Assembly: GCF_019969845.1 (NCBI RefSeq)
Contig: NZ_JAHXYR010000001.1
Coordinates: forward strand, 310,001-374,000
Direction of reading: 5' to 3'
Source: Sphingobacterium sp. GVS05A
GTDB lineage: Bacteria; Bacteroidota; Bacteroidia; Sphingobacteriales; Sphingobacteriaceae
Length of the DNA: 64,000 bases
Shown piece by piece: positions 1 through 64,000 of the stretch. A program made the position numbers and the translations under genes. The first letter of the stretch is position 1, and each line of letters opens with the position of its first letter. The notes under the pieces were generated by a model, which worked only from the letters and a program-made list of their open reading frames with translations, was not told the DNA's origin and searched no databases.

Positions 1-338
1 ACAAAAAGACTTTGTTGCGTTATCAGGGAGCGTGGCGACTGTATATCAATACGGAGATCTTGCCTAATTCACCTAAACGAATTGGTGAAATCTTGGAATT
101 ATCCGTTGTTTTTGATCCGACGGAGCGAAGCTTGGTTCCGCACCCCGAACTTGAGCAGGCATTGGCAGAAAATGAAGCAGCCAAAACTGTCTTTGACCGT
201 TTAGCACCATCAAAAAGAAAAGAGATTATCCGCTATATTTCTTTTTTAAAGACCGACGACAGCCGGCGTAAAAATATTGAAAAAGCAATTGGATTTTTGC
301 TTGGTAACAATCGATTTATTGGGCGCGAAAAACCATGA
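1..338 (+). CDS. YdeI/OmpD-associated (OmdA-type) family protein, 5'-truncated
   Basis: The reading frame is open to the left edge, so the true start lies outside the window; the TTG at 12 is only the first start-like codon in view. The visible ~110 residues have a small beta-rich DUF1905-like part (LRYQGAWRLYINTEIL) followed by a helical OmdA-like tail (ALAENEAAKTVFDRLAPSKR, then a stretch ending in a leucine-rich helix). In this family the tail follows the pattern 'alanine-rich helix, F..L.PS.RRE..R.I..AK...TR..RI'. The E. coli homologue YdeI has been linked to bacteriocin and peptide resistance, but the biochemical role is unknown. It ends 40 bp before the next gene on the same strand. Family assignment is fairly good; function is uncertain. 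Confidence 0.7.
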   Translation, partial: KKTLLRYQGAWRLYINTEILPNSPKRIGEILELSVVFDPTERSLVPHPELEQALAENEAAKTVFDRLAPSKRKEIIRYISFLKTDDSRRKNIEKAIGFLLGNNRFIGREKP

Positions 339-378
339 TAAAAAAGATTTATTGGAAGATTAGATCATAAAAAATAGA

Positions 379-1362
379 ATGGAAAATACAAAGGTAAGAT
401 GGGGGATCATTGGCTGCGGTGATGTGACAGAGAAAAAGAGCGGACCGGCATTCAATAAGGTTAAAGATAGTCAATTACTTGCTGTCATGCGCAGAGACGC
501 CACAAAAGCCGCCGATTATGCTCGGAGACACCAAGTTGCCCATTGGTATTCGAAGGTCGAGGACTTGTTGGACAATCCGGCATTGAATGCGATTTATATT
601 GCGACTCCACCGTCTTCGCATTATGACTATGTATTGAAGGCGCTAGAAGCCGGAAAGAATGTTTATGTGGAGAAACCTGTTACATTAAATGCGGATGAAG
701 CCGCATTATTGTTAGAGGCTGTTAGAAAAACAAGTGGCAAGCTCGTCGTTGCGCATTACCGAAGACAATTACCCTTGTTTCTCAAAGTTAAAGAATTGCT
801 AGAGGCAGGACAGATAGGTGCTATCCGAACCGTTCAACTTCGATTATGGCAGAGCCGGGCACCGGAATTGGTGACTAAAGGTGCAGCAGACTGGCGTACA
901 GACCCAGCGATATCGGGTGGTGGATATTTTTTTGATCTTGCACCACATCAATTGGATCTAATGCTGTATTTCTTTGGTGCACCTATTTCCTATAATGGAT
1001 TTAGCCAAATTCAGGATGCTGCAAGTGATGTTGCTGATCAAACAACTGGAACCATAGTGTTTGAGAATCAGATCATCTTTAACGGGAGCTGGTGTTTTAA
1101 TGTCCGATCAGAAGATAACATAGATTGCTGTGAAATTGTAGGTAGCCAGGGAAAAATCACCTTTTCGATATTTGGCAATTCCATCCTATTAAGATCCGAT
1201 CAGGGAGAAAAAGAATTCGTATTTGATCATCCTGAGCATATACAATATCCAATGATCGCGAGTACAGTTGCCTTTTTTGAAGGTAATGGGCCAAACCCTG
1301 CTTCGATGGAGGAAGCGCTGACTCTTATGAAAATCATTGATTGTTTTGCTGAAATAAAATAA
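379..1362 (+). CDS. Gfo/Idh/MocA family NAD(P)-dependent oxidoreductase (cytoplasmic)
   Basis: 327 residues, typical length. The N-terminal Rossmann fold shows the nucleotide-binding glycines (WGIIGCGDV, residues 8-16) and the family signature EKP at residues 98-100, whose lysine is catalytic. The C-terminal alpha/beta domain carries a D-x3-H pattern (DLAPHQLD, D186/H190) at the expected substrate-binding helix. There is no signal peptide, so it should act in the cytoplasm on a sugar, inositol or related polyol. The ATG at 379 puts the Rossmann strand at the normal distance from the N-terminus. A strong terminator hairpin follows. The exact substrate cannot be read from sequence. Confidence 0.88.
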   Translation: MENTKVRWGIIGCGDVTEKKSGPAFNKVKDSQLLAVMRRDATKAADYARRHQVAHWYSKVEDLLDNPALNAIYIATPPSSHYDYVLKALEAGKNVYVEKPVTLNADEAALLLEAVRKTSGKLVVAHYRRQLPLFLKVKELLEAGQIGAIRTVQLRLWQSRAPELVTKGAADWRTDPAISGGGYFFDLAPHQLDLMLYFFGAPISYNGFSQIQDAASDVADQTTGTIVFENQIIFNGSWCFNVRSEDNIDCCEIVGSQGKITFSIFGNSILLRSDQGEKEFVFDHPEHIQYPMIASTVAFFEGNGPNPASMEEALTLMKIIDCFAEIK

Positions 1363-1494
1363 GTGACTAGTGGTAGGCTAGCGATAGATTTCAATGTTTA
1401 TTAAGTGTCGATTCCTATGCTATGGTGGGTCGAAAATGAAGCCTAATGGTGGTCAGTATTTAGCCAAAGGACAGTTACAATATTGAATTTTCAA

Positions 1495-1549
1495 CTCTTA
1501 TAACAGAACAATCCTGAAGGAGAGTACTGTTATAGGAGTAATTTTTTTA
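1495..1549 (+). terminator. Rho-independent terminator after the Gfo/Idh/MocA gene
   Basis: A 12-bp stem (CTCTTATAACAG at 1495-1506 with CTGTTATAGGAG at 1527-1538, one G-U pair) encloses a 20-nt loop that can form a small inner hairpin. A run of seven T follows from about 1541. It separates the + strand gene from the convergent aldo/keto reductase. Confidence 0.75.
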
Positions 1550-1558
1550 TGTCTATAT

Positions 1559-2542
1559 CTAAATCTTAGACAAGGCAGTATTGATAAATGATAGCTCGTC
1601 TATTGTGAGGTCGATTGCTGTAGCTTCTGCATTTGCTATAGCCTGTTCAGCATTTCTGGCACCTGCCAATACAACAGTGACTGCCGGTTGTAGACTGGTC
1701 CAGCGTAACACAAGTTGTGAAAGACTGACGCCCTTATCAGATGCCACCGGACTAATGGTATCTAAGAAAGTTTTTACCTTTTTGAGATCAAATTGCTGAA
1801 AGTAGCCGTTGCGGTGATCATTTTCTTTCAATTTACCTTCATTAAAATATTTGCCTGTAAGCAGGCCACGTTCCATCGGGCTGTAAACAATAATGCCCAA
1901 ATCATGCTGTTGCGCATAAGGTACAAGATCTTGCTCAATACCTCGGTTTAACATGCTGTAACCGACCTGATTGCTCGCGATTTGGATCGAATTCTGAGCT
2001 TCAGAAACTTGTTCGACACTATAGTTGCTTACACCCGCTGCACGAATTTTTCCCTGCTGTAAAAGCAGATCTAAGGCTTCCATTGTTTCAGCAATGGCTG
2101 TGGTACTGTCTGGCCAATGGATTTGCAATAAGTCTATATAGTCCGTTTGCAGGCGTTTTAGGCTGTCTTCGACTTCTTTGATCACACTAGCTTTGGAGGC
2201 ATACCTGTAAACAGGGATAGTTTTGCCCTTTTCCTCAGCATCAAAGAAAGATTCACCTTTACCTTGATTACTTCCGTCCCATACCAACCCAAATTTGGTC
2301 AACAACTGAATTTTAGACCTATCGTAACCCTTTATCGCTTCGCCTATCATCTCCTCACTTAAACCGAAGCCGTAGAAAGGAGCTGTATCTAAGGTGGTAA
2401 CTCCATGATCGATGGAAGCCTTAACAGACTCGATAGAGTCTTTTTTCTCATTACCACCCCACATATTTCCACCAATGGCGAAAGCACCATAGGTAATTGC
2501 TGAAAGTTCTAAATCTGTTTTTCCTAATTTTCTGTATTCCAT
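1559..2542 (-). CDS. Aldo/keto reductase
   Basis: 327 residues, the normal size for a monomeric (alpha/beta)8 NADPH-dependent aldo/keto reductase. The catalytic tetrad is complete: D52 and Y57 in TTLDTAPFYG, K83 in LLTKFG, and H142 in LLQIHWPD. The N-terminal MEYRKLGKTDLELSAITYG is typical of the AKR11/AKR13-like bacterial group. No signal peptide, so cytoplasmic. It probably reduces aldehydes or sugar ketones; the specific substrate is unknown. It is divergent from the FAD dehydrogenase at 2841, and the ~300 bp between them carries a TACCTTTG -7 box for this gene. Confidence 0.92.
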   Translation of the reverse strand: MEYRKLGKTDLELSAITYGAFAIGGNMWGGNEKKDSIESVKASIDHGVTTLDTAPFYGFGLSEEMIGEAIKGYDRSKIQLLTKFGLVWDGSNQGKGESFFDAEEKGKTIPVYRYASKASVIKEVEDSLKRLQTDYIDLLQIHWPDSTTAIAETMEALDLLLQQGKIRAAGVSNYSVEQVSEAQNSIQIASNQVGYSMLNRGIEQDLVPYAQQHDLGIIVYSPMERGLLTGKYFNEGKLKENDHRNGYFQQFDLKKVKTFLDTISPVASDKGVSLSQLVLRWTSLQPAVTVVLAGARNAEQAIANAEATAIDLTIDELSFINTALSKI

Positions 2543-2637
2543 ATTTTGTTATTTTAACTTTTGTTACCCTCTGAATATTTTCATCAAATCAAAAAGGAGT
2601 GACTTACTCAATATTATTATTTGAGTTTGTGATGCAG

Positions 2638-2645
2638 CAAAGGTA
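2638..2645 (-). promoter_or_regulatory. Probable -7 promoter box (TACCTTTG) of the aldo/keto reductase
   Basis: On the minus strand the octamer TACCTTTG fits the Bacteroidetes -7 consensus TAnnTTTG and lies about 95 bp upstream of the start codon. No convincing -33 TTTG is seen at the usual spacing, so only half of the promoter is supported. Confidence 0.45.
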
Positions 2646-2840
2646 GAATAGTATTTTCTATCATTAAAATAAGTTAAATTGTATTTGTGTATAATTTTAA
2701 TTATAGTTTGTATTCCTTTTTCACAGGTTGAATTTTATTTCTCTTTGTACATCAGAAGAGAAAAGGTAAATTTAAGGGAACCAAAAATGAACTTACGTAC
2801 AAGAAGCCGTAAAGAAAATCGAATCCATTGATATAAACAT

Positions 2841-4535
2841 ATGCGGATAGAACAACAATTTAAACCTGATGCCATCATTATAGGGACTGGTCTGGCGGGA
2901 TTAACTGCGGCAATGGAAATTACCAATGCTGGAAAGAAGGTGCTTTTACTGGATCAGGAAACTGAAGAAAATATTGGAGGACAGGCTTTTTGGTCATTTG
3001 GAGGTCTATTTCTTATCAATTCACCACAGCAACGCCGCATGGGAATCAAAGACTCCCTGGAGCTGGCGCAGCAAGACTGGTTGGGGACCGCAGGATTTGA
3101 TCGAACCGAAGATTATTGGCCCCGTCAATGGGCGGAAGCCTACCTAAAATTTGCTGCTGGCGAGAAATACGCGTATGTGACCAAGCTAGGTGTTAAATTT
3201 ATGTTTATGGTAGGCTGGGCTGAACGCGGAGATGGCAGTGCTTCTGGTCATGGCAATTCGGTTCCCAGGTTCCATGTGAGTTGGGGAACCGGAACAGGGG
3301 TGGTCAGGCCATTTATAGAAAAAGCTTATGCTGCCGAAAAAAGCGGGCTATTACAATTTAAATTTAGGCATCGCGTGACGAAGCTAATAACGGAAAATAA
3401 CACTGTAACAGGAGTGTTCGGCGATATTTTAGAAGCTGATGCTCAGCAAAGGGGGGCAGCGACCAATAGAAATGTCATCGACACATTTGAGTACCGTGCC
3501 CCAGATGTTATCATAGCTTCGGGTGGACTTGGAGCCAACCATGAGCTGGTCCGGAAGAATTGGCCTGAACGATTGGGAAAAGCACCAGCACAGATGATCT
3601 CAGGAGTTCCAGCCTATGTGGATGGAAAGATGATCGGTATAGCCGAAGAAGTCGGGGCACACACGATCAATAAAGACCGTATGTGGCATTATACAGAAGG
3701 TATCCAGAACTGGAATCCGATTTGGCCCAATCATGGTATCCGTATCCTGCCCGGCCCCTCCTCACTTTGGTTTGACGCAAAAGGAAATAGACTTCCAGCA
3801 CCATTCTTACCAGGGTTTGACACCTTAGGTACCCTAAAGCATATCCAAGATAGTGGGTATTCATATTCATGGTTTATTCTGACACAAAAAATCATCAAAA
3901 AAGAATTTGCACTTTCCGGTTCCGAACAAAACCCAGATATCACCAATAGGGACTATAAACTTTTCCTCAAACGAATTTTTGGTAAAAAGGCCCCAGGTCC
4001 AGTTGAAGCGTTTAAGGAGAATGGAGTCGATTTTATCGTATCAGATACATTGTCGGAATTGGTACGCAAAATGAACCTCCTGTCTGGCGATGATCTGTTA
4101 AATTATGAATCTATTAAATCACAGATCGTAGCAAGAGATCGGCAATTGGATAACAAATTCTCTAAAGACACGCAGGTCAATTATATCCGTAGTACGCGGA
4201 AATATCTTGGTGATAGATTAGGCCGGGTTTCGGCTCCGCATAAGATATTGGACCCAAAGAATGGACCATTGATTGCCGTACGGCTCCATGTGCTGACGCG
4301 TAAGACGTTGGGCGGGCTTAAAACCAATCTTGATGCGCAGGTTTTGACGATGGATGATGATACTATTGAAGGATTGTATGCAGTTGGTGAGGTGGCAGGT
4401 TTTGGAGGCGGTGGTATGCACGGGTACAGAGCACTGGAAGGGACATTTTTGGGTGGTTGTATTTTTTCTGGGATGAAAGCGGGAAAACATATTGCTGGTA
4501 AAGCCCATCGCCAAAACCCAGTAGTTTCTCGTTAA
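2841..4535 (+). CDS. FAD-binding dehydrogenase, KsdD/fumarate-reductase-flavoprotein-like
   Basis: 564 residues. The N-terminal dinucleotide-binding motif is clear (IIIGTGLAGLTAA, glycines 15, 17 and 20), followed by an acidic residue ending beta-2 (LLLDQE) and the GGQAFWSFGG segment of this flavoprotein group. Near the C-terminus GLYAVGEVAGFGGGGMHG is the second FAD-binding element, with GTFLGGCIFSG after it. The protein belongs to the FAD_binding_2 family (3-ketosteroid delta1-dehydrogenase and fumarate reductase flavoproteins), in the branch usually annotated simply as FAD-binding dehydrogenase. It has no signal peptide. It is followed on the same strand by a Gfo/Idh/MocA protein and an alpha-fucosidase, so sugar or glycoside oxidation is possible, but that is inference from neighbours. 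Confidence 0.85.
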   Translation: MRIEQQFKPDAIIIGTGLAGLTAAMEITNAGKKVLLLDQETEENIGGQAFWSFGGLFLINSPQQRRMGIKDSLELAQQDWLGTAGFDRTEDYWPRQWAEAYLKFAAGEKYAYVTKLGVKFMFMVGWAERGDGSASGHGNSVPRFHVSWGTGTGVVRPFIEKAYAAEKSGLLQFKFRHRVTKLITENNTVTGVFGDILEADAQQRGAATNRNVIDTFEYRAPDVIIASGGLGANHELVRKNWPERLGKAPAQMISGVPAYVDGKMIGIAEEVGAHTINKDRMWHYTEGIQNWNPIWPNHGIRILPGPSSLWFDAKGNRLPAPFLPGFDTLGTLKHIQDSGYSYSWFILTQKIIKKEFALSGSEQNPDITNRDYKLFLKRIFGKKAPGPVEAFKENGVDFIVSDTLSELVRKMNLLSGDDLLNYESIKSQIVARDRQLDNKFSKDTQVNYIRSTRKYLGDRLGRVSAPHKILDPKNGPLIAVRLHVLTRKTLGGLKTNLDAQVLTMDDDTIEGLYAVGEVAGFGGGGMHGYRALEGTFLGGCIFSGMKAGKHIAGKAHRQNPVVSR

Positions 4536-4690
4536 TGCCTTCAAAACCTTAACGATGACACATGGATTGTCGTTATTTTGCCTAATCTTCAAGATTAAAT
4601 CTTATATTAGTTATTTCTAGGGAAAGTGCTGCATGAATCGTCTTTACTAAAAAGATAGTAGAGCAAAATCAAAATAAACCAAACTAAGCA

Positions 4691-5974
4691 ATGAAAAGAA
4701 AAGATTTTATCCGTAATGCAGGGATTCTTACTGCCTCAACATTATTTGCGAATACACGTGTTTTCGGTTTTCAATCTGAACTTATTCGTGTTGGACTGAT
4801 TGGTGTAAACGGTATGGGCTGGTCCAATCTAAATGCGATATTGAAAGTCCCCGGTGTCCAATGTACAGCACTTTGTGACGTAGATGAAAATATACTCAGC
4901 AACCGAGTGGAGGAATTAAAAAAACGAAATATTACAGTCAAAACCTATATTGATTATAAAGATTTGCTTAAAGCAACTGATGTGGATGTTGTTATCATAG
5001 CCACACCCGACCATTGGCATTGCTTGCAGATGGTAGATGCTGTTGCAGCAGGCAAGGACGTATATGTTGAAAAACCTATTGGAAACTCCATTCGGGAATG
5101 TGAAGTCATGGTTGCTGCTGCGAAAAAATATAACCGTGTTGTACAGGTGGGGCAATGGCAACGTAGTCAACAGCATTTCAGAGATGCAATGGCATTTGTA
5201 CATGGTGGAAAACTGGGTAAAATCCGTTTGGTCAAAGCTTGGGCTTATCAAGGTTGGATGAAGAGTATTCCTGTGTTGGCAGATGCCGCCGTTCCTGCGG
5301 GTGTTCATTATGACAAGTGGCTGGGACCAGCTCCAAAACGGGCTTTCAATCCCAATCGTTTTCATTTCAATTTTAGGTGGTATTGGGACTACGCTGGTGG
5401 CTTGATGACAGATTGGGGAGTCCATATGTTGGATTATGCCTTGATCGGGATGAAGGTTTCTGATCCGGTATCCATTATGGCTGCCGGAGGGAAGTTTGCT
5501 TATCCCGATGATGCAGCCGAAACACCGGATAGTTTAACAACAGTGTATGAGTTTGATGGATTCAATGTCCAATGGGAACAGGCAACAGGAATAGATCTTG
5601 GTCCCTATCAAAAAACACATGGTGTCGCTTTTATCGGTAACAACGGTACGTTGGTCGTTAATCGTGAAGGCTGGGAGGTTATTCCTGAAAAAGGACGTAT
5701 GGAAGCTGTTGCTTTTCAACCTTCAAAAGATAATGGGCTCGATAAACATATGGTCAATTTTATAACGGCAGTTCGAAATAAATCCAGTGAAGGACTTCAT
5801 GCGCCGATCGAAGCGGGTGCCCATATTGCCATTTTCTCTCAAATGGGAAATATTGCTTATCGTAGCAAGAAAAAATTGTTTTGGGATAAAAATAAGCGAA
5901 CTTTCAATGATAGGGAGGCAGATCGTTACTTGGCTAAAAGTTATCAAAATGGGTATAGTATGCCTAAGGTATAA
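4691..5974 (+). CDS. Exported Gfo/Idh/MocA family oxidoreductase
   Basis: 427 residues. The N-terminus MKRKDFIRNAGILTASTLFA resembles a Tat-like signal (basic KRK-D-F-I, then a hydrophobic stretch), though a strict RR pair is absent. The Rossmann motif GLIGVNGMGWSN follows at residues 35-46, and the EKP signature is E127-P129. The C-terminal domain has the WYWDYAGGLMTDWGVHMLDY motif typical of the secreted branch of this family. These proteins bind NAD(H) tightly and act on sugars; relatives include GH109 enzymes and 3-keto-glycoside-processing enzymes, but the specific activity here is not known. It lies 33 bp before the fucosidase and probably shares its transcript, suggesting a role in processing fucosylated glycosides. 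Confidence 0.88.
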   Translation: MKRKDFIRNAGILTASTLFANTRVFGFQSELIRVGLIGVNGMGWSNLNAILKVPGVQCTALCDVDENILSNRVEELKKRNITVKTYIDYKDLLKATDVDVVIIATPDHWHCLQMVDAVAAGKDVYVEKPIGNSIRECEVMVAAAKKYNRVVQVGQWQRSQQHFRDAMAFVHGGKLGKIRLVKAWAYQGWMKSIPVLADAAVPAGVHYDKWLGPAPKRAFNPNRFHFNFRWYWDYAGGLMTDWGVHMLDYALIGMKVSDPVSIMAAGGKFAYPDDAAETPDSLTTVYEFDGFNVQWEQATGIDLGPYQKTHGVAFIGNNGTLVVNREGWEVIPEKGRMEAVAFQPSKDNGLDKHMVNFITAVRNKSSEGLHAPIEAGAHIAIFSQMGNIAYRSKKKLFWDKNKRTFNDREADRYLAKSYQNGYSMPKV

Positions 5975-6007
5975 TGTTGTGCCCAGATGTATCAAAAGTT
6001 TTTATAG

Positions 6008-7774
6008 ATGAGTTTTAAAAAGATTGTATTGGGGACAGTAATCAGTGCGATATGCACGCAGGATGTCCTTGCGCAACGAATGGAAGAGATGTGGGATGGT
6101 GCTGGCGGGAAAGGTGCTGTTTCACAAAATAGGGGAAAGTTGTTTCGAGAGGGGAAATATGCCCTATTTATTCATTGGGGTATCTATTCCCAATTAGCAA
6201 ATAAATGGCAGGGAAAAACCTTTTATGGAATAGGAGAATGGCTTATGAACAAGAGTATGGCGAATATTTCGCCTGCAGAATATAAGTTGGCAGCATCTTC
6301 CTTTCATCCGGATCACTTTGATGCCAAAGCGATCGTAAAGTTGGCAAAAGATGCTGGAATGCGTTATATCGTTATTACCAGTAAACACCATGACGGATTT
6401 TCGATGTTTCATTCGAAAGTAAACCCATTCAATATTGTCGATGCGACGGATTTTAAACGTGATCCAATGATCGAATTGGCACAAGCTTGTAAAGAAGGCA
6501 GCATCGGTTTTGGATTTTATTATTCTCAAAATCAGGATTGGACTTATCCCGGTGGAAACGGTGGACCAAAGGTTGATGCACAGGGGAAAGCGAAATCTTT
6601 TGACGATTACTTTTGGGAGAAATGCTATCCTGAGGTGCAGCAAATTACAACAGGCTATGGTCCTATAGAACTGGTATGGTTTGATACGCCGGGTGGAATG
6701 GATAAAAAATATGCACAGAAGCTTGTTGAACTGGTACACAAGAATCAACCGGGAGCCTATGTGTCAGGAAGGGTAGGGCATGGGCTTGGAGATTATTCTA
6801 CTCTTGGTGACATGGAAGTGCCTCGGGAGAATGTGGATGGCATTTGGGAAACGGTTGATGTGACTAATGATTCCTGGGGCTATGCTTGGTATGACAATAA
6901 TTGGAAGAGTAGCCAGGAGATATTACAACGAACACTATCAACTGTCGCACGGGGGGGAACATACATGCTGAATGTAGGCCCGAAACCGGATGGTTCTATT
7001 CCGGATCAGGCGGGTTTGGCTCTGCGCAATGCCGGTGCTTGGATCAAGCGTTATCCCGAGACGGTTTATGGTGCGCAAGCATCACCCTGGAAGCATGCTT
7101 TGTCTTGGGGAGATGCTACCGTACAAGGGGATCGCATTTCCTTACTGGTTTATGATTGGCCTACTGATGGAGCCTTATATGTTCCGGGGTTGACCACAGG
7201 GATTCAGTCCATTGAACTCCTGGGTTCGAAAGATCAAGGAAAATTGAATTATACACTTGAAAAGGACTGGCTTAAAATTGACATTCCGAAAGTTGCTCCC
7301 GAAAAGATGGTATCTGTCATCGAGATTAAGTTAAGTGGTACACCTCAGGTCGAAAAAATGCTGGGGGTTGATCCGGTTCTGGAAACGATTATCCCAGTTG
7401 ATTTTGGAGAAGTGGAGGGTTGTAATAAAGAAGGGAAATCGTGGATGGAAAAATTTGGTGAATGGAAACATGTTGTTCAGGTCAGTAAATGGACAGAAAA
7501 AAGTAAGTTCTCCTATGAAATAGCTGTTAAAAAACCGGGTTATTATCAGGTGGATATGAATTATGCAGGCGAAGGAAGGGTGGTATGGCGTATTGAAAAT
7601 TCAGCGGGCGAGGTTGTTCAAAACCAACAAGAGTCGGCCCATGTCTATAACTGGTATCCTTGGGGCTGGATGAAATTTGAAAATGCCGGACGATATAAAA
7701 TAACTGTTTCGTTGATCGAAGGCAATGGTGATAAGGCGAGTCTGACTGCGCTTCGGTTTAAATATGTGGAATAG
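6008..7774 (+). CDS. GH29 alpha-L-fucosidase, secreted
   Basis: 588 residues with a short N-terminal signal peptide (cleavage likely after VLAQ, residue ~23). The GH29 catalytic (alpha/beta)8 domain covers about 45-350: YALFIHWGIYS (51-61), the SKHHDGFSMFHS segment (125-136), and the nucleophile region ELVWFDTPGG with Asp226. ETVDVTNDSWGY (281-292) and ARGGTYMLNVGPKPDG (314-329) are further family landmarks. About 230 C-terminal residues form beta-rich domains. The enzyme should remove alpha-linked L-fucose in the periplasm or at the cell surface. The general acid cannot be fixed by eye, which is normal for this family. It is the last gene of a probable operon with the exported Gfo/Idh/MocA protein. 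Confidence 0.93.
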   Translation: MSFKKIVLGTVISAICTQDVLAQRMEEMWDGAGGKGAVSQNRGKLFREGKYALFIHWGIYSQLANKWQGKTFYGIGEWLMNKSMANISPAEYKLAASSFHPDHFDAKAIVKLAKDAGMRYIVITSKHHDGFSMFHSKVNPFNIVDATDFKRDPMIELAQACKEGSIGFGFYYSQNQDWTYPGGNGGPKVDAQGKAKSFDDYFWEKCYPEVQQITTGYGPIELVWFDTPGGMDKKYAQKLVELVHKNQPGAYVSGRVGHGLGDYSTLGDMEVPRENVDGIWETVDVTNDSWGYAWYDNNWKSSQEILQRTLSTVARGGTYMLNVGPKPDGSIPDQAGLALRNAGAWIKRYPETVYGAQASPWKHALSWGDATVQGDRISLLVYDWPTDGALYVPGLTTGIQSIELLGSKDQGKLNYTLEKDWLKIDIPKVAPEKMVSVIEIKLSGTPQVEKMLGVDPVLETIIPVDFGEVEGCNKEGKSWMEKFGEWKHVVQVSKWTEKSKFSYEIAVKKPGYYQVDMNYAGEGRVVWRIENSAGEVVQNQQESAHVYNWYPWGWMKFENAGRYKITVSLIEGNGDKASLTALRFKYVE

Positions 7775-7800
7775 GAAGGGGGGATTTGCGAAGATGGGTA

Positions 7801-8271
7801 TTACTTTCGATACTTACTCATCAAAAACCGGATTAGTCCGGCCATCGCTTTAAAGGCAAGTAAGCCTAGGACTGTACCCAAAATAATCCCTAGGACGAGG
7901 CCGATTAGAATGGACATGTTGTTGCTGCTCCAGTCATAAACTGCATTTAGGAAAATGCAAAATATAACGGAAACAATGCTACTGCCCAATATGGCTGAGG
8001 AAAGAAATAAGGTTTTGAAACCTTTGGTTATGGACCGCTGTTGTAATCCGACGATAACAGATGTTGAAATAATGCCCGCACTAATGAGTAGGATGATTGT
8101 TACGATAAAAAGTAAGCCAAGAAGGATGCTTATTACCGCGAGTACCAGAAAAACAAGTGAGCCCATCAGGAGCAAGGTCGCTATAAAATTATCATCGTTC
8201 CGGAAAGAATCTATTAGATAAAAATGATCGGATAGCTGTCGAAATAGTAATGTATATAATAATTCTTGCAT
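7801..8271 (-). CDS. Small integral membrane protein, unknown function
   Basis: 156 residues with about four hydrophobic segments (roughly residues 30-50, 50-75, 88-110 and 120-145), the third and fourth separated by a short polar loop with the sequence DWSSNN. The ATG start is at 8271. Its stop is only 26 bp from the stop of the convergent fucosidase. No recognisable catalytic motif is visible; the glycine-rich last segment (LGIILGTVLGLL) suggests helix packing. I do not recognise the family. Confidence 0.6.
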   Translation of the reverse strand: MQELLYTLLFRQLSDHFYLIDSFRNDDNFIATLLLMGSLVFLVLAVISILLGLLFIVTIILLISAGIISTSVIVGLQQRSITKGFKTLFLSSAILGSSIVSVIFCIFLNAVYDWSSNNMSILIGLVLGIILGTVLGLLAFKAMAGLIRFLMSKYRK

Positions 8272-8488
8272 TATTTTAATTTAGTTAATCTTACAGCTTT
8301 ATCTTGTTTTAATGATTGCTTTGTGCTAACTAAATTACTTGTTTATCTTAATATTTGAAAGGTTGTTGTTTTATTTGTTTTATTCTTGATTTAATTCTTC
8401 TGCTGTTTTTTTCGGTGTTCTCCCACTGTCGAATCCGCTGATAAATAGATAAGCAAGTAGGAAGAAGAGCAGTAAAATGGTGCTGATT

Positions 8489-9301
8489 TTACTGCATGAT
8501 TAGATTAATTCTCTCAATAGAATCTTCGTTTTCAAGGAAATCAATATAAGGGATCAGGGGCTCAATATCCTGCTTGTCCATTGTTTCTAAATCATCAAAT
8601 AAAGCCTCTACAAATTCGTTACAGAAGGATTTACCAAAACTGTAGTCTCTGATTCTTGTTAAATCATCATAATTGATCTCCGTTGCGTTCAGGTTCAGCA
8701 CCTCTTCAGGAATCTCATAATCACCATCAGCTGGATAGCCGATATATCTGAACATTTTTTCTTTCCATACCCGAAATAGAATCTGATGTGAGACGTGGTT
8801 TCCGAAGTATTTAAATACCTGAGAAAGAAGTACGGCTGCTGTTTCTTTTTCGAAGGTGCCCGAAATGCTTTTATCAAGTAATTCGGCATAATCCATGAAA
8901 ATGGAACAGTTGAACCGGAAATCAAAGTGAGAAGTCAACATAGAAACTACATTGTCTTTGCCCTGGGTTCGTAGTAATTGTCTTGCTGCTAATGAGGTGA
9001 GGTTGTGCTTTTGCTCGTGGCCGTGGTTATCGGGGATGAGTACGATATGGTCCTTGTCCAGAAGGGAGATAACGAATTTCCAATCTTCAGGCCTTTTGAG
9101 GATTTTACAGTTGTGGGCTAAGTAACCGTTCCGCTTGGGATCCGATTTCTTGTCTCCGACTATTACCTCACCAGGCTGGATAATATGCTCTGGAGGGATT
9201 TTAAACCTGCGTATATGCACAAAGAGTTCTTCTCCGGAAGGTAACGCAAGGGTACCAAATCCTTTGTTATTGTCGAACCATTTGACAGCGCCGATAAACA
9301 T
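8489..9301 (-). CDS. Cold-shock-domain protein with an unknown C-terminal extension
   Basis: About 270 residues from the ATG at 9301, which places the cold-shock domain at the very N-terminus (FIGAVKWFDNNKGFGTL). An in-frame TTG 24 bp upstream is less likely. RNP1-like KGFGTL and RNP2-like LFVHI are both present, so single-stranded nucleic-acid binding is expected. The following ~190 residues are mostly helical and acidic and match nothing I recognise; a segment with many aromatic residues (FRVWKEKMFRYIGYPADGDY) sits in the middle. Classical Csp proteins are ~70 residues, so this is a fusion or accessory type. Role unknown; RNA chaperone activity is inferred only for the N-terminal part. Confidence 0.75.
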   Translation of the reverse strand: MFIGAVKWFDNNKGFGTLALPSGEELFVHIRRFKIPPEHIIQPGEVIVGDKKSDPKRNGYLAHNCKILKRPEDWKFVISLLDKDHIVLIPDNHGHEQKHNLTSLAARQLLRTQGKDNVVSMLTSHFDFRFNCSIFMDYAELLDKSISGTFEKETAAVLLSQVFKYFGNHVSHQILFRVWKEKMFRYIGYPADGDYEIPEEVLNLNATEINYDDLTRIRDYSFGKSFCNEFVEALFDDLETMDKQDIEPLIPYIDFLENEDSIERINLIMQ

Positions 9302-9624
9302 GGCTGGTGTTGAGTTTTGTTTCAATGCTATAAAGGTAATGAAAAATATTTATTATGCATTGAAAATTAAATATTTGCGATTATTCGATGAATAAAGAGA
9401 TTTTTTTAATGCATTAGCTCTTCTGAAATGATTTTCTGGTTGTCAAGATACAACGAAAATAAGTCAGTTGAGGTGGTCTACGGATAAATAGCTTGTTGAT
9501 CCCTGACTGGAATTCGAGTTTTACAATAACTATGTATGTGTCTTTTGTTAGTGTATAATCAATGCGGTTTTGAAAAATGTATTATTATGAATAATTTCAT
9601 AACGAATAAACTCATCATTTTACT
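9302..9624. other. Intergenic region, nothing specific recognised
   Basis: About 320 AT-rich bases between the divergent cold-shock-domain gene and the acetyltransferase gene. It must hold both promoters, but I see only a degenerate TACCTTTA octamer for the minus-strand gene near 9331-9338 and no clear -33/-7 pair for the plus-strand gene. No RNA gene or strong hairpin was noticed. Confidence 0.5.
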
Positions 9625-10038
9625 ATGCACTATCAAGCCGTATATCAGAAGATAGATTATAAACGCTATCAATTTTTAAGACAACAGTCCGGGTTATCAC
9701 CAAAAACTGACGAAGCTGCACGTCTGGGAATGGAAAATTCCTTATGCTGTGTGGCTATTTTGGATGGGGACAACGATAATGAAATAGTAGGTATGGGCAG
9801 GATCGTTGGCGATGGCGCTTGCCATTGTCAGGTCGTTGATATCTGTGTGCTCCCCGAACATCAGAAAAAAGGACTTGGAAAACTGATTATGCAGAAACTT
9901 GATGAATACATGAATTCGAATCTGCCAGATAGCTGCTATGTCAGTTTGATAGCTGATGGTCCGGCTTTCCAGCTCTATGCGCAATATGGTTTTAAGGAAG
10001 TGTGGCCTGCATCGAGAGGTATGGGAAGAAAGTTTTAA
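9625..10038 (+). CDS. GNAT family N-acetyltransferase
   Basis: 137 residues, a normal single-domain GNAT. The acetyl-CoA-binding motif A is seen as VDICVLPEHQKKGLGKLIMQ (V-x-P-x-x-Q-x-x-G-L-G pattern), preceded by the beta strand CHCQVVDI and followed by the C-terminal strand and helix FQLYAQYGFKEV. It transfers an acetyl group from acetyl-CoA to an amine; the acceptor is unknown. It sits 15 bp upstream of the SPL-like gene and probably shares a transcript. Confidence 0.88.
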   Translation: MHYQAVYQKIDYKRYQFLRQQSGLSPKTDEAARLGMENSLCCVAILDGDNDNEIVGMGRIVGDGACHCQVVDICVLPEHQKKGLGKLIMQKLDEYMNSNLPDSCYVSLIADGPAFQLYAQYGFKEVWPASRGMGRKF

Positions 10039-10053
10039 AATGAATAGGCTATT

Positions 10054-10941
10054 ATGCATCGTATAATTGTGAAATCCATCCTCAATAAGACAAAACGAAG
10101 AGATCCTTGGTTTCTCGATGATTATACGTTGAATCCCTATAGTGGTTGCTCTTTTAATTGTTTGTATTGTTATATCCGGGGAAGTAAGTACGGGATCAAC
10201 ATGGCTGAAAAGCTGAGTATGAAGAGCAATGCTGTCGAATTGCTAGAAAAGCAGCTGGAATTATGTGCGCGTAAAAAACAATATGGAATTATTGTCCTTT
10301 CTTCGGTAACAGATCCTTATCTGCAAATGGAGCAGACCGAATTGCTTACCAGACAATTATTGGAGGTAATTTTACACTATCGTTTTCCTGTGCATATTAT
10401 TACGAAGTCGAACTTAGTTGCCCGAGATTTTGATTTGTTGAAACGAATTGATGCAGAAGCAATACTTCCTGAAGATCTTCAGTCGAGATTAGGACATAAG
10501 GCTTTTGTTACCTTTTCATTTTCGACTATAGATGATCGTGTCGCCCGGGTTTTTGAGCCCGGAGCCCCTTCACCCTCGCTACGATTGGAAGCATTAAGGC
10601 AAGCGCGTGAACACGGGCTCCATAGTGGGGTCAGTCTGATGCCACTGTTGCCCTATATATCGGATACCGGAGCGAGTCTGGAACTGCTATTTCAGACTTT
10701 TCAGACTATTGGCGCCAGTTATATTTTTCCAGCCACACTTGCCTTATATGGGAATGATCCGGCGGACAATAGGGCGCTGATCATGCGCGCTATTGAAAAG
10801 CATTATCCGCATCTAATACAAAAGTATCAGCGTTTATTTGGCGCAGATGGTCAATTACCAAGCTACTATCGTCAAGCTTTTGCAGATAAAGCTAAATCGT
10901 TGTGTTCACAATATGGATTGCGGGATAGTCTTTTGTGTTGA
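10054..10941 (+). CDS. SPL-family radical SAM protein (spore photoproduct lyase-like)
   Basis: 295 residues. The radical-SAM cluster motif C-x3-C-x2-C is present as CSFNCLYC (C32, C36, C39) after the typical NPYSG lead-in. The family-specific TDPYLQMEQ and ITKSNLVARDFDLL segments follow, as does FSFSTIDDRVARVFEPGAPS. Members are often annotated as Rv2578c-like 'radical SAM' or 'DNA repair photolyase' proteins. Non-spore-formers have them widely; their substrate is not established, so repair of thymine spore photoproduct should not be assumed. The ATG at 10054 is close behind the GNAT gene. Confidence 0.87.
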   Translation: MHRIIVKSILNKTKRRDPWFLDDYTLNPYSGCSFNCLYCYIRGSKYGINMAEKLSMKSNAVELLEKQLELCARKKQYGIIVLSSVTDPYLQMEQTELLTRQLLEVILHYRFPVHIITKSNLVARDFDLLKRIDAEAILPEDLQSRLGHKAFVTFSFSTIDDRVARVFEPGAPSPSLRLEALRQAREHGLHSGVSLMPLLPYISDTGASLELLFQTFQTIGASYIFPATLALYGNDPADNRALIMRAIEKHYPHLIQKYQRLFGADGQLPSYYRQAFADKAKSLCSQYGLRDSLLC

Positions 10942-10992
10942 TCTCTTTATCATAGTTTGATTCCCATTTTGCTGTGTTTCCCATAGCTATAG

Positions 10993-11478
10993 CTACAACG
11001 TATTTAATATATCACGAAGTTGATCGATCTGAAAATTGGATCGGACAACCTTGTTTTTCTTTGTATTGACGATAACATAGCGTGGAAATGAATATATGCC
11101 CAATTCAATTCGAAGGTTAGGGTAATCCCTGTTCTCACATATGTAGTTTTCATAGGTATACACATGTTTTTCCAAATACTGCTTCCAGGTTGCAAATTTG
11201 TCATTAACAGCTCTACCTACAAATTTAAATTTTCCATTATCCTTATACTTATTAACGATGTGCTGTAGCTCAGGGTGCTGCGCTATACAGGGGTCGTGCC
11301 ATGCGCCCCAAAAATCAATGATTGGGTAGTCGGTGCTGTTTTTAATCTCCATTTTGAAGACATCTTTATTCATCAATATGTAGCTATATACTGGTAAGGT
11401 ATAAGCATAGACTTTAAATTTTAACCGGATGTTTTGGCTATAATTATTGCTGATTGCCCAAAAGGTGAGGATGAACAC
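10993..11478 (-). CDS. Thioredoxin-fold protein with altered active site (WHDPC)
   Basis: About 161 residues from a GTG at 11478; the frame has an in-frame TAG shortly upstream (near 11512), so the N-terminus cannot extend far. A hydrophobic N-terminal stretch (FILTFWAIS) may be a signal anchor. The thioredoxin fold is visible as YPIIDFWGAWHDPCIAQHPE (first beta strand and active-site helix), then KFKFVGRAVND, and the cis-proline region YSFPRYVIVN. The first active-site Cys and the usual Gly-Pro are changed: WHDPC replaces WC-x-x-C. It therefore keeps only the second cysteine and may be a binding or degenerate redox protein. The closest known group is TlpA/thioredoxin-like thiol-disulfide proteins. 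Confidence 0.65.
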   Translation of the reverse strand: MFILTFWAISNNYSQNIRLKFKVYAYTLPVYSYILMNKDVFKMEIKNSTDYPIIDFWGAWHDPCIAQHPELQHIVNKYKDNGKFKFVGRAVNDKFATWKQYLEKHVYTYENYICENRDYPNLRIELGIYSFPRYVIVNTKKNKVVRSNFQIDQLRDILNTL

Positions 11479-11886
11479 GAAAGCAGGCCTGTTTATAATT
11501 AAATGTTTATTCTAAATTAATAAAAATATTAGATTAACTACCTCTGTTAATCTTTTTAATAATTTCGTATTTATTTGTTTTTTATTTGTATTAGCTTCTT
11601 TTTTGTGTCAAATATGTTACATTTCGTTTTTAGGCTAATAAGCTATCGTGTTAATATCATGGTTGTTTATATATGTCTGTTTTTCAGTAGTTTGTGTTTT
11701 TTATTGATGTTTTTAGGTAAATTTTATCTGTATAAATTAAAATATAGGGCTTATTTTGTGTTAAAAATACGTTATCTTAATATTGACTTAACCAGTTGTA
11801 GTTTAATTGTTTAGTAATACTTTATTAATAATTTACAAATATTAAATAACCTTTCTTTGTAACCGAAGAAAAACAAAACCAAAATC
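11479..11886. other. AT-rich promoter region upstream of susC-like gene
   Basis: About 400 very AT-rich bases between the thioredoxin-like gene and the first susC-like gene. A near-consensus -7 octamer (TTTCTTTG, 11852-11859) lies 28 bp before the susC start, but the T-A of TAnnTTTG is replaced by T-T. No ECF sigma factor or anti-sigma gene is next to this locus. A short hydrophobic reading frame here (11575-11814) is considered spurious. Confidence 0.4.
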
Positions 11887-14800
11887 ATGAAAACGAAACA
11901 CGTATTACTTCCTGTAATGATCGGGATGTCTTTGAGCGGCTGGGCGAAGAGCAGGCCCCTCTTTCTGACAGCTATCCCAAATGTTGAAATTCCCTCCAAA
12001 TTTCAAGAATCTATCAGTGGTCTTGTGAAAAATGTTGCCGGCGAACCGATTGCTGGAGCTTCAATATTAAACACATCCACAGGAAAATCTACCCAAACAG
12101 ACGCCAGTGGTGCTTTTATTATTCAAGGGAAAATTGGACAACTGTTGAAAATATCAATAGTTGGATTTGAAACGCAGCAACTAAAAATCGAATCAACGGC
12201 ATTGACGATTAAAATGGTATCTACGGATCAATCACTTGACGAAGTTATTGTTGTAGGCTATGGTAAACAAAAGAAAGTTAATCTGACCGGAGCGGTAACA
12301 CAAATTGACTCAAAGGTACTTGAAAATCGACCTGTTGCCAATGCTACGCAAGCCTTGCAGGGAGCAATCCCTAATTTAAACATTACATTTACGAATGGAA
12401 GACCCGGTGGTGAAGGAAATGTAAATATCCGTGGTTTCGCTTCGATCAATTCTGCGAATGCACAGCCACTTATTCTTATTGATGGGGTACCAGGTAGTAT
12501 TAATACCATCAATCCCAGAGACATCGAATCAATTTCTGTCCTAAAAGATGCGTCCGCAGCAGCTATTTATGGTGCAAGAGGGGCATTTGGTGTAATGTTG
12601 GTGACAACCAAAAGAGGGAAGGCCGGTAAAATGAATATCAATTATAGTAATAATTTCGGTTGGTCTGGACTTACGGTCAGAACTGATTTTATGACAAGTG
12701 GATACGATGCCGCTAGATTGAATGATGAGGCTTTTATCCGGGCTACCGGTAATAGTTATACCGGCTATACCGAAGAGGATTATGCGGAATTATTGAAAAG
12801 AAAAACAGACCATTCCTTACCTTCCGTCGTGATCCAAAATAGAAATGGAAAGGATCAATATGTGTACTATGGAAATACAGACTGGTGGAACGAGATGTAC
12901 CGTAAGACGCAGGCGTCGATGGAACATTCTTTAAACTTTTCTGGAGGGACCGAAAAAATTGATTACTATATCTCGGGGCGTCTTTACGAGAAAGGTGGAT
13001 TGATGAAAATCAATCAGGATAAATTTGATGGCTACAATGTAAGGTCAAGGATAAATGCACAGGTTACGCCCTGGTTAAAAGTTGGAGCTAATACACAGCT
13101 TAATTATCAAAACTATACCTATCCAGGTTGGGCTACCAATCCCGACAATAATAATAACTTTATTTCGACCACCGTACATGCATTACCGTCTTACGTGCCA
13201 ATGAACCCAGATGGTACTGCAACGTATAGAACCGAACTTAATAATTACAACATTGGCGATGGAATATACGCAGACTTATTGCATGGGAAGTCAAAAGGAG
13301 GGGAGGATAAATATGAATTTATCAATATGTTTGAAGCTATATTTCAGTTGACAAAGGATTTAACAGTTACGGGGAACTATACCTTCACGTATAATCCGAT
13401 TCATAATTGGAATAGAAGAACTACAGCTCCCTGGTCGGTTTTTCCTGGTGTAATCAATTATTTGGGCAACGATACCTATACCGAAACCATTATCAACAAG
13501 CCAAAGCATTCGCTGAATCTTTTTGCAAATTATAATAAGCAATTGGGGGATCATCAGATTGGTGCTACAGTAGGCTTTAACCAGGAAACTACCGGTTATA
13601 AACGTATTGGCGGGACACACAACAACTTATTGTCAGAAGATCTGAATGATTTTGCTTTAGGAACAGGGCAAATGCAATTGCTTGGAAATGCAAATACTTG
13701 GGCATTGCGCGGCTTTTTCGGAAGGTTGAATTATAATTATAAAGGGAAGTATCTACTGGAAGTTAATGGTCGCTACGATGGAACCTCTAAATTTCCCTCG
13801 AATCAGCGTTACGGATTTTTTCCATCTTTTTCCGGCGGTTGGCGTTTGTCAGAAGAGACGTTTATGGAGAGTTTGAAGCCGGTTTTGAACGAAGCAAAAT
13901 TTAGGGTGTCTTATGGCGCGCTTGGAAATGCGCAGGAAGCAACGGAATATGGTTATATCCAATTGCTAAATGCAGGATTGTCCAACTATATAACCAATGG
14001 TGCAAAGAGTCAGTATTTGAGTGCGCCTACTCCGATTTCGTCAGATTTGACATGGGAGCGAACAAATACATTGAATTTCGGAACGGATCTGGAGTTTTTT
14101 AGAAGTAAATTAACGGTCTCCGCGGATTATTTTATCCGAAATACATTGGACATGTTAATTCCAGGCAAAACATTGCCAGCTGTATATGGTTCAGCTTCAC
14201 CAAAGACCAATGCGGGAGACTTAAGGAATAAGGGCTGGGAACTTGCCATGGCTTGGCGAGATCAGCTTGAATTGAACGGAAAGCCTTTTGGATATAATAT
14301 CGGGATTGGTCTGTCAGATTCCAAAGCAAAGATCACGCGTTTTGATAACAAGGAAATGCTGTTGAGCAATTATTATGTAGGTCAGACATTGGGTGAAATT
14401 TGGGGGTATCAAACAGATGGCTTCTTCCAGTCTCAATCAGAAATTGATAATTGGAAGGTTAATCAGGATTATGTTGATAAACAAAGGCTAGCAGCTCCTG
14501 GAGACTGGTCAAAATTACATCCTGGAGATCTAAGGTTCGTTGATATTGGAGGTAAAGACGGTGTTCCGGATGGAAAAGTTGATGCGGGCGATAATACCCT
14601 GATGAATCCTGGAGATCAGGTGGTTATAGGGAATAGTAGAGCGCGTTATAATTTTGGTTTTAATCTGGGTGCAAATTGGCAGGGTTTTGATGTGTCGGCA
14701 TTCTTTCAGGGGATTGGCAGGCAGCATTGGTGGCCCGGCGCGAATGCGGACAAATTCTGGGGGCCTTATTCCAGACCATATTACTCTTTTGTACCTAAAG

Positions 14801-15153
14801 ACTTTGAAAATGATGTATGGACACCTGAGAACACGGATGCTTACTTCCCATTGCTGAGGGGTTATATCGCTTTGAATGATCGCGGGTCTCTAAATGTAAA
14901 ATCAGATCGTTATTTGCAGGATTTAGCTTATATACGCCTAAAAAATTTAACGGTAGGGTATACGATGCCTCAGGCTTGGTTGAAACGTGTGAAATTGGCC
15001 AATGCACGAATCTATGTCTCAGGGGAAAATATCTGGACTGCAACAAAGCTTCGCTCCAAATACATAGATCCTGAACAATCTGCGCAGGAAGCAAATGGAA
15101 GATCCTATCCTGTCTCTAAAACATTTTCTTTTGGTCTAGATTTAACTTTTTAA
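11887..15153 (+). CDS. SusC/RagA family TonB-linked outer-membrane transporter
   Basis: 1088 residues. An N-terminal signal peptide (MKTKHVLLPVMIGMSLSGWA) is followed by a carboxypeptidase-regulatory-like beta-sandwich (~42-120, SGLVKNVAGEPIAGASI), the TonB-box/plug junction DEVIVVGYGKQKKVNLTGAV, the plug (ILIDGVPGSINTINPRDIES, SVLKDASAAAIYGARGAFGV) and a long 22-strand beta barrel ending in phenylalanine (LDLTF), as is usual for BAM-folded barrels. It should import an oligomer captured by its SusD partner, which starts 5 bp downstream. There is no glycoside hydrolase beside it; the next gene is a phosphoesterase, so the ligand may be phosphorylated (inference). Confidence 0.95.
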   Translation: MKTKHVLLPVMIGMSLSGWAKSRPLFLTAIPNVEIPSKFQESISGLVKNVAGEPIAGASILNTSTGKSTQTDASGAFIIQGKIGQLLKISIVGFETQQLKIESTALTIKMVSTDQSLDEVIVVGYGKQKKVNLTGAVTQIDSKVLENRPVANATQALQGAIPNLNITFTNGRPGGEGNVNIRGFASINSANAQPLILIDGVPGSINTINPRDIESISVLKDASAAAIYGARGAFGVMLVTTKRGKAGKMNINYSNNFGWSGLTVRTDFMTSGYDAARLNDEAFIRATGNSYTGYTEEDYAELLKRKTDHSLPSVVIQNRNGKDQYVYYGNTDWWNEMYRKTQASMEHSLNFSGGTEKIDYYISGRLYEKGGLMKINQDKFDGYNVRSRINAQVTPWLKVGANTQLNYQNYTYPGWATNPDNNNNFISTTVHALPSYVPMNPDGTATYRTELNNYNIGDGIYADLLHGKSKGGEDKYEFINMFEAIFQLTKDLTVTGNYTFTYNPIHNWNRRTTAPWSVFPGVINYLGNDTYTETIINKPKHSLNLFANYNKQLGDHQIGATVGFNQETTGYKRIGGTHNNLLSEDLNDFALGTGQMQLLGNANTWALRGFFGRLNYNYKGKYLLEVNGRYDGTSKFPSNQRYGFFPSFSGGWRLSEETFMESLKPVLNEAKFRVSYGALGNAQEATEYGYIQLLNAGLSNYITNGAKSQYLSAPTPISSDLTWERTNTLNFGTDLEFFRSKLTVSADYFIRNTLDMLIPGKTLPAVYGSASPKTNAGDLRNKGWELAMAWRDQLELNGKPFGYNIGIGLSDSKAKITRFDNKEMLLSNYYVGQTLGEIWGYQTDGFFQSQSEIDNWKVNQDYVDKQRLAAPGDWSKLHPGDLRFVDIGGKDGVPDGKVDAGDNTLMNPGDQVVIGNSRARYNFGFNLGANWQGFDVSAFFQGIGRQHWWPGANADKFWGPYSRPYYSFVPKDFENDVWTPENTDAYFPLLRGYIALNDRGSLNVKSDRYLQDLAYIRLKNLTVGYTMPQAWLKRVKLANARIYVSGENIWTATKLRSKYIDPEQSAQEANGRSYPVSKTFSFGLDLTF

Positions 15154-15157
15154 TATC

Positions 15158-16900
15158 ATGAAAAAAATATTTTTTATATACATCTTGTTGAGTACAGGTT
15201 TAACAGCCTGTAAGAAAGATTACTTGGAACGTTTCCCTGAGTCTGCCGTTAGACCTGAAGATTCGTTTAAAACAGAAAAAGATCTTGGATTATTTACAAA
15301 ATCATTTTACGATGCGGCCTTGCCTTCGGCCGAAGGTGTCTATAATGAGTCGGTTGATAATATTGTTAAAACAACATTAGATGATGAACTGACTGGGAAA
15401 AGACAGGTGCCTATCAGCGGAGGCGGATGGAGCTGGGCTAATCTACGGAACATTAATTATTTTTTGGAAAACTGTTTTAATACTGTTCCGGAGGCAGCTG
15501 CTGCACCCTATGCAGCGGAGGCTAGATTCTTTCGTGCTTATTTTTACTTCGATAAATTAAAGCGTTTTGGCGATGTGCCTTGGTATGATAAGGTTATAGA
15601 CCAAAATAATGAGGAACAATTAACAAAGCCCCGTGACCCTCGGACGCTTGTTGTAACGAACATCCTGGCTGATTTGGATTATGCAATTGAACATCTCTCT
15701 TCAGTAAAAAGTGATGAAAAAGTGACTAAATGGACTGCTTTGGCGTTAAAATCCCGAGTGGCTCTTTTTGAGGGAACCTTTAGAAAATATCATACTGAAT
15801 TTAATTTGTCAGGGGCGAATGAGTTACTGGAGAAAGCTGCGGATGCTGCCAATAAGGTTATTGAAGGAGGACAGTATAGTATATATAATGCCGCAGGTGT
15901 AAATTCATATGCTGCACTGTTCTATAGTGTCAATAGTCTACCTCAAGAGGTTATATTAGCTCGAAAATTCTCGGATGCACTGCAGATCTGGCATAATGTT
16001 AATTATTATACGATTACAGCTTCCTATGGTAAGCCGGGTCTGGATAAAAATTTGGTGGATTCTTATTTGATGAAAGATGGAACCAGATTTACGGATAAAG
16101 CAAACTATCAAACAATGACGTTTAAGGAAGAAATACTAAATCGTGATCCTCGTTTGAGCCAGACTATACGGACACCGGGATATAAACGTATCGGTGGCGC
16201 TGCAACTATTCCGCCCAATTTTGGGAATTCAGTGACTGGCTATCAATTGATTAAATTTGTAGGCGATGTAAAATATGATAATTTCAACCGGTCTGAAAAC
16301 GATATGCCAATATTTAGATATGCAGAAGTACTGCTAAACTATGCTGAAGCCAAAGCGGAATTGGGAATATTAAGTCAAGCTGATATAGATAAATCGATCA
16401 AATTACTTCGCGATCGCGTGGGGATGCCTAATTTAAATTTGGAACAGGTTAAATCCAATCCAGATGCATTTCTTACAAAAGATTATACAAATGTCAATGG
16501 TGATATGAAAGGGGGGGTACTTGAAATACGAAGAGAACGTCGTATTGAACTGGTGATGGAATCTTTTCGGTGGGATGATATTCTACGATGGAAAAGTGGA
16601 AATTTGGTGACAAGGCAATTTAAAGGGATGTATTTTCCAGGTACAGGCAAATTTGATCTGGACAATGATGGTAAAGATGACATCTGGATCTATGAGGGAG
16701 ACAAGCCTACTGCCCCGGGAATACAGTTACTGAAACTCGGGTCAGAAATTACCCTAGAAAATGGAAATAAAGGAAATGTGATTATCAATTCGCATATTAA
16801 AAAAGCATTCGATGAAAATAAAGATTATTTATACCCGATACCAGTGCAAGAACTGCAGTTAAATAAGAACTTAAAACAAAACCCCGGTTGGGGAAATTAA
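15158..16900 (+). CDS. SusD/RagB family nutrient-binding outer-membrane lipoprotein
   Basis: 580 residues. The lipobox is LTAC with Cys18 (MKKIFFIYILLSTGLTACKK), so it is lipid-anchored and surface-exposed. SusD hallmarks include the N-terminal Lx(E)RFPESAV segment, EARFFRAYFYFDKLKRFGDV (TPR-like helices), FRYAEVLLNYAEAKAELG, and the C-terminal RRERRIELVMESFRWDDILRW and YPIPVQELQLNKNLKQNPGW motifs. It forms the lid of the preceding SusC channel. A bidirectional-looking terminator hairpin follows, so it may be the end of the main transcript. Confidence 0.95.
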   Translation: MKKIFFIYILLSTGLTACKKDYLERFPESAVRPEDSFKTEKDLGLFTKSFYDAALPSAEGVYNESVDNIVKTTLDDELTGKRQVPISGGGWSWANLRNINYFLENCFNTVPEAAAAPYAAEARFFRAYFYFDKLKRFGDVPWYDKVIDQNNEEQLTKPRDPRTLVVTNILADLDYAIEHLSSVKSDEKVTKWTALALKSRVALFEGTFRKYHTEFNLSGANELLEKAADAANKVIEGGQYSIYNAAGVNSYAALFYSVNSLPQEVILARKFSDALQIWHNVNYYTITASYGKPGLDKNLVDSYLMKDGTRFTDKANYQTMTFKEEILNRDPRLSQTIRTPGYKRIGGAATIPPNFGNSVTGYQLIKFVGDVKYDNFNRSENDMPIFRYAEVLLNYAEAKAELGILSQADIDKSIKLLRDRVGMPNLNLEQVKSNPDAFLTKDYTNVNGDMKGGVLEIRRERRIELVMESFRWDDILRWKSGNLVTRQFKGMYFPGTGKFDLDNDGKDDIWIYEGDKPTAPGIQLLKLGSEITLENGNKGNVIINSHIKKAFDENKDYLYPIPVQELQLNKNLKQNPGWGN

Positions 16901-16915
16901 GAATTTTCGTATTTT

Positions 16916-16950
16916 AGGTCACTCGTCACTGATGAGTGACCTTAGTTTTT
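16916..16950 (+). terminator. Rho-independent terminator after the susD-like gene
   Basis: A perfect 9-bp stem (AGGTCACTC at 16916-16924 with GAGTGACCT at 16934-16942) has a 9-nt loop and is followed by TAGTTTTT. An in-frame GTG at 16936 lies inside this hairpin and cannot sensibly be the start of the next gene. Confidence 0.8.
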
Positions 16951-16968
16951 AAAACTAATTTAAATCTT

Positions 16969-18147
16969 ATGTATAAGTACTTCCAATGTATTGCAGTGAT
17001 CTTCTCACTACAGTTTGTAGCCTTGCACTGTAATGCACAACAGGATGAAAAAGTTAGCTTGACACATTTACCTTATATCCAAGGCTTGACAGATCATTCG
17101 GTGTCCATTATATGGACGACTAATCGCCCAGCAACAGGTTGGGTAGAATTGGCGCCAGATGATTCGAGTCATTTTTATCATATTGAACGATCCAAATATT
17201 ATGCTGCAGCTTATGGTTTTAAAAAAGTCGGGACTGTTCACCAAGTGAATTTAAATGGATTAAAACCAGGAACAAAATACCGTTATCGAGTATATAGCCA
17301 AGAGGTAACTAAACACGTTGGTGTCAATGTGGAATACGGAAAAATTGTAGCAACCAATGTATATCGACAGGAACCGTTGGCATTTACTACGCTCGGACCG
17401 GCTAAAGTAACCCGCTTCGCTGTGGTTAATGATATTCATGGTCGTAATGATGTGTTGAATAAATTACTTGATCTCTCTGATCTCCCTAAACAGGATTTTA
17501 TTGTTTTTAATGGTGATATGGTCGATAATTTATTGAGTGAACAACAGATGTTTGACGGTTTTATGGATACGGCAATCAAACGATTTGCAAGTGAGAAACC
17601 TATGTTCTACTCAAGAGGGAACCATGAAACCCGAGGACCATTTGCCATTACCTATCCGCAATACTTCCCGACACCGACAGGAAAGCTCTATTATCAATTT
17701 AAGCACGGTGAAACTGCTTTTATCGTGTTGGATTGTGGTGAGGATAACCCAGATTCTGATATGGAATACAGTGGCATCGTGGAGATGGATAATTATCGTA
17801 CAGAACAAGCAAAATGGTTGGAGGAAGCCATGGAAAAACCGGATTATAAAGATGCAAAATATAAGATAATCATATGTCATATGCCACCATTTGGCGGTTG
17901 GCATGGCGAACAGGAGATTCTGGATAAATTTGTTCCTATTCTAAATAGATCCGGTGCGCAAATTATGTTGTGTGGACATTTGCATAGACATATTATTAAA
18001 CAGGTGTCTGAGAAGGTCAATTTTCCTGTTATCGTGAACTCCAATAATAATTTGCTTAAAGTAGATTTAGCTGCTAAAGGGTCTTTTAAAATTATTGACC
18101 AACAGGGGAAACTTATTGATGAAGTAACTATAACACCCCTACGCTAA
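16969..18147 (+). CDS. Secreted metallophosphoesterase with N-terminal purple-acid-phosphatase-like domain
   Basis: About 392 residues from the ATG at 16969, chosen because it gives a signal peptide (MYKYFQCIAVIFSLQFVALH) and avoids an upstream GTG inside a terminator. Residues ~25-140 form an FN3-like N-terminal domain as in purple acid phosphatases (HSVSIIWTTNRPATGWVEL, LKPGTKYRYRVYS). The calcineurin-like catalytic domain has all metal-binding motifs: NDIHGRND, NGDMVDN, RGNHET, CHMPP and CGHLHRH. It should hydrolyse phosphate esters outside the cytoplasm. It follows SusC/SusD behind a terminator, which suggests the locus handles a phosphate-bearing substrate, with the phosphatase possibly expressed by read-through. 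Confidence 0.9.
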   Translation: MYKYFQCIAVIFSLQFVALHCNAQQDEKVSLTHLPYIQGLTDHSVSIIWTTNRPATGWVELAPDDSSHFYHIERSKYYAAAYGFKKVGTVHQVNLNGLKPGTKYRYRVYSQEVTKHVGVNVEYGKIVATNVYRQEPLAFTTLGPAKVTRFAVVNDIHGRNDVLNKLLDLSDLPKQDFIVFNGDMVDNLLSEQQMFDGFMDTAIKRFASEKPMFYSRGNHETRGPFAITYPQYFPTPTGKLYYQFKHGETAFIVLDCGEDNPDSDMEYSGIVEMDNYRTEQAKWLEEAMEKPDYKDAKYKIIICHMPPFGGWHGEQEILDKFVPILNRSGAQIMLCGHLHRHIIKQVSEKVNFPVIVNSNNNLLKVDLAAKGSFKIIDQQGKLIDEVTITPLR

Positions 18148-18161
18148 TTGTCGTGCATTCG

Positions 18162-18197
18162 AGGTCTGTTCTTACTCCTAAGGCAGACCTTTTTTTA
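18162..18197 (+). terminator. Rho-independent terminator after the phosphoesterase gene
   Basis: A 7-bp stem (AGGTCTG at 18162-18168 with CAGACCT at 18184-18190) is followed directly by a seven-T run. It ends the SusCD-phosphoesterase unit. The rest of 18198-18437 is AT-rich with nothing else recognised. Confidence 0.75.
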
Positions 18198-18437
18198 CCG
18201 ATGAACCCCAGGTTTTAATGGTAATTTTTTTTCTTTTCCAACCGTTCTTGTCTTGTTTTTCATTGACAGAAAGTCAGTTATTGATACAGCGTTTTCCCCT
18301 CTTTTCTAATTGATCTAGATTACCCCATTTATAACCTATTATTAAGTTATGGAGGTAATATTTGTATTCGTTTTTGTGCGTTTTTTTATTTATTTATTGA
18401 GTTATATTGCGCTATATAATTTAGATTTATTAAAAAT

Positions 18438-18472
18438 AATTTGAATAAATGCTTTTTAATAATCTATATTTG
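18438..18472 (+). promoter_or_regulatory. Promoter of the TonB receptor/DUF4876/peroxidase operon
   Basis: A -33 element (AATTTG, 18438-18443) is spaced 21 bp from a perfect -7 octamer TATATTTG (18465-18472), matching the Bacteroidetes sigma-ABfr pattern TTTG-N19-21-TAnnTTTG. Transcription should start near 18479, about 50 bp upstream of the ATG at 18531. No Fur-like palindrome was found in it. Confidence 0.65.
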
Positions 18473-18530
18473 CATTTGTTTAGAACGATTTTAAATAAAA
18501 GCACTTCTGGGTGCGTTTTTGTTCGTACTT

Positions 18531-21242
18531 ATGAAAAAGACTTTCTTTATATTAATTCTTGTTTTCTGTAGCATTATAGTTCATGCTCAGCATACAGCTA
18601 TTGAGGGAAAAGTGTTAGATGAAAAGAGAAGGCCTCTAAGTGGCGCAACTGTCTCCATTAATTCATTTGATCTCACTAGTGAGACGGATGCAAAAGGCGA
18701 TTTTAATTTGATTATTCCAGTCAAAAACTATAGTGATAGTGTTTTATTATCCGTAAGTTATGTAGGGAAAAAAATGATTGAGTTGTGGGTTGATGTAAGA
18801 AAAAGAAAAGAGAATTTGGATTTTATACTTCGGGACAATAGTTTAACCTTAGATGAGATTAATGTAAACCAGATATTTAAACAAAATAAAAATTCCATTT
18901 CTTCCATTGTGTTTGATGAGGAGGCTATAGAAAGGGTTCAGGCGTTTAGTCTGATGGATGTGTTGAACACATTGCCAGGCAAGCAAATGACAGCTCCTAA
19001 TATCAATGCACCGCAGACTTTGAATCTGAGAAACACCCTTGATGAGAGCAATAGTCTTAATAATTCACTAGGGATACCTATAATAATAGATGGGGTGCGG
19101 CTTTCAAATGATGCTAATATGCAATCGCGGCCCGTAGGACAACGGGGAATGGCGGGGTCTGTGCTTCCTGCTGTAACCAGTGGAAACGCTGCAGATGTAC
19201 CATTTAGGGGAGTGGATTTAAGAGAAATACCTGTAGAGTCTATTGAGAAAATTGAGGTAATTCAAGGTGTAGCTTCTGCAGAACATGGCGAATTGACTGA
19301 TGGTGCAATTTTAATCGAACGAAAAACAGGAAATTCGCCACTGCACTTTTCAACAAATATAAATGATGGCTCTCGTAATTATTCACTCAATAAAGGGTTT
19401 GGTCTTCCTAAAAATTGGGGGGGGATAGCTACAGACCTAAACTACGCTATTTCGAACTCTAACCCCCAAGATAAGGTGCAGGAATATAAACGCTATGGTG
19501 GTTCATTGCGTTGGAATACGGTGGCGTCACGTAAGCTTCGCAATAAGTTAAGCTTAGATTTTAACATGAGAATAGATGATGCAAAACAGGATCCGGATGA
19601 TAATTCAAGAAGAAAATATTATTCAAAAGAAATCGGTTTCCGCTTTTCAAACACAACCCAATTGAACTATAGTACACGATTTTTTGACGAAATCAATTTC
19701 ATGCTTTCTTATTCTATCCGCAAGCAAGAGAGCTTTGCTCAATGGCTATTAAATCAAGGCAACAAACCTTATACTGCAAAAGATACCACAGGCATATACG
19801 AGGGAATATTGCTTAATTCGCAATATCTCGCTGAGGAAGAGATTATCGGAAAACCTATAACAGCAAGCACAAGTTTAAAATTTACAAAAAGGTTTCAAAT
19901 AGGTAAGACTTTTCACAGTGTATTGTATGGGTTTAATGGGAGTTATGCAAACAACGGTGGGCGAGGGATTATTTCTGACCCGGATAGACCGCGTTTTATC
20001 AATTTTAACAACCAAAATATTAGACCTTATTCTTTTGAGCTTAATCCTGCTTTAATCAATACGGGTATATACATTACAGATAACTTTCATTATAAGCTGT
20101 TTGGTAAAAAAATTAACAGCAATTTTGGTGTTCGTTTTGATAATCAAAATGGAAGCACCAGTTTTCAGCCACGATTAAATACAAGGATTGTTTTAGATAA
20201 GAGGTGGGCTTTAAGTGCTGCCTTTGGAGTTGCAACCAAATCTCCAACTTTAGCGCATCGCTATCCATCACCTTCCTGGATAGATGTTCCACTGATTATT
20301 GCACAGAACTCCCAGAGTTCCTTATATTTAGTGTATACAGAGAAATTTATTACTAAGAATGAAAACTTAAAATCTAGTAAGTCTGAGAGCGCTGAATTTA
20401 ATATAGAATTCAAAAATCACTGGATTACATCCCGCATCAATTCTTATTATAAAAATAACAGCAATGGTTTCAATTCCGTCAAGGTCTACAAACCATTTCA
20501 TTTGCCTGTATTTGATTACCATTATAATGAGAGCCTAAATCAAATCGTATATCAGGAGACTGGAAGATACATTGATTATTATGACAAGTCATACAATAAG
20601 ATTGAAAATTTTAAAAACTCCTATACCTACGGTTTTGATTGGTCCTTAGCCTTTAAGGAAATCAAATTTATCCGTACGAGCTTTTCCACCAGCACTTCGT
20701 ATATTTTATCTGAACAAAACGATAAGATACTGGAAGCAATAGATTTATCCTCTCCAGTTCAAATCAATGGGCAGCCAATTTCTTATCTGTTGTATCAACT
20801 CAGCAACCAAGGGAAACGATATGTACTGACAAGTAAGTTAAACACTACCACGCACATTCCCACTATCGGATTTGTCATCATGACCAATACAGATATTTTT
20901 TGGGAGAATCGTTATAAACGGAACTATAATGACAATTTTCAAAAACCGGTAGGTTATTTGGATGCTAATATGAAACAAGTGTTAATAAACAACGATTTGG
21001 CGTCCTCTCTTCCTATTCGTGGGCTAGAATTGTTCGATGGCCAGCAACGTATTATTTATATGAATTTCTCAATGTCAGTCGCCAAGGAAATCAGCAAAAA
21101 GATCCGCATTGCTGTGACAGCCTACAATACCTTTAATGTGCAACCCACTAGTTCGTATCGGGATCCCAATACAAATCAGGACGTAATTGTCACTTACAAT
21201 AGTCCTTTAAGCATTACAGGCGGAATATCAATTAAACTTTAA
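18531..21242 (+). CDS. TonB-dependent outer-membrane receptor (partner of DUF4876 lipoprotein)
   Basis: About 903 residues from the ATG at 18531, which gives a clean signal peptide (MKKTFFILILVFCSIIVHAQ); an in-frame TTG four codons earlier is less likely. A carboxypeptidase-regulatory-like domain (IEGKVLDEKRRPLSGATVSI) precedes the plug, seen in the IIIDGVRLSND and EVIQGVASAEHGELTDGAIL segments; a barrel fills the rest. It is not of the SusC type: it lacks the SusC SVLKDASAA signature, is shorter and has no SusD. It is the first of four co-directional genes with gaps of 15, 7 and 37 bp. Ligand unknown; the di-haem enzyme at the end of the operon makes a metal or metal chelate a reasonable guess. 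Confidence 0.9.
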   Translation: MKKTFFILILVFCSIIVHAQHTAIEGKVLDEKRRPLSGATVSINSFDLTSETDAKGDFNLIIPVKNYSDSVLLSVSYVGKKMIELWVDVRKRKENLDFILRDNSLTLDEINVNQIFKQNKNSISSIVFDEEAIERVQAFSLMDVLNTLPGKQMTAPNINAPQTLNLRNTLDESNSLNNSLGIPIIIDGVRLSNDANMQSRPVGQRGMAGSVLPAVTSGNAADVPFRGVDLREIPVESIEKIEVIQGVASAEHGELTDGAILIERKTGNSPLHFSTNINDGSRNYSLNKGFGLPKNWGGIATDLNYAISNSNPQDKVQEYKRYGGSLRWNTVASRKLRNKLSLDFNMRIDDAKQDPDDNSRRKYYSKEIGFRFSNTTQLNYSTRFFDEINFMLSYSIRKQESFAQWLLNQGNKPYTAKDTTGIYEGILLNSQYLAEEEIIGKPITASTSLKFTKRFQIGKTFHSVLYGFNGSYANNGGRGIISDPDRPRFINFNNQNIRPYSFELNPALINTGIYITDNFHYKLFGKKINSNFGVRFDNQNGSTSFQPRLNTRIVLDKRWALSAAFGVATKSPTLAHRYPSPSWIDVPLIIAQNSQSSLYLVYTEKFITKNENLKSSKSESAEFNIEFKNHWITSRINSYYKNNSNGFNSVKVYKPFHLPVFDYHYNESLNQIVYQETGRYIDYYDKSYNKIENFKNSYTYGFDWSLAFKEIKFIRTSFSTSTSYILSEQNDKILEAIDLSSPVQINGQPISYLLYQLSNQGKRYVLTSKLNTTTHIPTIGFVIMTNTDIFWENRYKRNYNDNFQKPVGYLDANMKQVLINNDLASSLPIRGLELFDGQQRIIYMNFSMSVAKEISKKIRIAVTAYNTFNVQPTSSYRDPNTNQDVIVTYNSPLSITGGISIKL

Positions 21243-21257
21243 CAAATACTATATACT

Positions 21258-22622
21258 ATGAAACAGAATTATATTCTACTATTTTTCTCCTTAATACTAG
21301 CCTTATTTGGAGGCTGTAAAAAAGACATTGACGAAGTACAGCCAATAAACGTGAACGTACAGCTAACGGTAAACCCTGAGGAGGTTTGGTTTGAGGTACC
21401 TTACGACAAGGCCGAAATTACGTTGATAAATAAAGGTAATAGCAGTTCTTACAAAATTCAAGCAGATGCAAAAGGTAAAATTGCATTGAATAATATTGCT
21501 CCAGGTAATTATAGTATCAATGTCTCGTTGGCAATCTCAGCAGAAGAATATACTAAATTGACGGGTGTAAATCGCACATCTATTTTTTATCTGAACTATG
21601 CTTTGGCTGATAAAGCATTGTTTGCTAATGAGGACTTTAATATTCGCTTAGTTACCAGTGAACCTATTGGCGGTTTTGTTATTAAACAGATCTATTATGC
21701 TGGATCAGATACCAAGGATGCAGCTCTTAACCGGGATAATTTTATTGAGATTTATAATAACTCGGATGAAATGTTGTATGCGGATAGCTTACTTGTGGTA
21801 TTAGCATATGGAAAACCGAATAATAAAACAGACGAATATTCCCTAAGCAACAATCAGTATGATTGGAGCAAATCTATCAATATGACAGTGTCTAATAATG
21901 TAAATGAAGATTATGTCTATGCCAAAGGAATATTCATGATTCCAAGTGATGGGACGGGTAAAAAATATCCTGTCGAATCGGGGAAAAGTATAATTATCGC
22001 TGGTTCGGCCTTAAATCACGCGGGTTCATATACCGACAACAACGGGAAAATAATCGGTGCTCAGAGGCCTGAACTTACAGTGGATTTGAGTAAAGCTGAT
22101 TTTGAAGTCTGGTTGTATCCTTACGAACAGAAAATTCAGCCTGGGCGAACGATATTCGCGAATGACGTAGATAATCCATCCGTTACAAACTTAGAGGTTT
22201 TTATTGCCCTAAGTATGCGTGATATGTATTTTCCGCCACAGGCTAGAGAATCTTTTGTATTGATGAAAGTCGATGGAACCTTTGATTTAAATAATATTCC
22301 GTCATTTGCTATTCCAACTGTAAAATCTGTTACAACGAGTACTGTGCGTTATGCTCAAATGCCGGCAAGGTTTATCTTAGATGCTGTTGAAATTCAGGAC
22401 GCCGTTGTAGCTGATCAAATTCCACGTCGTTTACCACAAAAATTTGATGCAGGAGCAATATCTGTACCTGGGGGAGCTTACTCTAGCCAGTCCGTCGTCC
22501 GTAGGACCGAAAGGAAAATTGGGAATAGACGTATTCTTAAAGATACAAACAATTCGTCAAATGATTTTGGTGTGCTACAACGTGCCAATCCAACCAAAAC
22601 AGACGCATCATTTATAGATTAG
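21258..22622 (+). CDS. DUF4876-type lipoprotein
   Basis: 454 residues. The signal and lipobox are clear (LILALFGGC, Cys20), so it is a lipoprotein, probably on the outer membrane. The N-terminal ~110 residues form a beta domain (NVQLTVNPEEVW, APGNYSINVSLAIS), and the rest shows the DUF4876 pattern with IKQIYYAGSDTK, DNFIEIYNNSDEMLYADSL and FMIPSDGTGKKYPVESGKS, reminiscent of lamin-tail-like beta sandwiches. The function of the family is unknown. It sits between the receptor and a second barrel, 15 bp after the first and 7 bp before the second, so it may be the surface binding subunit in the place SusD would occupy. Family identification is by memory of the motif pattern. Confidence 0.75.
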   Translation: MKQNYILLFFSLILALFGGCKKDIDEVQPINVNVQLTVNPEEVWFEVPYDKAEITLINKGNSSSYKIQADAKGKIALNNIAPGNYSINVSLAISAEEYTKLTGVNRTSIFYLNYALADKALFANEDFNIRLVTSEPIGGFVIKQIYYAGSDTKDAALNRDNFIEIYNNSDEMLYADSLLVVLAYGKPNNKTDEYSLSNNQYDWSKSINMTVSNNVNEDYVYAKGIFMIPSDGTGKKYPVESGKSIIIAGSALNHAGSYTDNNGKIIGAQRPELTVDLSKADFEVWLYPYEQKIQPGRTIFANDVDNPSVTNLEVFIALSMRDMYFPPQARESFVLMKVDGTFDLNNIPSFAIPTVKSVTTSTVRYAQMPARFILDAVEIQDAVVADQIPRRLPQKFDAGAISVPGGAYSSQSVVRRTERKIGNRRILKDTNNSSNDFGVLQRANPTKTDASFID

Positions 22623-22629
22623 AGTCCAT

Positions 22630-24180
22630 ATGCGGAACATTTTTGCTACGATATTTTTGGTTTCCCTTTTTACTTTGAGCAGAGCTCAAAGTAAAAAGGA
22701 TTCTGTTTATAGTTATACCATTGATCATCATTTAGTTGAACGCAGTCTTTTGAGACCCGCTTTTCTTCAAAGAGACTCATTGATGTCTTATGGTGATGTT
22801 CGAGTTGCTTATCAAATGAATAAGGGAGGATTTCGAAAGGCCCAACAAGCCTACAACGGTGGGACAACAAGTTTTCAAGCCAATGGATTCAATCGTTTGG
22901 GAAAGTTCTTATTGGGAGCAAAATTTACGTTCAACTCCATTCGTGAAGATAGTTTGGCAAATAGCCTTCGTTCTGGATTAGAAGATTTAAGCCCTTATTA
23001 TCCTTACGCAAATAAAAGTGGTGACTATCAGCGTCAAAATTATCAGCTAAATGCTTCACTCGGATATGAATTAGCTCATTCAGTACAGCCATTTCTCCAA
23101 GTGGATTACCATCGGCATTGGAGTGCAGGTACAGTGGATCCGCGCTTAAAATCTAATAGATTTACTTTGAAAGTCAAACCTGGTGTTTCCTTAAATTTTT
23201 CGAAAAGTACATTGGGGCTATATGGAATAATTGGGCGTGCAGATGAAAATGTTTCTTTGTTATACAAAAACATGGATTTTCAATCTTCAAATCTGTATCC
23301 AGATCGAATGTATTATATGAATTATGGATACGGGACGGCACGTCAAAAAGATACGACAAGAGTTAATTTTAAATACGATAACTATAAAGGGGTAGGGATT
23401 CAGTACCTAAAAAAGCTTTATAGCTGGCATACCAAAACAGAAATTGAATATCAACAATATCACAATACAAACCAAAATTATTCTAGGAAGTCTGTTCTTT
23501 ATAGTGGCCCTTTGGCTATTTATGATCAAAATACCATTAAATTTTTCGTAGATGCAGTCAAATATAATGGTGATCAGGGGCAGCAATTATTGATTTTCGA
23601 TGGCGAATATAATAAAGGTGTTGATGGCAACAAATTGACTACGGGTAGCCTAAATAAAGTCAATTATAAAGTTAGCACTCTTTCCCTTACAGGACAATAT
23701 GTTAAGCTTTGGCATAGACATCATCAGCTAGCCAAGGAATTAGGTTTTGTTGTTACCTACTATACGGAAAATAGAAAAGATCTCTTGCAGGCGATCGACT
23801 TTGAAGTGGGACAAATGCGTGTTGAGCCATCTCTAAGATTATATTTGCAAAAAAGCAGCACGAAACTTATACAATTTGCATTTGCACCTTATGCGACTAT
23901 TCCGACAGAAACCACATTGGAATATAGTCCTTTATCCATAAACACCTTTATTCAAAACGTTGTTTTTTGGGACTATTACTATTATAAGACCCAATACTTA
24001 GGTGCGAAATTTGGTGTAGAATATAAGGATCGCTTTTGGGGAAACGACCTTGCATTTTATGCAAAGTTAGATCTCCGAAAATCTTCAGGTACTGTCGAAT
24101 TAAAAGATGATATAAAACCTAAATTTCTTTCAACTGGAAGTAGAACGAATATGGAAATTGGAATTCGGCTTTCTTTATAA
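22630..24180 (+). CDS. Outer-membrane beta-barrel protein of unknown function (DUF6850-like)
   Basis: 516 residues with a signal peptide (FATIFLVSLFTLSRAQ). The remainder is rich in alternating polar/aromatic strands (YQRQNYQLNASLGYELAH, TKTEIEYQQYHNTNQNY) and ends in an amphipathic strand (MEIGIRLSL), consistent with an outer-membrane barrel of roughly 16-20 strands. No plug domain is visible. It resembles the uncharacterised barrel family that accompanies DUF4876 lipoproteins in Bacteroidetes. Its stop lies 37 bp before the start of the di-haem peroxidase. Confidence 0.65.
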   Translation: MRNIFATIFLVSLFTLSRAQSKKDSVYSYTIDHHLVERSLLRPAFLQRDSLMSYGDVRVAYQMNKGGFRKAQQAYNGGTTSFQANGFNRLGKFLLGAKFTFNSIREDSLANSLRSGLEDLSPYYPYANKSGDYQRQNYQLNASLGYELAHSVQPFLQVDYHRHWSAGTVDPRLKSNRFTLKVKPGVSLNFSKSTLGLYGIIGRADENVSLLYKNMDFQSSNLYPDRMYYMNYGYGTARQKDTTRVNFKYDNYKGVGIQYLKKLYSWHTKTEIEYQQYHNTNQNYSRKSVLYSGPLAIYDQNTIKFFVDAVKYNGDQGQQLLIFDGEYNKGVDGNKLTTGSLNKVNYKVSTLSLTGQYVKLWHRHHQLAKELGFVVTYYTENRKDLLQAIDFEVGQMRVEPSLRLYLQKSSTKLIQFAFAPYATIPTETTLEYSPLSINTFIQNVVFWDYYYYKTQYLGAKFGVEYKDRFWGNDLAFYAKLDLRKSSGTVELKDDIKPKFLSTGSRTNMEIGIRLSL

Positions 24181-24217
24181 ATTATTTTTGATAATAATCG
24201 TAATAAAAAAACAGGTA

Positions 24218-25348
24218 ATGAAAAAACATTTTGCAGTATTGGTCAGTATCTTTGGACTTGTTGGTTTACTATCTATGAAAGATCAACAAAAAGCATTGTA
24301 TGAAGAACTGCAGTTGCTTTATCGAAGACCGATAAGCGAGTGGCCTAAACCGACGATTGATGCTGGTGTCAGCTGGAAGGAATTTACGTCACTGCCCAAG
24401 GTTGATACAAGTTATTTTTCTTTGATGGAAAAGCCGGATGTCAAGTTGGGAAAATATCTTTTCTTTGATCCGATTCTGTCTGGCAGCAATCAGATCTCCT
24501 GTAGCAGCTGTCACAATCCCCAGACATCATGGGCTGATAAATTGATGGTTCCGGTTGGCAATGATCATTTGGAGGGGACACGTAATACACCATCACTACT
24601 GAATGTGTATGCGCGGAAAGAATTGTTCTGGGATGGAAGATCCAAGTCGCTGGAAGAGCAGGCTTTGGGGCCTATTGAAGCACATCATGAAATGGACATG
24701 GAATTGACCAAATTGATTCCAAAATTGAAAGCTATCCCGGCCTATAACAAGCTGTTTCTAGCAGCCTTTGGAGAGGAAGATTATTCCATGCCAGAGGTTT
24801 TAAAGGCTTTAGGTGCTTTTCAACGGACTTTAACAAGTAGACGTAGTCGCTTTGACGAGTTTTTGGATGGTAATTATAAGGTGTTGTCCGAGCAAGAGGT
24901 ACGTGGACTGCATCTCTTCCGCACAAAAGCAAGATGTATGAATTGTCACAATGGTCAGTTTTTAACGGACGACACTTATCATAATATAGGATTGACTTAT
25001 TACAAACGTAAATATCAAGACTTGGGCCGGTATGAAATTACCAAAGATCCAGCTGACGTAGGGCGTTTTAGGACCCCTTCGCTGCGGGACGTGATGAATA
25101 CCGATCCATGGATGCACAATGGATTATTCTGGAATATGACCGGATTGCTGAACATGTATAACAGTGGGATGCAAATGAACTCTGCGAAGCCAGAACAGAA
25201 GGCCAAAGATCCACTTTATCCAGTTACAGATCCTTTAATGCAACCTTTGAACCTTAGTAAAGAGGAAATAAAAGATATCGAAGCATTTTTACATGCCATC
25301 ACAGCAACTTCCTATCGGATGCGACGTCCTGAAAGCTTGCCGCGGTAG
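24218..25348 (+). CDS. Di-haem cytochrome-c peroxidase / MauG-like protein
   Basis: About 376 residues from the ATG at 24218, which gives a short signal peptide (MKKHFAVLVSIFGLVGLLS); an in-frame ATG at 24158 would overlap the barrel gene. Two c-type haem sites are present: CSSCH (C95, C98, H99) and CMNCH (C240, C243, H244). Family landmarks include LGKYLFFDPILSGSNQISC, the ELFWDGRSKSLEEQALGPIE segment, FRTPSLRDV and DPWMHNGLF. Classical members reduce H2O2 in the periplasm; MauG and MbnH instead oxidise protein side chains. Being last in a receptor-lipoprotein-barrel operon, this copy may act on one of those partners rather than in general peroxide defence (inference). Confidence 0.92.
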   Translation: MKKHFAVLVSIFGLVGLLSMKDQQKALYEELQLLYRRPISEWPKPTIDAGVSWKEFTSLPKVDTSYFSLMEKPDVKLGKYLFFDPILSGSNQISCSSCHNPQTSWADKLMVPVGNDHLEGTRNTPSLLNVYARKELFWDGRSKSLEEQALGPIEAHHEMDMELTKLIPKLKAIPAYNKLFLAAFGEEDYSMPEVLKALGAFQRTLTSRRSRFDEFLDGNYKVLSEQEVRGLHLFRTKARCMNCHNGQFLTDDTYHNIGLTYYKRKYQDLGRYEITKDPADVGRFRTPSLRDVMNTDPWMHNGLFWNMTGLLNMYNSGMQMNSAKPEQKAKDPLYPVTDPLMQPLNLSKEEIKDIEAFLHAITATSYRMRRPESLPR

Positions 25349-25446
25349 TGTCTACAAATGCCTATTTTTACTTTGTTTGGTGTTTTTTGTAACATACTTA
25401 CAGTGAGTTGTATATGTGGTTAAAAAGGCGTTTAATTTATTTTTCG

Positions 25447-25454
25447 TACCTTTG
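25447..25454 (+). promoter_or_regulatory. -7 promoter box (TACCTTTG) of the putative structured RNA
   Basis: The octamer TACCTTTG fits TAnnTTTG and would place the transcription start near 25461, exactly where the closing helix of the predicted RNA begins. A TTTG at the ideal -33 distance is not evident. Confidence 0.5.
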
Positions 25455-25460
25455 TGCTGT

Positions 25461-25765
25461 CAAAAGACAGAATGGCGTGAGTTTATTCCGCTAGGACTGG
25501 AGCCTTTTTGAGGCACAGTCGAAGTTGTTCGTTGTACTTGTTGAAGTATATTTTGGAGCTGTGTTTAGCATAGCTCATCTTTAAAAGATTAGTTTCTTTT
25601 TCATCGTTGCTCTTATCGAACCGAGAGTAAAGCGTGTTAGTTAATAAGTAGATTGAACTGAAGTTTAAAATTTCGATCAAACGAATTCAACTGTAGGGAT
25701 ATTTTATGTGAATGAAAACTACGTAGGTGTGCAGCCTTAGTGGCTTACTCATGCTCTTTTGTTTT
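25461..25765 (+). ncRNA. Candidate structured RNA or long leader upstream of the betaine transporter
   Basis: About 300 non-coding bases whose ends pair over long range: CAAAAG (25461-25466) with CTTTTG (25756-25761), GCGTGAGT (25475-25482) with ACTCATGC (25747-25754, near position), and CCGCTAGG (25488-25495) with CCTTAGTGG with a one-base bulge (25735-25743). Inside are local hairpins: GACTG..CAGTC enclosing GCCT/AGGC (25495-25520), TACTT-GTTG-AAGTA (25535-25548), an 8-bp GAGCTGTG/CATAGCTC stem (25556-25576) and ATCTT/AAGAT (25577-25589). A -7 box sits just upstream. It lacks the RNase P, tmRNA and SRP landmarks. It could be a free RNA ended by the T-rich tail (CTTTTGTTTTATTT) or a riboswitch-like leader of the operon starting 25 bp later. 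Confidence 0.5.
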
Positions 25766-25789
25766 ATTTATGTTTAAAAAAATTAAAGA

Positions 25790-27031
25790 ATGGATAAAAC
25801 TAGAAAGGTAAAGGTAAAAGTTGAAGATTTGACCATTGTTTTTGGTAAACAGAAAAAACAAGCTTTGAAATTATTGGACGAGGGGTTTTCGAAGAAAGAA
25901 ATATTAGAAAAAACTGCTTGTACAATAGGAATTAACAAAGCAAATTTCGAAATCTATGAAGGTGAGTTTTTTGTGATCATGGGGCTTTCAGGAAGTGGTA
26001 AATCGACCTTACTTCGTTGTTTAAACAGATTGAATGAGCCTACCTCAGGAAAGGTATTTGTCAATGACGAAGATATTACCGGGAAAAATAATAAAGAGCT
26101 TTTGGAAGTGCGCAGGACCGAAATGAGTATGGTCTTTCAAAAATTCGGCTTGCTGCCACACCATACTGTGCTGAGTAATGCTGCATTTGGACTGGAAATA
26201 AGAGGTGAGGACAAAGAATCACGTGAGGCAAAAGCCCAAAAGGCTCTTGATATTGTTGGATTGAATGGCTTTGAACAGCAGCTACCGGCTCAACTTTCCG
26301 GCGGGATGCAGCAACGTGTTGGATTGGCTCGAGCTTTGGCCAATGATCCCGAAGTGTTACTGATGGATGAAGCGTTTTCAGCACTGGACCCTCTGATCAA
26401 AGCCGAAATGCAAGATCAGCTGCTTGAACTGCAGGACACGCTACAGAAAACAATTGTCTTTATTACACATGATCTTGACGAAGCCATCAAATTGGGCGAT
26501 CGTATCGTCATTATGAAGGACGGGGTAATTGAACAGATTGGTACCGCAGAGGATATCCTGACAAACCCTGCAAGTGATTATGTAAAAGCTTTTGTCGAAA
26601 AAGTGGATCGGAAAGCAATTATTACCGCAGGCTCCCTGATGTTTGAAAAACCAACAGTTGTACGATTCAAAAAAGACGGTCCCGAAGGTGCTCTGCGCAA
26701 AATGCGCGCTTCTGGTATAGATATATTACCTGTAGTGGACGTGCATGATCATTTTTTTGGTTTTGTCCATATCAATGAAGTGATCCAGTCAGCCAAACGT
26801 AAAGAAGCGACCGTCGAGGCCATCATTCACGCAAATGTTCCCACCGTATCAAAAGAAGTAACTGTGGAGGAAATGTTACCTCTGATTTCAGAAGTGCGAT
26901 CGCCCATCGCTGTGGTCAATGAACACAACCGTTTATTGGGGATCGTAACCCAGACTTCATTAATCATTGAGGCGACCAAATACAACGAAGAGGAAATCAT
27001 AGAATTAAAAGAGCAAGCAAATAATCAATAG
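25790..27031 (+). CDS. proV: Glycine betaine/proline ABC transporter, ATP-binding subunit with CBS domains
   Basis: 413 residues, the size of ProV/OpuAA. Walker A is GLSGSGKST, the Q-loop is MVFQKFGLLPH, the ABC signature is LSGGMQQR and Walker B is VLLMDEAFSALD. A substrate-group N-terminal extension (FGKQKKQALKLLDEGFSKKE) is typical of quaternary-amine transporters. The C-terminal ~130 residues form two CBS domains, which in OpuA sense ionic strength and second messengers. It energises uptake of compatible solutes and is followed 2 bp later by the permease gene. Preceded by a putative structured RNA that may regulate it. Confidence 0.95.
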   Translation: MDKTRKVKVKVEDLTIVFGKQKKQALKLLDEGFSKKEILEKTACTIGINKANFEIYEGEFFVIMGLSGSGKSTLLRCLNRLNEPTSGKVFVNDEDITGKNNKELLEVRRTEMSMVFQKFGLLPHHTVLSNAAFGLEIRGEDKESREAKAQKALDIVGLNGFEQQLPAQLSGGMQQRVGLARALANDPEVLLMDEAFSALDPLIKAEMQDQLLELQDTLQKTIVFITHDLDEAIKLGDRIVIMKDGVIEQIGTAEDILTNPASDYVKAFVEKVDRKAIITAGSLMFEKPTVVRFKKDGPEGALRKMRASGIDILPVVDVHDHFFGFVHINEVIQSAKRKEATVEAIIHANVPTVSKEVTVEEMLPLISEVRSPIAVVNEHNRLLGIVTQTSLIIEATKYNEEEIIELKEQANNQ

Positions 27032-27033
27032 AT

Positions 27034-27858
27034 ATGAATAAAGTAATCGACATAGGACAATATATAGCCATAGCTGTCAATTGGTTGACAGACAATCTGA
27101 AACCATTTTTTGACCTGATCAAAAATACAGGAAACACCTCTATTCTTGGTCTTGAATGGTTATTGATCGCGACTCCGTTTTTCGTGATGATCGCACTTTT
27201 TACAGCATTGGCCTGGTGGAAATCTGGTAAAGGCGTTGCACTGACCACATTTCTGGGATTGACATTGATCTATCTGATGGGATTTTGGACGGAAACAATG
27301 GAAACATTGGCTTTGGTGCTGGTCGCGACGGTGACCGCATTACTTATTTCGGTGCCGCTTGGGATATGGGCGGCCAAAAATAAATTTGCAGCAAAGATCA
27401 TCCGGCCTTTATTGGATTTAATGCAGACGATGCCTGCTTTTGTCTATTTGATACCAGCAGTATTGTTTTTTAGTATCGGAAAAGTACCCGGTGCCTTTGC
27501 TACCATCATTTTTGCCATGCCCCCAGCAGTTCGCTTGACCACCCTGGGTATTGATGGGGTATCAAAGGATATTGTTGAGGCTGCCCGTTCATTTGGAGCA
27601 ACCAATCGACAGATTTTATTTAAAGTGGAGTTACCTTTGGCGACCAAAACAATTCTTGCGGGCATCAATCAAACCATATTGTTATCGTTGTCAATGGTTG
27701 TTATCGCTGGGATGATTGCTGCCGGTGGCTTAGGTGAAAGGGTTCTCGAAGGAATAAACAACCTGGATATTGGCCTTGGATTTGAAAGTGGTCTGTCTGT
27801 CGTGATTTTGGCAATTATACTAGACCGGATAACACAAGGTTTTGTAAACAAGAAATAA
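27034..27858 (+). CDS. proW: Glycine betaine/proline ABC transporter permease
   Basis: 274 residues with about six or seven membrane helices. The EAA-loop of binding-protein-dependent permeases is seen as GVSKDIVEAARSFGATNRQI (E-A-A-x3-G-A), and LMQTMPAFVYLIPAVLFFSIGKVPG is the conserved ProW segment. It is the only permease in the cluster, so the pore is probably a homodimer with the ProV subunit from the gene 2 bp upstream. The binding protein follows 4 bp downstream. Confidence 0.95.
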   Translation: MNKVIDIGQYIAIAVNWLTDNLKPFFDLIKNTGNTSILGLEWLLIATPFFVMIALFTALAWWKSGKGVALTTFLGLTLIYLMGFWTETMETLALVLVATVTALLISVPLGIWAAKNKFAAKIIRPLLDLMQTMPAFVYLIPAVLFFSIGKVPGAFATIIFAMPPAVRLTTLGIDGVSKDIVEAARSFGATNRQILFKVELPLATKTILAGINQTILLSLSMVVIAGMIAAGGLGERVLEGINNLDIGLGFESGLSVVILAIILDRITQGFVNKK

Positions 27859-27862
27859 GATA

Positions 27863-28699
27863 ATGATGAAAATTAAGTTAATAGGAATCTGGATACTGGT
27901 ATTTTTGTTTTCGGCTTGTAACAGTAGCAGCAATAAGAATATCATTCATATCGGTATGGTTGACGGTTGGGCAGAGGGTGTCGCAATGACCTATATTGCC
28001 AAAGCCATCATGGAGGAGAAAGGTTACCATGTTGTGATACAACGTGCTACCCCAGATATGATATTGGCTTCTATGAATAATGGCGATACAGATCTGTATA
28101 TGGATGTCTGGTTGCCATTAACACATGGCGCTAAGATAGCGAAGTTCCCAAATCTACAGGAAATTGGTACCAGTTATGCTTCCGCCCGCAATGGTCTTGT
28201 TGTACCGGATTATGTATCCATTGATGATATTGGGCAATTGAAAGCGCACCAAGCGCAGTTCAATAATAGAATTATTGGGATCGAAAAGGGTGCGGGGATC
28301 ACAAGGGCTGTGGATCAGGTTATCAAAGACTATAACCTGAATTATAAACACATAAATTCTTCCACGGTAGCGATGATTACTGAGCTGCAGAATGCAATTA
28401 AAGACCATAGATGGATTGTCGTGGCGGGTTGGCAGCCCCATTGGATGTTTGCTAAGATGAAATTGAAATTTTTAAATGATCCCAAAAAAACATTGGGTAG
28501 CGCTGAAGAGATTAAAATCTTTGCACGCAGAGACTTTAGCAAGGATCAACCAGAATTGGCAAGCCTCTTTTCACAGATCCATTTTGATGATGCAACAATG
28601 GCAGATCTCTTGGCACAAATGGAAGGAACGCGAGATAAAGCAGCTACAGCCAAAAATTGGTTGACAGTGCACCGTTCTCTGTTAAAAATCTCCGAATAG
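27863..28699 (+). CDS. proX: Glycine betaine-binding lipoprotein
   Basis: 278 residues, starting at tandem ATG codons (27863 and 27866). The lipobox FSAC gives Cys19. The mature part is an OpuAC-type solute-binding domain: HIGMVDGWAEGVAMTYIAKA, GDTDLYMDVWLPLTH (tryptophan of the aromatic betaine cage), GIEKGAGITRAVDQVI and RWIVVAGWQPHWMFAK. It captures betaine, carnitine or similar quaternary amines in the periplasm for the permease. It closes the operon and a strong terminator follows. Confidence 0.93.
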   Translation: MMKIKLIGIWILVFLFSACNSSSNKNIIHIGMVDGWAEGVAMTYIAKAIMEEKGYHVVIQRATPDMILASMNNGDTDLYMDVWLPLTHGAKIAKFPNLQEIGTSYASARNGLVVPDYVSIDDIGQLKAHQAQFNNRIIGIEKGAGITRAVDQVIKDYNLNYKHINSSTVAMITELQNAIKDHRWIVVAGWQPHWMFAKMKLKFLNDPKKTLGSAEEIKIFARRDFSKDQPELASLFSQIHFDDATMADLLAQMEGTRDKAATAKNWLTVHRSLLKISE

Positions 28700-28721
28700 A
28701 CCCTAAGTTTACATGCTTTGC

Positions 28722-28758
28722 TTAACCCCATTTGAAGAGTCAAATGGGGTTAAATTTT
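28722..28758 (+). terminator. Strong rho-independent terminator after the betaine operon
   Basis: A perfect 14-bp stem (TTAACCCCATTTGA at 28722-28735 with its complement at 28740-28753) with the tetraloop AGAG, followed by ATTTTGC. The near-symmetry could let it work for both strands. Confidence 0.75.
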
Positions 28759-28794
28759 GCTTATCATCCTTTTCTACTCCTAGCAGATAGATCA

Positions 28795-29112
28795 TTAAAA
28801 TACATCAGAACTCGAAATATTAGGCTCAGATGTCGTATTTCGTACATTTTTTAAAAATATGCGGGCCAAATTGATACGTTGCTTTTGATCGGCCGAAAGT
28901 GGGTAGCATTCATCATCGACAAAAGTGTCCAGACCATTCGGAAACTCCCAGGCAAAGTCCAGTACCATGGCTTTCTCTGCTGCAAGAATTACGTCCAACT
29001 TACTAGCTAGGGGATTGCCCATTTTGATATTATTATAAATGCTATCAGGGAGCAGCTGGCTGTCTATATCCTGAATTAATGACAGCTTAGTTTCAATTTT
29101 TTTCTTTTCCAT
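28795..29112 (-). CDS. Stand-alone fragment of an ABC-exporter ATPase domain
   Basis: 105 residues that align only with the middle of an exporter-type nucleotide-binding domain: DSQLLPDSIYNNIKMGNP matches the segment after the Q-loop, LDFAWEFPNGLDTFVDDECY the helical region, and PLSADQKQRINLARIFLKN (72-90) the ABC signature (normally LSGGQ-QR). Walker A lies before the start and Walker B after the stop, and neither is present. The signature glycines are also replaced (SADQ). It starts with an ATG at 29112 and has a promoter-like box and a Fur-like palindrome upstream. It is either a decayed remnant of a siderophore exporter or a small protein retained for another purpose. Confidence 0.6.
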   Translation of the reverse strand: MEKKKIETKLSLIQDIDSQLLPDSIYNNIKMGNPLASKLDVILAAEKAMVLDFAWEFPNGLDTFVDDECYPLSADQKQRINLARIFLKNVRNTTSEPNISSSDVF

Positions 29113-29132
29113 GTGCTTATTTGTATTAGATA

Positions 29133-29151
29133 ATTAAGAATCATTCTAAAT
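29133..29151. promoter_or_regulatory. Fur-like palindromic operator
   Basis: ATTAAGAATCATTCTAAAT is a 9-1-9 inverted repeat with a single mismatch between arms, similar to the ATTTAGAATnATTCTAAAT type elements associated with iron regulation in Bacteroidetes. It lies between the divergent ABC-ATPase fragment (start 29112) and AraC gene (start 29258), next to a siderophore-interacting protein. The identity of the binding regulator is inferred. Confidence 0.5.
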
Positions 29152-29166
29152 AAATTGTAATTTAGC

Positions 29167-29174
29167 CAAAGATA
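29167..29174 (-). promoter_or_regulatory. -7 promoter box (TATCTTTG) on the minus strand
   Basis: On the minus strand the octamer reads TATCTTTG, a match to TAnnTTTG. Transcription would start near 29160 and run through the Fur-like palindrome before the ABC-fragment ATG at 29112, a classic position for repression. Confidence 0.4.
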
Positions 29175-29257
29175 ATAGGTATAGTGCCATTGTTGGGTAT
29201 GTAATGAGGAGTAAAAAGTCCGTGAAAAGGAATAGTTGAAACTTAAAGAAATATGGA

Positions 29258-30247
29258 ATGGGATTAAAACTTTATGATATTGATTCGGCTAGTTTATTGT
29301 TGGAAAGAAACTATCCACAGACTTTCTTTTCAATGGATGCCGGTATTCAAGAATGCGTCACACAGCTGGACGCTCCATTTGGCGATGGCTATTACAAAGA
29401 GATCTTTTTTGATGGAATTCATATTGGCTTTGGTCATGCAAATCTGTATGAACGGATACTGTTTCGTTTTGAAAGTGACTTTGAGACGGTTGAAATGCAT
29501 TTTGCATTAAAGGGTAGAAGTCGGGCAGCTGGGGAGACATTAGCCGCTGCCATAGATTTTGAAACTTGTCAGCACAATATCCTCTACGGCAATTCGATCT
29601 GTGGCCATATGCAATGGGAACGTGAAGAATTCCAATTATGTGAGATAAATTTGTCTCCAGATTTTTTTAAGAAATTTCTACCCGATAATTCCATCTTATT
29701 TAATGACTTCAGAAATATTATTGAAAAGGGGAAATCTGGCTTATTGACAGATATTAATAGAAGAATTACCCATGAAATGCATGCTCTTATTGATAGTATC
29801 ATAAATTGTGAACGTAAGGGTGTGTTTAAAAAAATATTTCTCGAAGCCAAGATCATGGAGTTATTGCTGCTTCAGTTGGAGCAGTTAGCCGACAACAGCA
29901 TCTCCAACACGACCCTCAGAAAGCCTGATGTTGATAAAATCTATGCGGTCCGAGAATTTTTACTGGATAATATGGATTCAAACAATACGCTTGTCAACCT
30001 GGCCCATCTGGTCGGGACAAATGAGTTTACATTAAAGAAGGGGTTTAAGGAGTTGTTTGGTACGACAGTTTTTGGTTTTTGGAATGATGCAAAAATGGAA
30101 CATGCCAAAAAGCTCATTTTAGACAAAAACATGACCATTGGTGAAGTCTCTGATGCCATTGGGTATAAAAATCAGCGTCATTTTTCAGATGCTTTTAGAC
30201 GGAAATTTGGTTTTCCACCAAGTAAATTAAAAAAGACACACAGATAG
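29258..30247 (+). CDS. AraC family transcriptional regulator
   Basis: 329 residues. The N-terminal ~210 residues are a variable sensor domain without recognised motifs. The C-terminal ~100 residues hold the two helix-turn-helix units: VNLAHLVGTNEFTLKKGFKE, then MTIGEVSDAIGYKNQRHFSD followed by the conserved RRKFGFPPSKLK tail. PchR/YbtA-like AraC regulators in iron-uptake loci have this architecture and sense siderophore. The gene is just upstream of the siderophore-interacting protein and beside a Fur-like site, supporting a role in iron acquisition control. Confidence 0.87.
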   Translation: MGLKLYDIDSASLLLERNYPQTFFSMDAGIQECVTQLDAPFGDGYYKEIFFDGIHIGFGHANLYERILFRFESDFETVEMHFALKGRSRAAGETLAAAIDFETCQHNILYGNSICGHMQWEREEFQLCEINLSPDFFKKFLPDNSILFNDFRNIIEKGKSGLLTDINRRITHEMHALIDSIINCERKGVFKKIFLEAKIMELLLLQLEQLADNSISNTTLRKPDVDKIYAVREFLLDNMDSNNTLVNLAHLVGTNEFTLKKGFKELFGTTVFGFWNDAKMEHAKKLILDKNMTIGEVSDAIGYKNQRHFSDAFRRKFGFPPSKLKKTHR

Positions 30248-30325
30248 TTTACCCGACCTACAATGCGGGCTAAAAATAGCTATTAAAAAATTGATAGATC
30301 ATTTATCCTTAAATTTTATAAAACC

Positions 30326-31150
30326 ATGGGTAGAGCTGAAGCGAAAATTATACAAGCGGAATTGACTGTTAGTCGAAAAGAATATGTGACCCCACATTAC
30401 ATCCGGATTTATCTGACAGGAGAAGCTGTCCCAGAAATCGCGGACACAACCATCGGTGTTAACAATAAGATTCTGATTCCCCCTATGGGATTGAATAAAG
30501 TCTATTTTCCGGAATTTGATTTTGAAAAAGGGCAATGGAAAACCATGGACGACAATATTCGGCCAACGGTGCGTACATATACGCATCGGGGGATAGATCT
30601 TCGACGTAACGAAATTTGGATAGATTTCGTTGCGCATGGGGATGAAGGCCCCGCATCTGCCTGGGCAATAGGATCAAAGCCGGGAGATGTATTGGGTGTC
30701 CTTATGAGAGCTGGTAAGACAGAACTATTTCCACTGACAGAGAACTATCTATTAGCGGGGGATGCAACGGCACTTCCGGTTTTAGGTGCAATATTGGAAA
30801 ATTTACCGGTATCAGCAAAAGGAACCTGTATCATCGAGGTGCATGGCCGGGAGGATGTACAAAAATTATATACAAAAGCGAATATAGAATTTATCTGGTT
30901 GCATAATGATACTCCACAGGAAGGTAGTCTGCTGGCGGATCTGGTGAAGATAAAGTCTCTTCCTCAGACGGATCGCTTTGTTTATATTGCTGCAGAGTAT
31001 TCTACCGTTCGGGAGATACGCAATTACTTGCGCAAGGATCTTGGATGGAAGAGGGAGGAACTCTATGCCTATTCTTATTGGAAAAGCGGTGTTTCAGAAG
31101 ATAAATCTGACGGTGAACGACACAACGAGAATGAGGAGGTCAATTCATAA
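30326..31150 (+). CDS. Siderophore-interacting protein (FAD-dependent ferric-siderophore reductase)
   Basis: 274 residues. The FAD-binding beta-barrel carries the R-x-Y-T motif (VRTYTHRGID) characteristic of the SIP/ViuB family, with DFVAHGDEGPASAWA following, which binds the flavin. The C-terminal part is a ferredoxin-reductase-like domain (LLAGDATALPVLGAILENLP) ending with the family mark LYAYSYWKSGVSED. It should reduce ferric siderophores in the cytoplasm to release iron. No siderophore receptor is in the window. It is 78 bp after the AraC gene on the same strand. Confidence 0.9.
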   Translation: MGRAEAKIIQAELTVSRKEYVTPHYIRIYLTGEAVPEIADTTIGVNNKILIPPMGLNKVYFPEFDFEKGQWKTMDDNIRPTVRTYTHRGIDLRRNEIWIDFVAHGDEGPASAWAIGSKPGDVLGVLMRAGKTELFPLTENYLLAGDATALPVLGAILENLPVSAKGTCIIEVHGREDVQKLYTKANIEFIWLHNDTPQEGSLLADLVKIKSLPQTDRFVYIAAEYSTVREIRNYLRKDLGWKREELYAYSYWKSGVSEDKSDGERHNENEEVNS

Positions 31151-31372
31151 ATAAGACAAACCACGAGACCACTGCTATCGCCTCATTGCTTTATATGATC
31201 TAGTTTTTTCAATTTTTTACTTCTGTTTATCATGAGATAAAGGTGAAAAGAATCATTTTTTTGACGTATCTATTGTAACCTCCGAGTATATCTTAGGCAA
31301 GAGATTTGTGTCTGTAGGATCAAAACAGTATTTTTATGGTTTGGCGATGAGCGATAACGGGAAAGATACATT

Positions 31373-32098
31373 ATGATGCATATGGAGGAGCAAAAAATTA
31401 TTCTGGTTGAAGATGAGCAAGACGTTGCGGATTTGATCATACAGGGATTGGGCGAAGAAGGTTATAAAGTCATTCATCTGGGGCGTGCCGAAGGGCTTGA
31501 GCCACTATTAGCCAAACAAGATGTAGCACTTGTTCTTTTGGATATTCTTTTGCCTGGCACCAATGGACTTGATATTTGCAAACAGATTAGGCATTGGGGC
31601 TATACCGATCTGCCTGTTATGATGCTTACGGCACTCGGAACCCCTGAAAACGTTGTCCTTGGTCTTGATAATGGCGCTGATGACTATCTTTCTAAACCAT
31701 TTAAGTTAATCGAACTTAAAGCCCGAATACGTTCATTGATCCGTAGACAGCAATCCATTGTTCAGGCGACCCAACGCGAAGCACAGCCTCCAAAAGATAC
31801 ATTCAGTTATGGATTTCTAACGATTGATGATTATAAGAAAGTTGCCTATTGTGAAGGTCAAGAACTTAACCTGACCAGTACAGAGTATCGTTTACTTTTA
31901 TTATTTATCCAAAACCCCAAGAAAGTATTTGAGCGCAGTGAGTTGTTGGATAAAATATGGGGAATTAATTTTGATATCGGATCAAATGTCGTTGATGTAT
32001 ATGTTAATTACCTGCGAAAGAAGATTGAGAAGGTAACGAGCAAGAAGGCCATTCATACCGTTATCGGAATGGGCTATGTGTTAAAAGTCGAAGACTGA
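31373..32098 (+). CDS. OmpR/PhoB-type response regulator
   Basis: 241 residues. The receiver domain has the acidic pocket (IILVEDEQD), phosphoacceptor D57 in LVLLDILLPG, and the conserved lysine in DDYLSKPF. The C-terminal winged helix is typical: LNLTSTEYRLLLLFIQNPKK, SELLDKIWGINFDIGSNVVD, VYVNYLRKKIE, IHTVIGMGYVL. The start could be any of three closely spaced ATGs (31373, 31376, 31382). The cognate kinase starts 28 bp downstream. Two 11-bp-period TTTTAAT repeat pairs downstream of the kinase gene fit the binding pattern of this regulator class. Confidence 0.93.
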   Translation: MMHMEEQKIILVEDEQDVADLIIQGLGEEGYKVIHLGRAEGLEPLLAKQDVALVLLDILLPGTNGLDICKQIRHWGYTDLPVMMLTALGTPENVVLGLDNGADDYLSKPFKLIELKARIRSLIRRQQSIVQATQREAQPPKDTFSYGFLTIDDYKKVAYCEGQELNLTSTEYRLLLLFIQNPKKVFERSELLDKIWGINFDIGSNVVDVYVNYLRKKIEKVTSKKAIHTVIGMGYVLKVED

Positions 32099-32126
32099 AT
32101 AGATTAAGAATACTGAATAGGTTAAA

Positions 32127-33485
32127 ATGAATAATTACAATAGGAAACTCATCTACCTCATAGCAATATTAGTCATATATGTCAGCTGTTTCGTTGGCTT
32201 TATCTTTTACTCTATCACAAACTTTGCTTTCACCGATTTTTATAAGCGTCTGGATCTGCGAAGAAATATTGCAGCAGAAAAGTTCCTCAATAGTAAATCC
32301 GCTTCGCAAACAGATCAATGGAGCCTGGACTTTATAGAAAGTCTGAACAATCAGCATGAATTTTTGGTTGAATTTGATAAGAATGGAAAAATTGTTCAAA
32401 GCCAGGGATTCTATTCTGAATTGTGGGATAAAATCAACAAGACCGGAACATCAAATTTTAAAGCAGGGCATCAATTCTATTCGACAAAGTACTTTTCAAA
32501 AAACAATAAGCATTATATCGTCGGTGCATCAGCGGAAAATTACTTCTATACGCATCACCTGGCCTATCTGCGTAATCTACTTATTATTAGTCTGATTTTG
32601 GGTATTCTTTTTATTTTGGTGGTTTCTGTCTTCATGAAACGTTCATTTCTAAAACCTATCCTGACCATGATGAAGGAAGTCCAACAGATTGGCTCTGAAA
32701 ATCTGGACAAGCGCCTGGATGAAGAAAAATATAAAGGGGAACTCCATGATCTTGCGTTTACATTTAACAGCATGCTGACACGTTTGGAAACCTCTTTTGA
32801 AACCCAGAAAAATTTTATCAGCAATGCTTCACACGAATTGAATACACCCCTGACCTCGATTATAGGGCAGGCTGACTTAGCGCTGTCCAAAGAAAGAACA
32901 GTAGAAGAATACCAACGCACCTTATGTAAAATTATTGAATCTGCGGAGCATTTAGAAAAGAAAACCAAGGCGCTTTTGATGTTGGCACGAACTGGTTTTG
33001 TGAGCAATTCGACAACATTTAATCCTGTTCGTATAGACCAGATTGTTATGGATGCTGAACTGACCGTTAAAGCTATTAATGATAAATTTAAAATTACAAC
33101 AGATTTTAGCTTGCTACCCGATGACAGTATGCGACTCAAAGTCAATGGAAATGCCATTTTACTCCAGCTAGCATTATCCAATATCATTAGCAATGCCTGT
33201 AAGTACTCTTCCAATAGGACTGCTTATATCGCCTTGGGCGCATTAAACAATAAAGTGTTTATCCTGATAAAAGATAAAGGTATCGGGATCCCGTCAAAAG
33301 AATTGGGATATATTTATGATCCTTATTTTCGAGCATCCAATACCAATGGAATAGATGGATACGGCATTGGCCTGCCCTTAGCAAGAAATATAATAAAGCT
33401 CCACGGTGGGACATTAAAGGTCAATTCCGTCGTTGGGGAAGGCACGACTGTAGAGATTGAATTGCCAACTTACATTCGGTTTTAA
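32127..33485 (+). CDS. HAMP-containing sensor histidine kinase
   Basis: 452 residues. Two membrane helices (~8-30 and ~150-172) bracket a periplasmic sensor of ~115 residues, followed by a HAMP linker (SFLKPILTMMKEVQQIGSEN). The dimerisation domain has the H-box ISNASHELNTPLTSI with H236. The ATPase domain has an N-box (LSNIISNACKYS), a G1-box (IKDKGIGIP), and a G2-box (GIDGYGIGLPLARNI). It presumably phosphorylates the response regulator encoded 28 bp upstream. The signal is unknown. Confidence 0.93.
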   Translation: MNNYNRKLIYLIAILVIYVSCFVGFIFYSITNFAFTDFYKRLDLRRNIAAEKFLNSKSASQTDQWSLDFIESLNNQHEFLVEFDKNGKIVQSQGFYSELWDKINKTGTSNFKAGHQFYSTKYFSKNNKHYIVGASAENYFYTHHLAYLRNLLIISLILGILFILVVSVFMKRSFLKPILTMMKEVQQIGSENLDKRLDEEKYKGELHDLAFTFNSMLTRLETSFETQKNFISNASHELNTPLTSIIGQADLALSKERTVEEYQRTLCKIIESAEHLEKKTKALLMLARTGFVSNSTTFNPVRIDQIVMDAELTVKAINDKFKITTDFSLLPDDSMRLKVNGNAILLQLALSNIISNACKYSSNRTAYIALGALNNKVFILIKDKGIGIPSKELGYIYDPYFRASNTNGIDGYGIGLPLARNIIKLHGGTLKVNSVVGEGTTVEIELPTYIRF

Positions 33486-33526
33486 TCCCATTTTAATTTC
33501 CTTATTATTTTTAATCTGATTTTAAT
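33480..33526 (+). repeat. Two pairs of TTTTAAT direct repeats with 11-bp period
   Basis: Identical heptamers TTTTAAT occur at 33480, 33491, 33509 and 33520. Within each pair the spacing is 7-4-7 bp, as in PhoB/OmpR-family binding sites. The array lies between the kinase gene and the 33615 operon, so it is a likely operator for the neighbouring response regulator. Confidence 0.6.
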
Positions 33527-33589
33527 AAGTCTTTTAAAATTCTAATGAAAAGCTAATTCTAGCTTCATTCCGTTGCCATGTGCTCCCAT

Positions 33590-33597
33590 TAACTTTG
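33590..33597 (+). promoter_or_regulatory. -7 promoter box (TAACTTTG) of the 33615-35353 operon
   Basis: The octamer TAACTTTG fits TAnnTTTG and would start transcription near 33604, just before the ATG at 33615. The nearest upstream TTG is too close (14 bp) for a normal -33, consistent with dependence on an activator bound at the upstream repeats. Confidence 0.5.
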
Positions 33598-33614
33598 TTA
33601 AAAAATAATTGGGT

Positions 33615-34133
33615 ATGGCAAAAGCGACACGAATATTGATTCCAAGTGATTTTACAATCGATTCACTTTTTTTTGTAATCCATAGTATTGAGCAGTCGAA
33701 GGCTGAGCAGCTTGATGTTATTTTGGTTTACGGAAATAAAAGTAGCACCTCAATCAGCGAACTATTGGGAATCACACTAGAGGATCAACTCCACGACCTT
33801 CAGTCAGAGGATTTTTTGAAAGCTTGCCAAATGATTTGCCACCGATACGAAAATCGTAAACTGAATATCTATGCAGATATTATCGGTACCGATAATCCCA
33901 ATTATTTACATCATTATCTGAGTGGAGCTAGAATTGACGAGGTCAAGATTCCAACAGATTATCAATTTGAAAAAAGAACAAGACATTTCTTTGATGTTGG
34001 ACAGGCTTTGTTGGACCTCAACGAAAGTAAGCGTAGGCATGTAGCCATTGTTGAAAAACCGGCAACGCACAAAACAGGAGGAAATGTCTTAGCGGATTTA
34101 TTTTTTAACAAACAATGGGATGTTAACTATTAA
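33615..34133 (+). CDS. Small cytoplasmic protein, possibly universal-stress-protein-like
   Basis: About 172 residues from the ATG at 33615; an in-frame TTG two codons earlier is less likely. The N-terminus (ATRILIPSDFTIDSLFFVIH) resembles the first beta-alpha unit of UspA-type proteins, including the Asp that follows the first strand, and ILVYGNKS could be the second strand. The ATP-binding G-x2-G-x9-G(S/T) motif is not seen. The C-terminal part has no family I recognise. Its last 14 bp overlap the next gene, suggesting translational coupling. Confidence 0.6.
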   Translation: MAKATRILIPSDFTIDSLFFVIHSIEQSKAEQLDVILVYGNKSSTSISELLGITLEDQLHDLQSEDFLKACQMICHRYENRKLNIYADIIGTDNPNYLHHYLSGARIDEVKIPTDYQFEKRTRHFFDVGQALLDLNESKRRHVAIVEKPATHKTGGNVLADLFFNKQWDVNY

Positions 34134-34620
34134 AAGAAAAATACTTGCAAGATTCAACTTTGTCTTTTTGGCATTGTTGCTTTTTGGGGCATCAGCGATG
34201 GTCATGCTTTATGAAAACCCTGAACGACTTTTAGAAGGAGAGTGGGAAGAACAGGGCTGGTACTTTGAAAAGGTGGAGAAATCGCCAACCTTCAAAAAGC
34301 AGGCGATTATCCATGAAGGGATCAAAGATGCCGCCATCGCTCATTTGCCGCCATTACAGGATGGCCTATGGCATTTTGAAAAAATGGGCCAAAAGAATTT
34401 TGTGGCCCACCACAAGGATAAGCAGTATAACTGGTTTTTGAAAGGAAGGGGACATATCCTTGAGCTACGAAAAAATAACGAACTCGTGGAAAGTTTTGTC
34501 ATACAGAAACTGAACAAAAATCAGCTGGTCCTGCATCTCAATCTGGATATGCAGACCAAGGGAATAGCACGTATCGTGCTGAAAAAAGGAGGAAAGGAAA
34601 AATATGCTAAGAAAATATAG
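34120..34620 (+). CDS. Membrane-anchored small protein, unknown function
   Basis: 166 residues. An N-terminal hydrophobic helix (FNFVFLALLLFGASAMVML) follows a basic start (MLTIKRKILARF), giving a signal anchor. The rest is a compact beta-rich domain with repeated motifs such as GEWEEQGWYFEKVEK and GLWHFEKMGQKNF that look like a lipocalin-like or heat-shock-associated fold. It overlaps the preceding gene by 14 bp and the following gene by 17 bp. I do not recognise the family. Confidence 0.6.
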   Translation: MLTIKRKILARFNFVFLALLLFGASAMVMLYENPERLLEGEWEEQGWYFEKVEKSPTFKKQAIIHEGIKDAAIAHLPPLQDGLWHFEKMGQKNFVAHHKDKQYNWFLKGRGHILELRKNNELVESFVIQKLNKNQLVLHLNLDMQTKGIARIVLKKGGKEKYAKKI

Positions 34621-35353
34621 CAATCATAGGACAATTCAAGATAATATAAAACTGGGAGGACTAACTGCATTTTCTGCCGGTATGGTCAACGTCGCTTCAG
34701 TTATTGTATTTTTTTCCTTTACATCTAATGTAACAGGATATTATGCCGTTTTTGCACAGGAGATTGCGAAAGGAAATTGGTATCAAGGTGCTGTCGTTTT
34801 GTTTTGGATACTGTTGTTTTTAATTGGAAGCATGTTTTCCAATCTGATTATCATCCATGGTAAGGGAAAGTTTAGCGCATACTTGACTCATTCGATACCC
34901 TTGGTGCTGGAGATATTAAGTATTTTGTTTGTCGGGATATATCTCGATGTTTTCTACGAAGATTCACTTAAGGAAACCGAAATATTGGTTGGAGCCTTGT
35001 TATTTGCGATGGGCCTGCAAAATGGACTTACTGCGAGTATATCCAATTCTGTTGTGAAAACAACACATTTGACCGGATTAACAACCGATCTAGCGATACT
35101 AATATCCATGTTCACCAAAGAAGCCAATAGAAGCAATAAAGATTTGGTGGATAAGTTTCATCTGTTACTGACCATTGTCACAAGTTATGTAATGGGAGGA
35201 CTACTCAGTGGAATCTCTTTTAATTACTTGTCTAATAAAACATTTTATGTGGTTTGTTTTGTTTTGCTTATCATAGGTTTATATGATCATTATAAACTAT
35301 ATCTGCTTAAAAAACAATTTGTAAAACGTCATCGCGAGGAATTGGTTGCCTAA
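34604..35353 (+). CDS. DUF1275 (YoaK-like) integral membrane protein
   Basis: 249 residues with six or seven membrane segments. Typical family features are GGLTAFSAGMVNVASV in the first segment, FTSNVTGYYAVFAQEIAKG, and the ALLFAMGLQNGLTASISNSV plus KTTHLTGLTTDLAI sequences. The family is widespread but its transport function is unproven. It is the last gene of a three-gene overlapping operon controlled, by position, by the upstream two-component system. A bidirectional terminator follows. Confidence 0.85.
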   Translation: MLRKYSNHRTIQDNIKLGGLTAFSAGMVNVASVIVFFSFTSNVTGYYAVFAQEIAKGNWYQGAVVLFWILLFLIGSMFSNLIIIHGKGKFSAYLTHSIPLVLEILSILFVGIYLDVFYEDSLKETEILVGALLFAMGLQNGLTASISNSVVKTTHLTGLTTDLAILISMFTKEANRSNKDLVDKFHLLLTIVTSYVMGGLLSGISFNYLSNKTFYVVCFVLLIIGLYDHYKLYLLKKQFVKRHREELVA

Positions 35354-35372
35354 ATCTCTTGACGATAATTAT

Positions 35373-35410
35373 ATAAGCCCCACCATACAGCAGCGTATGG
35401 TGGGGCTTAT
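35373..35410. terminator. Bidirectional terminator between convergent genes
   Basis: A perfect 15-bp stem (ATAAGCCCCACCATA at 35373-35387 with TATGGTGGGGCTTAT at 35396-35410) has the loop CAGCAGCG. It sits exactly between the stop of the DUF1275 gene and the stop of the convergent regulator gene. Confidence 0.8.
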
Positions 35411-37927
35411 TTATATCATTTTATCCAGGTTGTAGGGGAAGTCCTCGTTCATCAGCTGTCTATAGTTGAGACAAAACTGTTGAAATTTAATGCGGGCTTC
35501 ATTGTGCTGATTTAAAGCAAACATCGCTTTCATTTCGGAAAATAATGCTTGTTCATTTAGCGGATCCAATAAGAATATCGTATGCGCGATCTCAATGCTT
35601 TTTTTATGCAGATGAGCAATGTCAGCTTTATGAAGTTCTGCCAGTAAAATGGGTAATAAATTTTGTTCAACCTCGGTCTTCAATGTATCAAACACAGGCA
35701 TATCCAACCCCTGTAAGAATTTTCCCCTTTGAATGATCTGAATTAATCTACTTTCGTAAGCAGCCGAAGGGTTTGCCAGCAATTGGATGTAATCTACGTA
35801 ATCACAATAAAACTCAGCGCGCTGTTCAATAAGGAATCTTCCCTGCTTGTATACAAGTTCAATTCCTGCAAACTCATTTAGCACTTTTCGTAAATGATTG
35901 ATCGTGACTCCTCTTGAGTTCTTTACCTTATCTTCTGATTTGTCGGGCCACATGATCTGACTGAAATATGGTGAACTAATGCCAGTGCTGTTAGACAGGA
36001 TAAGACAAAAAGCCTGTTTCAGCTTTGTACTGAACAAATAGGAGATATCACGTTTGTTGCGGTCAAAAGCACGGAACTCACCAAATAGAAATATTGCATT
36101 TGCCCGTACAAACTCGTCTTTTTGAATTGTTTGTATGATTCCAGTATCTGCTATTGGCGGAACCTGGAGGACTGTATTTTTAGTTACGTTTGCTATTTTT
36201 CGCTTTTGTCGGCCTCGTTGCCAAAGGAAAAAGAGGCCAACTCCACAGGCCGTAGATAACAACAATAGTAAGAATACCTTGCGGTTGGATCCAGATGAGG
36301 AAAAGCCATTTAATTCGTTGGGGGTTATTGGCGTCATATTCAACGAATAGACTTTTAATGTTGACTGTATATCATCTTTTGATTCTTGGACCAGTACCAA
36401 AAGCCTACCCAATTGTTGATCATAATAAAGCTGGGCATGTGTACTTATTTTGTCTGAATAGATCGGAACAGAGTCCCCTAGGATATCAAAACTTCCATCT
36501 TTGATAGAAAAGCGATACAATTGGATATTGGACTTCGTCAGATATTCTGGATAACATAAGGCGTAAAAGTGGTTGCTATCGGGGAACACCAAACCACGAG
36601 CGGGTACGATATGCTTATCCTTCCAAAGGACATCCCATTTTTTTGTAATTTCTTTGGTGTCCAAATTTATCTGATAGAAATCATAGAGGTATTTTCGGCC
36701 CACAATATGCTCGCCGGATTCATTCCCCATACCCCCAAAGATATAAGCGATTCGATTATTGCTCCCTTGGCCAGCCGAAAGAAAATAGCGTGGGAAAATT
36801 TTATCGCCTGTCCATCCGTCAACAGTTTGCCATTTGCCGGAATCTAAATCATATCGGTCAAATTGCCCGCTATAGGCCATGTTTCCATAGCCACCGAAAA
36901 TGTAGAATTGTCGCTGTTGTTCATCATAAAAAGAACCATGATGATTTAATTCTTTCTTCATTAGGTCTTCACTTTCGACCTTCCATTCGAAAGTTTCCAG
37001 ATCAAGGCTGGCTACCGTAGGGCCTTGATAGGGCTGGGTATAGAAAAGTTCATAGACATACAGTTTATTTGTCGTAGCGTCTATAAAATTGTTTGCTAAA
37101 ACCAATTTTACGGGACATGGTTTCTGAAAGACCCGTTTTTTTGTCTGATTGGTCTTTATGTTGTATATGGTTATAGAATCCTGATTGAAATAATAAATCT
37201 CTTTGGTTCGTTGATTGTAGTTGGAACCAGCTTGTGAAAAGGAACCGCTTGCAAAGAGATTTTTCCATTTGTAAGAATCCACAATGAGCCAGGTTGGGTT
37301 TGTAGCGGAGCCATAAGCAATCCCATTTTCATCATGTACGACAGTACCTGTGCTTTCTTTTAATGGGAATAGATAGCTTTTAGCTGTATTTCCAATCTGC
37401 ACATTTTTGATAGACATGGCCGGAACATCGATCAGATAGTCACTTTTTCCAAAAATCACTTGAGGACTATACTGAGATGGCAATTTCACTTTTGATGATT
37501 GAAAAATCTGATTTTGTATCTGAAGCTTAAATAATTGCTTTTGCAGGTCAAAAGTCAACTGAATCGTGATCCATTCCTCCTTGAATAATTGTTGCTGATT
37601 TATTTTTGCGATGATTAGACTGCTTTTACCTTCTTCGTTCAGACGGAAAATACAATTACCGGCCTCCTCATCATAAAACAAATTGTAAACCGTGTTATTG
37701 TCTTTATTCTTAACACGGAAAATATTGCCCAAAGAATTTGATGAATAAATGGATAGTTGAAATTTTAGCGTAAACTCCTGTTCAAACGAAATTGCCCTTT
37801 TGTCAAATAACTCGTAGGAGCTGCGTTTGTCTATAGGCTCATGTCCACCTCTAAATTTGAGACCCTGGGATTGGGAAAGTCGGGGAATTAAAAGCAAAAA
37901 AATAATATATAATATACAGGGTCGCAT
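35411..37927 (-). CDS. Membrane-spanning Kelch-like sensor fused to a SARP/BTAD-like transcription factor
   Basis: About 838 residues from the ATG at 37927, which yields a signal sequence (MRPCILYIIFLLLIPRLSQS); a GTG 51 bp upstream is possible but less good. From the longer frame's numbering, residues ~40-230 look like a LamG/concanavalin-like sandwich and ~240-555 form a Kelch-type propeller (RQFYIFGGYGNMAYSGQFDR; IAYIFGGMGNESGEH). One membrane helix (KVFLLLLLSTACGVGLFFLW, ~567-586) follows. The cytoplasmic tail has a winged-helix SARP-like region (~625-720, TINHLRKVLNEFAGIELVYK, QGRFLI) and a helical BTAD-like region to the end. It faces the GH76/SusCD operon across 361 bp and is its likely regulator. 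Confidence 0.75.
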   Translation of the reverse strand: MRPCILYIIFLLLIPRLSQSQGLKFRGGHEPIDKRSSYELFDKRAISFEQEFTLKFQLSIYSSNSLGNIFRVKNKDNNTVYNLFYDEEAGNCIFRLNEEGKSSLIIAKINQQQLFKEEWITIQLTFDLQKQLFKLQIQNQIFQSSKVKLPSQYSPQVIFGKSDYLIDVPAMSIKNVQIGNTAKSYLFPLKESTGTVVHDENGIAYGSATNPTWLIVDSYKWKNLFASGSFSQAGSNYNQRTKEIYYFNQDSITIYNIKTNQTKKRVFQKPCPVKLVLANNFIDATTNKLYVYELFYTQPYQGPTVASLDLETFEWKVESEDLMKKELNHHGSFYDEQQRQFYIFGGYGNMAYSGQFDRYDLDSGKWQTVDGWTGDKIFPRYFLSAGQGSNNRIAYIFGGMGNESGEHIVGRKYLYDFYQINLDTKEITKKWDVLWKDKHIVPARGLVFPDSNHFYALCYPEYLTKSNIQLYRFSIKDGSFDILGDSVPIYSDKISTHAQLYYDQQLGRLLVLVQESKDDIQSTLKVYSLNMTPITPNELNGFSSSGSNRKVFLLLLLSTACGVGLFFLWQRGRQKRKIANVTKNTVLQVPPIADTGIIQTIQKDEFVRANAIFLFGEFRAFDRNKRDISYLFSTKLKQAFCLILSNSTGISSPYFSQIMWPDKSEDKVKNSRGVTINHLRKVLNEFAGIELVYKQGRFLIEQRAEFYCDYVDYIQLLANPSAAYESRLIQIIQRGKFLQGLDMPVFDTLKTEVEQNLLPILLAELHKADIAHLHKKSIEIAHTIFLLDPLNEQALFSEMKAMFALNQHNEARIKFQQFCLNYRQLMNEDFPYNLDKMI

Positions 37928-38176
37928 AGCGCAATCAAAAAAACTTAAACCAATAGTTATCGACAAAGACCTATTCACAATAATTTGTCCGCTGCCGGCT
38001 TTTTATGAAATATAGTAACGGTTAGTATATCCCTTATCAATATCTTACAGGACTTAAAAGTATGCAAAAAAATGCGCTCAATAAAATAAAAGCTGTGTTA
38101 CAATTGCTGTTTGTATTGGCCTCTCAAATGATGGTAGGTAGGGAAATAAAATAGAGGGTTATCGTTTTATTTTTGC

Positions 38177-38198
38177 ATTTTAACCCAATTTTAACCCA
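38177..38198 (+). repeat. Tandem direct repeat ATTTTAACCCA x2, candidate operator
   Basis: Two perfect, directly abutting 11-bp copies, ending 19 bp before a -7-like octamer (TACCTTGC at 38218-38225) and upstream of the GH76 start at 38289. SARP regulators bind direct repeats of 11-bp period, and so do OmpR/PhoB regulators; the TTTTAAC core also resembles TTTTAAT repeats at 33480. The remainder of the 361-bp divergent region (37928-38288) holds a second TATTTTTG octamer at 38168 and no gene. Confidence 0.6.
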
Positions 38199-38217
38199 AA
38201 AATTAATCAACCGACTT

Positions 38218-38225
38218 TACCTTGC
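38218..38225 (+). promoter_or_regulatory. Weak -7 promoter box of the GH76/SusCD operon
   Basis: TACCTTGC matches TAnnTTTG at six of eight positions. With the tandem repeats immediately upstream in place of a -33 element, it looks like an activator-dependent promoter. Confidence 0.35.
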
Positions 38226-38288
38226 GTTAGAATTCCTGCCGATATTTTCGGTAGAAATTCGAACTAATTATAAATCGGAATCTTACTT

Positions 38289-39746
38289 ATGAAAGTCTTT
38301 AAAAAGCTGCAATTTATTTTTGTTGCTTCCGTATCCATGCTGATGGTGCAGCAAGTTCAAGCTGAAACTCAAATTTCTTTTTCCGTTGACAATATCAAAA
38401 GCGATCAGGCTCGCCAGGATCAAAACCTAGTACGTGCGATGGCGCTCTTGGACCGGTCAATGGAAGTTTATTTCTCCGCAGACGGAAAGTCTATGCATCG
38501 TTTCTATAATCCCGATACAAAGGTGCGCTCGGAGGAAAAGGCAAGTGTGTGGATGTACTCGGCTTCGATAGAGGCTGTCAATGCAATCTTACATGGACTT
38601 AAAGCTCAAAAGGAAAGAGGAAATCATAACCTATTTGACAAACATTACAAGCGTTACGCGGATTTATTGGTCCAGCTTCACGAAAATGCCGCTTATTATT
38701 TAGGAACATTTAATCTTATTTCTTTTACACAGAGCAAAGACTGGACGGTTTATGCTGTGGATCGTGCAAAGGCAAAGGGTGCAGCAAATGTAACTGGGGT
38801 ATTAAATGTCTATGATGATCAAATGTGGCTAATTCGGGAACTGATTGAAGCCTATCACCTAACAGGAAAAGAGCGCTATTTAAAGGAGGCGGAATACCTA
38901 ACTACCTATGTATTGGATGGGTGGGACTGCACCCTAGATGATAAAGGTAATGAAAATGGTGGAATTTCCTGGGGACCGGGCTACGTGACCAAACATGCCT
39001 GTAGCAATGCACCCATAATCAGTCCATTGGTGTGGCTACATGAAATCTATAAGAAAAAGAACGATCAGATCACATACAACTATATCGATGCCGGAGATAG
39101 GCAGTCGCGTCGTTCTAAAATGCTGCGAAAAGCTGGTTTTTATTTGGATTTTGCTAAAAGGATTTATGCTTGGCAAAAAGATCATTTATTGAACAGTAAA
39201 GGTGTTTACGATGATATGATGGGAGACTGCTATCCCGATTGCAGTATTATCTACGAAATCGTCGATGGTATAAAGTATCGCAAAAATACCCAATTAAGGA
39301 AAGCTGTTGGAACCTCATTTTCCTATAACAGTGGAACCATGATTTCTGGCGCCGCTGATCTGTACCGTGCGACCCGATCTAAGGTCTATTTGGAGGATGG
39401 AAAGAAGCTGAGCGATGCCAGTTTTCAATACTTTGCCAAACTAGGTTCACAGGTGCCAGCGCATTATACTTATGCTTCCGATGGGTTCAACAATTGGTTT
39501 AACGGCGTATTATTAAGGGGATTTTTTCAGATTTCTCCTGTCTTCGACAAAGCTGGACGTTATATGGACTCCTTCCAGCAGAATTTGGACTATGGATATG
39601 CTCATTTTTTACGTTCCGGTTTATTGCCACCAGATCTTCTTGGTGGATGGCATATAGACAAAGACAAAAATAACCTGGAGGGAATGTTCATGTTCACTTA
39701 TGCGGCACAGTATGCAATGTTGTCCCAATACCAAATCGAAAAATAG
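38289..39746 (+). CDS. GH76-like alpha-1,6-mannanase, secreted
   Basis: 485 residues with a signal peptide (KLQFIFVASVSMLMVQQVQA). The (alpha/alpha)6 fold of GH76 is suggested by repeated helix motifs, and the catalytic pair of aspartates is seen in LNVYDDQMWLIRELIEAYHL (D176 and D177). Other landmarks are GWDCTLDDKGNENGGISWGP, where GISW precedes the second helix layer, and DMMGDCYPDCSIIYE. GH76 enzymes cleave the alpha-1,6-mannan backbone of yeast cell walls and related glycans. It is the first gene of the locus and precedes SusC by 126 bp. Confidence 0.82.
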   Translation: MKVFKKLQFIFVASVSMLMVQQVQAETQISFSVDNIKSDQARQDQNLVRAMALLDRSMEVYFSADGKSMHRFYNPDTKVRSEEKASVWMYSASIEAVNAILHGLKAQKERGNHNLFDKHYKRYADLLVQLHENAAYYLGTFNLISFTQSKDWTVYAVDRAKAKGAANVTGVLNVYDDQMWLIRELIEAYHLTGKERYLKEAEYLTTYVLDGWDCTLDDKGNENGGISWGPGYVTKHACSNAPIISPLVWLHEIYKKKNDQITYNYIDAGDRQSRRSKMLRKAGFYLDFAKRIYAWQKDHLLNSKGVYDDMMGDCYPDCSIIYEIVDGIKYRKNTQLRKAVGTSFSYNSGTMISGAADLYRATRSKVYLEDGKKLSDASFQYFAKLGSQVPAHYTYASDGFNNWFNGVLLRGFFQISPVFDKAGRYMDSFQQNLDYGYAHFLRSGLLPPDLLGGWHIDKDKNNLEGMFMFTYAAQYAMLSQYQIEK

Positions 39747-39872
39747 CAAGATGAAGTAAAAAGATCGACGTAAACAATTGTGATACTAAAAACGAATACC
39801 AATAAAACCAGGCTTGTGAGCCTAAAAAATACATCAGATAGCTTAATCACTATTTAAAACCAAATTATAAAT

Positions 39873-42800
39873 ATGAAAAAGGATTTAGGGAAATCAAGGC
39901 GGCGACTTAGCACACTGCTTGTGCTGATGGCGCTGGGTATTCCGTCCATGAGTTGGGCGCAGCAGAAAAATGTCAGCGGAAAAGTGCTTGATAGTAATAA
40001 TAAGCCTATCGCTGGGGTAACGGTTTCTGTTCAGAATGCGGGTACACGTGTGGAAACCACTACCAACGCAGATGGTAGTTATACAATCGTAGTTCCGGAA
40101 GGAAAGAAGCTTTTATTTAAATCGCTAGGTTTTAGTGCGAAGGAAGAGATTACAGATGGGAAAACTACAATTAATGTTGTCCTTGAAAACGATGACACAC
40201 AGTTGGAAACAGTTGTTGTTGTCGGTTACGGTACCCAGCGGAAGCAATCGCTGACTGGCGCTATTGCTTCCGTGAAGGGGACGGAAATGAGGCAGACGAA
40301 GAATGAAAACCCACAAAATATGTTGGCGGGACGTATCCCCGGTGTTCGCGTATGGCAGAAAAGCGCCGAACCGGGAGCATATAGTGCCAATTTCGATATC
40401 CGTGGTCTCGGAGCTCCATTAGTTGTGATTGATGGGGTGCCACGTACAAGCGAAGATTTTCAGCGCCTAAACCCGAGCGATATTGAAGAGGTTTCGGTTC
40501 TAAAAGATGCATCCGCGGCTATTTATGGGGTGCGGTCTGCAAATGGTGTCGTGTTGGTCACGACAAAAAAGGGAAAAGAAGGGAAGACCGCAGTCAGTTA
40601 TAATGGCTCCTATACTTTTCAAAAGCCTTCTGGCATGCCTGTATTGGCCGATGCGATCAGTGCAATGACGATCTACAATGAGAAATCCATGAACAACATC
40701 AATGGTGGAAGTCCAGTGTATACCGAAAAAGACTTTGAGGATTTTAGAAATGGAACAAGACGCTCGTCGGATTGGACTTCATTAATCTTTTCAAAATATG
40801 CACCACAGACACAACATGATATTAGTTTTTCAGGTGGAAGCAATAAAGTGCAGTACTATATTGGTGGTGGCTATTCCTATCAACAAGGCTTCTTTAAATC
40901 AGGCGATCTCAACTACAATAAATACAATTTGCGTTCGAATATCTCCGCAGAACTGGCCAAGGGATTGAAATTGGATTTGAACATCAGTGGGATGGCCGAT
41001 CAACAAAATAGTCCCTACACAAGTTCGGTTGACATTATTCGAAACTATTGGAAACAGGGCATGTTGTTTGCCGCGTATGCAGATCCCGAAAATACCTTGT
41101 TAAATTATGAAGGTCTAGATTTGGAGCAAAATACCGTGGCGATGATGGATGCGGATATTTCTGGTTATCGCAAATTCAAAAAGAAAACCTTTCAGTCCTC
41201 AGCTGCATTGAATTATGACCTGAGTAATTTATCTCCGATTCTTCAAGGGTTTTCCGCAAAGGCATTGATTGGTTATGATTATCGTGCAGATAACAATTCC
41301 ATGTTCAGAAAGGAATATTATCAATATGCTTTGAATAAAACGACCAATAAATATGATCAGAAACTCTATAACTTGAGTAGCCCAAATCAAATGAAACGGG
41401 AGTTTTTTGATAAACAACAGGTCTTAGGTCAATTGATATTGAATTACGATCGTACGTTTGGTGATCAGCATAAAGTATCGGGACTTGTGGGATGGGAATC
41501 ACAAAAGAACGATGGCGATAACTTCTATGGACTGAAAAATCTTGCTTTTGGTTCCGACCAATTGCTCGCAGGTGTAGAAGATGGTCAAATGACCTCCATG
41601 TATGGTGGTATCAGTGATTATTATAATGAAGCAAAGTCGGCCCTGTTTGGACGGGTTAATTATGATTTTGCGGGTAGATATATTGCCGAATTCCAATTTA
41701 GATACGACGGATCCTCCCGTTTTGCCAAAGGACATCAATGGGGATTTTTCCCCTCGGCTTCTTTGGGATGGCGGATATCCGAAGAACCATTTTTCAAATC
41801 TATTGACGCGCTTTCCTTTGTCAATCAACTAAAATTCCGGGGTAGCTATGGCGTGCTAGGGGATGACTTATCCTCTTCTTGGGATTTTGGTTGGGTACCC
41901 GGGTATGTTTATCCTGCGACGAGCGGAAATGCTGAAAATGGCTACAATAATCAATATGCACCAGGATATATTTTTGGTGATAAATATATCACGGGCGTAA
42001 GTCGGAAGGCTATCGCCAACGAATCAATTACTTGGTATAAAGCAAAAACATTCAATGTTGGGTTAGATTTCGAGGGATGGAATGGGCTGTTTGGTTTTAC
42101 ATTGGACTATTTTGAACGCACACGATCGGGGCTATTTCAACGTCGCACGAGTGAATTTCCAACCGTGATCGGTGCAACGGCTCCGATGGAAAATGCCAAT
42201 AGCGATCGCCATATGGGATTAGAATTGGAACTGAAGCATCGCAATAAAATCAACGATTTCTCATACAATGTTCGAGCAATAGCGACTGTGACCAGAAATA
42301 AGTACCTGACCGCCGTCCAAAATGGCCCCTATAAAAACTCGTATGACCGTTGGCGCAATGACAACTTCAACAATAGATATCAAGGGATTCAATTTGGTTA
42401 TGAATCGGCTGGAAGATTTGAGAATTGGGAAGATATTTGGACTTACCCGATTTATAAGGAACGTGATGTCTTACCTGGAGACTATAAATACCTAGACTGG
42501 AATGGAGATGGCGAAATTAACGGTCAGGACGAACATCCTTTTGCATTCGACCAGACTCCGTGGCTTAACTATAGCATGAATCTCGAAACAGCTTACAAGA
42601 ATTTCGATATGAATATATTGTTTCAGGGATCGGCTTTGGGCTCTATGGAGTACAAAGAACCACTTTATGCGATCTGGGGATCGAATGGTGGCGGAACGTT
42701 GGAGCAGTATCTTGATCGCTGGCATCCTGTAAATCCTTCCGCTGATCCCTACGATCCGGCGACAGAATGGGTGAAAGGCTACTATGGTTTTACAGGTAGA

Positions 42801-43052
42801 TACCCGAAATCAAATTCTGAATTCAATCGGGTGAGTACATCCTATTTACGCTTAAAAAGTATCGAATTGGGCTATACCTTTTCAAATTTAAAACCTTCGT
42901 CATCCATGCGTCTCCGAGTTTATGCCAATGCCTATAATTTATTCACGATTACAGGTGTACGATTTGTAGACCCTGAGCATCCTGATGATAACCTAGGTCG
43001 TATGTATCCATTGAACAAGACTTATTCACTGGGTTTATCACTTACTTTTTAG
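39873..43052 (+). CDS. SusC/RagA family TonB-linked outer-membrane transporter
   Basis: 1059 residues. The signal peptide ends near SMSWAQ (residue ~31), then comes a regulatory-like beta sandwich (SGKVLDSNNKPIAGVTVSV), the TonB/plug junction ETVVVVGYGTQRKQSLTGAI, and the plug (VVIDGVPRTSEDFQRLNPSD, SVLKDASAAIYGVRSANGV). The barrel ends with LGLSLTF. It imports oligosaccharides made by the surface mannanase, working with the SusD partner that begins 21 bp downstream. A small AGGCT-TGTG-AGCCT hairpin lies in the gap before it (39810-39823). Confidence 0.95.
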   Translation: MKKDLGKSRRRLSTLLVLMALGIPSMSWAQQKNVSGKVLDSNNKPIAGVTVSVQNAGTRVETTTNADGSYTIVVPEGKKLLFKSLGFSAKEEITDGKTTINVVLENDDTQLETVVVVGYGTQRKQSLTGAIASVKGTEMRQTKNENPQNMLAGRIPGVRVWQKSAEPGAYSANFDIRGLGAPLVVIDGVPRTSEDFQRLNPSDIEEVSVLKDASAAIYGVRSANGVVLVTTKKGKEGKTAVSYNGSYTFQKPSGMPVLADAISAMTIYNEKSMNNINGGSPVYTEKDFEDFRNGTRRSSDWTSLIFSKYAPQTQHDISFSGGSNKVQYYIGGGYSYQQGFFKSGDLNYNKYNLRSNISAELAKGLKLDLNISGMADQQNSPYTSSVDIIRNYWKQGMLFAAYADPENTLLNYEGLDLEQNTVAMMDADISGYRKFKKKTFQSSAALNYDLSNLSPILQGFSAKALIGYDYRADNNSMFRKEYYQYALNKTTNKYDQKLYNLSSPNQMKREFFDKQQVLGQLILNYDRTFGDQHKVSGLVGWESQKNDGDNFYGLKNLAFGSDQLLAGVEDGQMTSMYGGISDYYNEAKSALFGRVNYDFAGRYIAEFQFRYDGSSRFAKGHQWGFFPSASLGWRISEEPFFKSIDALSFVNQLKFRGSYGVLGDDLSSSWDFGWVPGYVYPATSGNAENGYNNQYAPGYIFGDKYITGVSRKAIANESITWYKAKTFNVGLDFEGWNGLFGFTLDYFERTRSGLFQRRTSEFPTVIGATAPMENANSDRHMGLELELKHRNKINDFSYNVRAIATVTRNKYLTAVQNGPYKNSYDRWRNDNFNNRYQGIQFGYESAGRFENWEDIWTYPIYKERDVLPGDYKYLDWNGDGEINGQDEHPFAFDQTPWLNYSMNLETAYKNFDMNILFQGSALGSMEYKEPLYAIWGSNGGGTLEQYLDRWHPVNPSADPYDPATEWVKGYYGFTGRYPKSNSEFNRVSTSYLRLKSIELGYTFSNLKPSSSMRLRVYANAYNLFTITGVRFVDPEHPDDNLGRMYPLNKTYSLGLSLTF

Positions 43053-43073
43053 CATTCACTAAAAAATATTGCA

Positions 43074-45134
43074 ATGAAAAAAATACTCATTATACTATCA
43101 CTAGTTAGCTCAATCGGACTTACAGGTTGCGCTGATCTAGATATTACACCTAAAAATATTGTAACGGATCAAGACCTATTGAATACACCAGCTGGTATGG
43201 ATATTTATATGGCCAGGATGTACAGCTTAATGCCTTTTGAAGATTTCAAATACATGGCACAATGGGGGATTGAATTCAATGGCTGGTTGGCAGCCATAGG
43301 CATTGAAGGAACCGGTGAGGCTGTGACCCGGGATGGTATCAGCACCTCTTTTACCGGTGAAAGGACCGCTTATTGGGGAAGAGCATTTGAATTGCTCCGT
43401 GATGCAAACCATCTGATTGAAACCTTGCCCAATTACCGGGACAAATTCTCAGAAGAACTTTATAATCATTACTTGGGAGAAGGATATTATGTCCGGGCGA
43501 CCGTATTTTATGCGATGGCTAGACGTTTTGGGGGAATTCCTTTGGTGACCAAGGAACTACAATACCCGAATACATTGGAGAACTTGGAGATACCCCGTTC
43601 GAGTGAAGAAGATACCTGGAACCAGATCTTGAAAGATTATGATGAAGCAATCAAATTAATGCTTCCAAAAGGCCCTAAATCTGGCTATTCCAATAAATAT
43701 GTTGCGCTTTCTTTTAAATCAGAGGCGATGCTCTATGCGGGTAGTGTGGCCAAGTACAACGAAACGGTTTCTGGTCGACTGACAGGACTAGGCCGTAAAA
43801 CTGGTGTCCGCGTCATCGGATTTGATGCCAGCACCGCAAAGGCAGCATCACAGAAGTATTTTGCAGAAGCTTATTCGGCTGCACGTCAGGTGATGACTGC
43901 AGGGGGCTATTCACTTTATAAAAAGAAATGGGCAGCGAACGATAAGGAGGCACAATATCAAAATATGGTGGATATGTTTAGTGACCTCAGTAGTCCTGAA
44001 AATATCTATGTCAAAGAATATGTCTATCCAACGTTAACACATAGTTTTGATGCCTTTAGCTCGCCTTTCACAGTTAGATCTCCACTTTCGGCAGGTACCT
44101 GTCCTACAGTAGATTTTATGGAATTGTTTGATGGATTTGACAAGTATCCCGATGGAACAGTCAAAGTGACCACTGGACAAAGCAACAGGGAAGGGGAATA
44201 TGAGCTGTACGACAAACCAATGGATTTCTTTAAAAATGCGGAGCCTCGATTACGTGCCTATGTTATTTTTCCGGATGATATATTCAAGCAAAGAAAAATG
44301 GATATACGAGCAGGGGTTTATACTGGTCAAACTCCTGTAAAGCCTCTGTTTACAGATTATTCCTATGCAACAGCTGACACGCGCTATCAACAGTTGGGTG
44401 TCTACACAGGATCACCAAAAACCTTATATCTGAGCCCAAGAGATGGTAGCGGACAACAAACAGTGGATTACAATGGACAAAAAATGAATGCCGCTGGCAA
44501 CGAAGGACCATTCTTTGATAATGGTGAAGCAACCTTAACAGGCTTTTATGTACGTAAATGGCTCAATACAAATCCAGCAAAAGAAGTTGGAGAAGGAAAA
44601 TCTGACCAACCTTTTATTTTGATGCGTTACGCTGAGGTATTATTGAATGCCGCCGAAGCAGCCGTTGAACTCAAAATGTTGGGCGCTAGTCCGGCAGATG
44701 GAAGTGACCTGCTGCAAACAGCGACGACTGCGGTCAATGAAATTCGTACTCGTGCGGGAGCAGATCTTTTAGCAGGCACGATTTCAGGAGATAATACAGG
44801 CCGAGATATTGTTCGAAGAGAACGTCGCAAAGAACTAGCATTTGAACATAAGGCGAAATGGGATTTACGTCGCTGGCGCGTGCTGCATTTTGAAGGTCGG
44901 GACGGTTTCTGGGGAACACAAAAGGATAAAAATCTATACAGTAACAACGAGAATTTTAGGTTCAGAGGATTGTATCCTTTTTTTTCCACAGCAACAGGGA
45001 AATATTTCTTTGATGCACGGTTTCAATGGGTAAGTACCAAAACGTTTCGGTACACACCTGTAGACTATTATTTTGAAATACCAGGTGACGAGGTGGCTAA
45101 AAGTCCAAAAATAGATCAACAGCCTAATCGATAG
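43074..45134 (+). CDS. SusD/RagB family nutrient-binding outer-membrane lipoprotein
   Basis: 686 residues, longer than most SusD proteins (500-600). The lipobox LTGC gives Cys19. SusD motifs include EGYYVRATVFYAMARRFGGI, EDTWNQILKDYDEAIKLMLP, FILMRYAEVLLNAAEAAVEL and RRERRKELAFEHKAKWDLRRW. The extra length lies mainly in the middle, where the ligand-binding loops map, suggesting a branched ligand (inference). It pairs with the upstream SusC to capture glycan at the surface. Confidence 0.94.
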   Translation: MKKILIILSLVSSIGLTGCADLDITPKNIVTDQDLLNTPAGMDIYMARMYSLMPFEDFKYMAQWGIEFNGWLAAIGIEGTGEAVTRDGISTSFTGERTAYWGRAFELLRDANHLIETLPNYRDKFSEELYNHYLGEGYYVRATVFYAMARRFGGIPLVTKELQYPNTLENLEIPRSSEEDTWNQILKDYDEAIKLMLPKGPKSGYSNKYVALSFKSEAMLYAGSVAKYNETVSGRLTGLGRKTGVRVIGFDASTAKAASQKYFAEAYSAARQVMTAGGYSLYKKKWAANDKEAQYQNMVDMFSDLSSPENIYVKEYVYPTLTHSFDAFSSPFTVRSPLSAGTCPTVDFMELFDGFDKYPDGTVKVTTGQSNREGEYELYDKPMDFFKNAEPRLRAYVIFPDDIFKQRKMDIRAGVYTGQTPVKPLFTDYSYATADTRYQQLGVYTGSPKTLYLSPRDGSGQQTVDYNGQKMNAAGNEGPFFDNGEATLTGFYVRKWLNTNPAKEVGEGKSDQPFILMRYAEVLLNAAEAAVELKMLGASPADGSDLLQTATTAVNEIRTRAGADLLAGTISGDNTGRDIVRRERRKELAFEHKAKWDLRRWRVLHFEGRDGFWGTQKDKNLYSNNENFRFRGLYPFFSTATGKYFFDARFQWVSTKTFRYTPVDYYFEIPGDEVAKSPKIDQQPNR

Positions 45135-45259
45135 ACAAGAAATTGTGCTGAGCATGTTCATGTTCCAGCACAACTTGTCGGGAAGGAGTGAAATTTAATA
45201 AAGCAATAACTGGTGGAACTAAATTCTAAAAGTCCAAGCCACCACTAAACGTATAAAAA

Positions 45260-46072
45260 ATGAAAAATAGCATTTTAAGCGCACTGGGTATACTATGTAT
45301 GTTGAGTTCGTGTAGTCTTTTTGAGGCAGATAACTACGAGGCCCCCGCCGTGGAATTGAAGGGCATAGTCGTCGACGCACAAACGGGTGCACCGGTATTG
45401 ACCGATCAGGGTAGTGAAGGCATCCGCGTTCGATTGACCGAGCTTAGTTGGGGAGATAATGTGGAACACAATCCTGACTTCTATTGCATGCCTAACGGAA
45501 CATTTCAAAATACTAAACTGTTTAAGGGAAATTATAATATCACCGTTGATGGTCCATTTATCCCTTTGGTACGCACAGACGGAGACGGTAAGGTACTGTC
45601 AGACGATAGCAAAAATATGGAGCTGAATGGTTCACATGAAATAAAAATGGAAGTTCACCCCTTTCTTAAAGTGGAATGGGTTGGCGATCCAGTTGTTGAA
45701 AATGGAAAGATAAAAGCGAAAGTCAAGATCACCCGTGCTGTAACTGAGCAGTTTTTTCGTGATAAGATCGAGCCACTAGGAAATTACAATCCAGATTTTT
45801 TAAATGTTACAGATATACAGCTCTTTGTTAGCTATTCCGCCACGGTTGGATATCGTGCACGAGATGAACGCTGGTCGAGTAAAATCGAATACAATGGCGA
45901 CAGCTTCAAGACAAAGTTAGGGCAGGTTATTGATATAGTGTCTACTGGCGAAATTCCGAAAGGACGTACGGTCTTTGTTCGTGCAGCCTCCCGTATCAAC
46001 TATGATACTCCGCGTGGAACGGGCAATCGTAGGTGGAACTACAATGAAGCCAAACGAGTAGATATCCCATAA
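45260..46072 (+). CDS. DUF3823 domain lipoprotein
   Basis: 270 residues. The lipobox LSSC gives Cys18. Two beta domains follow: a regulatory-like sandwich (LKGIVVDAQTGAPVLTDQGS, IRVRLTELSWGDN) and a second fibronectin-like domain (VEWVGDPVVENGKIKAKVKI). DUF3823 proteins are surface glycan-binding accessories regularly coded next to SusD; a structure of one family member has been described as two such domains. It probably adds affinity for the target glycan at the cell surface. Confidence 0.88.
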   Translation: MKNSILSALGILCMLSSCSLFEADNYEAPAVELKGIVVDAQTGAPVLTDQGSEGIRVRLTELSWGDNVEHNPDFYCMPNGTFQNTKLFKGNYNITVDGPFIPLVRTDGDGKVLSDDSKNMELNGSHEIKMEVHPFLKVEWVGDPVVENGKIKAKVKITRAVTEQFFRDKIEPLGNYNPDFLNVTDIQLFVSYSATVGYRARDERWSSKIEYNGDSFKTKLGQVIDIVSTGEIPKGRTVFVRAASRINYDTPRGTGNRRWNYNEAKRVDIP

Positions 46073-46091
46073 GAGAATCAATACACATGTT

Positions 46092-46147
46092 GAACCGTCC
46101 TGTTTAAGGTCTCATGGATGAAAATGAATCTTAAATAAGGGCGGTTC
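46092..46147 (+). other. Intergenic RNA hairpin within the PUL operon
   Basis: GAACCGTCC (46092-46100) pairs with GGGCGGTTC (46139-46147), and TTTAAG (46103-46108) pairs with CTTAAA (46130-46135) as an inner extension of the same stem. No T-run follows, so it is more likely a processing, stability or attenuation element between the DUF3823 gene and the next gene than a terminator. Confidence 0.4.
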
Positions 46148-46248
46148 CATTTGAGCAAATTATAAAGGGAACCAACCCGCTTATTTAAAATAACAATTAC
46201 AGATGCTCAATCAATAATTATTTCTAGGTGAAAAATAAACAATAGATT

Positions 46249-48426
46249 ATGATAAAAACGAATATACTCGCTTTATTGTTGTTAGCAACGTTCACAGCGA
46301 CCGCCCAAAAAGGAGATCCTGTAAAGACGACCTTTCAGAGCTCCCGAGAATGGCGTCCGACAATTGACAACCGTGCAGATGCTGTCATGATATATGGAAC
46401 CGGGGGAAATCCTTCCGACAAATCCCGAAAAATTCCATTTGAAGAACGGGTAAAATCCTGGCGTGATAGGGGATATATTACGCATTTTATGACGGGTATT
46501 GCCTGGGGGGAGTATCAGGATTATTTTACGGGAAAATGGGATGGGAAAATGCACCTGGATGAGGGACAAGTTGATGTAAAAGGTGATACCATCTGGCATG
46601 GTCACATGGTGCCTTATATTGTCCCGACTGAAAATTATTTGAAATACATCAAGGAGATGCATGTCAAACGTGTTATTGATGCGGGGATTGATGCCATTTT
46701 TATGGAGGAACCCGAATTCTGGGCAAGGGCAGGTTATAGCGAATCATTTAAGAAGGAATGGAAAAAGTATTACGGTTTTGATTGGCGCCCACAGCACGAA
46801 TCGCCTGAGAATACCTACTTATCCAATAAATTAAAGTACGCTTTGTACCTCAATGCACTGAATGAAGTCTTTACTTACGCCAAAGCCTATGGGAAAACCA
46901 AAGGGATGGATGTAAAATGTTATGTGCCCACACACTCGTTGATCAATTATTCACAATGGATGATTGTCAGTCCTGAGGCAAGCTTGGCCTCGCTACCCTG
47001 TGTTGATGGGTATATCGCACAGGTATGGACGGGGACTTCACGTGAACCCAATTATTTTAATGGTGTGGTGAAAGAACGTGTTTTCGAAACGGCATTTTTA
47101 GAGTACGGCGCAATGGAATCCATGACTGCACCGACCGGAAGAAAGATGTTTTTTCTGACGGACCCGATCGAAGATTGGCCTCGTGACTGGGCAGATTACA
47201 AGAAAAATTATCAAGCGACTTTTACCGCGCAACTTTTATATCCGAATATTGCCGATTATGAAGTCATGCCCTGGCCCGAACGAATCTATGAAGGATTGTA
47301 TAAAACAAGCGCCAAGAGTGACCAAAAGGAAAAAATACCACGGCATTATTCGACCCAGATGCAGGTGATGATCAATAGCCTGAATAGCATGTCCAAAACG
47401 ACCAGTAAAGTGTCCGGATCGACAGGGATCAGCATTCTGTTGGCAAATTCACTGATGTTTCAACGTTTTCCGACACATGCCGGATACGACGATCCACAAT
47501 TGGCCAATTTTTACGGACTCGCTCTTCCTTTCTTAAAACGTGGTGTTCCAGTTAAAACAGTTCACTTGGAGAATTTAGCGGTCAAGAATGCCTTAGCTGA
47601 GACAAAGGTGCTGTTGATGTCGTATTCCAACATGAAGCCCTTGGCTCCCGAGGCCCATCAATATCTTGCGGACTGGGTAAAAAATGGGGGCGTACTTATA
47701 TATTGTGCGACGGATCTCGATCCCTTTCAATCCGTCCAGGAATGGTGGAATACAAATGGCAACCAATATCAAAGACCATCAGATCATTTATTTGAAAAAA
47801 TGGGCTTGCGGGACGGAATGGCTAAGGAGGGGCAATATAGCTACGGAAAAGGTACTTTCTATGTTTTGCGTTCAGATCCCAAAGAATTTGTTGTCAAGCC
47901 GAACAACAGTCACAAACTGTTGGACCTGACTAAAAGTCTTTACGATGCAAGGAGTAAATCTGGGAAACTTCAATTTAAAAACTATTTTACATTGACAAGG
48001 GGTATCTATGACCTGATCGCTGTATTGGATGAGAGTGTGAGCAATCAGCCTTATCAGGTTAAGGGGAATTTAATCGATCTTTTTGATCCGACTCTACCAA
48101 TTGTTACCTCCAAAAATATCCAACCTAATGAACAGTGCCTGTTTGTCAATATAGATCATGTTGTAAATAAACAAAAGCCGCAGGTATTGGCATCGGCAAG
48201 TCGTATTTACGATGAAAAATCGACGGGCCATCAATACTCATTTACGGCTAAAAGCCCGATCAATACCACAAACATTTCACGGATATTATTACCCGCCAAA
48301 CCAAAGAGCCTTGTCGTGGATAAAAAGGAAGTTTTTGCAGAAGCAAATTGGGATACGAAAACAAAAACCTATCTGCTGGAATTTGAAAATAGCCCCGAGG
48401 GTGTATACGTGGATATCAAATGGTAG
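46249..48426 (+). CDS. Secreted putative glycoside hydrolase of unassigned family
   Basis: 725 residues with a signal peptide (NILALLLLATFTATAQ). The N-terminal ~350 residues look like a TIM-barrel hydrolase, with a cluster of acids in DAGIDAIFMEEPEFWARAGY (E153, E154 and E156) at a strand end and HIS/aromatic residues in WHGHMVPYIVPTENY. A second domain (~430-510, TKVLLMSYSNMKPL, GVLIYCATDLDPFQSVQEW) resembles the glutamine-amidotransferase-like trimerisation domain of GH42-type enzymes. The C-terminus is beta-rich. No signature lets me name a CAZy family. It is in the mannan-type locus, so a glycan substrate is likely. A terminator follows it. Confidence 0.6.
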   Translation: MIKTNILALLLLATFTATAQKGDPVKTTFQSSREWRPTIDNRADAVMIYGTGGNPSDKSRKIPFEERVKSWRDRGYITHFMTGIAWGEYQDYFTGKWDGKMHLDEGQVDVKGDTIWHGHMVPYIVPTENYLKYIKEMHVKRVIDAGIDAIFMEEPEFWARAGYSESFKKEWKKYYGFDWRPQHESPENTYLSNKLKYALYLNALNEVFTYAKAYGKTKGMDVKCYVPTHSLINYSQWMIVSPEASLASLPCVDGYIAQVWTGTSREPNYFNGVVKERVFETAFLEYGAMESMTAPTGRKMFFLTDPIEDWPRDWADYKKNYQATFTAQLLYPNIADYEVMPWPERIYEGLYKTSAKSDQKEKIPRHYSTQMQVMINSLNSMSKTTSKVSGSTGISILLANSLMFQRFPTHAGYDDPQLANFYGLALPFLKRGVPVKTVHLENLAVKNALAETKVLLMSYSNMKPLAPEAHQYLADWVKNGGVLIYCATDLDPFQSVQEWWNTNGNQYQRPSDHLFEKMGLRDGMAKEGQYSYGKGTFYVLRSDPKEFVVKPNNSHKLLDLTKSLYDARSKSGKLQFKNYFTLTRGIYDLIAVLDESVSNQPYQVKGNLIDLFDPTLPIVTSKNIQPNEQCLFVNIDHVVNKQKPQVLASASRIYDEKSTGHQYSFTAKSPINTTNISRILLPAKPKSLVVDKKEVFAEANWDTKTKTYLLEFENSPEGVYVDIKW

Positions 48427-48530
48427 CATGTTAGATCGCTTGAATTTTAGTATGATGAAAGAGCGTGTGCTGGCCATATAAAATATCAAACTTGGGACGA
48501 AATAAGCCTTAGTTGCCGTATCAGATAGCA

Positions 48531-48562
48531 AAAAACCAGATTCTCTCGAATCTGGTTTTTTT
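48531..48562 (+). terminator. Rho-independent terminator at the end of the GH76/SusCD locus
   Basis: A perfect 13-bp stem (AAAAACCAGATTC at 48531-48543 with GAATCTGGTTTTT at 48548-48560), tetraloop TCTC, ends in T7. The rest of the ~300-bp stretch up to 48732 holds nothing else recognised. Confidence 0.85.
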
Positions 48563-48731
48563 GTGGATAACTGAATTCAGAATACCAGTATGAAGCTGTT
48601 TCAAGTCAGGTTCTTTGCGATCGTTTCAATCAGATAGCTACAATGATCCGCGGTTAAATTTTCAGTTCGAAGATGAGTACATCTTTAATGGAAATCGCGA
48701 TTCTAACCGAAGCTACCATCCGAAAAGAATA

Positions 48732-49499
48732 TTACTTCGATTGCGATTCCTGGAATTCCGTCGGGCTGAGTCCAAATTGTTTTTGGAAATTTCGGGAAAA
48801 ATGTGTTGCCGAGCTATAGCCTAATAAATTGGAAATTTCGTAGACTTTATATTGTCGTAAACTAAGCAGTTCCGCCGCTTTCCGAAGCCTGGTCAGATTG
48901 ATTAGTTCATTTGGAGAGAGGCTCGACACCATATTGATTTTTCGATACAGTGTTGGTCTACTCATGCAGAGTATATCCGCCATTCTATCGACATTAAATT
49001 GCGGGTCATCCAAATGTTGCATAATGATTTCCTCTATCCTGAGCAGGAAATCCTGATCGTTTTGGTTCTGTCCGATTTGCTGGATTTGAGACATCGGATT
49101 CTTGATGAAAAATTCCTTGACTTTAATCCTGTTTTTTAGCAAGCTGGCAATTTGTGCCCGTAAAAATGCGGGCGAAAAAGGTTTTTCGATATATGCATCA
49201 GCACCATATTCCAGGCCTTGAATCTTTGATTCTATACTGTTTTTTGCTGTTAATAGAATAACAGGAATATGTGCGTAAGCGATGTTTTCTTTAATTTTTT
49301 GGCAGAGTTCATAGCCATCCATTTCGGGCATCATCACGTCGCTGATGATCAAATCAAAGTATTCAGATTCAAGTAGATCCAAGGCCTCATTTCCATTTGT
49401 ACTTGTGGTGATATGGTAATCCTCATTGAGGTCATCTGCAATAAATTCAAGTAATTCAGCATGGTCATCTACCACTAATAAATTGGCTTTTGCATTCAT
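48732..49499 (-). CDS. Response regulator with AraC-type DNA-binding domain
   Basis: About 255 residues from the ATG at 49499, chosen because upstream codons would overlap the kinase stop. The receiver has the acidic pair VVDD (11-12), phosphoacceptor D54 in IISDVMMPEMDG, T in ILLTAKN, and K in YIEKPF. The C-terminal AraC helix-turn-helix is clear: NVDRMADILCMSRPTLYRKI, then KVYEISNLLGYSSATHFSRN and the FQKQFGLSPTEF tail. In hybrid two-component regulators this is normally fused to the kinase; here it is a separate gene 2 bp after the kinase stop. Confidence 0.92.
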   Translation of the reverse strand: MNAKANLLVVDDHAELLEFIADDLNEDYHITTSTNGNEALDLLESEYFDLIISDVMMPEMDGYELCQKIKENIAYAHIPVILLTAKNSIESKIQGLEYGADAYIEKPFSPAFLRAQIASLLKNRIKVKEFFIKNPMSQIQQIGQNQNDQDFLLRIEEIIMQHLDDPQFNVDRMADILCMSRPTLYRKINMVSSLSPNELINLTRLRKAAELLSLRQYKVYEISNLLGYSSATHFSRNFQKQFGLSPTEFQESQSK

Positions 49500-49501
49500 A
49501 A

Positions 49502-52500
49502 TTATTGGTTTGAGTTGTGGTTTAGTGGTAAAGTTAAGCGGAATACATTCCATTGAAAATTTTCAACATCATACACTAAACTGCCCTGATGTTTTAAAAC
49601 CAGGGATCTGGTTAACGCCAGGCCTAAACCACTGCCTGGAATGTTCTTGTTTTGTTTTAAGCGATTGAATGGTTCGAAAATTCTTTCCCTTTCCTCCGAA
49701 GGAATTAATGCACCGTCGTTTTTCACCGTCAATATAGCAATATTTTTCTGTTTATCCAGCTCTAAATTCACTTCAATGACCTTTGATGAGTATTTTAGGG
49801 CATTATTGAACAAGTTATAACAGATCTTTTCAAAAGCATCTATCGCAACCGAACCAATGATGTCAGGCCTGATGAAAACCTGCATACTCTTCCCTTGCGC
49901 TTGGATAGTGACACCAAAATCGTTGCTGATTTTTTGCACCGTCTGGCTAATATTTGCCAGCTCAAAATGTAATTTAAAACCCTCGGTTTCGACCTGTCTA
50001 AAATCCAGTAACTCATTACTGAGTGCAATTAGTTTTTCCGTATTGTTCTGCATGGTCAAAAGCAGCTTATCTGTTACCGGATTGTGTTCGACTTTGTCCA
50101 TGAGTTTTTCCAAAGGCGCCTTAATCAATGTTAATGGTGTACGTATCTCATGGACTACATCCGTATAAAAATTGATTTTCGCCCGATAGAGCTCCTGTTC
50201 CCGAAGATTCTGCACCGTCAGCAAATGTTGGCGGTTACGTTGTTTTATCTTTTCATTAAAATGATAAATAATAAATATAATCAGGCCAATGAGAATGAGC
50301 GCATAGCAGATATAGGCTGGTATGCTTGCCCAAATAGGTGGCAGAATAACAATTTTAAGATTTGCAGCAGTGGGGATGATATTTCCATTGGGATCTTCAG
50401 CTTTGACGGTAAAAACATAACTTCCCGGTGCGAGTTTAGTGAAATACACCCGTTGATTGCCGGTGATATCAACCCAATTGTTATCAAGACCTTCCATCTT
50501 ATAGCTGTAATGAATAGAATGGGGGGCCTGATAATGAAGTGCCGCCACATCGAGACTAAAGGATGATTCATCATGTTTCAATTGAATCTTATCCGTAAAT
50601 AAAATGGATTTCGAAAGGATATGTCGGTCTGTATACTGATTGATTGCTTTGTTATTGATGTAAAGGTTGGTGACATAGATCGGGATCCGGGTATTGTAAT
50701 TGATCTGATTGAGTTTTTTTGGATCGAAACGGATCAAACCATTGATAGTGCCAAAGTAAAAATGACCATAGCCATCGTCAAATGCAGAATTGTAATTAAA
50801 CTGAATGGAAGGTAGGCCAGATTCCAGGTTGAAAATCCTTTTTTTTCCATTCGATAAATGATAACGTACGAGCCCTTTGGAAGTGCTTACCCAAAGATTG
50901 TTTTGCTGGTCTTCGAGAATGGCCAAGATCACATTACTGGGCATTCCTTCTTTTATACCAATCTTTTCAAAACCTTCACCTGTGGGAATTTTTTTCGCCA
51001 TACCACCTTCTGTGGCAATCCAGATCTGTTTTTTAGAATCTTCAAATAAACTATTGATACGGTTGTTGGGAAGAGAACTCGGATTGTCCTTTTGATGCGT
51101 ATAATGCTTGAGATCTCCGTTATTGGGATTATAACAATATAAGCCATCTCGCCAGGTACCCAACCAGATATTTCCCTGTTTATCTTCAAGCACGGTCGTA
51201 TAAAACATATATTCCGGAACGTTGCGTATCAAATGAAAGGATTTATTGGCGAAATCAAAACGATACAAACCTCGGGTGGAAGCTGCTAAAATTTCTCCCT
51301 TCGTAGTTTTATACAGGTAAAAGAGAAAATTACTCTGTAACTCGGGATTCGGGAAACTATTTCGATCGATATGGTAAACAACTTTTTCTTGTATCGGATC
51401 GAAAATATCTAAGCCATTGACGAAAGTCCCGACCAATAATTTATTGTCAAAGGGGAGGATTCCATGAATATTATTGTTCGCCAGATTTCCCTTTTTATCA
51501 GAGAAATTTTGAATCTGTCCTGACCTCGGATCTAGCCTGGATAAACCACCATTTTCAGTTCCGATCCAGACCTTGCCTTTCGGGTCTTTGGTAATGATAC
51601 GTACGACAGAACCTTTTAAGCTACCGGGTTTGTCCTGAGGTAAAAACTTTTCGATAATACTATTGTTCTTGTGATAGTAGTTGACTCCACCGAAGTAAGT
51701 ACCGATCCAGATTCCTTGATCTTTGTCCTGCAGGATATTGTAAACAGCGTTGTCGGAAATACCCCATGGATTTTCCTGTTCTTTTTGAATATTGATAAAG
51801 CTCTGGTCAGCAATTTGATAAATAAATAACCCTGATTCGGTCGCAAACCAATATTCAGTATCATTCGGTTGGAGGATATCCCGGACATAAAGAAATTGCT
51901 TGAGTTGGTCTGGACCTAGCATAGATTTTAAAGTTTTTTCCTTAAAATCGTAAACATAAACGCCAGATTTAGAGGTGCCGATCATGAGTTCCCCCTTACG
52001 GTTCTCCGTGATTTTTTCTATGCTGAACCAATCTTTTGAACCATATTTTACCTGAAAATCCAATAGGAGTGAGGGCTTATCCGAACTATTGATCTGGAAT
52101 ATTTTACCCTCTGGAGTACCATAGAAGATGGTCCCATTTTTTGTGCAGCTTACAGCGGTAATATAAAGATCAGATGTGGTAATCTGTTTGATTTCATTGT
52201 TGATCAGATTGTGGTAGTAGAGCATCCCATTGGATATAAACCAGATCCTTTTTCTTTGGTCCGTAATGATAACGGGTACATCTGCATGCTCAAACTGTTT
52301 GCTTAATAACTTAAACTGTTCGTCGATGGGATTGTAACAATAGATCCCCTGATCGGTACCAATCCAGATTCTTTTTTTGAAATCCTCTTTCAAGGAGATG
52401 ATATTATTGCCTCCTAGACTATTCTTGTCAGAAGCCGAGGCATCAAAATGTTTGAAACTATTTCCATCAAAGCGGTTTAAGCCATCCTTCGTGCCAAACC

Positions 52501-52663
52501 AGAGAAACCCATAGCTATCTTGCATACTACAGATCACTGCATTGTTTGAAAGCCCCTCATTAATCTGATAATGGTTGAAGTAATAAGGTTGTGCCTGGAT
52601 CAGAAAAGGAAACAGCAACAACAGAGATAGAAAACGGACCGGCTTTAGGTTGATCATGATCAT
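49502..52663 (-). CDS. Two-component-regulator-propeller sensor histidine kinase (split hybrid-type system)
   Basis: About 1053 residues from the ATG at 52663, giving a signal peptide (LKPVRFLSLLLLFPFLIQAQ). Two seven-bladed propellers of Reg_prop repeats follow, each blade with the mark WIGT-x-GL (DSYGFLWFGTKDGLNRFDG, RIWIGTDQGIYCY, KVWIGTENGGLSRLD). A Y_Y_Y domain (LHYQAPHSIHYSYKMEGLDN) precedes one membrane helix (IPAYICYALILIGLIIFIIY), the dimerisation domain with H-box DVVHEIRTPLTLI, and the ATPase domain ending GSGLGLALTRSLV. It would bind a periplasmic oligosaccharide. No receiver or AraC domain is fused at the C-terminus. Divergent from the galactose mutarotase operon, its likely target. 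Confidence 0.93.
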   Translation of the reverse strand: MIMINLKPVRFLSLLLLFPFLIQAQPYYFNHYQINEGLSNNAVICSMQDSYGFLWFGTKDGLNRFDGNSFKHFDASASDKNSLGGNNIISLKEDFKKRIWIGTDQGIYCYNPIDEQFKLLSKQFEHADVPVIITDQRKRIWFISNGMLYYHNLINNEIKQITTSDLYITAVSCTKNGTIFYGTPEGKIFQINSSDKPSLLLDFQVKYGSKDWFSIEKITENRKGELMIGTSKSGVYVYDFKEKTLKSMLGPDQLKQFLYVRDILQPNDTEYWFATESGLFIYQIADQSFINIQKEQENPWGISDNAVYNILQDKDQGIWIGTYFGGVNYYHKNNSIIEKFLPQDKPGSLKGSVVRIITKDPKGKVWIGTENGGLSRLDPRSGQIQNFSDKKGNLANNNIHGILPFDNKLLVGTFVNGLDIFDPIQEKVVYHIDRNSFPNPELQSNFLFYLYKTTKGEILAASTRGLYRFDFANKSFHLIRNVPEYMFYTTVLEDKQGNIWLGTWRDGLYCYNPNNGDLKHYTHQKDNPSSLPNNRINSLFEDSKKQIWIATEGGMAKKIPTGEGFEKIGIKEGMPSNVILAILEDQQNNLWVSTSKGLVRYHLSNGKKRIFNLESGLPSIQFNYNSAFDDGYGHFYFGTINGLIRFDPKKLNQINYNTRIPIYVTNLYINNKAINQYTDRHILSKSILFTDKIQLKHDESSFSLDVAALHYQAPHSIHYSYKMEGLDNNWVDITGNQRVYFTKLAPGSYVFTVKAEDPNGNIIPTAANLKIVILPPIWASIPAYICYALILIGLIIFIIYHFNEKIKQRNRQHLLTVQNLREQELYRAKINFYTDVVHEIRTPLTLIKAPLEKLMDKVEHNPVTDKLLLTMQNNTEKLIALSNELLDFRQVETEGFKLHFELANISQTVQKISNDFGVTIQAQGKSMQVFIRPDIIGSVAIDAFEKICYNLFNNALKYSSKVIEVNLELDKQKNIAILTVKNDGALIPSEERERIFEPFNRLKQNKNIPGSGLGLALTRSLVLKHQGSLVYDVENFQWNVFRLTLPLNHNSNQ

Positions 52664-52828
52664 TTGGTTATTGATACAAAATAGCTCAAAATTGAAACAA
52701 TTTAATCCCAGAAAAATAAAAAAAATTAGGATTTTAGTATTTGTATTGTAACCAATAAAATTATAAAAAATATAGAAAACAACACATTTGTCATTCAATA
52801 AAGATTATAAACTATTAAATCATAACAA

Positions 52829-53992
52829 ATGAAAGGAAAATTGATGTTGCTGGGTATTTCTGGTATACTTAGCTATTGTTGCTTGTCTTGTCAGCAAACG
52901 AATAGTTCAAAAACCACCCCAAACGACACTGTCGCAGCCTTGATGGACACTTCATCATTTAGCACAACGATTGATACGAAAAAAGTCTATTTATACGAAT
53001 TAACCAATAAGAATGGTGTACAGGCCTATTTTACAAATTATGGCGCACGCCTGGTAGGCCTTTGGGTGCCCGATAACAAGGGGAAATTGTGTGATGTGGT
53101 TTTGGGATTCGCGAAGGGCAGTGATTACAATAACCCCAAAGAACCATTTTTTGGAACAATTGTAGGGCCTTTTGGCAATCGGATCGCAAAAGGGAAATTT
53201 AAATTGGATGATAAGGGCTATACATTGGCGGTGAATAATGGGCCGAATACATTGCATGGCGGTTTTAAGGGCGTACATTTTGCGCATTGGATCTTAAAGA
53301 AGGCCGATCAGTCATCCCTTACTTTCGCCTATACATTGCCGGATGGACAGGAAGGGTTTCCGGGTAATATTCAGATGGAAGTTACCTATTCGCTGAATGA
53401 CAACAATGAATTGATGATCGCTTACCGTGCCGAGACCGATAAAAAAACAGTTATTAACTTAACAAATCACGCTTATTTTAATCTGAATGGTGAGGGGAGT
53501 GGTACAATACTGGACCATCAACTTCAATTGTTTGCCAATCAATATACGCCCGTTGACAGTACATTGATACCTACTGGCCAATTGATAGCGGTGAAAGGAA
53601 CTCCTTTCGATTTTACTGCGCCCAAGACTATCGGAAAAGATATTAATACCAATGATCAGCAACTCAGTTATGGGAAAGGTTATGACCATAATTTTGTATT
53701 GAACAAAGACAAAGAGGGTGAATGGTATAAAGCCGCACATGTTGTAGGTGATAAATCCGGTATTGTTATGGATATCTTGACGAATGAACCGGGGATCCAA
53801 TTCTATAGCGGCAATTTTATGAATGAGCAAGTGCAGTTAAAAAACGGGAAAAAGGATTCATTCCGAACAGCTTTCTGTCTCGAACCACAGCATTTTCCAG
53901 ATGCACCAAATCAACCCAAGTTCCCAACGACAGTTGTAAGTCCTGGAGAAGTCTATCAAACGAAATCCCTGTATCGTTTTTCGGTAAAATAA
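52829..53992 (+). CDS. galM: Aldose 1-epimerase (galactose mutarotase), lipoprotein
   Basis: 387 residues. The N-terminus has a lipoprotein signal (MKGKLMLLGISGILSYCCLS, then C21), so it is exported. GalM landmarks are present: FGTIVGPFGNRIAKGKF, NGPNTLHGGFKGVHFAHW (catalytic His), LTNHAYFNLNGEGSGTILDH (second His), YDHNFVLNK, and the C-terminal CLEPQHFPDAPNQPKFP with the catalytic Glu. It interconverts alpha and beta anomers of a released sugar in the periplasm before import. First gene of a CAZyme operon. Confidence 0.93.
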   Translation: MKGKLMLLGISGILSYCCLSCQQTNSSKTTPNDTVAALMDTSSFSTTIDTKKVYLYELTNKNGVQAYFTNYGARLVGLWVPDNKGKLCDVVLGFAKGSDYNNPKEPFFGTIVGPFGNRIAKGKFKLDDKGYTLAVNNGPNTLHGGFKGVHFAHWILKKADQSSLTFAYTLPDGQEGFPGNIQMEVTYSLNDNNELMIAYRAETDKKTVINLTNHAYFNLNGEGSGTILDHQLQLFANQYTPVDSTLIPTGQLIAVKGTPFDFTAPKTIGKDINTNDQQLSYGKGYDHNFVLNKDKEGEWYKAAHVVGDKSGIVMDILTNEPGIQFYSGNFMNEQVQLKNGKKDSFRTAFCLEPQHFPDAPNQPKFPTTVVSPGEVYQTKSLYRFSVK

Positions 53993-54017
53993 TACATATT
54001 AATAATGATTGGTTTTG

Positions 54018-54054
54018 GAAGTACATCTCGATAGAGATGTGCTTTCTTCTTTTG
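54018..54054 (+). terminator. Possible terminator/attenuator after galM-like gene
   Basis: A 10-12-bp stem (AAGTACATCTC with GAGATGTGCTT, one G-U pair; loop GATA) is followed by TTCTTCTTTTG, a partly interrupted T tract. It could end the epimerase transcript or attenuate the operon. Confidence 0.55.
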
Positions 54055-54110
54055 ATACAAATAGGCAGTGTTTTGAGAAAAATCAATCATCCAACTCATT
54101 GATTAAAACT

Positions 54111-54118
54111 TAATTTTG
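54111..54118 (+). promoter_or_regulatory. -7 promoter box (TAATTTTG) before the GH127-like gene
   Basis: The octamer TAATTTTG fits TAnnTTTG and would start transcription near 54125, 26 bp before the ATG. With the terminator after galM it suggests an independent promoter for the three-enzyme unit. No -33 TTTG at the normal distance is seen. Confidence 0.4.
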
Positions 54119-54150
54119 GGTAATCAGTTATAAAACTAATCAAGCCAATA

Positions 54151-56196
54151 ATGACAAAAAAAATAGGCCTATTATCTTATTTAATTGGAATTTGTTTTCT
54201 AAGTTCAGCGCAAAACAATGCCGTAATCGCTGTTGATCAGCTACCGGTTGAAGGGAAGAATTTAAACTATATTAATAACCGTTTACCATTAAAACAGAAT
54301 GCGCTGCTGAAACTGCCTGTAGGTAGCATTGTTCCTCAAGGTTGGTTGGGGAAATATTTGGAATTACAGAAAAATGGCCTTACGGGACATTTGGGTGAGA
54401 TTAGCGCATGGTTATCCAAAAAAAACAACGCCTGGTTGAGTTCGGATGGAAAAGGAGACTACGGATGGGAGGAAGTTCCCTATTGGTTGAAAGGTTATGC
54501 AAATCTGGGCTATATTCTGAAAGATCCTAAAATAATAGCGGAATCAAAAATATGGTTGGAAGCAGCGATTAAAAGTCAACGGCCGGATGGATACTTTGGC
54601 CCCCTGATGCTGCGCAATAATAAACCGGATTTATGGGGCAATATGATTATGCTTTGGTGCTTGCAGTCCTATTACGAATATAGCGCTGATCCACGTGTTC
54701 TGACCTTAATGACCAATTATTTTAAGTGGCAGGCAAGTTTACCTGATAGTTTTTTTCTAAAAGATTATTGGGAGAACAGTCGTGGTGGAGACAATTTATT
54801 GTCAGTCTATTGGCTTTATAATAGGACGCAAGGGAATGAATGGCTTATGGATTTGGCCGATAAAATCCATCGCAATACAGCAAATTGGCGACAAAAGAAT
54901 GATTTACCCAATTGGCACAATGTCAATATAGCACAGTGTTTCAGGGAACCGGCTACCTACTATCTTAAGAGCCAATCAAGCGACGACCTGAAGGCGACCT
55001 ACGCTAATTTTCACTTTGTCAGGCAGGTATTCGGCCAGGTGCCGGGAGGCATGTTTGGTGCTGATGAAAATGCCCGCCCAGGATATACCGATCCACGGCA
55101 GGGCGTCGAAACCTGTGGTATGGTTGAACAAATGGCTTCCAATGAGATCCTGCTAGGGATAACAGGAGATCCTTTTTGGGCTGATCATGCTGAAGATGTG
55201 GCCTTCAATACATATCCCGCAGCTGTAACAGCAGATTTTAAGGCACTACGTTATATCACCAGCCCCAATATGAGTATTAGCGATAGCCATAATCATGCCC
55301 CGGGCATTGATAACAATGGTCCATTTTTGATGATGAATCCCTTTAGTTCACGTTGTTGCCAGCACAACCATAGTCAGGGATGGCCGTATTACGCAGAGCA
55401 TCTCTATATGGCAACAAACGATAATGGTGTTGCCGCGGTATTATATGCAGCATCCAATGCGGATGTTAAGGTCGGAAATAATCAAAAGATCCGAATTCAA
55501 CAAAGCTCTAATTATCCATTTGAAGAAGCTATTCGCTTTGTCATCGGAACAAATGGAAAGACAATTGATTTCCCATTTTACTTGCGGATTCCGGCTTGGG
55601 CAAAACAGGCACAGGTCAAAATTAATGGAAAGACACAGAACTTAGAATCGGGCGCGAAGTATATCCGGATCGATAGAAAATGGAAAGATGGAGATCAGGT
55701 TGAACTTTTGTTACCAATGTCCATCGAGTTGAATACCTGGACGGCAAATAAAAACGCCGTGAGTATTCAACGGGGACCATTGACCTATGCCTTGAAGATT
55801 AAAGAGAATTATGTACAAAAGGATAGTAAAGCTTCTGCTATTGGCGATTCAAAATGGCAGGAAACCGCTGATCCGACCAAATGGCCCTCCTATGAGATCC
55901 TACCGGCAAGTGATTGGAATTATGGTCTTGTTCAAAATCAGTTAACAGCACCGGATCAATTGAAGGTGGTTAAGCGGGCTTGGCCAAAAGATGCCTTCCC
56001 ATTCGAAGCGGACGCAGTACCGATTTCCATTATGGTCAAAGCAAAAAAAGTTGATGGTTGGAAAATAGATGAAAATGGATTGACAGGGGTATTGCCATTG
56101 AGCCCTGTAGCGAGTCAAGCTGCGGTACAGGAAGTAGAATTGATTCCAATGGGGGCAGCCCGTTTACGTATTGCGGCGTTTCCAACAGTAAAGTAA
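54151..56196 (+). CDS. GH127-like (DUF1680) beta-L-arabinofuranosidase family enzyme
   Basis: 681 residues with a signal peptide (GLLSYLIGICFLSSAQ). The (alpha/alpha)6 fold shows as KSQRPDGYFGPLMLRNNKPD and GWEEVPYWLKGYANLGYIL. The zinc-binding cysteine pattern of GH127 is partly visible: GVETCGMVEQMA with E320 and C322, and SSRCCQHNHSQGW with C402 and C403. GH127 members cleave beta-L-arabinofuranosides with a cysteine nucleophile; the HNH here replaces the usual PPN after the cysteine pair, so specificity could differ (GH127, GH146 and neighbours). Neighbouring GH2 and GH43 enzymes support an arabinose-containing substrate. Confidence 0.82.
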   Translation: MTKKIGLLSYLIGICFLSSAQNNAVIAVDQLPVEGKNLNYINNRLPLKQNALLKLPVGSIVPQGWLGKYLELQKNGLTGHLGEISAWLSKKNNAWLSSDGKGDYGWEEVPYWLKGYANLGYILKDPKIIAESKIWLEAAIKSQRPDGYFGPLMLRNNKPDLWGNMIMLWCLQSYYEYSADPRVLTLMTNYFKWQASLPDSFFLKDYWENSRGGDNLLSVYWLYNRTQGNEWLMDLADKIHRNTANWRQKNDLPNWHNVNIAQCFREPATYYLKSQSSDDLKATYANFHFVRQVFGQVPGGMFGADENARPGYTDPRQGVETCGMVEQMASNEILLGITGDPFWADHAEDVAFNTYPAAVTADFKALRYITSPNMSISDSHNHAPGIDNNGPFLMMNPFSSRCCQHNHSQGWPYYAEHLYMATNDNGVAAVLYAASNADVKVGNNQKIRIQQSSNYPFEEAIRFVIGTNGKTIDFPFYLRIPAWAKQAQVKINGKTQNLESGAKYIRIDRKWKDGDQVELLLPMSIELNTWTANKNAVSIQRGPLTYALKIKENYVQKDSKASAIGDSKWQETADPTKWPSYEILPASDWNYGLVQNQLTAPDQLKVVKRAWPKDAFPFEADAVPISIMVKAKKVDGWKIDENGLTGVLPLSPVASQAAVQEVELIPMGAARLRIAAFPTVK

Positions 56197-56225
56197 TTAA
56201 AGATATAAATGACATAACGATTTTT

Positions 56226-58070
56226 ATGATGAAGAAAACCTTATTTTTTGCCAGTCTGATGATGGCTGCTCAACTGAATTTTGCGCAGGAATGGAAACCT
56301 GTTGGTTCACGCATTCTGACGCCTTGGGGTGAAAAAGTAACAGCACAGAAGCCTCATCCAGAATACCCAAGACCGCAACTGGTGAGAACCAATAACTGGC
56401 AAAATTTAAACGGCTTATGGAAATATGCCATTACCCCAGTAAATACAAAAGAAATTCCACAGCAGTGGGATGGAAGTATTTTGGTTCCTTATGCTATAGA
56501 ATCGGCACTTTCTGGGGTAGGTAAGGAAGTTGGCAAGGATAAAGCCTTGTGGTATACGAATACGGTTACTTTGGACAAGTCTGTCAATAAAAACAATGTA
56601 TTGCTCCATTTTGGCGCGGTGGACTGGCAATGTGATGTATATGTAAATAATCAATTGGTCGGAAGACATGAAGGTGGTTTCGATCCTTTTACGATGGATG
56701 TGACCTCTTATCTCAAAAAAGGAGCCAAGCAGGAAATTGCTCTTCGTGTATGGGATCCTACCGATGATGGACCACAGCCGCGCGGTAAACAGGTTAACCG
56801 TCCCAATGGTATCTGGTATACACCGGTTACAGGGATATGGCAAACGGTATGGTTAGAAAGTGTACCACAGTCTTACATTGTGAAAACAAAACAGACACCA
56901 AGATTAGATGAAGGTGTACTTGCCTTTCAGGCCACAGTAGCAGGTAGTCAAGCGGGTGATCAGATCAAAGTTCGCGCATTAAATGGAACACAAGTTATTA
57001 AAGAGCAAGTGGGGCAACCAAATACGGCCTTTGATCTTTCTGTCCCAAATTTGGAAGCCTGGTCACCGAGTAATCCAAAACTATATGATCTGGAAATTCA
57101 GTTACTTCGCAAGGGTAAAGTCATTGATCAAGCAAAAAGCTATTTTGCCATGCGTAAGATTTCAATGGAAAAGGACGAAAATGGGATACAACGCATGCTG
57201 TTGAACAACAAGTTTACCTTTCAATACGGACCACTTGATCAGGGCTGGTGGCCCGATGGCTTGCATACGGCTCCTACGGATGAAGCTTTAAAATTTGATG
57301 TGATCAAGACAAAAGAAATGGGTTTTAATATGATCCGTAAGCATATTAAAGTTGAACCCGCACGCTGGTATCGCTATTGTGATAGCATCGGTATGCTTGT
57401 GTGGCAGGATATGCCAAGTGGTGACCTGGGGGGAAATCATTGGGATATGCAACCTGGAAAAATATCAGGTGGAAATCGGGATAAAGTGCGTTCGCAGGAG
57501 TCTGAAGGATACTACAGAAAAGAATGGAAGACCATCATGGACGTACTACACAATTACCCGAGCATTGTGATCTGGGTACCTTTTAACGAAGCTTGGGGCC
57601 AGTTTAAGACAAAGGAGATTACCGAATGGACAATGGCCAATGACCCTTCCCGATTGGTAAACAGTGCCAGTGGTGGTAATTTTATGGAAACAGGTCATAT
57701 ACTGGATATACACAATTACCCGGATGCAGCGATGCCGGATCCAAAATTATTTGGTGCAAACCAGGTGCTGGCACTGGGCGAATTTGGTGGACTGGGGCTG
57801 CCCATAGATGGTCATTCCTGGCAGCAAAAGGATAACTGGGGCTACCAGAGCTTTAAAAATAAAACCGAACTTCTCGAACGATATAAGCAACTGATCCGTG
57901 ATCTGACACGACTAATTCCAATGGGATTGTCGGCAGCTGTTTATACACAGACGACAGATGTGGAGGTGGAAACCAATGGTTTAATGACCTACGATCGTAA
58001 GGTGGTAAAAATGCCTGAAGCGGAATTAAATACTGCCCATCAGGCCTTATATCAAGCGCCAACGAAGTAA
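56226..58070 (+). CDS. GH2 family glycoside hydrolase, secreted
   Basis: 614 residues with a signal peptide (TLFFASLMMAAQLNFAQ). Domain order: jelly-roll sugar-binding domain (~55-215, YPRPQLVRTNNWQNLNGLWK, DVYVNNQLVGRHEGGFDPFT), immunoglobulin-like domain (~215-310), then the TIM barrel with MGFNMIRKHIK. General acid/base Glu455 lies in IWVPFNEAWGQF, and the nucleophile Glu519 is in VLALGEFGGLG. The family includes beta-galactosidases, beta-mannosidases, beta-glucuronidases and alpha-L-arabinopyranosidases; the sub-specificity is not decidable here. It is 29 bp behind the GH127-like gene. Confidence 0.9.
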   Translation: MMKKTLFFASLMMAAQLNFAQEWKPVGSRILTPWGEKVTAQKPHPEYPRPQLVRTNNWQNLNGLWKYAITPVNTKEIPQQWDGSILVPYAIESALSGVGKEVGKDKALWYTNTVTLDKSVNKNNVLLHFGAVDWQCDVYVNNQLVGRHEGGFDPFTMDVTSYLKKGAKQEIALRVWDPTDDGPQPRGKQVNRPNGIWYTPVTGIWQTVWLESVPQSYIVKTKQTPRLDEGVLAFQATVAGSQAGDQIKVRALNGTQVIKEQVGQPNTAFDLSVPNLEAWSPSNPKLYDLEIQLLRKGKVIDQAKSYFAMRKISMEKDENGIQRMLLNNKFTFQYGPLDQGWWPDGLHTAPTDEALKFDVIKTKEMGFNMIRKHIKVEPARWYRYCDSIGMLVWQDMPSGDLGGNHWDMQPGKISGGNRDKVRSQESEGYYRKEWKTIMDVLHNYPSIVIWVPFNEAWGQFKTKEITEWTMANDPSRLVNSASGGNFMETGHILDIHNYPDAAMPDPKLFGANQVLALGEFGGLGLPIDGHSWQQKDNWGYQSFKNKTELLERYKQLIRDLTRLIPMGLSAAVYTQTTDVEVETNGLMTYDRKVVKMPEAELNTAHQALYQAPTK

Positions 58071-58172
58071 GTCAGTCAATGTTTGTACTCTATCAATGGA
58101 GATTGTAGTAGGATAGAAATAATTTTTCGGATACAATGTGTGGACATATCGGGATAAAATAAAAATAATAGC

Positions 58173-59264
58173 ATGTTACAGTCAATGTTGCTAAAATATT
58201 GGAGTGGAGTTTTGTGCCTGTGCCTGTTGAACTCTTGCAGAAGTTCTTCAGGTTCAGGTGCACAAACTGTACAGACCACAAGGGCATTCGTAAAGAAGAC
58301 GACCTATATAAATCCTGTTTTTGAACCGATACTTGCGGATCCTACAGTAGTACGCAATCCGCAGAATAAATTATTTTATGCTTATGGAACGGCGGACAAC
58401 TGGAGTGATGGCAAAGGGCAGCGTCTAGTTTCTATTTTGCAATCAAAAGATTTGGCGCATTGGACCTGGATCGGGACAGCATTTTCGGCCAAACCAAACT
58501 GGAAATCAGAAGGTGGGATTTGGGCCCCTGATGTGGTATTATTGAACGGAAAATATGTGATGTACTATGCGTACTCCACCTGGGGTGATCCTAATCCAGG
58601 TATTGGAGTAGCTGTAGCGGACAAACCCGAAGGGCCATTTGTAGATCGGGGCAAACTGTTCGATAGTAAATCAATCGATGTGCCTAATTCGATAGATCCC
58701 TATTTTTTTAGGGAAAAGAACCATAACTACCTCTTCTGGGGAAGTTTTAGCGATGCCAGTACACAAGGAACTTATGGAGTACCTCTGGATAAAGAAGGAA
58801 CGCAAGTACCAGATTTGAATAAGAAATTTAAAGTTGCGGCTGGTGATTTTGAAGCAGTGGTGATCCATAAAAGAAAAGACTATTATTACTTTATCGGTTC
58901 AAAGGGATCCTGTTGCGAAGGTGAAAAAAGTAGTTACCACGTACTCGTTGGCCGGTCAAAAAAAATGATGGGACCTTATTTGGATCGGGAGGGACGTGAT
59001 CTAACCCAAAGGGGAAGCGGAACCTTATTGCTGAAAGGGAATGATAAATTTGTCGGGACAGGGCATACCTCCCGGATTATAACCGATGATCAGGGCAATG
59101 ACTGGTTACTTTATCACGCTATGGATCCTAAAAGGCCACGCGTTTCTACAGGTGGTAATCGCCGCATGCTATTATTGGATCAGGTAATTTGGAAAGAAGA
59201 TTGGCCGATGATTGAAGGCGAGACAAGCAGTGTCATCGCGAAAAAGGCTCCGATATTTAAATAG
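58173..59264 (+). CDS. GH43 family glycoside hydrolase, lipoprotein
   Basis: 363 residues with a lipobox (LCLLNSC, Cys22) from the ATG at 58173. The five-bladed propeller catalytic triad is complete: D56 in ILADPTVV (base), D175 in NSIDPYFF (pKa modulator) and E227 in GDFEAVV (acid). GIWAPDVVLLNGKYVMYYAY is the typical segment between the first two. Family members are mainly arabinofuranosidases, arabinanases or xylosidases. Being lipidated it is probably surface or periplasmic. Last gene of the CAZyme operon. Confidence 0.92.
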   Translation: MLQSMLLKYWSGVLCLCLLNSCRSSSGSGAQTVQTTRAFVKKTTYINPVFEPILADPTVVRNPQNKLFYAYGTADNWSDGKGQRLVSILQSKDLAHWTWIGTAFSAKPNWKSEGGIWAPDVVLLNGKYVMYYAYSTWGDPNPGIGVAVADKPEGPFVDRGKLFDSKSIDVPNSIDPYFFREKNHNYLFWGSFSDASTQGTYGVPLDKEGTQVPDLNKKFKVAAGDFEAVVIHKRKDYYYFIGSKGSCCEGEKSSYHVLVGRSKKMMGPYLDREGRDLTQRGSGTLLLKGNDKFVGTGHTSRIITDDQGNDWLLYHAMDPKRPRVSTGGNRRMLLLDQVIWKEDWPMIEGETSSVIAKKAPIFK

Positions 59265-59449
59265 ATCTTAAAGTAATAGTTGATTAACCTTATAACCGTA
59301 ATTGGGCAAATACTTCATCCCTATTGCAGTTTTCACGAGAAAATATGGCTGCTGAATCAAATGCAAGTGTATTGTTAACCTGACTATTTTTTTCGTACTT
59401 ACTGTTATTATATGTCGATAAACCTATTCGCAGATGCTTCCGTAGACGA

Positions 59450-60397
59450 TTAGCTTAAATGCTGGTCCAGCCATTGATCAATGAACTGAAAGACTTCTTC
59501 CCTGCAATCTTCGTTGAGTATTTCGTGACGCATGCCTTCGTACAGTTTCACAGTAATATCGGTCTGTCCCTGCAGACTTAATTGGGTGGCGGTTTGTTCC
59601 ACTCCCTTTCCGAAATCACCAATAGGGTCATCCTGTCCACTAATAAATAATAGGGGTAAACCTTTCGGAATGCGTTTTGTCAGTTCTTTATCTGTCGCGC
59701 GTAGCGATAAACTCAATACGGTATAAAAGCCATTGTTCGTAAATAAACCACCACATAAAGGATCTTCGATAAAAGCAATGCGATTCGCTTTGTTGACACT
59801 CAGCCAATTGCTATTATTTTGATTGGGTTCATTTTTAAATCCGGCATTATTACGCTGATCAAATATGCTGTTAATCAATCGGCTTCGTTTTTTAGGTGCA
59901 AAGGAGTTGAGAACAGCCAACAGCATACGAAAAGCGGTGGATCCCTTTTGTCGCGCGCCCGTCCCAACGATTATTGCCCCTTTAAAACGATCTCCTGCTT
60001 GTTGTAAAGCACAGCGGGTAACAAAAGATCCCATTGAATGCCCCAAGATAAAATGCGGTTGATTGGGATAGCCTTGTTGCAAGACAGAGCTCATTGTTAA
60101 CGCATCCTGTACCAATTGTTCCGCTGGATCGGATTGTTGAAAATACCCTAATCCATCTGTATTAACGGCCGTCTTCCCATGCCCCAACTGATCATAGCTT
60201 AGTACAGCAAAACCACGGTCAGCCAGATGATTGGCAAGCATTTGATACCGGCCACTATGTTCCTGCATGCCATGAACAATCAATATTGTCGCTAATACCT
60301 TTTGGTTCACAGGTTCAAATATACTGTAGAAGAGTTTATGGCTTGGTTTACCTTCAAAAGAACTTATTGGAAAAAGATTGGACGATACCGTATTCAT
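59450..60397 (-). CDS. Alpha/beta hydrolase, monoacylglycerol lipase-like
   Basis: 315 residues. The nucleophile elbow is GHSMGSF, the oxyanion-hole motif is VHGMQEHSGRY (HGMxEHxxRY type of lysophospholipase/monoacylglycerol lipase), the catalytic Asp is in FISGQDDPIGDF and the His in YEGMRHEILNE. The FNLSYDQLGHG-like segment VLSYDQLGHGKT also matches. No signal peptide, so cytoplasmic. It is divergent from the ankyrin gene and seems unrelated to the neighbouring CAZyme operon. Substrate: a long-chain monoacylglycerol or related ester. Confidence 0.92.
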   Translation of the reverse strand: MNTVSSNLFPISSFEGKPSHKLFYSIFEPVNQKVLATILIVHGMQEHSGRYQMLANHLADRGFAVLSYDQLGHGKTAVNTDGLGYFQQSDPAEQLVQDALTMSSVLQQGYPNQPHFILGHSMGSFVTRCALQQAGDRFKGAIIVGTGARQKGSTAFRMLLAVLNSFAPKKRSRLINSIFDQRNNAGFKNEPNQNNSNWLSVNKANRIAFIEDPLCGGLFTNNGFYTVLSLSLRATDKELTKRIPKGLPLLFISGQDDPIGDFGKGVEQTATQLSLQGQTDITVKLYEGMRHEILNEDCREEVFQFIDQWLDQHLS

Positions 60398-60544
60398 TAT
60401 GTCGCTTCCTTAGTGTTTGTGTAAACTAAGATAATTTTGTTGGATTTGCAAGCTGGGCTTGTCGGGTTTGGATAAAAAAATCCCAAAGAGGTGTATAATG
60501 AGCAAATTTAGCCCGTATTAATTTTTTAGTATCAGAATATTTTT

Positions 60545-60552
60545 TAGATTTG
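60545..60552 (+). promoter_or_regulatory. -7 promoter box (TAGATTTG) upstream of the ankyrin-protein gene
   Basis: TAGATTTG fits TAnnTTTG and would give a leader of ~150 nt before the ATG at 60707. A second imperfect box (TAATATTTG) lies near 60597-60605. The rest of this 309-bp divergent region (60398-60706) shows no other feature. Confidence 0.4.
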
Positions 60553-60706
60553 CAGTAATTTAGAATTAATTTAAATAAGCGATTAGTTCTTCGGTTTAAT
60601 ATTTGTATTCAGCTGAGGTTAGCAAGAGCCATACGATATTCACAAACAGCTAGCGGGAATAGCGATTGTTCATGATGACTTCATTATCAATAAAAAATAC
60701 GTTCTA

Positions 60707-62218
60707 ATGAAAAAGACACTTTTAGCAGCTTTACTTTTAGCGGCATCTTATGCCCAAGCACAAACAAACTCATTGATGAATGGTGAGTTTTGGAAAGGTA
60801 AACCTACTTTGGCTACAGTTAAGGAGGAAATTACAAAAGGAAATAGCCCTTCACAACCTAATTCGGCATCTTTTGATCCCGTAACGATGGCAATCCTAAA
60901 TGGAGCTCCGACAGATGTTGTCAAATTCATGATTGAACAAGAAGGGAACAGTGTAACGAAGAAAACACACCATAGCCGGAGCTATCTGCATTGGGCGGCT
61001 TCAAGTGGTAATACTGAGTTGGTGGATTATCTAATTGCAAAAGGTTCCGATGTGAACTACCAAGATAGCCATGGCTACCCGATCGTTGCCTACGCTGCGT
61101 CGACAGGAAATACCAATACCGCTGTTTATGATGCTTTATTTAAAGCTGGAGTAGACCCAAAACAAAAATATGAAGGCGGAGCCACGTTAATGATGCTGGC
61201 GGCTTCTGCTGATAAAGATCTTGCATTGACAGATTACTTTATCAAGAAGGGACTTTCTATACAAGATAAAGATGAATACGGCCGTGTCGTTACGGATTAT
61301 GCAGCGAAATTAGGTAACATGCCATTGGTCGAAAAGTTTATCGCCCGTGGTGTAAAACCGACAAACAATGCGTTGTTTTTTGCTACACAGGGATCCAGAC
61401 AAGCATCAAATGGACTGGAGACCTATACCTATTTGGTAGAGAAACTGAAATTAGATCCTAAGGCCATCAATAAAGACGGTGCGACTTTATTGCATGCGCT
61501 TGTACGCCGCCCAGATATGGCGGTGATCAATTACTTTTTAAATAAGGGAGTTGATGTTGCAAAAGCGGATAACGAAGGCAATACAGCGCTTATGGTTGCG
61601 GCGAATGGCAAAGACGCAAAATTAGTGGAACTGCTACTTTCCAAAGCAAAGAATGTGAATGCTGTGAATGAGAAAGGTGAATCTGCATTGACCAAGGCGG
61701 TGGGTAATGGTACAGCTGAGGTCGCAGCGCTCTTGATTAAAAATGGTGCCGATACCAAATTATTGGACAAGGATGGTAACAACTTAGCTGTTTATTGGTT
61801 TAATTCTTTCAAAGAAGCTCCGCAGGGTGGACGCCCACAACAGGCTGCGCAATCCAATAGCCCTCAGGTAGATGATTTTAAAGAAAAATTAGGTGTGCTT
61901 AAAGCAGGAGGATTGGATGTCGTAGCACCACAGAAAAATGGTAGTACACTCTATCACTTGGCTGTAGCCAAGGAAAATTCAAACTTGATCCAGAAAGCAA
62001 GCGAATTGGGGGTAGACATCAATGCACAGGATAAAGAAGGAACAACTGCACTACATAAAGCAGCTTTGATTGCCAAAGACGATTCATTATTGAAAACACT
62101 GGTCGCTTTGGGAGCAAAAAAAGAACTGAAAACCGAATTTGATGAAACCGCATACGATTTGGCCAAAGAAAATGACTTTTTGTCAAAAGGAAATGTACAG
62201 TTGGACTTTTTAAAATAA
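60707..62218 (+). CDS. Exported ankyrin-repeat protein
   Basis: 503 residues with a signal peptide ([15 protein letters not shown]). From ~50 onward it consists of tandem ankyrin repeats: [97 protein letters not shown] and [20 protein letters not shown]. These scaffold protein-protein contacts; here it would be in the periplasm. It is 4 bp before the DUF2271 gene and in line with a PepSY-flavodoxin reductase, so it may assemble or inhibit that redox system. The exact partner is unknown. Confidence 0.87.
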
Positions 62219-62222
62219 TAAG

Positions 62223-62708
62223 ATGAATACTATAATTAAGATCGCGCTAATCACACTTTTGTTTTCTGCAGTTTCTGCCAGCACATTTGCCCAAACGGGT
62301 AAGTATAAATGTATGATTCAAATGAACGCTTATCAAGGGGAGGGAGCTTATGTTGTTATTTCACTCATAAACCCGAAGGGAGCATACGAAAAAACACTTG
62401 CCGTATTGGGGCCAGATAAACAATGGTATAACACATTGAAAGAATGGTATAAATTTCAGGCTAAAACCAAAGAAAAGCTGAGTGCAGTGACTGGTGCTTC
62501 TGTTGGTGGAGGTGACCGTGCGATGCGTACCTTGGAAATAGATGAGTCTAAATTCAACAAAGGGTATAAACTTCGCTTTGAATCCGCTGTCGAAGAACAG
62601 AAATATCATACTTCAGATGTAGAAATCCCATTAACGAAAGAGGCTATTACTGAAAAAGCAAATGGTAAGGGATACATTAAGCTTGTCAAATTAAATAAAG
62701 TACAATAA
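62223..62708 (+). CDS. DUF2271 domain periplasmic protein
   Basis: 161 residues with a signal peptide (IALITLLFSAVSASTFAQ). The mature protein is a compact beta domain: YKCMIQMNAYQGEGAYVVIS, LAVLGPDKQWYNTLKEWYKF and the loop GASVGGGDRAMRTLEIDES. These match the DUF2271 pattern (YxGEGAY..L.N..G.Y..TL...G...WY..L..WW). Members are usually coded beside PepSY-type membrane reductases and ApbE; their role is unknown, perhaps carrying a redox cofactor or sensing metal. It is 4 bp after the ankyrin gene and 6 bp before the reductase. Confidence 0.82.
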   Translation: MNTIIKIALITLLFSAVSASTFAQTGKYKCMIQMNAYQGEGAYVVISLINPKGAYEKTLAVLGPDKQWYNTLKEWYKFQAKTKEKLSAVTGASVGGGDRAMRTLEIDESKFNKGYKLRFESAVEEQKYHTSDVEIPLTKEAITEKANGKGYIKLVKLNKVQ

Positions 62709-62714
62709 GAAAAA

Positions 62715-64000
62715 ATGTTGGTATCTGTCTGGAGGTATGCACATTTAGCCTTAGCTCTTGTTTCTTCTGTTTTTTTACTATTATTATCGGTCACGGGAGT
62801 AATTTTAGCCATTGACGCCGTCAACGAAAAAATACCACCCTATCGAATAGAAAATATAGATTCTTTGGATCTTTCGCAGACCATTACTGGTCTGCGAAAG
62901 GTTTATCCTGAAATTATTGAAATTTCGGTTGACCACAATCAATTTGTGAGCATTGACGCCATAGATACTGACGGAAATACTTTAAAAGGATATATTGATC
63001 CGCAAACCGGTAAATATCTAGGTGCGCAAAAGAACAAAACACAGTTTGTTCAATGGACTACGGCCCTGCATCGTTCCCTATTCTTAAAGGTAACAGGCCG
63101 AATCATTATTGGCATCGCTTCTTTTCTACTATTTTTGATTACAATCTCAGGTTTGGTGTTGATTATCAAACGTCAACAGGGCGTTCGACATTTCTTTGCC
63201 AAGATCAATCGGGATTTCTTCGCACAATATTTTCATGTTGTTTCAGGGCGGTTGCTTCTGATACCCATTTTAATTTTGGCTTTGACGGGGACCTATTTAT
63301 TTATGGTCCGAATCGAACTGTTAAAGAAGACAAACCAAACGGTTGAATATCCGGTGAAGGAAAATGAGACCGAGGAACTGGCGATAGCCGATTTTCCGAT
63401 CTTCAAAAAAACGAAGCTTAACGATGTCGTGAAGGTAGAGTTTCCTTTTATGGAAGGAGATCCTGACGAATATTATGTTCTCAAACTGAAAGATCGGGAG
63501 TTGACCGTAAATCAATTGAACGGTGCTGTACATAAAGAAGTCAAGTATCCCTTTACTGCACTTGCAGAACAATTTTCGCTCGATCTTCACACCGGTAAAA
63601 CCAATATGATATGGGCCATAATTTTGGGGCTTGCATCATTGAATATTGTGTTTTTTATTTATACAGGTTTTGTCATTACCTTCAAACGTACGCGAACAAA
63701 GATCAAGAATAAGTATAAGGCGGCCGATGCTGAAATCATTATTCTGGTAGGTACTGAAAATGGGAGTACCTTGTTTTTTGCCAATCAGATTCACAAACAG
63801 CTGTTGGCTGATGGCAAAAAATCACTTTTGCTTGGCATGAATCACTATCAGTATTTTCCAAAAGCAAAACATCTTTTGCTGTTTACGTCCACCTACGGTC
63901 TAGGAACAGCGCCTTCCAATGCGACTCAGTTTGAGAAAAAGCTATTGGCCTATCCACAACAACAATCGATTAATTTCTCTGTTCTCGGTTTTGGATCGAA
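62715..64000 (+). CDS. PepSY-TM/flavodoxin-domain membrane reductase, 3'-truncated by the window
   Basis: At least 428 residues, open to the right edge. The start ATG at 62715 is 6 bp after the DUF2271 stop. Four membrane segments are visible: VWRYAHLALALVSSVFLLLL, the ITGLVLII-like region near IIGIASFLLFLITISGLVLI, LLLIPILILALTGTYLFMV and IWAIILGLASLNIVFFIYTG. WTTALHRSLFLK and DLHTGKT are the conserved histidine segments for haem in this family, and FAQYFHVVSGRLLL adds another. A flavodoxin-like domain starts near residue 340 (IIILVGTENGSTLFFANQIH). A FAD/NADPH reductase module probably follows outside the window. It would pass electrons across the inner membrane, for example to ferric iron. 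Confidence 0.85.
   Translation, partial: MLVSVWRYAHLALALVSSVFLLLLSVTGVILAIDAVNEKIPPYRIENIDSLDLSQTITGLRKVYPEIIEISVDHNQFVSIDAIDTDGNTLKGYIDPQTGKYLGAQKNKTQFVQWTTALHRSLFLKVTGRIIIGIASFLLFLITISGLVLIIKRQQGVRHFFAKINRDFFAQYFHVVSGRLLLIPILILALTGTYLFMVRIELLKKTNQTVEYPVKENETEELAIADFPIFKKTKLNDVVKVEFPFMEGDPDEYYVLKLKDRELTVNQLNGAVHKEVKYPFTALAEQFSLDLHTGKTNMIWAIILGLASLNIVFFIYTGFVITFKRTRTKIKNKYKAADAEIIILVGTENGSTLFFANQIHKQLLADGKKSLLLGMNHYQYFPKAKHLLLFTSTYGLGTAPSNATQFEKKLLAYPQQQSINFSVLGFGS

Follow-up and report, generated by a model that had tools for sequence, protein, structure and literature searches.

A TonB receptor, DUF4876 and DUF6850 module of Bacteroidota, joined in one clade by a di-haem peroxidase: a probable importer of iron or haem

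Four genes lie head to tail behind a single promoter at positions 18438 to 25348 of the window, by which I mean the whole stretch of 64,000 nucleotides analysed here, from Sphingobacterium sp. GVS05A. They and the features around them are:

18418..18438, no strand assigned: AATTTAGATTTATTAAAAATA, a further match to the operator-like palindrome, 5' of the -33 element (sequence)
18440..18472, + strand: presumed Bacteroidota-type promoter, TTTG at 18440-18443, then 21 bp, then TATATTTG at 18465-18472 (sequence)
18477..18497, no strand assigned: operator-like palindrome that covers the expected start of transcription, TGTTTAGAACGATTTTAAATA, with 1 mismatch to TRTTTAGA-N5-TCTAAAYA
18531..21242, + strand: TonB-dependent receptor with CarbopepD_reg_2 domain and plug (ORF list, Pfam)
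21258..22622, + strand: DUF4876 lipoprotein, with lipobox Cys20 at 21315-21317, W203 at 21864-21866 and H254 at 22017-22019 (ORF, Pfam, alignments)
22630..24180, + strand: DUF6850 outer-membrane barrel, 18 predicted strands, plugless (Pfam, structure model)
24218..25348, + strand: di-haem CCP/MauG-type peroxidase, with CxxCH at 24500-24514 and 24935-24949 (sequence, Pfam, alignment)
24629-24631 and 25157-25159, + strand: inter-haem Trp and axial Tyr of the peroxidase (alignment)

The promoter fits the Bacteroidota-type consensus. A first-pass annotation of this DNA had described one promoter and four tightly spaced genes, and both are found: 15 bp separate the receptor from DUF4876, 7 bp DUF4876 from DUF6850, and 37 bp DUF6850 from the peroxidase. 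The receptor is taken to start at ATG 18531 (alternatively TTG 18519) and the peroxidase at ATG 24218 (alternatively TTG 24158). A search of 25330-25800 for an intrinsic terminator gave none, so the 3' end of the operon is placed by the 441 bp gap alone.

The gene identities given in that annotation are borne out by Pfam. The plug of the receptor matches PF07715 (2.1e-9, 38.3 bits, cut-off 23.9), with no match at E<=0.01 to PF00593, the model for the 22-strand barrel. The lipoprotein matches PF16215 (DUF4876; 1.9e-24, 87.2 bits, cut-off 27.9), the second barrel PF21012 (DUF6850; 5e-70, 237.3 bits, cut-off 27), and the peroxidase, with its two CxxCH sites, PF03150 (CCP_MauG; 1.5e-51, 175.4 bits, cut-off 25.6). 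The second barrel had been called plugless, and its predicted structure agrees, having 18 strands that begin at residue 53 and no plug domain. A TonB receptor with an outer-membrane lipoprotein is also the arrangement of the SusCD and XusABC importers. Pfam gives no SusD family match in the DUF4876 lipoprotein, however, and SusCD identity is thereby ruled out, as the annotation had held.

How much of the operon is a unit can be judged from its relatives. The order TonB receptor, DUF4876, DUF6850 recurs across Bacteroidota, at 101 of 110 mapped DUF4876 genes, and is far from unique to this genome. A peroxidase accompanies 40 of those 101 core loci, as the next (fourth) gene in 35 and divergent and adjacent in 5; the other 61 have none adjacent. 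The earlier view of one conserved machine is supported, with a correction: the first three genes are the core, and the peroxidase joins them as a fourth partner specific to a clade. On the receptor tree, explaining where the peroxidase occurs takes 6 changes, whereas shuffled labels need 31.5-31.6 on average. Distribution of the core is patchy, DUF4876 being present in 37 of 395 genomes drawn from the phylum (35 of these 37 with a Pfam DUF6850 match), in 12 of 395 in the class draw, and in 73 of 93 in the genus.

Nine of the 110 rows were left out of the trees and alignments: two tandem copies at L066, the odd maps L102 and L140, L105 at a contig end, and L091, L118, L119 and L122, the last four probably because their barrel frames overlap beyond what the rule allowed. 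L003 and L108 are one record, each counted, and two L098 rows have a common receptor.

Within the genus, of the 56 close peroxidases (at least 55% identity) 50 have a DUF4876 gene no more than 6 kb away, as do 22 of the 51 more distant peroxidases (36-45% identity); this count uses 115 of 117 matches (one split match merged, one below the cut-off dropped) and 60 newly fetched regions covering about half of the matches. This proximity, together with the recurring gene order, rules out chance adjacency.

Which kind of peroxidase is it? The annotation had placed it with the MauG-type di-haem enzymes, and comparison of the axial ligands supports that: by alignment alone, a Tyr falls at the position of MauG Y294 and of a Tyr of BthA, and a Trp at the inter-haem position, as in those two proteins, with which it also shares the CCP_MauG domain. 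These two positions are named for their roles in MauG and BthA. Among the 40 operon peroxidases, the axial Tyr is found in 37 (a gap in 3) and the inter-haem Trp and a distal Glu in all. MauG itself it is not by the equivalog model, TIGR03791 scoring 218.1 bits against a cut-off of 443.85. In a quick tree, 40 operon peroxidases group with 4 unlinked ones in a starred clade of 44 rows; the tree holds 30 of 31 full CCP matches (8 of which duplicate operon rows and were merged with them) and omits one match, from G324, for which there is no locus.

Perhaps the enzyme merely scavenges H2O2 where iron enters, guarding against Fenton chemistry in the manner of a bacterial cytochrome c peroxidase. 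Over the whole protein the best PDB matches are indeed bacterial cytochrome c peroxidases (4aal, 1.9e-46). The loop position that supplies a His ligand in those enzymes, a ligand that the open, high-spin haem of MauG type lacks, is Asn in the window, aligned with a His of MacA, and is His in four of nine operon rows compared, the window included (L111, L074, L082 and L072). Three Bacteroides-like genomes (a label given to family f11 from its gene content) were checked and yielded no CCP_MauG gene, which is consistent with loss in anaerobes, if such is their inferred lifestyle. Against the idea, the residue that is Met in MacA (4aal) and Tyr294 in MauG is, by alignment, a Tyr here, and a general scavenger would hardly be expected to stay tied to a single transport locus throughout the phylum. 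I consider simple scavenging improbable, though worth keeping in mind.

The annotation had suggested that the peroxidase may modify the DUF4876 protein or the barrel so that it binds a metal. Cys20, Tyr85, Tyr174 and His254 of DUF4876 are conserved with and without the peroxidase. W203 is not so evenly spread: it occurs in 27 of 40 peroxidase loci versus 4 of 61 others, and of those 4, three come from genomes that have a peroxidase of the operon clade at an unlinked site. It is a one-clade trait, with 4 independent pairs of which 1 is informative, and the correlation with the peroxidase is without power after allowing for relatedness. The 13 peroxidase loci that lack W203 have Tyr in a shorter loop (11), Pro (1) or a gap (1). 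Twelve of them form a subgroup, and most of its conserved aromatics are also found in L063, L064 and L068, three loci in two Bacteroides-like genomes (G238 and G230) that keep the module with no detected CCP_MauG gene; the thirteenth, L085, was excluded from the groups compared. In the barrel, Tyr346 is biased towards peroxidase loci (88% with the peroxidase versus 10% without), and strand order suggests that it lies near the outer side. No single aromatic residue marking every peroxidase locus was found in the DUF4876 and DUF6850 alignments. From sequence, then, W203 is a candidate for the Trp that the peroxidase would oxidise.

The cargo is suggested by regulation. Of the 40 peroxidase loci, 28 have an operator-like site (up to 3 mismatches) upstream, where 2.8 are expected, as do 16 of the 61 other loci, where 3.6 are expected, the motif having been derived from the very regions that were scored. 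The letters of AATTTAGATTTATTAAAAATA, scored in the relatives L003 and L108, differ from the palindrome core by 3 mismatches. Across this genome the motif is modestly in excess, with 41 sites where the reversed pattern has 26. The genes that it precedes include HmuY, TonB receptors and an ECF sigma gene, and such sharing is expected of a Fur- or DtxR-type iron regulon. The motif is found as well near genes not concerned with uptake, hemA and a multihaem cytochrome gene.

Three iron-starvation loci with DUF4876 and TonB genes are homologous to the module: PG1019-22 of P. gingivalis, and BT1933-39 and BT3625-33 of B. thetaiotaomicron. According to the available part of the report on them (PMC10434189), iron starvation induces PG1019-22 by 20.8-214.5-fold and BT3625-33 by 36.7-128-fold, and that part names no di-haem peroxidase in any of the three, unlike the operon here. 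Because the motif is common to haem-uptake genes and the homologues are induced by iron starvation, the module is likely an iron or haem importer. The annotation's claim that it is neither SusCD nor a classical siderophore system holds in its first half; as to the second, the module appears linked to iron acquisition.

I propose, tentatively and at somewhat less than an even chance, that the four genes make an outer-membrane importer of an iron- or haem-bearing ligand, in which the MauG-type peroxidase is predicted to oxidise W203 of DUF4876. Low iron would release a Fur- or DtxR-like repressor from the operator, and the operon would be expressed. The DUF4876 lipoprotein would sit on the TonB receptor and capture the ligand there, while the DUF6850 barrel would provide an additional channel or a scaffold. 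Using H2O2, the peroxidase would oxidise W203, which would then complete a ligand- or metal-binding site. The proposal starts from the gene order, the peroxidase clade, the operator-like motif and the Tyr at the axial position of MauG, and supplies its remaining steps by inference. Against it, the lipoprotein may be exposed at the surface, and after export would then be beyond the reach of a periplasmic enzyme.

The precedent is MopE/SACCP and CorA/CorB of methanotrophs, where, as here, a di-haem peroxidase gene stands next to that of a surface protein. In the available text of PMC3912023, a Trp of MopE and CorA becomes kynurenine at the metal site, an oxidation its authors attribute by inference to SACCP and CorB; unlike the operon, these are copper-repressed pairs, and importer genes are absent from the description given there. 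Whether the operon is their iron or haem counterpart is a more speculative matter, and I think it rather unlikely: in that view the peroxidase would turn W203 into a kynurenine-like ligand within the TonB/DUF4876/DUF6850 importer, and iron capture in aerobic Bacteroidota at large would be gated by peroxide or oxygen. If true, enzyme-made amino-acid ligands would serve the uptake of iron or haem as well as the handling of copper.

An alternative view keeps the importer of iron or haem but gives the peroxidase another substrate, the ligand once imported or the iron it carries: with H2O2 it could oxidise, say, Fe(II) or the organic chelator, a redox step that may fall to other enzymes in its absence. 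The characterised MauG and MbnH enzymes take proteins as substrates, and the Trp loop is present in all 27 peroxidase rows of the window's subgroup, both of which speak against this. So does the protein substrate inferred for CorB and SACCP in what was available of PMC3912023. In its favour, the peroxidase stands outside the universal core and no one aromatic residue is common to all its loci. Downstream of the module in L063 lie DUF4857 and an ABC ATPase; both are also among the genes of BT3625-33, along with PepSY-TM proteins (PMC10434189, in the part available). I judge action on the ligand unlikely, though the likeliest of the rivals to oxidation of W203. That iron limitation is a signal alone, the module importing copper, manganese or an organic compound, is quite improbable: the accessible accounts of MopE, CorA and MbnP do concern copper (PMC3912023, PMC3621798) and the motif does occur near non-uptake genes, but it also precedes HmuY and TonB receptors here and the homologues respond to iron starvation (PMC10434189, as far as available).

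The sources searched assign no function to DUF4876, DUF6850 or the operon peroxidase clade, which now appear as parts of one transport module apparently linked to iron starvation. Grouped in this way they are a testable unit, for the ligand carried, for the job of a predicted plugless 18-strand barrel beside a TonB receptor, and for MauG-type maturation of an import protein.

One further system resembles the operon. MbnP/MbnH also joins a di-haem enzyme to a partner protein, often with a TonB transporter nearby (PMC3621798, in the portion available). Membership is ruled out: DUF4876 has no match to the MbnP domain PF20243 at E<=0.01, the peroxidase scores 207.9 bits against the 362.85 required by TIGR04039, and the MbnH-type enzymes sampled, including one that neighbours MbnP, fall in a starred clade separate from the operon peroxidases in the quick tree. 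This genome does carry a separate pair, an MbnP-family gene beside a di-haem enzyme that, at 206.1 bits, is likewise below the TIGR04039 cut-off.

Four genes stand on one strand of the window behind a single promoter, and the last encodes two CxxCH sites; the sequence agrees with the first-pass annotation in each of these respects. The genes are:

18531..21242, + strand, TonB receptor
21258..22622, + strand, DUF4876 lipoprotein
22630..24180, + strand, DUF6850 barrel
24218..25348, + strand, CCP_MauG di-haem peroxidase

The gaps between them are 15, 7, and 37 bp, and Pfam finds, in order, plug, DUF4876, DUF6850, and CCP_MauG. The genome has one DUF4876 gene and one DUF6850 gene, these two side by side. 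A locus in Sphingobacterium detergens (L003) is near-identical, 97% in the barrel. Just upstream of the operon (16936-18147) lies a calcineurin-like phosphoesterase with a purple-acid-phosphatase N-domain, directly behind a pair of genes that by eye are SusC/SusD-like.

DUF4876 occurs in 37 of 395 Bacteroidota genomes, 35 of which also have a DUF6850 match; DUF6850 itself is matched at E<=0.001 in 47 of the 395 and over the cut-off in 37. The lipoprotein was found in 12 of 395 genomes drawn from the class and in 73 of 93 from the genus. The survey took in 107 mapped stretches, 60 of them from the genus and 45 from the phylum sample, the others being the window and L003. By my own rule, 101 of the 110 DUF4876 genes in them have, on their own strand, a receptor before them and DUF6850 after them. 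The order conserved across Bacteroidota, for which a test had been proposed, is that of three genes rather than four: a peroxidase is adjacent in 40 of the 101 core loci, as the next gene in 35 (in L074 after one small frame) and divergently next to the receptor in 5; in the other 61 there is no adjacent one.

Other genes that follow the core include HEAT-repeat proteins of ~745 residues (L133, L089), a YCF48/BNR protein (L089), an M16 protease (L066), and an ABC/DUF4857 set (L063). Proteins of ~745 residues take the fourth place in several peroxidase-less loci (L133:708-2960 and similar); the one scanned has HEAT repeats. Several other loci have, by eye, a FecR-looking gene upstream. Two Sphingobacterium genomes (L253, L254) carry a longer same-strand run: DUF6850, a ~520-residue protein, DUF4876, two small proteins, a SusC/SusD-like pair (by eye), more lipoprotein-like genes, a weakly clostripain-like protein, and finally a peroxidase 67% identical to that of the window. 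At L252:6247-8971 only DUF6850 and the peroxidase remain of the module, and transposase-like frames (by eye) occupy the expected place of the receptor and DUF4876.

The MauG-type peroxidase is a dedicated partner of the module in one large clade. On a quick tree of receptors, all 40 peroxidase loci fall within one set of 47 rows (support 90, not starred), together with 7 loci that lack the enzyme, and its presence requires 6 changes, versus about 31.6 with shuffled labels. In the 93 genus genomes, a DUF4876 gene lies within 6 kb of 50 of the 56 peroxidases of at least 55% identity and of 22 of the 51 of 36-45%; conversely, a peroxidase is that close to 73 of the 115 DUF4876 genes, a figure measured from first-base coordinates. 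A tree of the operon enzymes and other CCPs of 14 genomes places the 40, with four unlinked enzymes, in one starred clade, separate from the MbnH type and from a third type.

What kind of enzyme is it? Its relatives in the PDB are bacterial CCPs (4aal, 1.9e-46), BthA (6e1c, 2.5e-35, the longest coverage), and MauG (1.7e-22); for its C-terminal part the last two are the best matches. The comparison of axial ligands that had been called for places a tyrosine, Y314 counted from the ATG, opposite Y294 of MauG, the low-spin haem ligand of that enzyme, and opposite a Met of MacA. The tyrosine is found in 37 of the 40 operon peroxidases (a gap in 3), and the inter-haem Trp and distal Glu in all 40. 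The position of the bCCP loop His is Asn in the window, but an always-open haem is not certain, because His is present in 4 of the 9 operon rows listed. No operon peroxidase has a lipobox by a simple pattern, whereas the di-haem enzyme encoded next to the MbnP-family gene of this genome has one. That separate MbnP-family/di-haem pair (L211:3071-5136, on contig C33) sits behind a 662-residue gene that by eye is outer-membrane receptor-like.

The idea that the peroxidase modifies the DUF4876 protein gained a candidate site, W203 (21864-21866), but not a general one. Across the 101 loci, none of the three partner proteins has a Trp that reaches 80% conservation in the peroxidase loci. W203, in a loop of type GQ(F/Y)DWSKS, is present in 27 of the 40; the other 13 have Tyr in a shorter loop (11), Pro (1), or a gap (1). 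It is the only invariant Trp among 56 close homologues. Of the 61 loci without an adjacent peroxidase, 4 have Trp in this column: L069 and L071 with the strict motif, L075 with a variant, and L132 with none. The genomes of the first three (G002, G359, G253) each hold one of the four unlinked members of the peroxidase clade; the remaining one belongs to G324, a genome with an operon copy as well. Three Bacteroides-like genomes (G238, G230, G394) yielded no CCP_MauG gene, and three compared loci from G238 and G230 keep most aromatics of the subgroup lacking W203. Because W203 originated within a single clade (2 changes and 4 independent pairs) and those aromatics are kept where no CCP_MauG was found, modification survives only as a candidate for the window's subgroup. 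There, of all roles for the peroxidase, maturation of the lipoprotein at W203 ranks first, though as a tentative choice. Redox chemistry on the ligand is a close rival, if a rather doubtful one, and scavenging of peroxide, also close, is unlikely.

The TonB/DUF4876/DUF6850 importer is conserved and likely controlled by iron. Published work reports that without iron PG1019-22 rise 20.8-214.5-fold and BT3625-33 36.7-128-fold (PMC10434189), and that a DUF4876 gene of P. gingivalis has an LFC of -5.42 when hemin levels are compared (PMC10470040); a study of PG_0686 also tabulates PG1019/PG1020 (PMC10101095). In the window, an operator-like palindrome, TRTTTAGA-N5-TCTAAAYA, lies with 1 mismatch at 18477-18497, over the expected transcription start. 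Within 250 bases upstream, 28 of the 40 peroxidase loci have a site with up to 3 mismatches (core-scored), where shuffles predict 2.8, and so do 16 of the 61 other loci, where shuffles predict 3.6; this enrichment is partly circular, since the motif was derived from the same regions. The window's genome has 41 sites with up to 2 mismatches, versus 26 for the reversed pattern. Ten have at most 1, and seven of these directly precede genes for four TonB receptors (the operon's included), HmuY, an AraC protein adjoining a haem transporter, and an ECF sigma factor; three lie elsewhere (PurN end, a 109-residue frame, the LpxR/CcmE gap). Four sites fall in a cluster on contig C29 encoding haem oxygenase, HmuY, a TonB receptor, a periplasmic binding protein, a FecCD permease, and an ATPase.

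Copies with 2 mismatches also lie at 29132-29152, before a 329-residue gene followed by one for a siderophore-interacting protein (SIP), and at 60557-60577, between divergent genes (59450-60397, -; 60707-62218, +). Another (L209, contig C31:175027-175047) precedes a six-CxxCH cytochrome gene that appears to open an alternative complex III operon.
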